From positions 1 through 33,320 of IMG/VR virus record IMGVR_UViG_3300025889_018766: DNA of 33,320 nucleotides. The stretch is one strand, 5' to 3'. Shown here piece after piece: positions 1 through 33,320 of the stretch. Below the pieces are notes generated by a model. That model made no database searches. It was not told the origin of the DNA and saw only the letters and a program-made list of their open reading frames with translations. Source of the stretch: a virus. Every line of letters begins with the position of its first letter. The first letter of the stretch is position 1. The position numbers and the translations under genes are program-made.

Positions 1-2940
1 GCCACCCTGCGAAACGTGGATTAAGGCATCTGGCGAGGTTGTATTGATGCCGACGAATCCCGTTTCAGCTTCCCAAAACTGCACGTTCGCTCTACTACCG
101 CCAGATTGTCGTAATGACAGATTTAAATTTGCATCACCGCTCGTCGCATCATCAATAGCAGAAAACCGCACTTCACCGTTTGACCCTGTTGCAAAATACA
201 TACTAACGGGATTGTTGTTACCTGCTGTCGAATTTTTGAGGATAAGCGCATCGTTAGCGTAACCCGAATCTGGATCAAAATCTGTATCAGTGTCTGCTGT
301 AACGTGTATACCGTTGTTAATAGAGCCGACCACTGTCAATTTCTGTGTTGGCGAGACTGTGCCTATGCCGACGCGCTGCGAGGAATCGACAGTGAGTGCA
401 TCGTGGAATACATTAACCGTATCGCGTGTCTGTATTTTTATTCCACCGCCATACCCTGCGCCCCCTCCGTCAGAATATGCGAGTAAATTAAATCGTGCAT
501 TGTTACCGTTGCCACCGTCGCTACGTCCTCTAAACGCTGCCGCTCCATCTGAACCCGCATTTACTTCAAGAGCGACCGCTGGCGAGTCCGTGGATATGCC
601 GACGTTGCCCTGCTCAAAAAAATAATTATCGGCCGCAAATTTTAGATTCGTCAGTGCATTGTCAGCATCATTACCCGCTTGTAACTGTATTTCACTACCT
701 GCGGATGTTGAACTGTCACGGATGAAAAATCTGTGGTTTGATGCAGTTTGTATAGAAAAAAGGTAATTAGGATCGGAACAGCCTAAGCCTAATTTACCGT
801 CCGATAAAAGGGTGAGCCTGTCACTGCCGTTAAACAGACGATAACTGTTATCGGACACAATCGTCTGATACCAATAGTTGCCGCTCTGGTTGACCAGTTG
901 TAACTGTGCATAGCTTGTTGTATGTGACGTACTGATACGCGCTACGCCGTTTGTCGATGCGTTATCAACGTGAAAATCCACTTGTGGCGAGGATGTGCCT
1001 ATGCCAAAATTTTGGCCTGTGTTTATATATGATGGTCCTGTAGTAGATATAAAAGATATTTTTTGTGTGCCATTTCCATATATCGTTAGAAATCCATTTT
1101 CTTCATTCCCACCAGACCCCTCTGGTCCCATATGAACAAGATTTTGGTTTGTATTAGTTTTAAGAGTAAGTGCACCCGATCCATTAGATTGAGTAAATCG
1201 TGCCACTTCTTTACTGTTTGTATTAAACGTATGGGTTCCAACATTGGCGATGTTGTGCGCTAATTCGTTGTTTGCGTATTCCCATTCAATCGTCCCATAA
1301 TACGTTCCATCGTTGCCCAACTTCAATGTGCCTGTTTGACCACCCACCTGCATAACGCCTGTGCTCGTGATGCGGGCGCGTTCAACAACGCTTCCACCTG
1401 CCGCTTGATACGCGACACTCCACGCATCACCTGTCGCGTCAGTTGGGCCAAGCCTTTGATACCACGAGGATAACCCTGTATTTGCTTGTGTTCCCTGTTG
1501 GGTTGCATTAGACCCAATGACTAAACCGTTGTAAGCCGTACTAATTCCTGCATTAGTTGCAATAAATGATCTTTGTGTGCTGCTGTTTTGGTATTTAAAT
1601 ATTAAATGCGTGTTTCCAGATGTGTTGATGTCAACAGGGGCCGTTGGCGTGGTCGTATTAATACCAACGGCAGACGACTCTACGGCCATTGTAGTGGCAA
1701 TACTAGCGAGTGCACCAGCACCAGAGCTATTTGAAGACGTAGAAAAAGAAAAAAGAATTTGCCCTGTAGAAGTATTATGAGATTGACTTATGGCATAACC
1801 ATTTTCTTGAAATCTCCCTGCATCAGATGCATCATAATAAAAGTTGCTTGTCGAATAAAGTCCTTCAGATCGGGTAAAAATATTACCATTAGCATTTAAC
1901 TGTAAGCGGCTAATATTATTAGAATGCCAAGTATCGGGCGTTTTGCCTATGCCAATTGCACCAGTAGTATCAATTAATATCCGTGTATTATCTCCATTAG
2001 TAGCAAGATGTATTCCCCCAACAGCTTTTATGCCTATATCAGTAGAGCTTGAAGAGGATGTAAGTATCCCTTTTACAGCACCTATTTCTCCTAACTTTGT
2101 GGCACTTTCATAGATCTGCATGTAAGCACCATCAGTGCTTGTAGTCCTAAGTGCCATCACATTAGCGGCACTTGAGCTTGAGACTTCTAAAATATTAGAT
2201 GGTGCTGAAGTTGATATCTCTGATGTATTACCTACTAAAAGAGTCTTAATGGATGTTCCAAAAGTGGACATCCTAATGTTTTCAATATTTACAACAATAG
2301 GGCTACCGCCCGAAGTCCCTTTTACTCCATTAATAAAGAATATCTCTGATCCTACATTATTGTCCTTACTTTTCTGAAATCCTATACTGCCAATAACAAC
2401 ATTGTTTTCAACATGGTCAGATGTATCCGTAAAAGCAATCTGGCCCACAATAGATCCAGTGGCATTAGATGCATTTAGATCATAAAAAACCAATGCCCCA
2501 GACATATTTGACGACTCATAAAGCAAATTATCCTCTGCTAACAACTGGGTGTTGTTGCTGACAATTAGCCTGCCTGTCGTGCCTTCTGGCTGAACATCAA
2601 TACCAAAAATACTACCTGCATCAATTGCACTAATAGCCGCTGTTGTGCTTTGAATTTTTACTCTTAGATGTGGATTTGCATCTTCTGTATTAACCCATAA
2701 AGCAGAATATTTAGCTGTTGAATTTCCAGTGCTTTTAGAATACATCCATAAGGGATTTGAATAGTCCCCAAAGTGATACCCGTCTTCATTAACTATTCCA
2801 ATATTATTAAAATGATGCCCCTGTATGAATCTTTCTTTATTAGCGTCTGAATTCCTTGCCAACTGATTGTATTCTATAGCCCTCGTAGGGTTCCCAACAA
2901 TTGCTGAAAGATTGTTTGTAAATTCGTTAGCAAATGCCAT
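1..2940 (-). CDS. Tail fiber / receptor-binding protein, C-terminus beyond window
   Basis: The frame is open for 980 codons from the ATG at 2940 to the window edge, with no stop; AAGGAAG lies about 12 bases upstream. The protein is rich in Gly, Ser, Thr and Asn. It carries at least seven copies of a motif of the type G-I-G/N/S-T-x-S-P followed by a short beta-like stretch, for example VGINTTTPTAPVDIN, FGIGTSSPQVDFHVD, VGIGTVSPTQKLTVV and VGINTTSPDALIHVS. Such motifs are typical of long phage fibers and adhesins, which often end in an S74 intramolecular chaperone; that end would be outside this window. It is the last gene of the tail operon, after the hub. It probably binds the host surface (inferred from position and composition). 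Base composition is patchy: the part encoded at 1-1010 and about 1240-1520 is clearly richer in GC than the N-terminal half. Confidence 0.85.
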   Translation of the reverse strand, partial: MAFANEFTNNLSAIVGNPTRAIEYNQLARNSDANKERFIQGHHFNNIGIVNEDGYHFGDYSNPLWMYSKSTGNSTAKYSALWVNTEDANPHLRVKIQSTTAAISAIDAGSIFGIDVQPEGTTGRLIVSNNTQLLAEDNLLYESSNMSGALVFYDLNASNATGSIVGQIAFTDTSDHVENNVVIGSIGFQKSKDNNVGSEIFFINGVKGTSGGSPIVVNIENIRMSTFGTSIKTLLVGNTSEISTSAPSNILEVSSSSAANVMALRTTSTDGAYMQIYESATKLGEIGAVKGILTSSSSSTDIGIKAVGGIHLATNGDNTRILIDTTGAIGIGKTPDTWHSNNISRLQLNANGNIFTRSEGLYSTSNFYYDASDAGRFQENGYAISQSHNTSTGQILFSFSTSSNSSGAGALASIATTMAVESSAVGINTTTPTAPVDINTSGNTHLIFKYQNSSTQRSFIATNAGISTAYNGLVIGSNATQQGTQANTGLSSWYQRLGPTDATGDAWSVAYQAAGGSVVERARITSTGVMQVGGQTGTLKLGNDGTYYGTIEWEYANNELAHNIANVGTHTFNTNSKEVARFTQSNGSGALTLKTNTNQNLVHMGPEGSGGNEENGFLTIYGNGTQKISFISTTGPSYINTGQNFGIGTSSPQVDFHVDNASTNGVARISTSHTTSYAQLQLVNQSGNYWYQTIVSDNSYRLFNGSDRLTLLSDGKLGLGCSDPNYLFSIQTASNHRFFIRDSSTSAGSEIQLQAGNDADNALTNLKFAADNYFFEQGNVGISTDSPAVALEVNAGSDGAAAFRGRSDGGNGNNARFNLLAYSDGGGAGYGGGIKIQTRDTVNVFHDALTVDSSQRVGIGTVSPTQKLTVVGSINNGIHVTADTDTDFDPDSGYANDALILKNSTAGNNNPVSMYFATGSNGEVRFSAIDDATSGDANLNLSLRQSGGSRANVQFWEAETGFVGINTTSPDALIHVSQGG

Positions 2941-2955
2941 TTTTAATAATCTTCC

Positions 2956-4581
2956 TTAAAACCAAAGCGATTGGTTTAGAGTTGTACTATTCCCAGAAAC
3001 TATATAACCTAAATCAGTAGACCACCATCCAGAAGAAGCTATTTCTGCATCAGAAGCACTGACATACGATGGAACAGTATCATCTGTCCAAAGGCCCACT
3101 TTGAGTTCCGCAAGACCAAATCCGTATATCCTTGTGGTCATTGAACTTAAATCCGTTTCCATGCCTCTGATCTGGAAAGGGATATCATCAAAAATATTAT
3201 AATTCAGAGAAAAAACATCAGCTAAATTCTTCTGCAACCCCTTATGTGAAATAGTTACTTCTACTTCTGTAGGCTCATTAGAATACTGTATTAATTCTCT
3301 TTGTACTCTAGCTTCAACTGTATCTTTTTCGTATAGCCAATTAAATGTCATTGGCCTTTCAATTGTAGAAGACACCTCTTCGGTGGAAGCAGTTACTGTT
3401 TTTTCGTAATCACCTAAATACGTCCCAAAAACAGGATCAAAATTATAGGAAGCCCTTATCTTGTTAGTAAAAGTCCTTTGGGTGTCTCTTCTAAATACTA
3501 TATCAGCTTTATCTCTGTCTACATCTTCAAGTACTATATCTGAATCATAAACATCAAAAGAGGAAGACTTGTCAGTAATCAACCTAAATACAGGGCTATA
3601 TTTCCCATCAACAAAACGCAATTCTATAGCAGATTCATTGATTAGTTCTGATATTAGCACTTCACTTGTTGTATCTACATTAATAACCCTTCTAACAGGC
3701 TCAGTTACACTAGAATCAAGTAAATCAAAAGCAGTAAGATTCAAATTTTCAACATCTACAGAAAGATCAACCGTTAAAACATTTTTCAATACATCTTGTG
3801 GCGTTTCTATCAAAGTCCCATTTGAAGTTTCATAACCTTTTACATTAGCTGTAATTAGATCATTGGTAAAGTTATAAGATCCTACTAATTCAAAAGTTGC
3901 ATCTTCAAGCGAAACATTCTGATAAGCCGTGACAAGCCCATTTTGCAAAACTCTGTCTAGTGAATTTATTCTATGCCCTGCCACCTTAAATCTAGCATTC
4001 GCGGCAGTAGTAGAAATGCAATAAGCTTGTACTGAAATAGCATTTGCGGCGGCAGAAGAATAGTCCCCATATATAATAGGTATAGAAAGTCCACTAGCAT
4101 TCCTTTGTAAGTTTGGAAAATCGAGAGCAGTAAAATCTTTTTCCGGTAGGATTCTACGGTCTTTTAATCTTCTATCAATAACTGTAATTTTTGCGGAATC
4201 TTCATCCCATTCTACACCTGCGGGGTGTGCAACAAAGCCGGGGAAGACGATACTGTAATCATTTTTTGATTCCCCTTCACCTAACCAAATATTTACATTT
4301 CTATTAGCAAAAGTAAAAGAATCTATATATTCTTGTATTTTTTCATCTGTATTATCCAACTTCACATCAAAAGACTGTAGCGTTTCCTTTGGCTCAATAA
4401 AAGAGCTTAAGCTTCTACTCAGTGTCCCAGACTCTGGCAACCTACCTTCATAAAAGTATCCAGTTGTATTAGAATGCTGTATAGAGATATCAGAATCAGC
4501 AAAACGTAAAGTAGTAGAATCTAATAAAAATTCCACTAAATAATGGTATTCAGAAGATTTTGCTGTAGCGTTAAAAGCCAT
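2956..4581 (-). CDS. Tail hub / baseplate-like protein
   Basis: This 541-residue protein has no signal peptide or membrane segment. The N-terminus (VEFLLDSTTLRFADSDISI, then a GTLSRSLSSF stretch) and the following FPGFVAHPAGVEWDEDSAKI segment look like beta-rich phage tail proteins that describe a measured or deposited surface, similar in style to BR0599/DUF2163-type tail proteins. I do not see catalytic motifs. It lies between the discoidin-like protein and the fiber, the usual place for the tail-tip hub that carries fibers, and is 15 bases upstream of the fiber start. The SD for its ATG is weak. The hub role is inferred mainly from gene order; a structure prediction could also show a second distal tail protein. 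Confidence 0.55.
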   Translation of the reverse strand: MAFNATAKSSEYHYLVEFLLDSTTLRFADSDISIQHSNTTGYFYEGRLPESGTLSRSLSSFIEPKETLQSFDVKLDNTDEKIQEYIDSFTFANRNVNIWLGEGESKNDYSIVFPGFVAHPAGVEWDEDSAKITVIDRRLKDRRILPEKDFTALDFPNLQRNASGLSIPIIYGDYSSAAANAISVQAYCISTTAANARFKVAGHRINSLDRVLQNGLVTAYQNVSLEDATFELVGSYNFTNDLITANVKGYETSNGTLIETPQDVLKNVLTVDLSVDVENLNLTAFDLLDSSVTEPVRRVINVDTTSEVLISELINESAIELRFVDGKYSPVFRLITDKSSSFDVYDSDIVLEDVDRDKADIVFRRDTQRTFTNKIRASYNFDPVFGTYLGDYEKTVTASTEEVSSTIERPMTFNWLYEKDTVEARVQRELIQYSNEPTEVEVTISHKGLQKNLADVFSLNYNIFDDIPFQIRGMETDLSSMTTRIYGFGLAELKVGLWTDDTVPSYVSASDAEIASSGWWSTDLGYIVSGNSTTLNQSLWF

Positions 4582-4623
4582 TAATTTTCACGCAATGAAA
4601 AGAGTTTTAAGTGCCTTTAGATA

Positions 4624-5415
4624 CTAATTTTTTTCTTCAAATACAATATCGTTCAAATTCATTTCTCTACCAAATGTATGAATGAAAGATAGAGAATCGT
4701 TTTGAATTTGGCAGTAATACGTGTTATGGTTTGGCCTTACTTCTGGATCTAACGAAAGCATGAGTGGAGCATACTTACCCACTTTTTCAAATATTGCCAA
4801 TATCTGATCTTGCTGTGATTCAGACATATAGGAAACACTATAAGATAACTGAGTATACCTTCTTCTGGTATTTGCATACCCCTGTCTTCCCTTAACTGCC
4901 ACATATCTTGAAGGATCTATCCTAACCATAGAAAATCCCTCTCTCAGATTCTGCTGTGGCTCAATATATCTACCTGCCATTATCCTACCCACATCAATAT
5001 TCACTGACGAATTTCCTGTATCCTCTACATACAAACGCCAATGCTCATAAGTTTCTACAGAATCAAAGAAGTGAGTAATCTTCCTTATCTCTTGACCTGC
5101 CCCATCAGTAGCCATAGACAAAGTTACGTTTAAGCTTGGCGAACTAAAATCACTTGTGGCATTTCCTTGCCATAAAATTATCGCATCCTTACTAGCAGAA
5201 AAATTTGAGATCTGAACAACATTTATTCCGGTTGCACCTCCAGATGCGGCAAACTTTATCCATTCATTATCCCTGCCTGTTGTCCTATATACTTTCCTAA
5301 TTAAATCGTCTTGAACATTGGTGACAGGAAGACCGGAAGTCTCAGAAGACGCACTTATAGTAGCATCTTTTAATACATCATCAGTTGATGATAAAAATCG
5401 AACCTTATTTGCCAT
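4624..5415 (-). CDS. Tail protein with discoidin-like N-terminal domain, distal tail candidate
   Basis: This 263-residue protein begins one base after the tape measure stop. Residues about 18-130 (SASSETSGLPVTNVQDD, then RKVYRTTGRDNEWIKFAAS and later IILWQGNATSDFSSPS) follow the pattern of F5/8 type C (discoidin) jelly-roll domains found in many phage tail proteins: a loss-of-coverage phrase, a W/R-rich turn and a beta-sandwich with a conserved late W-R-L-Y. Such domains often bind carbohydrate. The C-terminal part (YTQLSYSVSYMSESQQDQILAI) is beta-rich. Position directly after the tape measure suggests a distal tail protein or tip adaptor. The fold assignment rests on pattern recognition, not a search. 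Confidence 0.55.
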   Translation of the reverse strand: MANKVRFLSSTDDVLKDATISASSETSGLPVTNVQDDLIRKVYRTTGRDNEWIKFAASGGATGINVVQISNFSASKDAIILWQGNATSDFSSPSLNVTLSMATDGAGQEIRKITHFFDSVETYEHWRLYVEDTGNSSVNIDVGRIMAGRYIEPQQNLREGFSMVRIDPSRYVAVKGRQGYANTRRRYTQLSYSVSYMSESQQDQILAIFEKVGKYAPLMLSLDPEVRPNHNTYYCQIQNDSLSFIHTFGREMNLNDIVFEEKN

Positions 5416-5416
5416 T

Positions 5417-8400
5417 TTAAATCTGACTCGCTGTTCTTACGGCACGATTATCAAAAGATATCTGCCCATATCTTGCTTTCTTAGACATTGCTTTAAAGAT
5501 GCTGTTTTCAATTTGAGGTAGCGTGCTTGCGATCATTCTTTGTATTTCTCTATCGCCATTTCCATTAATAGTAAAAGAAACATTGACAACATTACCTCCC
5601 ATAGATTCTTGCTCAGCAACAGAAAGAATCCTTTCTCCACCGTGAACAATGGCAGGAACAGCCCTAGAAGGAGGGCCGGGAACCAATGCCCCATGCCTAC
5701 CACTAATTGCAGCGGCAAAATCTGGATCTATTTGTGCTCTTTCTTGTGCCGCTTCTGAGAATCTTAAAATTGTGCTAACTACATCTGCTCCAGAAGTTTG
5801 TTCAAAAACCCTTCTTTGTTCTTCTTCCGTCAAAGGCACAAAGAAATCAACAGCTTGTAACTGGCTCTCATACAATGATTGTATGAATTGTTCTCTGGTT
5901 ATTGCCGCCATCTTTAAGAACCCTTCGCCTACGCCACCTTCAACAGCGGCTCTTAAAACATCTAATTTTACAAAGTCCTCCAAGTCAAATAAATCATCAA
6001 ACTGTTGTCTCGTAAATCCTAAAGCTATCTGAAGCTGATCTCTAAAAGACTCTATTCCTATTAATTGAGAAGCAAATCCTACTTGTTCAAAAAATTCTGG
6101 CCTTTGTGTAGCTTCAAGAATACCACCTGCTGCGGCAATTTCAGTTTGAGCTAATCTGACTTGTTCGGCAAACCGCTCAGCAGCGGCTTTTGACGGAGCG
6201 GCAAATGCCTTTGCAATAATACCACCTGCGAATCCACCAATAGCGGCTCCAATTTCACCTCCAAGCTTAGTCCCAGACAGACTCCCAAAAACTTGTCCTA
6301 AGCCTGCTCCTATCGCACCTCCTATTTCTCCATTGGGGCCAAACATGCTACCTATTTGAGCACCCAGAAAAGCTGACATAAGAACAGTGCTCATGTTGCC
6401 TTTTATTTTACTCCCTATATCACCCAAAATGCTAAAAGCATCGCTAATTTTGTCCATAGAAGACTCTGATATCTCTAAGACAAGATCTATAGTCTTTAAA
6501 CCCAAATCAGCAAACTTCTTCCACCCATCTCCTATTGTTTTCAAATTCACTTCAACATCGAAAACTTTTTTAGTAAGATCTAATAACTCATCACCAATAT
6601 CTAAAGTTTCCCTTAAGGCATCACCTGCTATATTTATAGTTGCGGTAAACACCCCTCCAGATATGTCATCTATTCTTCTGCCTATTTCTACTAAATTTTC
6701 TAATCCATTGCCTAATTGGTTTACTGAAAAATTAAAACTTTTTGTTGCTAAATCAGCACCCTTTGAAAGTATGCTTTCTATTTTTTCAAGCCCATCTCCA
6801 ATTTGATTAACTGAAAAATTGTAGACCCTTCTGCCTATGTCTAAAGCCTTATCTGCTGTGTCTATTATTTTTTGATATCCATTGCCAATTTGATCAACGA
6901 TAAATCTATAAACTTTGCCGCTTATATCTTGTATTTTAGAAACAGTATCTGTTATCCTTTTAAGTCCGTTCCCCAACTGGTCAACAATAAAACGATAAAC
7001 CTTGCCAGAAATTTGTTGTATCTTGCTTACTGTTTCTCTAATGTTGGGCAACGCATTGCCAAGCTGATCAACAATGAATCTGTAAACCCTTCCAGAAATC
7101 TCTTTAACTTTACTTACTGTCTCTCTAATGTTTAATAAAGCATTGCCAAATTGGTCAACGATAAATCTGTAAACTTTGCCGCTTATATCTGATATTTTCC
7201 CGACAGTTTCTCTAATATTCATTAGAGCATTACCAATCTGATCTACTACAAATTTATAAACCCTACCACTGACATCTGTTATTTTTCCAAGTGTTTCACG
7301 TATGCTACTTAAAGCATTGCCAAGCTGATCTACTGCAAATTGATAGGTCTTGCCGCTAAATCCAGCTATAGAACTTGCTATTTCACCTAATTTAGTAAGT
7401 GCATTACCTGTTTGATTTATAGTGAAGTAATATATGTCTCTCCCATAATTGCCTAATGTAGTAGCTAAATCGCTGAGCTTATTAAAGGCATTACCGGCTT
7501 GATTGATCGTAAAGCTGTATACATTAGATCCAAAGACTTTTAGCTTTCCACCAAGCTCCAAAAGCTTATCAAAAGCGTTACCTGCTTGATTTACTACAAA
7601 TTGATACGCCTTGCCTGTAAAATTAGCTATTTCATCTCCAAGCTCAGACAGCTTAGTAAAAGCATCGCCAACTAGATTTATGGCAAAATCATAGGTTTTA
7701 TTCGCATACTCTAACAGCTTAGGAAATCCCTCTTCGGCAAGAAAGGTAAATATCTTAGCACCTTGATCCTTTATTACTGCGTATGCATCTTCCCCTATCG
7801 ACAACAATGCCTTCATTGTTTGTGCTGTAAGAAGTTGGACCGTAGCATCTTGAAAGCCTAACACTAAGCTGTCTTTTATAGAGCCTCCAAAAGCTTTCAT
7901 CCTTGCAATAAAACCAGTTTCATCTTCAAGCTTTTTTACTAATCTATCTATTTGAGAAGCTATTTCTGTCGGAGCTTCAAGACCAAAAGATGATATAAGG
8001 TTTCTTGCATATGCCTGTAGATTTTTGGGCAATCTTTGATCATCTGCTACTTCTTGCAACCTTGCTTGTATGGATTCAACGGCAAGAAAATCTGAAGGAG
8101 TATCTACTAAGTCATCAGTAAAAGTATTTCTTATTTGTTCGCTTAATGGTTCAAGTTTCTTTATCGCTTCTTCAGCCGCTTTAACATCCTCTGATCCGAA
8201 TAATAGATTCCTGTATGCTTCTGAAACTCCACCTTCTAAAGATGTTAGTATTGTCTGTGTAAAATCTTGTATCTGAGTTTCAATAGTACCTAAACTTTCT
8301 CTATATGCATCTACTGCCGTTCTGACATTATTATTTATTGCGTTACCAACATTTTGCCAGAACCCAATAACTTTAGGTTCTTGTTTTACTGTCTCTTCAG

Positions 8401-9964
8401 CAAATTCTACAACTTCTTCAGTTGCTTCACTTACAGAATTTGCAGTTTCATCAATTACCTGCTGAACTTCTCCAAATAAGCCTCTAAGTTTTTCTTGATT
8501 CTCTTCAGAAACATTAAAAGTCTCAATTAAGTTATCTAAATAAGAGCTACCAATTATATCAAGTCCATCAAGAACGCCCTCACCTACATTAGAAAAACCT
8601 TCTTTTGTGGTTTGGACAAGATTATCCCATGCTTGTACTGATTCTGCGCTTGGTGGACTTAATTCGGGTAAGTCGATAGTACTTATTGAGTCGGCCAGAT
8701 CATTGATCTCTTGAATCCAATCATCTGGTAAAATAGCTTCAAACAGACCTGCTATTTTTTTTATGCCTATAGTAGAAGCATTAATAAGAGGATTTATAAA
8801 TAAAACGAGTGCAAACCTATATACACTTTTCCAAGTGTTTTCAAAATCTGTAGTAATCTTAGTTAAAAGGAATTTGAAAAAATCTATACCACTATCAACA
8901 ATTAAATTAAATGCCCTTACTCCGACTTCACTTATTGCGCTAAAAGTATTTACGGCATTGTGTGCAAATGCCGTATACATTCTTTCAAATGATTCCATTG
9001 GATTGCTAGTAAGCTCTTCATAAAAATCACTAGCAATGTCACTTATAATGTCAAATCCTCTTGACATTATATCAAGAAGCTTTGGTATAGCGGCAAATGC
9101 GGCAGGTATTTTAGTAGTAAGCAGATCAACTATGAATTGTATTGCACCTTTCATAGGTTCAGTAAACTTAATCTGCTCATTTAGAGTGCCTACCATTCTT
9201 CTGAAGGCATTATCTACTTGAGTCATCATCGATCCTATGGTCGGTTCCATAAGATCGAATTCTTCTCTAATTTGACTTCCTTGGCTTTGTAGTGCTCTCA
9301 CCAATGCCGCAGAAGTAATCTTGCCCTCGGACGCTATCTTTCTAAGTTGTCCAAATGGAACACCCATACCTTCAGCAATAGCTCTTGCTAGTCTAGGTGC
9401 TTGCTCTAAGACAGATCTGAGTTCATCGCCCCTTAAAGTCCCAGATGCCATACCTTGGCCCAACTGCATAATAGCCGCTTCCATTTCTATGGCACTAGCA
9501 CCAGAGACTTGGAATGACTTACCTATGGTATCTGTAAGTTCAAGCATCTCTGCTTGAGAGAGATTTAGCTCAGTAGTAGACATGGCTATTCTACTATAGA
9601 GACTACCTACAGCATCTAAAGGACTTCTAGATTGTTGTGCAATCTTGAAAAGTTGTTCTTGAGTATTGACTACTTTACTGCCCTCAACTCCAACAACCTT
9701 AAGCCTATTTGCTGTAGTAGCCCAAGCATCTGCATATTGAACTATTTTAGAAGTAGCCGCACCAGCGGCCAAACCTACAATTGCGCCCTGCAAAGAAAAA
9801 ACTGACTTTGTTGCTTTACCAGCTACACCACTCAAAGAGGAGATAGAAGAGCGTATCCCCCTTAATCCTCTAGTAGCCGCATCTGTAAGCCTAACTACTA
9901 TACCTACATTAACACTTGCTCCACCAAATAGTCTATCTTCTTTTTTAGGCGTAACAAAGTTCAA
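5417..9964 (-). CDS. Tail tape measure protein
   Basis: The 1515-residue protein is the longest in the window. Its length sets tail length, and it occupies the tube lumen before DNA ejection. Residues about 80-275 match the tape measure N-terminal domain (TIGR02675 type): NRLKVVGV, SPLDAVGSLYSRIA, LRGDELRSVLEQAPRLARAIA and GKITSAALVRALQSQ. Then come hydrophobic helices near 380-405, coiled-coil-like stretches, 13 tandem 29-residue repeats (754-1130), a Gly-rich hydrophobic segment (GSMFGPNGEIGGAIGAGLGQ) and a C-terminal AIVHGGERILSVAEQ motif common to tape measures. The start is a TTG at 9962-9964 with GGAGA seven bases upstream; no better ATG lies nearby. It follows the tail assembly chaperones, as usual. 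Confidence 0.95.
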   Translation of the reverse strand: MNFVTPKKEDRLFGGASVNVGIVVRLTDAATRGLRGIRSSISSLSGVAGKATKSVFSLQGAIVGLAAGAATSKIVQYADAWATTANRLKVVGVEGSKVVNTQEQLFKIAQQSRSPLDAVGSLYSRIAMSTTELNLSQAEMLELTDTIGKSFQVSGASAIEMEAAIMQLGQGMASGTLRGDELRSVLEQAPRLARAIAEGMGVPFGQLRKIASEGKITSAALVRALQSQGSQIREEFDLMEPTIGSMMTQVDNAFRRMVGTLNEQIKFTEPMKGAIQFIVDLLTTKIPAAFAAIPKLLDIMSRGFDIISDIASDFYEELTSNPMESFERMYTAFAHNAVNTFSAISEVGVRAFNLIVDSGIDFFKFLLTKITTDFENTWKSVYRFALVLFINPLINASTIGIKKIAGLFEAILPDDWIQEINDLADSISTIDLPELSPPSAESVQAWDNLVQTTKEGFSNVGEGVLDGLDIIGSSYLDNLIETFNVSEENQEKLRGLFGEVQQVIDETANSVSEATEEVVEFAEETVKQEPKVIGFWQNVGNAINNNVRTAVDAYRESLGTIETQIQDFTQTILTSLEGGVSEAYRNLLFGSEDVKAAEEAIKKLEPLSEQIRNTFTDDLVDTPSDFLAVESIQARLQEVADDQRLPKNLQAYARNLISSFGLEAPTEIASQIDRLVKKLEDETGFIARMKAFGGSIKDSLVLGFQDATVQLLTAQTMKALLSIGEDAYAVIKDQGAKIFTFLAEEGFPKLLEYANKTYDFAINLVGDAFTKLSELGDEIANFTGKAYQFVVNQAGNAFDKLLELGGKLKVFGSNVYSFTINQAGNAFNKLSDLATTLGNYGRDIYYFTINQTGNALTKLGEIASSIAGFSGKTYQFAVDQLGNALSSIRETLGKITDVSGRVYKFVVDQIGNALMNIRETVGKISDISGKVYRFIVDQFGNALLNIRETVSKVKEISGRVYRFIVDQLGNALPNIRETVSKIQQISGKVYRFIVDQLGNGLKRITDTVSKIQDISGKVYRFIVDQIGNGYQKIIDTADKALDIGRRVYNFSVNQIGDGLEKIESILSKGADLATKSFNFSVNQLGNGLENLVEIGRRIDDISGGVFTATINIAGDALRETLDIGDELLDLTKKVFDVEVNLKTIGDGWKKFADLGLKTIDLVLEISESSMDKISDAFSILGDIGSKIKGNMSTVLMSAFLGAQIGSMFGPNGEIGGAIGAGLGQVFGSLSGTKLGGEIGAAIGGFAGGIIAKAFAAPSKAAAERFAEQVRLAQTEIAAAGGILEATQRPEFFEQVGFASQLIGIESFRDQLQIALGFTRQQFDDLFDLEDFVKLDVLRAAVEGGVGEGFLKMAAITREQFIQSLYESQLQAVDFFVPLTEEEQRRVFEQTSGADVVSTILRFSEAAQERAQIDPDFAAAISGRHGALVPGPPSRAVPAIVHGGERILSVAEQESMGGNVVNVSFTINGNGDREIQRMIASTLPQIENSIFKAMSKKARYGQISFDNRAVRTASQI
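6575..7705 (-). repeat. Thirteen tandem 87-bp / 29-residue repeats within the tape measure gene
   Basis: Residues 754-1130 of the tape measure fall into 13 units of exactly 29 residues without gaps. A typical unit starts SGKVYRFIVDQLGNALPNIR and ends ETVSKIQQI. The pattern is an aromatic-rich strand (V/T-Y-x-F-x-V/I-D/N-Q), a G-N/D-A/G turn, then an amphipathic helix ending in D-I or similar. Central units (5-10) are the most alike; units 1-4 and 11-13 are more divergent, and a fourteenth, degenerate unit with two extra residues (TKKVFDVEVNLKTIGDGWKK) follows. At the DNA level the central units are similar but not identical, so the array is old or under selection rather than a fresh duplication. 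Confidence 0.92.
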
Positions 9965-9989
9965 TTTAATATCTCCATAACAAAGCGAA

Positions 9990-10451
9990 TTATTTGCTAT
10001 ACTTCTTTTTTATTTCTTCAGCTTGCTTTTTACTTTCTGCTTCTCTTTGTCTTTCACCTTCATTGCCTTTAGAAAACAAATAATACTCACTGAGTATTAT
10101 TTTAAAGCATTCCATTGTCCAGTTTATTTGTTCTAATACTCCACCAGAATCTGGTAAATCGACTCTTTCTACAGCCATGCCAGAAAAAGACGGCATTAAA
10201 ACATGACAAAGCCAGAAAAGATCTATAACAGACCAGCAATCTTCACTTACTGCCAATGTGAGACATTCCCAAGAGTAAAGAGGCATCCCTCTCTCATCAA
10301 AACCTAATTTATGAGGAGGGAAAAGCCCCTTTTTATCTTCTTGAGGGATATATCTTCCTAAGCAATTTCTTTCTTCTTGCAACCCACTTTTAATGCAAGA
10401 ATTACAATCATACTTTAAGCCTAGGCAGTATCCTCTGATTGCGTTTCTAAG
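9990..10451 (-). CDS. Tail assembly chaperone, T-like part of G-T frameshift product
   Basis: This frame is read by a -1 shift out of the upstream G-like gene. After slipping on A AAA AAC (10457-10451) the ribosome enters the -1 frame, which is open from 10451 to the stop at 9990 (153 residues), passing the G stop at 10421. The fusion would be 284 residues. The new segment begins LRNAIRGYCLGLKYDCNSCI and has a Cys-rich motif (C-x6-C-x2-C, then another Cys), then a mixed helical region and a charged coiled C-terminus (QREAESKKQAEEIKKKYSK). A separate start at the TTG of 10382 would cut off the Cys motif and has no good SD. As in lambda gpGT, this product is expected to bind the tape measure protein and recruit tail tube subunits. 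Confidence 0.8.
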   Translation of the reverse strand, partial: LRNAIRGYCLGLKYDCNSCIKSGLQEERNCLGRYIPQEDKKGLFPPHKLGFDERGMPLYSWECLTLAVSEDCWSVIDLFWLCHVLMPSFSGMAVERVDLPDSGGVLEQINWTMECFKIILSEYYLFSKGNEGERQREAESKKQAEEIKKKYSK

Positions 10452-10843
10452 TTTTTTTCCTCTTCCTCAGAAACTGTAGAGTTGCCCATAACGTGATTAA
10501 ATATTTCGTTTAGTAATTCCATTTCATTGGTTGTAAAAACTTCAATTATTTTGCTTGGATCTGTTTCTGACACACCATCAATAGTTACATTTTTCCAGTT
10601 AAATGTATACTTTGTAATCACTTCACTAAGCATTTGCCAGTAAGAATTGAAATCTTCACTATTTATTGTTTCGTCTTCAATTTTAGACCTATTAGCATCA
10701 CCAATAAGATTTTGTATAAAAAAAACATCCTTTACCTTTAGTGGCTTATAGGATATTTCAATTCTTTCATCTTCTGACAGTTCATTGTTTCCTTCCCAAG
10801 TTGGGATAAACGTCAATTCTTTACTGCTAAACTTGAGGGGCAT
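10421..10843 (-). CDS. Tail assembly chaperone, G-like
   Basis: This 140-residue acidic protein begins MPLKFSSKELTFIP at an ATG with AAGGAG eight bases upstream. It sits between the major tail protein and the tape measure, exactly where siphophages encode the G/GT chaperone pair. It is helical in its second half and ends in a very acidic tail (VSEEEEKNLETQSEDTA). Near its 3' end lies an in-phase slippery heptamer, so a share of ribosomes should make the longer G-T fusion. The function is inferred from gene order, size and the frameshift; sequence similarity to lambda G itself is not apparent. Confidence 0.82.
   Translation of the reverse strand: MPLKFSSKELTFIPTWEGNNELSEDERIEISYKPLKVKDVFFIQNLIGDANRSKIEDETINSEDFNSYWQMLSEVITKYTFNWKNVTIDGVSETDPSKIIEVFTTNEMELLNEIFNHVMGNSTVSEEEEKNLETQSEDTA
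10451..10457 (-). promoter_or_regulatory. Programmed -1 frameshift slippery site A AAA AAC
   Basis: On the coding strand the G gene reads GAG GAA AAA AAC TTA in frame 0. The last seven bases before TTA form A AAA AAC, a canonical X XXY YYZ heptamer in the correct phase. The -1 frame is open past the G stop for 153 codons. GAGGAAGAGG just upstream could also act as an internal SD-like stimulator, as seen at some bacterial frameshift sites. A GCCTAGGC palindrome over the G stop may add a weak downstream structure. Confidence 0.85.
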
Positions 10844-10872
10844 ATATAATCTCCTTAGTAGGGTTTGTTGTA

Positions 10873-10899
10873 GTGGGAGCTTAATTCTTAAGCTCCCAC
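10873..10899 (-). other. Perfect 12-bp hairpin between major tail protein and chaperone G
   Basis: Arms GTGGGAGCTTAA and TTAAGCTCCCAC enclose a 3-base loop. It lies 13 bases after the major tail protein stop and about 30 bases before the G start. The transcript downstream of the stem (TACAACAAACC) has no U tract, so an ordinary intrinsic terminator is unlikely. It may protect the abundant tail protein message from 3' decay or reduce read-through to chaperone genes. Confidence 0.75.
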
Positions 10900-10912
10900 C
10901 AAATGTAACTAA

Positions 10913-12151
10913 TTACAGCATACGAACTTTAATAGAATCATTACCACTTGAACCTAAAGCAACGCCTGTCATTGAAACGCGAACCATTTCTTGCTCTGGA
11001 ACATCCAAAGAAGTAAAATCGAATTCGCTGTTAGCCATAATGATCTTTAGCGTCTTGTTTGCTTCGTTACCGATATTAACTTGAATATTCTGTGCCGTCT
11101 TAGTGACCATATTACCTAAAAGGGTTCCAAGCTCATCCTTCTTTACCAAAAAATCCAAGCTAAAGGTAACTGTTCTGCGATCCATACGCATAACACGGGA
11201 AGCCGAATCATAACCAACTTCCTCATTTAGCAATCCTCTATTGTCTTCAATGGTAATGTTACCGCCCAAGTGGTCTATCTGAGAGGTAGATCCATCCAAA
11301 GAAAGAGAGCCAATACGAGCATGGAGAGGAGATCCAGAAGTGCTTTCTGTTGGGTTATAAACCATAACGGCAACACCCGAAGAATGCGTAGCATCAAGCG
11401 TTTCGCCAAAAGCAATTTCTCCCGTAGTGTAGTTTACGGTATCAATTACGATACCATTGCCACCACCAGTATCAGAATCAACAGCACCCGCCGCTCCAAT
11501 CTTAACTACGCTTCCAACGGTAAACTGCTTCGGATTCGTAACTCTAAAAGTAGCCGCGCTAGTAGCAATATTTACATATCCATCAGCAATGCTTGAGTTG
11601 CCGGTAAATCCATAATCCTTGGCCTGTCCCCTATAAGTGATCTGGGCCAATCCATTGTTTCCGTTCGCGCCCCAAGCAATATCTGCTCCAGATACAATAG
11701 CACCACGAACCTGCTCACCCATTTCCGCAGTTCCCTGCGCTCCTCCAGTGCGAATACCACGGCGAATGGTCAGAGAAGAGGTGTGGGCCGTAGCAAGCGT
11801 ATACTCAATGTTCGTTGCATTAACTGTTTTGTTGCCGAATAGATTCTTCCACATAAAATCGTCATCGGGTTCGGTAGTAACCGAACCGCTTGGAAGGATT
11901 AATTTTGAAATTTCCCATTCAGCAGACTTACGTCCTTGATACCTTTCAAGGTGGTCGGCACTTCCAGAGCGATCTGGACGATATTCACGCTCTTCCGCTC
12001 CACCCAAACTTTCAGTTATAGTCCTAAAGGAATTAGCACCGTTTACGGTCTGGGCCGCACCATAGGTTGCCTCTTCTTCCACATATATAATTGTTTGACT
12101 GCCGGGGAAAAGTTCATTCGCCCCACCAATTAAAAAATCTTCTCTACTCAT
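10913..12151 (-). CDS. Major tail tube protein
   Basis: This protein of 412 residues begins MSREDFLIGGANELFPGSQT. I chose the ATG at 12149-12151, which has AAAAGGAGA upstream; a longer frame reaching 12292 would add a lysine-rich leader that is really the other-frame shadow of the upstream gene. The protein has Gly/Thr/Ser-rich beta-type sequence, a middle segment with FTVGSVVKIGAAGAVDSDTG that looks like an inserted Ig-like or beta domain, and a C-terminus (VRVSMTGVALGSSGNDSIKV) typical of tail tube proteins. It is followed by a strong hairpin and then the tail chaperones, the expected order. Its codons are somewhat richer in GC than those of its neighbours, in keeping with high expression. 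Confidence 0.82.
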   Translation of the reverse strand: MSREDFLIGGANELFPGSQTIIYVEEEATYGAAQTVNGANSFRTITESLGGAEEREYRPDRSGSADHLERYQGRKSAEWEISKLILPSGSVTTEPDDDFMWKNLFGNKTVNATNIEYTLATAHTSSLTIRRGIRTGGAQGTAEMGEQVRGAIVSGADIAWGANGNNGLAQITYRGQAKDYGFTGNSSIADGYVNIATSAATFRVTNPKQFTVGSVVKIGAAGAVDSDTGGGNGIVIDTVNYTTGEIAFGETLDATHSSGVAVMVYNPTESTSGSPLHARIGSLSLDGSTSQIDHLGGNITIEDNRGLLNEEVGYDSASRVMRMDRRTVTFSLDFLVKKDELGTLLGNMVTKTAQNIQVNIGNEANKTLKIIMANSEFDFTSLDVPEQEMVRVSMTGVALGSSGNDSIKVRML

Positions 12152-12365
12152 TTTCACTGCTCTCCTTTTTAATATCTTTTTTACTAAAGCTATCTTTTGT
12201 ATCTTCTTTCTCTGGCTTGGATGGGGTCGAAGCCTTTTTCTTCTTTTCTGATACCTCTTGGAAATTCTTATTAGGTGCTGAAGAAAGTTCAATTATGTCT
12301 CCATTCCTTATGCCAATAGAGCCATATCTGAAAACTCCTTCGCCAGTATACTTAAACTTAGGCAT
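12144..12365 (-). CDS. Small charged protein before major tail protein
   Basis: This 73-residue protein has an N-terminal beta-like part (MPKFKYTGEGVFRYGSIGIRNGDIIEL) resembling a small barrel, then a Lys/Glu/Ser-rich, probably disordered tail. Its stop overlaps the major tail protein start by eight bases, so the two are probably translationally coupled. Short proteins with an N-terminal F-x-Y-x-G-x-G pattern occur in phage head or tail operons, but I cannot assign a role. Confidence 0.7.
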   Translation of the reverse strand: MPKFKYTGEGVFRYGSIGIRNGDIIELSSAPNKNFQEVSEKKKKASTPSKPEKEDTKDSFSKKDIKKESSENE

Positions 12366-12374
12366 AGAGCCTCC

Positions 12375-12860
12375 TTATTTATGGGTTTTATTATGGGAAT
12401 TCTCAGACGCTCTTATGACATCATTCCCTCTAGTAACAACAACATTACCACCATCTACATCAACCTTCATTGGGACTTCTTCTTTATCCAACTTGTCCAA
12501 CTTATCAATTAGATCTTTGATAACCGCAAACTCTGGCTTTTCTTGCTTTTCACTTGCCCCTGCAATAGAAGCTAGCATTGAGATAAGAGCGGTAAGCGAA
12601 GACCCTAACAGCCCCATAACTGCGGCTATTTTATCTTGATCCAAGAAAAGGCTAGCCGCAACACCAATAACAACAATAATGGTGATGTAAACTAACCCAT
12701 TCTTTCCAATAGCCTTACCTGCAACTTCTTTAGCTGTAGAATTAGCCTCAAGCTTACTTAGTTCAGCCTTAATTGTCTCTTTATACATTCTAAGAGAATT
12801 AATCTGTTCTTTATAAGCTTTAAAGCCAGTTTTTTCTCCATCTTCAGATATCGTTTCCAT
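12375..12860 (-). CDS. Membrane protein with two transmembrane helices, holin-like candidate
   Basis: This 161-residue protein has an N-terminal coiled-coil-like region (residues 14-45), two predicted membrane helices (about 55-73, LVYITIIVVIGVAASLFL, and 79-101, a glycine/alanine-rich helix ending LASIAGA) with a very short loop between them, and a hydrophilic C-terminus. It is located inside the tail operon, seven bases after the tail terminator candidate, where a membrane protein is unexpected. Two helices with a tight hairpin are compatible with a holin or with a virion protein that inserts in the host membrane. No endolysin neighbour supports the holin option. Confidence 0.7.
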   Translation of the reverse strand: METISEDGEKTGFKAYKEQINSLRMYKETIKAELSKLEANSTAKEVAGKAIGKNGLVYITIIVVIGVAASLFLDQDKIAAVMGLLGSSLTALISMLASIAGASEKQEKPEFAVIKDLIDKLDKLDKEEVPMKVDVDGGNVVVTRGNDVIRASENSHNKTHK

Positions 12861-12867
12861 AACCCCC

Positions 12868-13359
12868 TCAAGTCATAGTTTCGACACGGATCTGTAATTG
12901 TCCTTCCTGTAAAAAAAATGTGCTTGCATCATCGCCTACTAGAGGCGAATACTCTTTACTGATACATATAACGTCATTTACGTTACCATTCATGGTTCTA
13001 TTTTCTAAAAAAACTTCTTCTATGCCCCTTATAGTCCTCATTGCTCTGCGCTTAAGATATTCTTCGTCTTCGCCTCTACTTATAAGGGCTATTGCAATGG
13101 TAACATCGTGATGTTCAATGCCGTATCTACTTTGCCCATCAAAAGGATTTAAATCTGTCCCTTCTGCTATAACGACAAGCAAAGGGTATCCCGGTGGGTT
13201 CAGTTTTTCAGACACAAACATAAACTGTTCGGGTATGTCCTCTAAAACGATACCGTCATTGTATTCTGCGTCTAATTCATTAAGCTTTGCAGGCAAATCA
13301 CTTTTTATTGTAGAAATAATTGTGTCAGCAACCCAAGCAATATCTCTTTTACCTGCCAT
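12868..13359 (-). CDS. Tail terminator / minor tail protein candidate
   Basis: This 163-residue protein follows the virion morphogenesis protein with a TAATG overlap (one shared base). The sequence has an alpha/beta pattern: a first helix (WVADTIISTIKSDLPAKLNEL), a central strand (PPGYPLLVVIAEGTDL), a strand with HHDVTIAIALISRG, a helix with YLKRRAMRTIRGIEEVFLE, and a final beta hairpin (LQEGQLQIRVETM). This order is that of lambda gpU-like and other tail terminator proteins that cap the tube and join it to the head. Position before the major tail protein agrees. The family assignment is by pattern and order only. Confidence 0.6.
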   Translation of the reverse strand: MAGKRDIAWVADTIISTIKSDLPAKLNELDAEYNDGIVLEDIPEQFMFVSEKLNPPGYPLLVVIAEGTDLNPFDGQSRYGIEHHDVTIAIALISRGEDEEYLKRRAMRTIRGIEEVFLENRTMNGNVNDVICISKEYSPLVGDDASTFFLQEGQLQIRVETMT

Positions 13360-13865
13360 TATCTAAGCCCTTCAAATTTTGGCAATTTTTTACTCACGGC
13401 ATACCTTAAAATTTTACTTGTCCAAGATCTTCTTCTTTTTTCTGCAACTCTAAATAAAGATCTCTGAGGCATGTTTTGAGTCCCTGTCATGTGGTATTTC
13501 GCATGAGGGACTTTAGTTCCTATTTCTAATGATTTTCTATTATAAACAGCGGCAAAATTGCTATCAGATGTATTAGTTAAAGACCGATACAGTTTTCCTG
13601 TGTCTTGCAGGATTTTCCTTTTGTTTTTTCCTCTTTTCTTTGCTATAGTCTTTGGACTCAAGTCGGCCCACTTCTCATATCCAGAAATAGCACCTCTTTT
13701 TCTGAACATTGTGCCTTGGGATTTAGCAAAATCTCCTGCTATCCATCTAAAAACAGGTCTAAAGTCATATAGCCTTTTTTCGATAAGCCCTAATCTAGCT
13801 AATGCTTCAGATGCATTTACTTCTATGCCTGTAGTTGCAGGTGCTTGACGTTTATTTCCGTTCAT
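13359..13865 (-). CDS. Virion morphogenesis protein (Mu gpG-like, neck/tail completion)
   Basis: This 168-residue basic protein matches the phage virion morphogenesis family (PF05069 type). Seen features are an N-terminal helix (EALARLGLIEKRLYDF), then W-A-D-L-S-P-K-T-I-A-K-K-R, ILQDTGKLYRSL, a beta region with IGTKVPHAKYHMTG, and MPQRSLFRVAEK. Members act in joining heads and tails. It lies between the connector-like protein and the tail terminator candidate, as in many siphophages and myophages. Confidence 0.85.
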   Translation of the reverse strand: MNGNKRQAPATTGIEVNASEALARLGLIEKRLYDFRPVFRWIAGDFAKSQGTMFRKRGAISGYEKWADLSPKTIAKKRGKNKRKILQDTGKLYRSLTNTSDSNFAAVYNRKSLEIGTKVPHAKYHMTGTQNMPQRSLFRVAEKRRRSWTSKILRYAVSKKLPKFEGLR

Positions 13866-13866
13866 A

Positions 13867-14370
13867 TTAGAAGTCTTGATCTCTTGTAAAAACTGGATCT
13901 TTGTCGTTTAAATTGGAATCTACATAAAAGCGAGATTTTGGTTGAAGCTCGTTTTTACGAAGATTATAAGCACCTTCTCTGGCGGCATTCGGCAATTCTA
14001 TTCTGCCAGTAGAAAAATCTTTCCACAGCATTTTTTGCTGTTCATATAAAGCTATAGCTTGAGGAGAAACACCTGCATTTCCTCCCCTCATTGCCATGTC
14101 TATACTAGCCGCTGAATTCAAAGCGTTGATTTTGCCTAAGATAGCTATAGAAGTAGCATTAGTCGAAGGAACAGGGACTACATACCCCATTTCCTTCAAC
14201 ATGCCATTCATAACATCAAAGTTATCTCTAATGTGAACAGTTAAAGCTTGCTTTTTAGTGGGCCTCGTAGTTGAATTTAAACTAACCCAAGGAATGTATG
14301 CTTCGATTCTTTCAAATGTAGCATAACAATCTACACTAAGCTCTAAATCTGCTGTTGCATTACGAGACAT
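13867..14370 (-). CDS. Head-tail connector-like protein
   Basis: This 167-residue protein starts MSRNATADLELSVDCYATFE one base after the preceding gene stops and ends one base before the next gene. The N-terminal LELSVDCYATFERIEAYIPW segment and the helical remainder are compatible with the adaptor/neck proteins that precede the tail terminator in many phages. I see no clear motif. The assignment is by order alone; it might instead be a tail completion protein. Confidence 0.45.
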   Translation of the reverse strand: MSRNATADLELSVDCYATFERIEAYIPWVSLNSTTRPTKKQALTVHIRDNFDVMNGMLKEMGYVVPVPSTNATSIAILGKINALNSAASIDMAMRGGNAGVSPQAIALYEQQKMLWKDFSTGRIELPNAAREGAYNLRKNELQPKSRFYVDSNLNDKDPVFTRDQDF

Positions 14371-14586
14371 TTAACCCTCTTTAAAATATACGTTTGCTTC
14401 GACTACGCCCCGATGTGACCAACCATTTTTAAGTAGATCTTCTCTCACATCACTACAAACAAAAATATTCATTTTGCCCTTTGATGCAGTAATCTTCTTC
14501 TTAGAAGATCCTCCCTCTATAATATTAACTTCTTTGTCGGTCTGGGAAGAAATAACATTTACCACTTCAAGTGCTGATTCATTCAT
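14371..14586 (-). CDS. Small hypothetical protein opening the tail operon
   Basis: This 71-residue protein (MNESALEVVNVISSQTDKEV) has a strong SD (AAAGGAGA) and is the first minus-strand gene after the divergent promoter region, so it begins the tail operon. Its pattern of short beta strands (KMNIFVCSDVREDLL, HRGVVEANVYF) suggests a small barrel or connector subunit, but I do not recognise the family. Confidence 0.6.
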   Translation of the reverse strand: MNESALEVVNVISSQTDKEVNIIEGGSSKKKITASKGKMNIFVCSDVREDLLKNGWSHRGVVEANVYFKEG

Positions 14587-14612
14587 TTTTGAGTCTCCTT
14601 TACTCTATTATA

Positions 14613-14644
14613 ATTTTCGGAGGAAAATACATTTCTACAGAAAT
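14613..14644. promoter_or_regulatory. Two adjacent inverted repeats in divergent promoter region
   Basis: ATTTTC-GGAG-GAAAAT (14613-14628) and ATTTCT-AC-AGAAAT (14631-14644) lie side by side between the two divergent genes. They share an ATTT-C / G-AAAT pattern and may be two half-strength operators for one dimeric regulator. The first overlaps the region just upstream of a TATAAT-like -10 (minus strand, 14609-14614), the second abuts the plus-strand -35. Confidence 0.4.
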
Positions 14645-14647
14645 ATA

Positions 14648-14675
14648 TTGACACCCAACAAAAGTAGCCTATACA
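14648..14675 (+). promoter_or_regulatory. Sigma70-type promoter of the plus-strand cytidylyltransferase gene
   Basis: A perfect -35 (TTGACA, 14648-14653) is followed after 16 bases by TATACA (14670-14675); TACATT two bases on is an alternative -10 with 18-base spacing. The transcript would start near 14683, with AGGAG at 14691-14695, five bases before the ATG at 14701. Confidence 0.65.
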
Positions 14676-14700
14676 TTATATATAAGGCAAAGGAGAATCA

Positions 14701-15099
14701 ATGAAAAAAGGTATTTTATTTGGGACTTTTGATGTTTGGCATCCCGGATATGCCTTAATGGTCAACGAGTCTAAGGAATATTGTGATTATCTTATCGTTG
14801 GACTACAAGCGGAAAACAGCAAAAAAAAACTATGCAATTCTATCCATGAGAGATTCATGGTATTAAAAAGCATAGCAGATATAGACGAAATAGCTATTTA
14901 TTCGTCAGAAGAGGAATTGTGCAACCTTTTGAGGTATTACAGGCCCGATTTTAGATTTTTAGGCACAGACTATCAAGACTCTGACAAATTTGCAGAAGTT
15001 AGAGGAAAATCCATATCTGGGGAAATTATATTCCTAAATAGAGATCACGGTTATAGCACTAGTCAGTTCAAAGAAAGACTAAGTAAAGTTAATATGTAG
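14701..15099 (+). CDS. TagD-like cytidylyltransferase with altered HxGH motif
   Basis: This is the only plus-strand gene in the window. The 132-residue protein matches the small nucleotidyltransferase family of glycerol-3-phosphate cytidylyltransferase (TagD), which makes CDP-activated polyols from CTP and a phosphate. The fingerprint GTFD (8-11), then HPGY (14-17) in place of HxGH, a helix with HERFMVLKSIADIDEIAIY, RPDFRFLGTDYQ and a late STSQFKERL (119-127) equivalent to the family's ISTT motif are visible. Tyr17 replaces the second catalytic His, so activity may be changed or lost. Length equals that of TagD. It has its own promoter and SD, and its 3' end overlaps the convergent radical SAM gene by 21 bases. 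Confidence 0.85.
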   Translation: MKKGILFGTFDVWHPGYALMVNESKEYCDYLIVGLQAENSKKKLCNSIHERFMVLKSIADIDEIAIYSSEEELCNLLRYYRPDFRFLGTDYQDSDKFAEVRGKSISGEIIFLNRDHGYSTSQFKERLSKVNM

Positions 15100-16233
15100 A
15101 GGCTCTATTCCAACAGGTCGATCTTCTTCTGATTCTATAAAACTATTTGTATTCTTTATGATTTCGGTAAATTGACATCTTTCACACGAAGTAGCTTTGA
15201 AGTCTTCCATATTTTTCTTTTTGCTTTCAGAATCCAACAACTCTTTAAATCGCATATTTTTTATTGACCCTACAAGCCCATGCTTGTTATAGGCATAAAC
15301 ACAGCATCTGTATAAATTTAAATCTCCACCTATATATTGAGTAAAATGTTGATAAGAGCAAAATTCAAAGTCTGGGTTTCCCTTATCAAGCTCATCGTAT
15401 TTTTCTGAAACCCTATTTATTACAGTAAACCTATTATCTGAAAAATCTTCTACTGCTTTTATTGCCAAATAATTCATGTCGTATCTAAATGCTTCGTAGG
15501 GCTTTGATCCTTCTGGATTAAACATTAACCCAATTCTAACATTATCAAATCCCCACTCTTTGTATAGCCTTACTGCATCATATATTTGCTTCCAGTTTCT
15601 GTCTGTAACAACAAACCCTGCACCCAACACCACATCATGTTCAACTTCGCTTAGATCTTTCTTTAACTCTTTTATGCCCTCTTCAAGTCGATCCCAAGCT
15701 TTTATCCCAACGCCTCTTTCTTCAGAATAATATTCTGGGGTTGAGGAATCTATAGAAACTCTAACCCACTTAAGCCTTTTTACTACATCTCTATGGCTTT
15801 TATTTATAAGCATATTGCCATTGGTAACCAAAGCCACTTCAAAGCCTTTATCTAAGGCATATGTGACGATTTCAACAAAGTCTGGATGGACAGTAGGCTC
15901 TCCACCTCCAGTGAACTGAATTGCCTTTACACCCATTACTTCACAATCATCTAAGATTTCAAAGCATTTTTGCTTATCTATCATTCTTCTGGGATTTCTC
16001 GCTTTTCTACTATTACCTTCTTCTATCTGGAAAAGCTCATTTGAAGAATATCCCGACATTCTGTAGGCACAAAAGCCGCAATCATGATTGCAAAAATCAG
16101 ATATAACTATTTCAACATGAACAGGGTATGGTTGTTCGCCATTCCTCAATGTTTCAATACTTTTTGTATGATATATTGGCTTAGAAGTAGAATACACATT
16201 ACCTTTTTTAAATTCTTGATCCAATTTATTCAC
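15079..16233 (-). CDS. Radical SAM enzyme with SPASM-like C-terminus
   Basis: This 384-residue protein has the radical SAM cluster motif C48-x3-C52-x2-C55 (SDFCNHDCGFCAYRM), the GGGEPT SAM-binding motif (109-114), a TNGN strand end (137-140) and a VRVSIDS strand (158-163). The C-terminal region carries Cys292, Cys310, Cys311, Cys350 and Cys353, in the style of a SPASM or Twitch auxiliary Fe-S domain. Such enzymes modify peptides, sugars or alcohols by radical chemistry. It is the last gene of the minus-strand glycan cassette and its product could form an unusual sugar or peptide modification; the substrate cannot be read. The 5' end overlaps the preceding gene by eight bases. Confidence 0.9.
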   Translation of the reverse strand: MNKLDQEFKKGNVYSTSKPIYHTKSIETLRNGEQPYPVHVEIVISDFCNHDCGFCAYRMSGYSSNELFQIEEGNSRKARNPRRMIDKQKCFEILDDCEVMGVKAIQFTGGGEPTVHPDFVEIVTYALDKGFEVALVTNGNMLINKSHRDVVKRLKWVRVSIDSSTPEYYSEERGVGIKAWDRLEEGIKELKKDLSEVEHDVVLGAGFVVTDRNWKQIYDAVRLYKEWGFDNVRIGLMFNPEGSKPYEAFRYDMNYLAIKAVEDFSDNRFTVINRVSEKYDELDKGNPDFEFCSYQHFTQYIGGDLNLYRCCVYAYNKHGLVGSIKNMRFKELLDSESKKKNMEDFKATSCERCQFTEIIKNTNSFIESEEDRPVGIEPLHINFT

Positions 16234-16957
16234 CTAGTCTTTTATTGTATTTTTCTATTATGCCGTCTACGAAATTATTTTCATGGAATGAAAATACATA
16301 AGGAAGCCCGTTCCCTTTTTCTAGCGCATCACCTAAACATTGCTCAATGCTCCATCTATTGGTGCATTCTATATTTGCAATGTGTCGTGCAAAGTCAGAC
16401 TTCACAATGAAAAAGCTATAATTGAAGTCAGAATTATCGTCTTTTTGTATTCTACCTCTATTTAGCCCATGCTTAATTTCAATATATGTTTTATCGCTAC
16501 TTGGATACTCTGAACCTAAGGTTCTTGAACATGCGATGTCGCAATCAAAGCTACTCATAAGTTCTATTATATTCTTTATGCCATGCATGTTCATTATTAG
16601 CGTACTGCCATCTACGAAAACAATGTATTCTATCTTTTCAATATGTGATACATTGCCATTACTGGTTTCTGATTCCTTAGTGAGATTAGCAAATTGATTA
16701 AATAGAATTCTTATGTCTCTTAAAAGTCTTTGCGTCTTAACTTCATATTCGGAATAATCATTTCTTAGGTCTAAAGCGGTGTTGTAATATTTATATTTAG
16801 ATGTTTTTATAGAGTTTATTTTTGCTGATAAATATTTGTCTTTTTCTTCAGATGAATGCAAGATGCTTATATATGAAAACCTACTTCCTACAGATGAAAT
16901 TGTACTAAAAGCAGTTTCTGAATTTTTATCTATAGAAATACATAAACCTAAAGCCAT
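16226..16957 (-). CDS. Unknown protein, possible GT-A-like glycosyltransferase
   Basis: The 243-residue protein begins with a strand (MALGLCISIDKNS), has a helical insertion with many charged residues (about 40-105), then EYIVFVDGSTLIM (110-122). A strand ending in VD-x-S/D is where GT-A glycosyltransferases place their DxD metal site; here the third position is Ser, so the motif is not complete. The later KHGLNRGRIQ and YSFFIVKSDFARHI segments recall acceptor-site regions of such enzymes. It overlaps the radical SAM gene by eight bases. Glycosyltransferase is a guess from context and fold pattern. Confidence 0.4.
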   Translation of the reverse strand: MALGLCISIDKNSETAFSTISSVGSRFSYISILHSSEEKDKYLSAKINSIKTSKYKYYNTALDLRNDYSEYEVKTQRLLRDIRILFNQFANLTKESETSNGNVSHIEKIEYIVFVDGSTLIMNMHGIKNIIELMSSFDCDIACSRTLGSEYPSSDKTYIEIKHGLNRGRIQKDDNSDFNYSFFIVKSDFARHIANIECTNRWSIEQCLGDALEKGNGLPYVFSFHENNFVDGIIEKYNKRLGE

Positions 16958-16958
16958 T

Positions 16959-17150
16959 TTATTTGATTCTATTATAAAAGCTTAAAACTTTAGATTGGTC
17001 TTTAGATTTGTAAACTACTCTTTCCGCATTTCTATTATCTACTATACAGAACACAATTTCATATCTTGGAATAAAAGCAAATTCAACTTCATCACCTTCC
17101 AAGTATTTCTTCCTTGCCTCTTCTGGAGATTTTTCAGAATTCATTGTCAT
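16959..17150 (-). CDS. Small hypothetical protein in glycan cassette
   Basis: This 63-residue protein (MTMNSEKSPEEARKKYLEGD) has a helix and then a beta pattern (EVEFAFIPRYEIVFCIVDN, then RVVYKSKDQSKVLSFYNRIK). The start is not certain: ATG codons at 17177, 17150 and 17144 are all in frame, and no strong SD precedes any of them. The 17150 start gives a 17-base overlap with the upstream gene and fits coupled translation. Function unknown. Confidence 0.5.
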   Translation of the reverse strand: MTMNSEKSPEEARKKYLEGDEVEFAFIPRYEIVFCIVDNRNAERVVYKSKDQSKVLSFYNRIK

Positions 17151-17745
17151 AAAATTTAAAATATTCCCAAGCTTCATTTATGTAATTAGTACAAATTCCT
17201 TTAACTTTTACGTCTTTTATTGCTCTTTCCCACCACCAATATACAAAAGACATCTGTGAGCTTGGAGAAAGGACATCTGGAGAAGAGAAATAAACTGGTA
17301 TATCTTTCGCTTTATCATAATTTAAATATGAAATGTGCTCTAAGTCTGAACCCTCATCTGGATGCATCTTAACGGACCACACCGCTTTAATCTTCTCAAA
17401 TCCTGTATCGCCTTCATACTCACTTGCAGTTTCTGCTATAGGTGCTCCATAATGATAAAAATCCCATTTGCTCTGGAATGACATTCCATAAACAAACCAC
17501 CTATTAGGCACTTTTTTTTCCAATATATCAACTATTTGATTATGTAATCCATCGCTTTGCACATGAATAGCATAAATTGGATGATCTGGATGGTCGTCAA
17601 TCCAACCATTTAAAATAGGACAAGATTTTTTTATAGGCCCATCTTCGACCATTGGCAATCCATGAAAATCTCTTACGTCTATTTCTACGCCAAACTTGGG
17701 GTCAAGGTTTTTTATATCTTGAGCCTTGTTTGCTATAATTAGCAT
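17134..17745 (-). CDS. GDPD-like (PLC-like phosphodiesterase fold) protein, probably inactive
   Basis: This 203-residue protein resembles short phosphodiesterase-fold proteins found in surface polysaccharide clusters. The pattern is a first strand (MLIIANKAQDIKNLD), GVEIDVRD (acidic pair of GDPD enzymes, residues 19-26), a third segment MVEDGP where active relatives have a His-Asp (VLSHDP), then IYAIHVQSDGLHNQIVDIL, RWFVYGMSFQ and ETASEYE. The HR of the first strand and the His of the HD motif are both missing, so catalysis by the usual route is doubtful. It may bind a polyol-phosphate or sugar-phosphate without cutting it. It has an AAAAGGA SD. Confidence 0.5.
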   Translation of the reverse strand: MLIIANKAQDIKNLDPKFGVEIDVRDFHGLPMVEDGPIKKSCPILNGWIDDHPDHPIYAIHVQSDGLHNQIVDILEKKVPNRWFVYGMSFQSKWDFYHYGAPIAETASEYEGDTGFEKIKAVWSVKMHPDEGSDLEHISYLNYDKAKDIPVYFSSPDVLSPSSQMSFVYWWWERAIKDVKVKGICTNYINEAWEYFKFYDNEF

Positions 17746-17764
17746 TAATTTTTCCTTTTACTTT

Positions 17765-17932
17765 TCAAAGGATATAATTAAATCCAAAATAAGTTAATAT
17801 GTTTTTTGCTATATAATTACTTGCATAAAAAAGAATCCAAAATAAGGTAAAGACCAATAAGATTTTAATAGTTTTAACAGCTACACCAGAAGATTGTTTT
17901 TCTTCTTCTTCTTTGTTGTATATTTTTATCAT
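17765..17932 (-). CDS. Small single-pass membrane protein (55 residues)
   Basis: The frame runs from an ATG at 17930-17932 to a TGA at 17765-17767. The start overlaps the methyltransferase stop as ATGA, which supports coupled translation. The protein has a charged N-terminus (MIKIYNKEEEEKQSSG), then one long hydrophobic helix (about 22-42, IKILLVFTLFWILFYASNYI) and a short polar end. It may anchor or organise the cassette enzymes at the membrane. No family recognised. Confidence 0.65.
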   Translation of the reverse strand: MIKIYNKEEEEKQSSGVAVKTIKILLVFTLFWILFYASNYIAKNILTYFGFNYIL

Positions 17933-18399
17933 TTTTTTACAATCAAGTCGTAATGTGCGTTCTTAGAAACTTCATCATATCTATATGAAACTTCAAATTC
18001 CCCTTTAATGGCATACATTGGCCCTCTCTGTATTATGTATCCACCATCAAACAAAGAGTCGCTTGATTTTTTCCACATATCAAAACTATACTCATCCCAA
18101 TCTTTCTTTTTATGAGTAAAATCTTTACCACAGTTTGGAGATCCCAATGCAGGGACTTCTACATAAATATGGCTTTCAGACTTACAGACTCTATGCATTT
18201 CCTCAACGAGAAAAATAAGATCATCACCATCAAAATGTTCCAATATGTGATTTGCTATTATGCCATCCACCGAATTGTCTGAGAATGGTAGTCCTCTAGT
18301 TATTGATCTTACAATATCAACTCCATCAAAAGGATAATGATCTATTCCAATGCATCCCTGTCTTTTATTTGGGCCGCATCCAACATCAAGCCATATCAT
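17929..18399 (-). CDS. SAM-dependent methyltransferase
   Basis: This 156-residue protein is a compact class I methyltransferase. Motif I (LDVGCGPNKRQGCIGID, residues 4-20), the strand with IVRSITRGLPFSDNSVDGII, and the ANHILEHFDG motif are characteristic of the Methyltransf_11 type. The C-terminus is short compared with the usual 200-250 residues. It overlaps the GT4 gene by 14 bases. In a glycan cassette it probably methylates a sugar or its carrier, but it could act on another small molecule. Confidence 0.85.
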   Translation of the reverse strand: MIWLDVGCGPNKRQGCIGIDHYPFDGVDIVRSITRGLPFSDNSVDGIIANHILEHFDGDDLIFLVEEMHRVCKSESHIYVEVPALGSPNCGKDFTHKKKDWDEYSFDMWKKSSDSLFDGGYIIQRGPMYAIKGEFEVSYRYDEVSKNAHYDLIVKK

Positions 18400-19285
18400 T
18401 TTTGACCTCTTTGAAAAATTTTTTTAGCTCTTTAGTATATCCAGAATAACTTAAACCTTCTATACGCATTCTTCTGTTTAGCTTAGTAATAGCTATATCT
18501 TCTAATATCTGAACTAAGCCTTTTACATCATTCGGAGAATAAAGCATATGCCCCTCATGTAAACTATCACCAATTAAGTCCTCAACAAAACCAACCCTTG
18601 AAGAAATTACTGGTAATCCGCAAGCTAAAGCCTCCAATAAAGACATCGGCCCCCCCTCCCAAAGAGAAGGAATCAAAAGGTAGTCAAGGGAGTGATAAAA
18701 ATCTTGATATGTTTCGTAGTCTTCATTTTCGTCAAATTCAACACTGCTTATATCGCAAAAATTAGACTTATTCCAACCTTTACCTTTTATCTTTAATTTT
18801 ATTTCATTTCTAAAGAAAGGTTGTAATTCTTTCCATGCTTTTTGTAAAAATCCATCCCCCTTGCCCTCAAATCCTCCCCTTTGCACGACTCCAATAGTGC
18901 AAGGCTTTACGTCAAACGATCTCACATCACCGGGATATAAAACAATTTGTCTATCCTTATATAGCCCTGCTTTTTGAAACTCTTTAAAGTATCTGTTGCA
19001 CATGTGAACAACCCCATCCAACGTACTCCAATGTTCTTTCATTGAATTGATACTATCTTTGTGTAGATGGGTAAAAAATCCTATATGTATTGCATTTGGC
19101 AAAAGTTTTTTGTAGGCAGGGTTCCATGTATTCTGAATATCTACGTAAAAAATACATTCAAAACTTTCCATATCATAATATTCATCTCTGTGGTAAGAAA
19201 TGAATTCTTTATCACTAAGACATATCTTTTTAGATATGTGTGATAATATCCAACCGCTCTTAGGGTGCATTACAAGTGTTTTCAT
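18386..19285 (-). CDS. Glycosyltransferase, GT4 family (GT-B fold)
   Basis: The 299-residue protein has the C-terminal donor-binding half of GT4 enzymes: YLLIPSLWEGGPMSLLEALA with the E-x7-E motif (Glu of WEGG and Glu of LLEA), then GLPVISSRVGFVEDLI. The N-terminal part begins MKTLVMHPKSGWILSHISKK and is shorter than in typical members of 350-400 residues. It likely transfers a sugar from a nucleotide donor. It overlaps the Zn-ribbon gene by four bases (ATGA) and the methyltransferase gene by 14. Confidence 0.88.
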   Translation of the reverse strand: MKTLVMHPKSGWILSHISKKICLSDKEFISYHRDEYYDMESFECIFYVDIQNTWNPAYKKLLPNAIHIGFFTHLHKDSINSMKEHWSTLDGVVHMCNRYFKEFQKAGLYKDRQIVLYPGDVRSFDVKPCTIGVVQRGGFEGKGDGFLQKAWKELQPFFRNEIKLKIKGKGWNKSNFCDISSVEFDENEDYETYQDFYHSLDYLLIPSLWEGGPMSLLEALACGLPVISSRVGFVEDLIGDSLHEGHMLYSPNDVKGLVQILEDIAITKLNRRMRIEGLSYSGYTKELKKFFKEVKNDMA

Positions 19286-19536
19286 ACTATAGCGTTTCTA
19301 AACTTTTTTTCACATTTTCTACAGGTGAATACTAATTCATCTACGATTTTATTATTGTTGAGTATTTCATCTATTCTTAATCCTATATTCTCTACATAAT
19401 ACCACTCTTCTGATATATTATCTTTGTTTTCATATTTGCAATTTGGGCATTTGTTATTTTTTGGTGCAATATCAATTATGCTTTTTATAGGTTTGTCATT
19501 GGATACTATTTTTATCTTCTTTTCGATCCAATTCAT
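19282..19536 (-). CDS. Small zinc-ribbon protein
   Basis: The protein of 84 residues starts MNWIEKKIKIVS. I chose the ATG at 19536, which has GGAAGAGAG six bases upstream, over an ATG at 19560 without a well placed SD. Two Cys pairs (CPNC and CRKC) about 40 residues apart should bind one zinc. It overlaps the GT2-like gene by 41 bases. Role unknown; it may bind nucleic acid or a partner protein. Confidence 0.6.
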   Translation of the reverse strand: MNWIEKKIKIVSNDKPIKSIIDIAPKNNKCPNCKYENKDNISEEWYYVENIGLRIDEILNNNKIVDELVFTCRKCEKKFRNAIV

Positions 19537-20356
19537 AGCAAACTCTCTTCCAGTGATCATATGATGATATTTCAGCTAACTCCTTTACGCCAAAACACCC
19601 ATCTTGTAGAGTAAATTCTTCCTTTGAATTTTGCTCAAACCAAGAAGGAAGCCATTCAGCATCTAAATGCTCTATGCTTAAATTTGTCTCATCTACAAGA
19701 CGGTTCAAGGCCCAACCTTCTTGTCCCAATTCCCTGTAAGTGAAATACTTCTTTACTATTTCTTCGGTTCTTGAAAATCCTAAATGAATAAGTTGGCCTT
19801 TAGATCCAGTGTATTTACTTGTCACGACTTCTTTGTTTTGGTCATAGTAAAATCTGGGGTATTGCTTTTGATGTAGCTTGGGAACAGGCACATAATGTAA
19901 TTCTCCTGTGTTTTTCCAAAAAACACCGTGCCATAAATCGTTAAAGCTTTCATCTGTCCTGTAAAATCTATCAGATTTCCATAAGTTTAGATTATGTAGA
20001 TGAAGAAGCACGATACCTTTTTCATCACAACTTACAAGCGACTCTCTTGTATCATCATAAGACTCCCAATCCTTGCCTAATATTGCATCACTGTCAAACC
20101 AACATATCCAATCTGGATTTTCTCTCAAAGCGATAGTGAGCAATTCTTGCTTATGCTGTAATTCTCTGTAAAATTCATTTTTATGACCATATATAACTAC
20201 ACAGTTATATTTATTGTATATGGGCCTAACATCTTCAGTGGAAGCATCATCATAAACCACTATATAGTCGCAAATATTGCTCATTGAGATAAGGCAGTTT
20301 TCTAAAAAGCCATTCTCAACGCAATTATAATTCTGTAGAAAGCCACATATTTTCAT
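19496..20356 (-). CDS. Glycosyltransferase, GT2-like (GT-A fold)
   Basis: This 286-residue protein has an N-terminal nucleotide-binding part: MKICGFLQNYNCVENGFLEN, YIVVYDDAST (DD at 36-37), then a strand with DWICWFDSD (DSD at 88-90), the usual metal site. The later GQLIHLGFSRTEEIVKKYFT segment is common to GT2 relatives that add sugars to surface glycans. It is the second gene of the cassette in transcription order, after a structured 137-base gap. The donor and acceptor are not known. Confidence 0.82.
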   Translation of the reverse strand: MKICGFLQNYNCVENGFLENCLISMSNICDYIVVYDDASTEDVRPIYNKYNCVVIYGHKNEFYRELQHKQELLTIALRENPDWICWFDSDAILGKDWESYDDTRESLVSCDEKGIVLLHLHNLNLWKSDRFYRTDESFNDLWHGVFWKNTGELHYVPVPKLHQKQYPRFYYDQNKEVVTSKYTGSKGQLIHLGFSRTEEIVKKYFTYRELGQEGWALNRLVDETNLSIEHLDAEWLPSWFEQNSKEEFTLQDGCFGVKELAEISSYDHWKRVCYELDRKEDKNSIQ

Positions 20357-20376
20357 TTTATAACCTTTGTAAAAAT

Positions 20377-20494
20377 GGGAGGAAGGATAAAGGAAACAGG
20401 CAACTGCTCTAGCGACTTGTTAATATATCCTTCCCCCCTAAAGTATACACGTTTAAAATCCCGTCCTCGTTAAGATTTTAGCAGTGTATAACTT
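20377..20494 (-). other. Two adjacent long inverted repeats between two glycosyltransferase genes
   Basis: The gap 20357-20493 is almost wholly structured. The hairpin nearest the upstream gene pairs AAG(T)TATACAC and TAAAATC blocks on either side of a 13-base loop (arms 20441-20460 and 20474-20494) and begins at the stop codon. The second pairs GGGGGGAAGGATA with TATCCTTCCTCCC (20426-20438 with 20377-20389, one mismatch) around a 36-base loop. On the transcript the second stem is followed by ATTTTTAC, so it may work as a terminator or attenuator; the loop is long for that. Confidence 0.65.
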
Positions 20495-21231
20495 CAACTT
20501 GGAATCCAAACATGACCGCTAACTCCGTAGCGATCTCTTAAAAATTCCATGTCTTTGTCTTTTTTAGCTTTTTCTTCTGGATCTTTTAAAGTCTGTATCA
20601 TTTGCCCTTCGTGAACTCTTCTTCTCACTAAGGGTATGTTTGTTGCAACAAAATTATATTTTTCTGCCATACGCAACAAAAATTCATAATCTTGGCAATG
20701 AACCATATTAGAATCGAAATTGCCAAGCTCATCAAGAATGCTTCTGTGAAACATTATGGTAGCGGCATTTACAAAACAATGCTTTTTGAACGCTTCAAAA
20801 AAAGACTCTTGATTAGGATACTCTGCTACTCCCCAAGTATTAGCTGTGATAGGTATTCCTTCTTGGTATGCCGTGTATCCTACTTTTGCATCTCTGCTTT
20901 TTAAAGCTTCAAGCTGTATCTGTGTTTTTGAAGGGTGAAATAAATCATCACTAGGAAGCCATTGTATATATTCGCCTTTTGCTTCTTCTAATCCTCTATT
21001 TAAAGCCCCAGAAACGCCTTGGTTTTCTTGGTATATATACATACAAGGCACGTTGAACTCTGCGCTGTATCCCTCTAAAACGTCAACAACGGTTTCTTCT
21101 TGATTAGGCGTTGAGCCATCATCAACTATTATTATTTCGCATTTATGCGTTTGATGTTTAGCACTCAAGAGGCAAGCCCTTAAGTATGAAACATCTTGAT
21201 TATAGGTTGGTATAATTATTGAAGAGTCCAT
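20494..21231 (-). CDS. Glycosyltransferase, GT2 family
   Basis: This 245-residue protein is a classic GT-A enzyme. It starts MDSSIIIPTYNQDVSYLRAC, has IIIVDDGSTP (DDGS at 37-40) for nucleotide binding, the NQGVSGALNRGLEEAKGEYI stretch, the metal-binding SDD (94-96) in WLPSDDLFHP, and the acceptor-side segment MVHCQDYEFLLRMAE. It is the first gene of the cassette in transcription order and is set apart from its neighbours by structured gaps on both sides. Function: transfer of a sugar from a nucleotide donor, target unknown. Confidence 0.92.
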   Translation of the reverse strand: MDSSIIIPTYNQDVSYLRACLLSAKHQTHKCEIIIVDDGSTPNQEETVVDVLEGYSAEFNVPCMYIYQENQGVSGALNRGLEEAKGEYIQWLPSDDLFHPSKTQIQLEALKSRDAKVGYTAYQEGIPITANTWGVAEYPNQESFFEAFKKHCFVNAATIMFHRSILDELGNFDSNMVHCQDYEFLLRMAEKYNFVATNIPLVRRRVHEGQMIQTLKDPEEKAKKDKDMEFLRDRYGVSGHVWIPS

Positions 21232-21279
21232 TTATGTTTCCAGTGTTTTATAATAGAAAAATGCGCCATCGCTCACTTT

Positions 21280-21313
21280 AAAATATTTCATAGAAAAATC
21301 TATTAGATATTTT
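21280..21313 (-). other. AT-rich hairpin in the gap before the glycan cassette
   Basis: In the 105-base gap 21232-21336, AAAATAT pairs with ATATTTT and, inside it, ATAGA pairs with TCTAT around a TTTT loop. A GCC/GGC plus ATGC/GCAT pairing with a bulge and then TTTTTC lies around it on the minus strand, so the region could end the upstream transcript. Evidence is by eye only. Confidence 0.4.
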
Positions 21314-21336
21314 ATAGGTCTTGGCAATGACGCATC

Positions 21337-21579
21337 TTAAGCATTTCTAATTGCGTGAATAGTTTCTCTGAAATAAGTCAAAAGCTCTAATATCTCACTT
21401 TGGGTAAGCTCTGACTTAGAATTGCCTATTTCATAGGAGCTTAGTATACCTTCTTGTCTTTTGAGTATAGACTCTATCTTGTTATGTTTTTTTGAATCAC
21501 TCCCTGTGATTCTTGCTATAAAAAATCCCAAGAAAAAAGACCAAGAACACACCAAGGCAATAATAGCAAGTTTTTCCAT
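21337..21579 (-). CDS. Small membrane-anchored protein
   Basis: This 80-residue protein has an N-terminal membrane helix (residues 4-24, LAIIALVCSWSFFLGFFIAR) followed by a helical, charged domain with coiled-coil character. The N-in helix plus cytoplasmic or periplasmic helix is a shape seen in Rz-like spanins and in many phage inner membrane proteins; the length is short for Rz. No partner gene is near. Function unknown. Confidence 0.6.
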   Translation of the reverse strand: MEKLAIIALVCSWSFFLGFFIARITGSDSKKHNKIESILKRQEGILSSYEIGNSKSELTQSEILELLTYFRETIHAIRNA

Positions 21580-21615
21580 ATCTCACTCTTAAGGCTGTTA
21601 GAGAGTGAAGAGCCT

Positions 21616-21825
21616 TTAAGCCCTTGACTCTCCGTGTGTCCCTTTTGCGACTTCTGGCGAGGGTGTGTTAGGGACACAATTCCTTAGCCTATCTCGCTCC
21701 TTCTCTAAAAGTTCTGCGATTATTATATAAACAGGTTCGTTTCTTAAGGCAGAAACTTCTTTTGCTATATTCTTAGTTTTGACAGTAGCAGATATTGAGG
21801 TAAGCTTTTCGTTTAGATCAGACAT
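21616..21825 (-). CDS. Small hypothetical protein
   Basis: This 69-residue protein (MSDLNEKLTSISATVKTKNI) is helical in the first two thirds, with a KNEP-like turn and IIAELLEKERDRLRN, and polar at the end. GGGGAA precedes the ATG. Candidate promoter elements lie just upstream. No family recognised. Confidence 0.55.
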   Translation of the reverse strand: MSDLNEKLTSISATVKTKNIAKEVSALRNEPVYIIIAELLEKERDRLRNCVPNTPSPEVAKGTHGESRA

Positions 21826-21842
21826 TTTATTAGTTCCCCATA

Positions 21843-21870
21843 ATTATAAATCTAACTTTTTCAAAGTTAA
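21843..21870 (-). promoter_or_regulatory. Candidate promoter upstream of small gene
   Basis: A perfect TATAAT -10 (21843-21848) lies 16 bases from TTAACT (21865-21870), a weak -35, in the 95-base gap 21826-21920. The start codon of the 69-residue gene is 18 bases downstream of the -10, so the leader would be short. Confidence 0.35.
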
Positions 21871-21920
21871 TATATGGGGTCAGCCTCGTCAAGTGTTTTT
21901 ATTGATTTATAAAAAAATAA

Positions 21921-22226
21921 TTATGAGTTTTGCAAAATTGATCTTTCATATATTTCTTTATACTTCTTCTCTCTTTCATTAAAAAATTTAATTATAATTT
22001 TACCATTCTTTGTTCTTTTGTCTATAGAATGATAGCGCATATGCAACCAACACCACCACCATTGTAAAAGCTCTTTCGTTATTTCTTTATCTTTTACAAC
22101 TGGTCTTTTGAGTTTAACTCTCATGTGTTCAATTTGATCTTTTAAAGATTGCAAGTCTTCGGGTGGGTCAACGCCAATACCGTCCACTTCGTCTAGCCAC
22201 AACTCGCCAATTTTATTTTTCATCAT
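21921..22226 (-). CDS. Hypothetical protein, tryptophan-rich motif
   Basis: This 101-residue protein has an acidic N-terminus (MMKNKIGELWLDEVDGIGVD), a coil, then KELLQWWWCWLHMRYHSIDK with four Trp in six residues, and a basic helical end. It overlaps the preceding gene by 14 bases. I do not recognise it; the Trp cluster could mark a nucleic-acid or membrane contact. Confidence 0.55.
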   Translation of the reverse strand: MMKNKIGELWLDEVDGIGVDPPEDLQSLKDQIEHMRVKLKRPVVKDKEITKELLQWWWCWLHMRYHSIDKRTKNGKIIIKFFNEREKKYKEIYERSILQNS

Positions 22227-22644
22227 CCATTTCTTTGTCAGTTAATTCACAAAATATATCAAATTCTTTTCCAGACAATTCTCTTCTTGCGACCCTTACA
22301 AACATTCTTTCCCAAGAAATACTCTTGGTTTCATTCTTTTTAACTTTTTCTGGTTTTTTGATTTTAGCCAAGTAGTTCAACTTGTTTAAAGCTATGCCTC
22401 TCATCTTAGCCGCATAGTTTGCATTTCTAAACCAAGATATATCTGAATATTCTCCCGATTCTTTTGCTTTTGATTTTGCTCCAGTTATTTGAAGTTTTAT
22501 TCTGGTAACTTCTTCCTCTAAAAAAAGCTTTAGCTTTAAAACTTGATCGTAGCTCAGATCTTCAAATTTTAAATCTCTCCAAGAACCCGAATTCCATTCT
22601 GAGCAATTTTTTTCAAATTCCAATTTTTCCATTTTATTGCCCAT
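22213..22644 (-). CDS. Hypothetical helical protein
   Basis: This 143-residue charged protein is almost wholly helical (DLSYDQVLKLKLFLEEEVTR, then WFRNANYAAKMRGIALNKLN). The start is uncertain: ATG at 22644 overlaps the upstream stop by 11 bases, while ATG at 22632 follows that stop by one base, a good place for re-initiation. It lies after the HNH-like gene and its helical layout recalls small recombination or primosome accessory proteins, but no motif supports that. Confidence 0.55.
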   Translation of the reverse strand: MGNKMEKLEFEKNCSEWNSGSWRDLKFEDLSYDQVLKLKLFLEEEVTRIKLQITGAKSKAKESGEYSDISWFRNANYAAKMRGIALNKLNYLAKIKKPEKVKKNETKSISWERMFVRVARRELSGKEFDIFCELTDKEMDDEK

Positions 22645-23485
22645 TCCCTTCTTTTATCCAACGGCGATCTATTTCATGCTTGCTATAAAACCACTTACAT
22701 AAGTTTATTAGCTTATATCCCGTCCAATAATCTCCGTGGTGTGCTTTAGTGTGCTCTTCTCTAGATAAAGGGACTATAAATATATCACTTCCTCCAGATC
22801 CCACCGTCTGAACATGGTGAGGGTCAGCCTCAGTGTCTCCAGTAGCAATACATGCCCATTCTGGTTGTTTTTTTATCCAACTAATGTAGTCTCCATCTGA
22901 CTCTCTTTGCGGTTTTGGGAAAGCCTGTAACGCTTTATCTGCTTCTATCATTGTTTTTTGCAGAGTCTCTTTAACCGATATCATCTCTTCTACTTGTGAG
23001 TCCGATGCTTCCCCTCTGTTTATTTCTTGAGTAAGCTCAGTTATTATCTGCTCAACCTTTGCCGCCGCTTTTTCCCCTTCTCCCATCAACTGCTGTTGTC
23101 TTTCTTCTTTTTTTAGTCCTGCGTTTTTAGGTAAAACTTTTGTCCTTATGCTTGTCCATGTAGCTGATATGCCTTTTTCCTTCATAGAAAAAAGCAATTC
23201 TCTTACGTCTTGCTCTGTAGGGTATTTCCCTGCAAAAGCTTTTGCGGCATATAGTTGCGTATAGTATATGCCTAAGTTTTCAGCAACTTTAGTTACCGTC
23301 GCTTCTCCGTGCTTTCTTTCTATCCAACCCTCTGCTTCATATTGTATAAACCTTGATCCTATTTCCCAAAATCCAAATATGATATCCTCTGATTGCGATT
23401 TTATTTTTCTTTCATATATATCTCTGCATTCTACAATTAGAGACTTCTCGTCTTTTACCATTACAGGGATATTTTCTAAGTTCAT
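22634..23485 (-). CDS. HNH-like nuclease domain protein with helical N-terminus
   Basis: The frame is open from 23500 (TAATG with the helicase stop), but the ATG at 23485 has GGAGA nine bases upstream and is the likelier start (283 residues). Numbering here is from 23500. The N-terminus (YERKIKSQSEDIIFGFWEIG) is similar to DUF3102-type proteins. The middle is helical and coiled. Residues 217-265 carry C217, DPHH (226-229), GSGGSD (234-239), VPLSREEH and AHHG, the arrangement of HNH/DUF968 nucleases such as the Ref family in lambdoid recombination regions. Several zinc-binding Cys are lacking, so metal binding may be altered. The gene lies directly after the replicative helicase. Confidence 0.6.
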   Translation of the reverse strand: MNLENIPVMVKDEKSLIVECRDIYERKIKSQSEDIIFGFWEIGSRFIQYEAEGWIERKHGEATVTKVAENLGIYYTQLYAAKAFAGKYPTEQDVRELLFSMKEKGISATWTSIRTKVLPKNAGLKKEERQQQLMGEGEKAAAKVEQIITELTQEINRGEASDSQVEEMISVKETLQKTMIEADKALQAFPKPQRESDGDYISWIKKQPEWACIATGDTEADPHHVQTVGSGGSDIFIVPLSREEHTKAHHGDYWTGYKLINLCKWFYSKHEIDRRWIKEGNGQ

Positions 23486-23499
23486 TTTAATATTCTCCA

Positions 23500-24810
23500 T
23501 TAAGCAAATTGTGCTATTTTATCGTTCCACTCACACTCTACTTCTCCGGTTTCTCCATTTCTTTGCTTGTCTATGTATATGTATGCTTTCCCTCTCATGT
23601 CTCCGTGCTCTTCGTCAAAGGTTGTCCCGTAGTATTCTGGCCTATGTATAAGCCCAATTATATCTGCCGCTTGCTCTATTGCGCCAGATTCTCTCAAGTC
23701 TGTTAATCTTGGACGGTTTCCTATCCTCCTGTCTGTTTCCCTTGAAAGCTGTGAGAAAGCCACAACGCAAACATTTAAATCTTTCCCTATAGCCTTCAAG
23801 CCCTCCGCTATCCTTGCTACCTCTTGCTCCCTGTTAGTAATGTTTTTTGCTTCGATAGAAACTAACTGCAAATAGTCAACAAAAACAACTTTAATACCAT
23901 TCTCTTGGACATGCTTTCTGGTCCTAAATCTAAGTTGCTCTATAGATAGGCCCGATTGATCATCTAAAAAGAAAGGTGATTGTTGCCATCTTAGTTTCGC
24001 TTTGTCTATTCTCATCTCTTCATTCTTATTAATGCCAATTTTCATAAAAAGTCTTTTAGGTGATATCTTAGCCTCTGCCCCAATAAGCCTAGTTTGCATT
24101 CTCTGTCGGGACATCTCCAAAGAAAATCCTAATGCAGGGACAGATTCTATCAAAGAAACCGATCTTATGAAGTTGCACATAAGGGATGTTTTTCCCATAG
24201 ATGCCCTTGCTCCATATATATGGTAATCGCCCGGTATAAAGCCACCAGTTATCTCATCAAGCATTTTTATTCCTGTAGATGGGCCTCTTTTGTTCCCCCA
24301 TTCAGCAATAGTATCGTCTATGCCAACGCCTATTTGTAGGTCGTTGCCCAGATCTAAAGATCTATCTATATCTGATAATGCTTGATTAAACGATTCTCTG
24401 ACTTCACCTGTGGTTTCAGTCCCATCATTAGCTTTAGATAAATGTTCGTGAAGTGCTTTTATGCACGATCTTTTATGCCAGTACTCACGAACTATTTTTA
24501 TATGAGAATCGATTGAGGCAGGAGCAACCCAATAATCACTTGTAATCTTAGCTAAGTCGATTACTGTTCCATAGGAGGCTTTATCTTTGTTTAGTTTTAA
24601 TACGTTTCCTACCATAATCTGATCTACTGCATCTTCTGAAGCATATAGCTTTAAAATTATACGCCATAAACGAGCACAAAACTGATCATAAAAAAAGTCT
24701 GGCTTTATTTTATCTGCTATGATAGGTATCATTTTATTATCAGATAAAGAGACAGCTATTATGCAACGCTCTGAATCTACTGCATTCTTTTCATTCATTT
24801 TAAGATCCAT
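23500..24810 (-). CDS. Replicative DNA helicase, DnaB-like
   Basis: The 436-residue protein has an N-terminal helical domain (residues 12-105) and a RecA-like ATPase core: Walker A GARASMGKT (200-208), the SLEMSRQRMQ arch, Walker B VVFVDYLQL (308-316, Asp312), QLSRETDRR, and a late KQRNGETGEVE (arginine finger region). Length and order fit bacterial and phage DnaB helicases, which unwind the fork and load primase. Start ATG at 24810 has AAAGGA ten bases upstream. A ParB-domain replication protein precedes it and the HNH-like gene follows. Confidence 0.95.
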   Translation of the reverse strand: MDLKMNEKNAVDSERCIIAVSLSDNKMIPIIADKIKPDFFYDQFCARLWRIILKLYASEDAVDQIMVGNVLKLNKDKASYGTVIDLAKITSDYWVAPASIDSHIKIVREYWHKRSCIKALHEHLSKANDGTETTGEVRESFNQALSDIDRSLDLGNDLQIGVGIDDTIAEWGNKRGPSTGIKMLDEITGGFIPGDYHIYGARASMGKTSLMCNFIRSVSLIESVPALGFSLEMSRQRMQTRLIGAEAKISPKRLFMKIGINKNEEMRIDKAKLRWQQSPFFLDDQSGLSIEQLRFRTRKHVQENGIKVVFVDYLQLVSIEAKNITNREQEVARIAEGLKAIGKDLNVCVVAFSQLSRETDRRIGNRPRLTDLRESGAIEQAADIIGLIHRPEYYGTTFDEEHGDMRGKAYIYIDKQRNGETGEVECEWNDKIAQFA

Positions 24811-24873
24811 TTTTATTTAATCCTTTCTGTGAGAAGGGCCGCAAAAGCACCTTCTTCATCTTTGTTTTAAGAT

Positions 24874-26247
24874 CTAATCTCTCACAAGCTTATCTGGCAT
24901 AAAAGCGCGTCCAACTTTCAGTGAGGATTGTGGGTGATCTGGACACATATAAACGCTATACTTTCTTCCATTTTTAGTCATGTTGCCTCTTCTAAGCCCA
25001 TTCCCACAATCTGGGCATTTAGGAACAGGGCGAAGCGGCTTATATTGGGGGTGGTTTCTGTATGACTCCCAAATGCTTTCCCATTTCTTACATGCCCCAG
25101 ATTTAACAGGCTTCCTTAATCCAAGGGGGGATTGTATTGCGATCCCATTGTCTATCCAACACACTTTAGCACCGTATATTATTTCCTTAACTACGTCCCA
25201 AGTCTGCCCATCTATTCTGACTATTTTTTCTAATTCTTGTGCATACTTTCTCCTGTCTCCTTCTTTAGCGGTTGGAGGAAATCCTATTATATTTTCCCAT
25301 AGCTCAACTGACTCTATTGCCTCAGAAGATGAGTGATCTTTTACTCCATTAGAGCCTCTTCCGGTAGGTTTCTGTCTTCCAAGATCGATCCATTCACTGA
25401 AGTGCTTTGATGCCTTTTGTGCATCTTGCTTAGTTGGTATATCTATGTCGCCTATGTATGTATTATATACATCATCTGATTTTTCTTCTATTTGTGCTAT
25501 GTGGTCAGTATATAGATACGACAAGTAAGGTTTTGTTTTTATCTCTATAATACATTGCTTGAGTATAGAAATAGCTCTTATAGCTCTACACTTATCTTGG
25601 TAGCTTATATTTATTTCTGTATGCGCTTCTTCTGATGTCTCTTGCTCTATGGCTTGATCTATGACATCTTCAACAGGCTCTTCTTCTATAGGTTCCTGTG
25701 GGACAGGATTTGGAAGCTCAGCTTCTTTGGGCTTTTCTGAATTCCCTATATTTTTAGTCTCTATTTCTAAGCTCTTGCCATTTCTTTTAGCAGTTTTTTT
25801 AGTAGGTCTTTTTTCTTGGCTTTCATCTATAAGCTTTCTAACTAATCCCTCTGAGCATCCTATGTGCTTAGCTATACTCACGTTACTATTTTTAGACCAT
25901 TCCTCATCTTGAAGTATAGTCTTTAATATCTTTCTTTTGTCAGCATTATTCAGCCTATTCCCATGGTGTGCGTTTGCACCCGTAGCATACCAAATAGCAT
26001 CTCTTTTTGTCCCCTCTTTTACGGTTGCAAGAATAGTATCCTTTTTAATCTTTTTGCTTGCGCTATATCTGTGAAACCCATCTGCTAACCAATACTTTTT
26101 CCCATCGTAAAAAACTACAACATCTGGGAATACATCCCCTTCGTTCATTCTATCCGCATAATCGTCCACAACTGATTCGCAAATAGATTCTCTTGGTTGT
26201 ATTTGTTTGTCAGCTATTACTTTCTTTAATTCTATTTCAGTGTTCAT
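24874..26247 (-). CDS. ParB-domain replication protein with primosome-like part and zinc ribbon
   Basis: The 457-residue protein begins with a ParB/sulfiredoxin-like fold: QPRESICESVVDDYADRM, VVVFYDGKKYWLADGFHR with the DGFHR motif (57-60), then WYATGANAHHGNRLNNADKR and a helix-turn-helix (about 121-142, VSIAKHIGCSEGLVRKLIDE). A Glu-rich linker (150-215) follows. Residues about 310-400 read WENIIGFPPTAKEGDRRKYA, RIDGQTWDVVKEIIYGAK and IQSPLGLRKP, the arrangement seen in phage replication initiators and DnaT/DnaD-like C-termini that load helicase. The end has CPDCG and CPDHP zinc-ribbon motifs. Position just before the helicase supports a role as origin-binding loader. Confidence 0.7.
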   Translation of the reverse strand: MNTEIELKKVIADKQIQPRESICESVVDDYADRMNEGDVFPDVVVFYDGKKYWLADGFHRYSASKKIKKDTILATVKEGTKRDAIWYATGANAHHGNRLNNADKRKILKTILQDEEWSKNSNVSIAKHIGCSEGLVRKLIDESQEKRPTKKTAKRNGKSLEIETKNIGNSEKPKEAELPNPVPQEPIEEEPVEDVIDQAIEQETSEEAHTEINISYQDKCRAIRAISILKQCIIEIKTKPYLSYLYTDHIAQIEEKSDDVYNTYIGDIDIPTKQDAQKASKHFSEWIDLGRQKPTGRGSNGVKDHSSSEAIESVELWENIIGFPPTAKEGDRRKYAQELEKIVRIDGQTWDVVKEIIYGAKVCWIDNGIAIQSPLGLRKPVKSGACKKWESIWESYRNHPQYKPLRPVPKCPDCGNGLRRGNMTKNGRKYSVYMCPDHPQSSLKVGRAFMPDKLVRD

Positions 26248-26261
26248 TTTTATTTCTTTCT

Positions 26262-27854
26262 TTAGTTGAGGCTAACTGATTCAAGTAGCTTCTTCTTTTC
26301 TATAAGTATAGACATAATTCTTTGGTCTAATATGTGATCTGCTACTATTCTATTTATTATTACTCCTTTCGTTTGTCCTATTCTACAAAGACGGTCTTCG
26401 GCTTGCAGATTCATGGCAGGAGTCCAATCTAAATCTACAAATACAGCTTGATGTGCATTAGTTAATGTTAAGCCAACTCCCCCTGCTTTTATGGTTGCCC
26501 CTATTCCCTTGAGTTTGCCTTCTTGGAAAAGCTTGACAGCTTGCGCCCTATCTTCGTTGGATGTACTTCCCGTAATTACTTTCCATCCTTTTCTTTTTTG
26601 TAAAACCTCTATGGGATAAGTGTGAGCAGAAAATACAACTACAGGCTCTTGAGACTCTTCAAATGTTTCCACTAATGATAGCATATAAGGGGTTTTTGCA
26701 GACGCTAATTCTTTCCTAAGTTCTGAAATCTCTTCAAACTTAAGTTTTTCATCTTTGTTAGATATCAACCTTTCTAAAAGATCATCAATTTCTATTCCTT
26801 CCAGAGAATTAATAAATCTATTACAGAGAGCTTTAATTTCTCTGCTTATTGTCATCTTGGATTTTCTGTAAAACTTAGAAGGAAGGTTGGGCAAGACTTC
26901 TTTCCTTGTTCGTCTGCAAGACACTTTTTTTATCAACTCTTTTGCTTCTGGATTTGGGTGTCCCCACTTCCATGCATTCCATTCGTTTTTCACGCCATTA
27001 AAAACTTTCACAAAATGAGGCCAATTATAAAATGCCTCACTGTGCAATTCAGCGGCACTCAAAACATTCCACATCTCCAGAGGGTTGTTCATCATGGGCG
27101 TTCCGCTTATAAGCCAAACTTTCCCATCATTTTTAAGCACCTCTCTACTTAAGCTTCTAAATATCTTAGATCTTTGGCTTTTTGCTGACTTCAAATAATG
27201 AGCTTCGTCAGCTATTAAATAAGTATCGCCCACTGATATATCGTAAAAAGATTTGAGCATTTTTTTACTGGTAAGATCGATTGGTAGTATTTCATAATTT
27301 ACAATTAATAGCTCTCCTCTTGATGGTAGACGAAAAGACTTTTTCCCCGAAAGGACGATGGGATTTAAATCTTTTCTCCAATTTTTGCATTCCTCTTCCC
27401 ACACAGTTTTCAATGAAGCAGGGCATACAACAATCGCTCTACATTTATCAAACTCTGGTAAAGCCATTAAGGTTGTTAGAGTTTTCCCCGTTCCCATTTC
27501 ATTCGCTAGTAAGGCATTTTTTCTTGAGGCAAGCCATATAGCGTCTTCTTTCTGGTATTCAAAAAGACTAGACTTTTTGACTCTTTCCACCATCAATAAG
27601 TCTATATTCTTATATAAGAAGAATGCCATTTTCACACTCTTAGAAGGATTTACATCTAATCCCTCAGCCCTCAGTGCTCTTGTGAAATCTAAGCAGACAT
27701 CTAAGGGTATATAGTTATTTTTGCCATTGCTTTGAACTCCAAAAGAAACGAAGATAGAGCTTAATTTTGATTCGTCTTTTGCGGTTATGTTTTCACATTC
27801 TATTAAAACAGATTGCTTATCTATTTCATCTATATGAAGAGTTAGATTAACCAT
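26262..27854 (-). CDS. SNF2-family helicase
   Basis: The 530-residue protein has motifs I (NEMGTGKT, 118-125), Ia (VVCPASLK), II (ADEAH, 215-219), III (ISGTP, 249-253), V (GATIKAGGVGLTLTNAHQ) and VI (QAEDRLCRIGQ) of the SNF2/Rad54 superfamily. The N-terminus (about 1-90) is not part of the core. These proteins translocate on double-stranded DNA and remodel protein or recombination intermediates. It overlaps the UvrD gene by eight bases and has its SD (GGAG) within it. A typical member of phage replication modules. Confidence 0.93.
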   Translation of the reverse strand: MVNLTLHIDEIDKQSVLIECENITAKDESKLSSIFVSFGVQSNGKNNYIPLDVCLDFTRALRAEGLDVNPSKSVKMAFFLYKNIDLLMVERVKKSSLFEYQKEDAIWLASRKNALLANEMGTGKTLTTLMALPEFDKCRAIVVCPASLKTVWEEECKNWRKDLNPIVLSGKKSFRLPSRGELLIVNYEILPIDLTSKKMLKSFYDISVGDTYLIADEAHYLKSAKSQRSKIFRSLSREVLKNDGKVWLISGTPMMNNPLEMWNVLSAAELHSEAFYNWPHFVKVFNGVKNEWNAWKWGHPNPEAKELIKKVSCRRTRKEVLPNLPSKFYRKSKMTISREIKALCNRFINSLEGIEIDDLLERLISNKDEKLKFEEISELRKELASAKTPYMLSLVETFEESQEPVVVFSAHTYPIEVLQKRKGWKVITGSTSNEDRAQAVKLFQEGKLKGIGATIKAGGVGLTLTNAHQAVFVDLDWTPAMNLQAEDRLCRIGQTKGVIINRIVADHILDQRIMSILIEKKKLLESVSLN

Positions 27855-29742
27855 CTATGTCTACTCCCATTTCTGTCAGAAATGAACTCGCCCCAACAAA
27901 TCGATCTCTCATAGTTTCAAAGTATGAGACATAAAGAGTTTGCTGTGCTCTGGTCACGCCTACATAAGCAAGTCTTCTTTCTTCCTCTATGTATTGAGAC
28001 TTAGAATGAGGTAGTAAGACATCAGACATCCCAGACATAAATACAATGGGAAACTCAAGTCCTTTAGCTCTGTGTAAGGACATAAGCTTCACCTTATTAT
28101 TATTCTTATCTCCATTAGAGTATCTTCTCTGTATATCTGCCACATATGAAAGCATAGTGCCAACTGTTTTAAAATTAGAAGACGATGCAGAAAATTCATT
28201 TAGGTTAGAAAGGACTTCTGTGTCATCTTCTACTTCATTATTCCTATTCTCAACAAGCCATTTATCATATCCAATTTTATCTCTTATATAAGAGATGCAA
28301 CTTGAAGGTGTTTGATCTGTTAAGTTGGATAAGTTTATGATGTCATTAGTGAGAGATACTACATTTATATTAGATCTTTTATTTACGGTTCTAAAATTGT
28401 GAGAGCTTAAGCAATCTATTATGTCATCGTAGTTGCCTATCTGGCTAAAAAGCTCTTCTGTAAATTTTGCTCCAAGGTATCGGGTTGGCTTATTTACTAT
28501 CCTCCCAAATGTTTTCATGTCTTGAAAATCTCTAGCTTCATTAGCTATTTCAAGGTATGCTAACATATCCTTTATTTCTGCCCGATTATAGAATCCGCTA
28601 TTTCCTATAACTTCATATGGTACTTGCATCCTTATAAGAGCATCTTCTATTGCTCTTGATTGGTGGTTGCATCTGTAGAGCACTGCAAAGTCCTTCCACT
28701 TTGCTCCGTCTTCATTATGCTCAACTATCCTGTTTGCGATAGCTTCAGCTTCTTCTGAAGCGGTCATGTAAACTCCAAGATAGTCTACATTGCCTTTGAT
28801 CTTTAGCTCTGCCTTCATCTCATCTCCTTCGGGGTTGTATGAGATTAGGCTATTAGCGTGATCCATTATTGTTTTGGCGCATCTATAATTCTTATTGAGC
28901 GTTATGATTTTACAATTAGGATACTTAGTAGAAAAATTAAGAATGAATGAAGGGTCCGATGCTCTGAAAGAGTATATTGATTGCTTTGGATCTCCTACGA
29001 CAAATAAATTCTCACACTTCCCTTGCAGTTGATGTATTAATGATTCTTGTAGTGGGTTTATATCTTGATACTCATCAATGCTTATGTGTGTAAATTTGCT
29101 TTGCCACTTATCTAACACTTTAGGGTCTTTGTTGAATATTTTCTTTGACAGAAAAAGCATATCATCAAAGTCTATTAATGCTTCACTTCTTTTATGAAGC
29201 TCGTATTGATGGTAGCACTCACAAAAATAATCTACCATTATCCTCTCTGATCCTTGAGAGTCCAAATAGACAGCTAAATCATCTACGGAAAATCCCATAT
29301 TTTTTGCTTTTCCTATAACCCTAAGTGCTTCTTTTTCTCCCATCCCATCTCGGATAAATAGATTTTTATCATGTATAGACTTCAATATTTTCTTTTGTTG
29401 CCAATCCTGTATCAACGAGTAACCTCTTGAATAAGCTTTGTCGAAATCCTTCAAGTGACTACTTAGAACAGAATTGAAAAGAGAATGTATGGTTCCAACA
29501 AACATTCTATCTACAATAGAAGAATCATTTCCAAAAAGGCTATTTAGCCTTTCTTTCATTTCTTCTGCGGCTTTTTTAGTGAAGGTAAAAGCGAGGATTC
29601 CATCTGGACTTATTCCCGATTGTATCATATTTACGATGCGCTCTGTTAAGACCTTGGTCTTTCCAGATCCTGCACCTGCTACTACGCAAATATGTCCATG
29701 ATGTAAAGATACAGCGGTGGATTGCTCTTTGTTGAGACTCAT
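27847..29742 (-). CDS. UvrD/Rep-family DNA helicase
   Basis: This 631-residue protein has motif I AGAGSGKT (22-29), the FTFTKKAAEEMK motif Ia (52-63), TIHSLF, DEYQD (223-227, motif II), GDPKQSIYSF (250-259, motif III), motif IV-type TLNKNYRC, MSLHRAKGLEF (motif V) and YVGVTRA (motif VI). It is slightly shorter than bacterial Rep or PcrA (about 670-720). It is a 3' to 5' helicase probably used in phage DNA replication or repair. SD AAAGGA is 11 bases from the ATG. The gene ends within the SNF2 gene. Confidence 0.95.
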   Translation of the reverse strand: MSLNKEQSTAVSLHHGHICVVAGAGSGKTKVLTERIVNMIQSGISPDGILAFTFTKKAAEEMKERLNSLFGNDSSIVDRMFVGTIHSLFNSVLSSHLKDFDKAYSRGYSLIQDWQQKKILKSIHDKNLFIRDGMGEKEALRVIGKAKNMGFSVDDLAVYLDSQGSERIMVDYFCECYHQYELHKRSEALIDFDDMLFLSKKIFNKDPKVLDKWQSKFTHISIDEYQDINPLQESLIHQLQGKCENLFVVGDPKQSIYSFRASDPSFILNFSTKYPNCKIITLNKNYRCAKTIMDHANSLISYNPEGDEMKAELKIKGNVDYLGVYMTASEEAEAIANRIVEHNEDGAKWKDFAVLYRCNHQSRAIEDALIRMQVPYEVIGNSGFYNRAEIKDMLAYLEIANEARDFQDMKTFGRIVNKPTRYLGAKFTEELFSQIGNYDDIIDCLSSHNFRTVNKRSNINVVSLTNDIINLSNLTDQTPSSCISYIRDKIGYDKWLVENRNNEVEDDTEVLSNLNEFSASSSNFKTVGTMLSYVADIQRRYSNGDKNNNKVKLMSLHRAKGLEFPIVFMSGMSDVLLPHSKSQYIEEERRLAYVGVTRAQQTLYVSYFETMRDRFVGASSFLTEMGVDIDG

Positions 29743-29767
29743 TGTGGTGATTTCCTTTCTTTCTCAA

Positions 29768-29811
29768 AAGAGAGGAGCAAGGGCAAGAGGAATAGCCCTC
29801 TCCCCTCTCTT
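29768..29811 (-). terminator. Long GC-rich hairpin before the UvrD gene
   Basis: Two 17-base arms (29768-29784 and 29795-29811) pair with one mismatch and two G-U pairs around a 10-base loop. The stem ends CTCTCTT followed by TTGAG on the minus strand, a weak U run. Located between the 65-residue protein gene and the UvrD gene, it could act as a partial terminator. Confidence 0.5.
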
Positions 29812-29818
29812 ATTATGA

Positions 29819-30016
29819 TTAAGCTTCTATAGGTGCTTCCTCATGTTTTTCGTGGGCTATATCATTTAGCTTTCTAAGGTAAGGCATAGCCTTTTTCAAA
29901 AAATCATCTAGTTCCTCTAAGGCTTCCTGTTTATTAGCTGAATCTTCTCTTCCTAATATGCAATAAGACTTAGAGAGAAGGTCTTTAAGTTCAGACATTG
30001 CTTCTTCAATGTTCAT
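29819..30016 (-). CDS. Small helical acidic protein
   Basis: This 65-residue protein (MNIEEAMSELKDLLSKSYCI) is helical, with heptad-like Leu spacing and an acidic end. Its start overlaps the upstream 59-residue gene as ATGA (30013-30016), which supports both as translated genes. Function unknown. Confidence 0.6.
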   Translation of the reverse strand: MNIEEAMSELKDLLSKSYCILGREDSANKQEALEELDDFLKKAMPYLRKLNDIAHEKHEEAPIEA

Positions 30017-30192
30017 TTAGATTTACTCCGATTAGAGTCTGTTGAGATGAGTATTCCCATTCTCGTAGGTATGACTTTAGTTGTATTGCATTCATCGCAA
30101 CACCTATCTTCAATTCCTTGAGACAATGGACTTGGATTATGCCCGTATCCATAAATCTCTATATCGCACAAACAACAAAATAATTTTTTCAT
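30013..30192 (-). CDS. Small Cys-rich zinc-finger protein (59 residues)
   Basis: The frame starts at an ATG in 30190-30192 and ends TGA at 30013. The protein begins MKKLFCCLCDIEIYGYGHNP and continues SPLSQGIEDRCCDECNTTKV. Two CxxC-type pairs (C-C-x2-C and C-C-x2-C) enclose a Gly-Tyr-Gly-x-Asn-Pro turn, a pattern I know from conserved short proteins of phages and plasmids that have no defined role. It ends by overlapping the next gene by four bases. Confidence 0.7.
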   Translation of the reverse strand: MKKLFCCLCDIEIYGYGHNPSPLSQGIEDRCCDECNTTKVIPTRMGILISTDSNRSKSK

Positions 30193-30206
30193 TGATCAGA
30201 CTCCAA

Positions 30207-30953
30207 TCAATTGAGAGAAAAAGGTTCGGCACAGAATTTATGTAATTCAATATGCCTTTTTATTGTTGTATTGTGAGGGACCATTTTGAAAGATTGGGTC
30301 ATGGCATTGTACCATCTCCATGCTGTTTTTTCTCCATGATCGTATGAAGGTTCTTCCCATTCTTTCACTGCTACAGTAAACTGATTAGGCGAAAGAATTT
30401 TTCGTCCATATGCTTTTCCGAAATAGGAGTAAGCCTCATCGTCCGATAGATGCTTAGATTGCAATTGGTATGCGGTGTTAAGGACTTTTTCATAGTCCTT
30501 ATCTGCATCATGCAATCCCAGTATAAGCTTCTCTTTCAAAACATTTTCTATGTCTCCGGTGTGTCTGCGGAATACTACTTCATCTCCACTAAACATGCCA
30601 TTACTACAAACATTTACTTGCCCACCTATGGCAAATGCCGCCGCCATTGTCTTGTCTGTAGATTGGCGAAATCCTACTGATAGAGAAATCATGCTTATGA
30701 GAGGGTTTTGGGAGGATTCGTTTGGCTTTTGGAAAGCCATAGTTCCAAAGATACGCTTGTCATTCCCAGAAGTTAAAACTCTGGTATCTCCCAACTGAAA
30801 GCCATGAGGTGAAAGGCATTTTACTGATGTTTCTTGAATCAGATTCACAAAATCAAAATGAGATATCGGACTAAAGGTTTTAGTTTTAGGAGGTGTTTCT
30901 ATTTGCTTCAAGTAATCTAAGTCTCTTAAATGGCCGTATACTGATTCTAACAT
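30207..30953 (-). CDS. DUF932-family protein
   Basis: This 248-residue protein has the hallmark pattern of the phage/plasmid-like DUF932 family: a variable N-terminus, SHFDFVNLIQETSVKCLS, then RQSTDKTMAAAFAIGGQVNV with CSNGMFSGDE and a helical C-terminal half (LHDADKDYEKVLNTAYQLQS) followed by a WRWYNAMTQSFK motif. Members are common in phage replication regions, without a known activity. The SD region is weak (GGAACAAATG). Confidence 0.8.
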   Translation of the reverse strand: MLESVYGHLRDLDYLKQIETPPKTKTFSPISHFDFVNLIQETSVKCLSPHGFQLGDTRVLTSGNDKRIFGTMAFQKPNESSQNPLISMISLSVGFRQSTDKTMAAAFAIGGQVNVCSNGMFSGDEVVFRRHTGDIENVLKEKLILGLHDADKDYEKVLNTAYQLQSKHLSDDEAYSYFGKAYGRKILSPNQFTVAVKEWEEPSYDHGEKTAWRWYNAMTQSFKMVPHNTTIKRHIELHKFCAEPFSLN

Positions 30954-30981
30954 TTGTTCCCTTTCTTTAAATTGTTTTAGT

Positions 30982-31049
30982 GTGTGGTGAAAGATACATG
31001 CTAAAGCACTCCCCTTGTCACTATAGCATCGAATTATCTTTCACCACAC
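30982..31049 (-). other. Long two-part inverted repeat in the gap before the DUF932 gene
   Basis: GTGTGGTGAAAGATA (30982-30996) is perfectly complementary to 31035-31049, 15 bp with no mismatch. Inside it, ATGCTA (30998-31003) pairs with TAGCAT (31024-31029). The loop holds 20 bases. The structure fills most of the 107-base gap between the HNH and DUF932 genes. It is too long to be chance and may be an RNA control element, a processing site or a protein-binding site. Confidence 0.75.
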
Positions 31050-31055
31050 TCCCCA

Positions 31056-31071
31056 CTGACCTAACGGTCAG
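31056..31071 (-). other. Short hairpin over the HNH gene stop codon
   Basis: CTGACC (31056-31061) pairs with GGTCAG (31066-31071) around a four-base loop that includes the stop codon at 31061-31063. It lies seven bases from the larger inverted repeat, so the two could stack in one RNA structure. Confidence 0.5.
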
Positions 31072-31543
31072 ATTCTTGTTGTCTTCGTATCTTGTCTGCA
31101 ATGTTATGGCAGTCGATACAAAGGAAGTTTACATCATAAGGTTTCGTATAATCTTTGTGGTGTGCTTGTAAGGCATAAGTAAATTTCTTGCAATCTTCAC
31201 ATTGCAAAGGCTTTTTAATGTCACCCCTTTCTATAGCCATTTTAGCCAACTTCTGGGCTTCCGATTTGATAGTCCCAGAAACCTTCTGCCTGTAAGAGGA
31301 AGCGGTCTTTTTTCCTCTTTCACTTTTTTGGTACTCTCTCCTTTCGTCTAGTCGCTTGAGGGTTGAGTTTCTTTCTTTGTCGTATGCAAGGTAATGTTCC
31401 CTATTCTTTTTCCTATTAGTCTTAGACTTAAGCTTTTTGCATTCTATGCAAATAGATTCTCTTCCATCCTTAGATCCACGCTTGAGGTAAAAGTCTTCCA
31501 GAAAAAGACGTTCATTGCATTTATTGCATACTTTAGAGTCCAT
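31061..31543 (-). CDS. HNH endonuclease with N-terminal zinc finger
   Basis: This 160-residue protein has an N-terminal zinc site (C6-x2-C9, C32-x2-C35; KVCNKCNERLFLEDFYLKRG), a basic helical linker (40-110), then an HNH core (C115-x2-C118, ALQAHHKDYTKP with H128/H129, LCIDCHN with C142, C145, H146). This arrangement is common in phage-encoded HNH nucleases, some of which are homing enzymes and others packaging or recombination nucleases. Its start shares one base with the SSB-like gene stop (TAATG), so it belongs to that operon rather than being a free-standing insertion. Confidence 0.88.
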   Translation of the reverse strand: MDSKVCNKCNERLFLEDFYLKRGSKDGRESICIECKKLKSKTNRKKNREHYLAYDKERNSTLKRLDERREYQKSERGKKTASSYRQKVSGTIKSEAQKLAKMAIERGDIKKPLQCEDCKKFTYALQAHHKDYTKPYDVNFLCIDCHNIADKIRRQQESDR

Positions 31544-32010
31544 TAGAAGGGTGCTCCTCCTCCATCATCCCCGTTTACATCATCTGGGACTTCAGATAGC
31601 TCTCTAAACTCTTTGATCTTCAAAGAAGGGTCATATCCTTCAGTTTTCTCTACTTCCGTTCTGACGTAAAGCTCAGATCCTTCAATGTCAGAAGTGGTAA
31701 ACTTGAATTCGCCTTTATCGTTTTCAACAATTCCACAGCAACGAGCAAGAATACGGTATCTGCGTTTAGCGTATTCTCCTCCTTTGCCTTGCACTCCTAT
31801 AGCAAAGTATTCACGGCATTCATGTCCGTTAGTGCTGTTCAAAGAGAAAGTGACGGTTCGCATCGCATCCCCTTTTCTTGTGGGCCTAGAGCTAACACTC
31901 AAAACTTTAGCCCTGTACCACCCTTCATCTGGCAAACGATCCTCTTCGCCAATGTCGGAAAGATCGTCTTCCACTGGCTCTTCAATGTAATCGTCAAAAA
32001 ACTCACTCAT
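31543..32010 (-). CDS. SSB-like protein, DUF669 family
   Basis: This 155-residue protein begins with an acidic segment (FFDDYIEEPVEDDLSDIGEE) and has a central OB-like beta domain: LPDEGWYRAKVLSVSSRPTR, MRTVTFSLNSTNGHECREYF, YRILARCCGIV and GSELYVRTEVEK. It ends DDVNGDDGGGAPF, similar to the acidic tip of bacterial SSB (DDDIPF). DUF669 proteins are common in phage recombination modules and are thought to bind single-stranded DNA. It has a strong SD (AAAGGGG) and follows a 304-base regulatory gap. Confidence 0.75.
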   Translation of the reverse strand: MSEFFDDYIEEPVEDDLSDIGEEDRLPDEGWYRAKVLSVSSRPTRKGDAMRTVTFSLNSTNGHECREYFAIGVQGKGGEYAKRRYRILARCCGIVENDKGEFKFTTSDIEGSELYVRTEVEKTEGYDPSLKIKEFRELSEVPDDVNGDDGGGAPF

Positions 32011-32051
32011 GAGGTGATCCCCTTTCTTAAAGTTCGCTTATTTTTTTCTAG

Positions 32052-32090
<39 letters not shown>

Positions 32091-32111
32091 ATAAAAATAA
32101 GCAGTTAAAAG

Positions 32112-32136
32112 GTGTTTTGAAACTATTTCAAAACAC
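32112..32136. promoter_or_regulatory. Operator-like 11-bp inverted repeat just downstream of promoter
   Basis: Arms GTGTTTTGAAA and TTTCAAAACAC are perfectly complementary with a 3-base centre. On the minus strand the site begins seven bases after the -10 element, covering the expected transcription start, the usual place for a repressor operator. It could also form an RNA hairpin in the leader. Confidence 0.65.
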
Positions 32137-32142
32137 TAATTA

Positions 32143-32171
32143 AATATAGTATAAATCAAAACTTGGCGCAA
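32143..32171 (-). promoter_or_regulatory. Candidate promoter for SSB-like operon
   Basis: TATATT (32143-32148, -10) and TTGCGC (32166-32171, -35) are separated by 17 bases. The -10 differs from consensus at one position; the -35 matches three of six. Directly downstream lies the 25-bp inverted repeat. Confidence 0.5.
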
Positions 32172-32236
32172 GAAATAAAAGCCTATTTTTAAAGGTTTTA
32201 TAAGCTTTTTTAAGTATTTTTTATAGTGACTTAGGC

Positions 32237-32305
32237 CGCATCTTCGTATATACGAAGATAGTAAGGCACTTTATATGCCTCGCATCTTCGTATATACGAA
32301 GATAG
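32237..32305. repeat. Twin identical 20-bp palindromes with flanking bases conserved
   Basis: The perfect palindrome ATCTTCGTATATACGAAGAT occurs at 32240-32259 and again at 32284-32303. Three bases on the left and two on the right are also identical, giving a 25-bp direct repeat (32237-32261 and 32281-32305) with 44-base spacing, about four helical turns. Between them AGGCA and TGCCT (32264-32268, 32276-32280) form a small hairpin. It lies in the gap just downstream of the RecT-like gene. It may be a double operator or an origin iteron pair. The half-sites resemble lox arms but without the lox spacer. Confidence 0.9.
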
Positions 32306-32314
32306 ATGAACAGA

Positions 32315-33193
32315 TTACAGAGTCTCTTTAACTTCTTTGTAGATAACCCTTAGCCTTGACAACACTGCTTCTAAGTCTTCAATTGGATCTAAATCTTCCA
32401 GAGTCAAGCAGGGATCTTCATCCTTTAAGTCAACCCCTAATTCATCACTGAAATAAGATTTTACAGCATCAGTATTCCCAACCGCTATTCCAAACTGCTC
32501 TACGGCATTAAGTATCTTTTTATATTGAGAGGCGCGTTGAGATTCTTTCTTCTTTTCTAACTTAACCTTATTGGCCTCAGCCAACTCACTATTAACTTCT
32601 TTTACTTCCACCTCTATAGCGTTTACGCTATCATGATCTATTAGCTCTTCTACAGTATAAGACATTCCTCCAATAAGGTCCGGTGCAAACACTCTAGCCC
32701 CATTGGATATCGCCCTAGCCCTAAGCATGTTAGGCAAATATTGCTTCCATGTATAGGTTTCTGTTGCTTTTACAGGCTTTCCTTTTTCATACTTGACTAT
32801 CTTTTCGGCATCCTCATAAGAAAAGGAAGATACGTAATCTGGAAAACCTTGTCTTGAGAAATTAATAACTGCACACTTATTTTTTCCTCTTCCATCATCT
32901 AACCATTCCCAACTAACTCCCCCCCTTGCCATCAATGCAAGCATAAGCTCACTGGAGCAAGCAGGTTTGCCTTCTACTACATAAATATGTGTAAAGCTCT
33001 GCATGGCAGGTATCCCTAACTCTCTTCCCTTAAGCATCACTGCCATTGCTTTCTGTGGTGTGTCTATTGAAGATGGAAGCATTCCAGATGATATTAGCGT
33101 TTTAGCCATATCATTCATCATTGACCATTCCCCTACTTGAGGATATAGAGATATGTTTTTTGTCTCTGTTATGGTCTGTATTAATTCACTCAT
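32315..33193 (-). CDS. RecT-like recombination protein
   Basis: This 292-residue protein matches phage recombination proteins of the type sometimes annotated RecT: WSMMNDMAKTLISSGMLPSS, PQKAMAVMLKGRELGIPAMQ, HIYVVEGKPACSSELMLALM, then SFSYEDAEKIVKYE, YLPNMLRARAISNGARVFAP and DLIGGMSYTVEEL. A helical, charged C-terminus follows. It is expected to anneal single strands and is followed by the SSB-like and HNH genes, in keeping with a recombination operon. It could instead be a more distant annealing-like protein of unknown activity. SD AAAGGGAAAAG is well placed. Confidence 0.65.
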   Translation of the reverse strand: MSELIQTITETKNISLYPQVGEWSMMNDMAKTLISSGMLPSSIDTPQKAMAVMLKGRELGIPAMQSFTHIYVVEGKPACSSELMLALMARGGVSWEWLDDGRGKNKCAVINFSRQGFPDYVSSFSYEDAEKIVKYEKGKPVKATETYTWKQYLPNMLRARAISNGARVFAPDLIGGMSYTVEELIDHDSVNAIEVEVKEVNSELAEANKVKLEKKKESQRASQYKKILNAVEQFGIAVGNTDAVKSYFSDELGVDLKDEDPCLTLEDLDPIEDLEAVLSRLRVIYKEVKETL

Positions 33194-33207
33194 CTTTTCC
33201 CTTTCTT

Positions 33208-33320
33208 CTATTTAGTGGTGTTTGTGTATTCTTTTACGGTGTCTACGTTATACTCCTTTCTGTAAACAAGATCACCTTCCTTCGTCATAGATGCTGTCAA
33301 CTGAGATCCCAAATCAAGAT
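33208..33320 (-). CDS. C-terminal end of an unknown gene, 5' part beyond window
   Basis: The frame ends with TAG at 33208-33210 and is open to the window edge, giving about 37 codons (LDLGSQLTASMTKEGDLVYR, then KEYNVDTVKEYTNTTK). It is 15 bases upstream of the RecT-like start, so it is probably the preceding gene of the same operon. The fragment is too short to assign; a RecE/YqaJ-like exonuclease would be usual at this place but there is no motif to show it. Confidence 0.5.
   Translation of the reverse strand, partial: LDLGSQLTASMTKEGDLVYRKEYNVDTVKEYTNTTK

Follow-up and report, generated by a model that had tools for sequence, protein, structure and literature searches.

A conserved radical-SAM and glycosyltransferase gene cassette upstream of a phage tail module: a candidate pathway for glycan modification

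Why would a phage carry a run of sugar-type genes between its replication and tail modules, and what would their products modify? We addressed this question for positions 14701-21231 of the window, the whole stretch of DNA analyzed here (IMG/VR virus record IMGVR_UViG_3300025889_018766, a linear fragment of 33,320 bases). The initial annotation described this interval as a cassette of about ten genes, packed with overlaps between the replication and tail modules, that would build and transfer an unusual activated sugar or polyol-phosphate. The location is as described: UvrD, SNF2, ParB-like, DnaB and HNH/DUF968 genes lie on one side (22.6-29.7 kb, minus strand), and on the other the tail module runs along the minus strand from 14.6 kb to position 1 and includes a tail completion/neck gene and a 1,515-aa tape measure. 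The first gene of this tail/connector module is o71 (14371-14586, minus strand), next to o167 and the neck/tail-completion gene (together 13359-14370, minus strand; 13359-13865 matches the PHROG tail completion/Neck1 family, 2e-20). All ten genes named in the annotation are present as open frames in the interval. The packing is less uniform than was claimed: overlaps of 4-65 nt are indeed found, but there are 11 ORFs, with gaps of 137 nt (GT2a to GT2b) and 19 nt (TM55 to the GDPD-like gene). The 11 comprise two GT2, one GT4, a GT-A-fold protein, a methyltransferase, a radical-SAM (rSAM)/twitch enzyme, TM55, a Zn-binding protein, a GDPD-like protein, a 72-aa ORF and a nucleotidyltransferase; ten form a single minus-strand run directly upstream of the tail module, and the nucleotidyltransferase is the sole plus-strand gene.

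The minus-strand run opens with GT2a, a GT2-family glycosyltransferase of 245 aa (20494-21231; Pfam Glycos_transf_2, 6e-27), followed by GT2b, a second GT2-type protein of 286 aa (19496-20356; PHROG glycosyltransferase, 9e-6; a weak match to Pfam Glyco_tranf_2_4, 3e-4), a small 92-aa Zn-binding protein with paired CxxC motifs (19282-19560) and GT4, a GT-B type glycosyltransferase of 299 aa (18386-19285; Pfam Glyco_trans_1_4, 4.5e-15). Two of the three glycosyltransferases first proposed are thus clear from Pfam and the third, GT2b, is weakly matched. For the Zn-ribbon protein the DUF4379 match is weak (0.0013), and both CxxC pairs recur in a related phage. The SAM-dependent methyltransferase (17929-18399, 156 aa; Pfam Methyltransf_11, 4e-8) and the small membrane protein, TM55 (17765-17932, 55 aa, one TM segment predicted by hydropathy), were correctly recognized, and TM55 is the only cassette protein with a predicted TM segment. 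The GDPD-like protein (17134-17745, 203 aa) retains the E-x-D motif and lacks the catalytic His pair in an alignment with its homologue in the L010 contig (29-32% identity); it has no Pfam match at 0.1 and no PDB match at E 5, so that its likeness to GDPD phosphodiesterases is confined to the motif. A 72-aa ORF (16959-17177) was missed by the initial annotation. The GT-A-fold protein (16226-16957) and the rSAM enzyme (15079-16233) complete the run.

A phage near-identical to this one (99-100%) occurs in other samples, and four more distant relatives (L003, L010, L011, L012) share most genes of its tail module at 30-83% identity. A tblastn search of phage records with GT2b, GT4 and the tail gene o459 returned no match, so the lineage is known here from metagenomic contigs only. 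L003 carries eight cassette genes in order, without the nucleotidyltransferase and GDPD-like genes (GT2b-Zn-GT4-methyltransferase-TM-72-aa ORF-GT-A-rSAM-o71); its fetched stretch begins within GT2b, with GT2a outside it. Identities to the window are 59% (GT2b), 47% (Zn protein, both CxxC pairs retained), 51% (GT4), 71% (methyltransferase) and 52% over 44 aa (the 72-aa ORF, at the same position in the order). The L010 contig (SNF2-ParB-DnaB-HNH-...-GT2a-GT2b-TM-GT4-methyltransferase-...-rSAM-o71-tail) retains GT2a, GT2b, TM55, GT4, the methyltransferase, the GDPD-like gene, two copies of the GT-A gene and the rSAM gene, again flanked by these replication and tail genes, with GT2a in the same place (67%), GT2b at 62%, GT4 at 49% and the methyltransferase at 66%; phosphotransferase, CmcI-like methyltransferase, NTP-transferase and B12-rSAM genes are added. 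The TM55 counterparts of L003 and L010 are about 30% identical to it, each adjoining cassette genes. L011 and L012 share just the GT-A and rSAM genes with the window cassette, before the same tail module and adjoining NTP-transferase, HAD or methyltransferase genes, with an epimerase gene after o71. Because they are conserved in relatives with gene order kept, the cassette ORFs are real genes, not chance ORFs.

The set therefore largely stays together, as the initial annotation had asked: L003 and L010 preserve the order of most of its genes, and relatives with the genes scattered or single, which would have spoken against a cassette, did not turn up for the core. Because L011 and L012 retain the rSAM and GT-A genes with other accessory genes, this pair is fixed in the lineage and the remaining sugar genes exchangeable. 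The rSAM identities to the window (77, 66, 54 and 57% in L003, L010, L011 and L012) roughly track those of o459 (82, 66, 60 and 52%), and the core, the rSAM plus a glycosyltransferase, appears to have passed down this lineage together with the tail module.

The nucleotidyltransferase (14701-15099, plus strand) stands apart. It is convergent with the rSAM gene and overlaps its end, is absent from all four relatives (in L003, o71 comes closely after the rSAM gene), and is preceded by a promoter-like TTGACA-18-TACATT (10/12) at 14648-14677, a kind of site that such scans find about as often in shuffled sequence. The protein matches Pfam CTP_transf_like (1e-10), in support of a nucleotidyltransferase. 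The closer model is HldE-C, and both models score far below their cut-offs (HldE-C/RfaE-II: 56.4 vs. 181.5 bits; TagD TIGR01518: 43.7 vs. 165 bits). Active enzymes of this superfamily carry HxGH; the window protein has HPGY in its place, without the second His, which with the TIGR01518 score speaks against a TagD glycerol-3-phosphate cytidylyltransferase. Among homologues, a cyanophage protein has HPGY, and vibriophage and roseophage proteins have HAGH, the latter two outside glycan clusters. The gene is probably a later-inserted moron. With the GDPD-like gene found in just one other relative (L010), the polyol-phosphate part of the original proposal is not supported, and a TagD/polyol-phosphate function is not part of the cassette core.

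The rSAM enzyme belongs to the radical SAM superfamily (PF04055) by its CxxxCxxC motif, its Pfam match (Radical_SAM, 5.7e-19) and its AlphaFold2 model (pLDDT 93.4). In an alignment of 32 members, C48, C52, C55, C292, C310, C311 and C353 are invariant and C350 is conserved in >90%. The SPASM half of the label "radical SAM/SPASM-like" is not borne out, the SPASM model (PF13186) scoring 17.9 bits against a cut-off of 21.5 (E 0.004); because just five C-terminal Cys are conserved, against about seven needed, the enzyme fits a radical-SAM site with one predicted auxiliary cluster of twitch type. Foldseek ranked DesII and BlsE, radical-SAM enzymes with sugar-nucleotide substrates, first (TM about 0.6-0.7, 12-18% identity), above the peptide-modifying SuiB, SkfB, anSME and EpeE. 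DesII and BlsE are the closest solved folds, and the likeness is one of fold only, their equivalog models scoring below cut-off (TIGR04466: 39.2 vs. 400 bits; TIGR04426: 36.2 vs. 450 bits). Fold and neighbors together point to a sugar nucleotide as the most likely substrate.

The adjoining protein, initially called possibly GT-A-like, is present in all four relatives as an invariant rSAM partner. Its sequence has no significant Pfam match and only noise against PDB; its AlphaFold2 model (pLDDT 86.6, pTM 0.87) matched many GT-A glycosyltransferases in Foldseek (probability 1.00, E about 1e-8, TM about 0.5), the top matches being collagen hydroxylysine galactosyltransferases. The protein is accordingly predicted to have a GT-A nucleotide-binding fold, bearing out the earlier suggestion. 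The DxD motif varies among homologues (DGST, TDDT, TGGT, TGDT) and is not strictly retained.

A profile built from five rSAMs recovered an rSAM family on 54 IMG/VR contigs, in which four inteins sit in the catalytic motif. The five rSAMs of this lineage form one clade (support 100/100); beyond it the tree mixes structural groups, and the rSAM gene therefore also moves between phage types. One locus on a Planctomycetota MAG was found in a scan of genome contigs, whose patterns were unlike those of the viral scan, so that the counts are not comparable. A same-strand gene of glycosyltransferase type lies within 5 kb of the rSAM gene in 44 of 53 non-redundant loci. GT2 genes were present in all 21 long records, and 36 of their 40 GT2 genes lay within 6 kb of the rSAM gene (8.2 expected; 0 of 20,000 random placements reached 36). 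No evidence for joint function is stronger than this clustering. Together with the gene order kept in relatives and the DesII/BlsE-like fold, it sustains the joint glycan pathway first proposed, less its polyol-phosphate part.

Placement beside structural genes is looser. In 31 of 56 loci the fetched sequence includes a recognized packaging, head or tail gene on the same strand; this is a raw count, set against no chance expectation. The cassette splits structural genes in L028 (terminase-GT-rSAM-portal) and L019 (tail protein-GT-rSAM-tape measure), and in L017 the portal gene directly follows the rSAM gene. In T4-like relatives (L013-L016, L020, L061) it lies amid replication and recombination genes, not structural ones. 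The distance from terminase to rSAM in long records ranges from 3.5 to 51 kb or more, without tight linkage, and the tape measure and portal models match too few of these records for a clustering test. Outside a subset of phages, then, placement by structural genes is loose.

Our literature search returned few papers on rSAM enzymes together with phage glycosylation and none on this rSAM family, with thin coverage of subscription journals. GtrABC seroconversion cassettes are phage glycosyltransferase genes that alter the host surface; their membrane flippase and multipass transferase are absent from the window cassette. No multipass transferase or flippase was recognized in the cassette or among 394 neighboring genes, where only a tape measure and a 107-aa protein have at least three predicted TM segments, which makes a GtrABC-type mechanism unlikely. 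The podovirus ctQWt234 (MW202801) has an rSAM-GT-PhyH-methyltransferase-NodB-GT run between its major capsid and stabilization genes, but its rSAM is just 23% identical and its accessory genes differ. Pelagimyophage and cyanophage glycan regions (HTVC008M, SynMITS9220M01; PMC7029224) likewise combine glycosyltransferases, rSAM and methyltransferase in a phage genome. They differ in belonging to large myophages, in lying near tail fibers or in hypervariable regions, in their target, read there as the host O-chain, and in their rSAMs, which are just 28-30% identical to ours over 38% of its length. Glycosyltransferases encoded by mycobacteriophages are considered to glycosylate capsid and tail-tube proteins of the virion (Freeman 2023, cited in PMC12619734 and PMC11256854); the passages citing that work do not mention rSAM, whereas the window has a four-glycosyltransferase set with rSAM and methyltransferase, known here from genes alone.

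We propose, at about even odds, that the ten minus-strand genes encode a pathway that operates in the cytoplasm, probably late in infection. It would synthesize a radical-modified and probably methylated glycan and attach it, more likely to a virion protein than to the host envelope. The rSAM/twitch enzyme would carry out a radical modification, most likely of an activated (nucleotide) sugar, the methyltransferase would probably cap or decorate the sugar, and the two GT2s, GT4 and the GT-A protein would assemble and transfer the glycan in the cytoplasm. We infer the substrate, the step order, the late expression and the target from gene content, order and conservation, the rSAM-glycosyltransferase coupling and the predicted folds. 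Late expression and an acceptor in the head, neck or tail, rather than a lipid-linked envelope glycan, are favored because the transferases are all soluble and the run leads straight into tail genes; the virion is favored further because rSAM-glycosyltransferase genes sit in the morphogenesis region in many phages (L028, L019 and L017 among them). Exchange of accessory sugar genes would make the glycan differ from phage to phage. Several observations count against this reading: TM55 is conserved in three phages and could anchor the pathway at the membrane, T4-like cassettes lie outside structural genes, Foldseek also returns SPASM peptide enzymes, and DxD is not strict.

The chief competitor, possible and clearly less probable, is that the cassette remodels the host surface, altering sugars of the LPS core or O-unit, or some other glycan of the envelope, and so blocking superinfection or re-adsorption to debris. 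Pelagimyophage glycosyltransferases, some of them sharing their region with radical-SAM cassettes, have been read as O-chain modifiers (PMC7029224), the remote rSAM homologues of SynMITS9220M01 and HTVC008M adjoin heptose or UDP-glucose dehydrogenase genes, and TM55 is predicted to lie in the membrane. Conservation of this one-TM protein, like these published readings, thus favors the host surface, whereas adjacency to late genes, with the cassette in many phages lying within runs of structural genes or immediately before them, favors the virion; moreover, the window lacks a complete sugar-precursor pathway. The lack of GtrA/GtrB/GtrC-like multipass proteins argues against flippase-dependent surface modification, not against lipid-linked sugars at the inner leaflet.

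The rSAM might instead modify a phage peptide or protein directly, the glycosyltransferases then attaching sugar to the new side chain. We consider this unlikely: the matches to peptide enzymes and to collagen hydroxylysine galactosyltransferases fit it, as does o71, which comes next after rSAM on the same strand at each locus of this lineage, but DesII and BlsE outrank the peptide enzymes, o71 is poorly conserved (23-59%) and not linked to rSAM outside the lineage, and no RiPP-like precursor was recognized, for which reason a RiPP cluster was rejected. Very improbable, although DNA decoration by phage glycosyltransferases is known (Pyle 2024, as cited in PMC12619734), is the placing of sugars on phage DNA bases to evade restriction: a thymidylate-synthase homologue (PF00303) occurs in one of 26 records, all fragments, and in none of this lineage, and no dNMP hydroxymethylase or base-modifying kinase was recognized in the window. 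We give just as little credence to the idea that the genes are unrelated morons brought together without a common pathway. The nucleotidyltransferase does look like a separate moron and accessory genes vary between relatives, but order is kept in L003 and L010, genes overlap, and for the core the coupling statistics disfavor it.

Glycosyltransferase genes abound in phages, and most of them lack an explanation. The cassette is a variant on known phage glycosylation cassettes, and its core enzyme family is widespread and testable, the conserved rSAM-glycosyltransferase pair in about fifty phage contigs offering one defined enzyme family for assay. More tentatively, and somewhat short of even odds, the phage rSAM family may use radical chemistry to modify a sugar, or else a side chain that anchors the glycan, and phage glycosyltransferases would carry out the attachment to virion proteins, in a widespread modular system with the rSAM and one glycosyltransferase fixed and other sugar genes exchanged. 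The presence of related rSAMs beside glycosyltransferase genes in about fifty other phages suggests that phages have repeatedly used this pair to put an unusual sugar coat on their particles or on the infected cell. If the glycan is on virions, it would represent a radical-chemistry route to the decoration of phage particles, with a bearing on phage stability, recognition and enzyme discovery.

Hint/intein domains interrupt the CxxxCxxC motif in four homologues of the radical-SAM enzyme (L012:6015-8036, on a contig related to the window in its tail module, L055:9641-11602, L048:9998-11557, and L035:8663-10972), the insertion point lying ahead of the third Cys in two of the four and ahead of the second Cys in the other two. 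The L012 intein is overlapped in a different frame by a 222-aa ORF (L012:6364-7032), which had no match in Pfam and, by eye, resembles a homing endonuclease. Five radical-SAM genes are present on the large phage contig L053 (205 kb record).

On L010, another tail-module relative, the cassette also includes, at 3653-9510, a phosphotransferase, a CmcI-like methyltransferase, an NTP-transferase, a second copy of the GT-A-fold gene, and a B12-binding radical-SAM gene; on the same contig, an opposite-strand gene, amidase-like by eye (L063:3878-4516), separates the replication genes from the cassette.

The HPGY motif of the window's nucleotidyltransferase is shared by its cyanophage homologue (L006:3058-3810), in which an N-terminal domain, HAD-like by eye, is fused. 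Within the window, the tape measure protein (5417-9964) carries many repeats of a motif resembling GKVYRFIVDQLGNALxNIRETVSKI.
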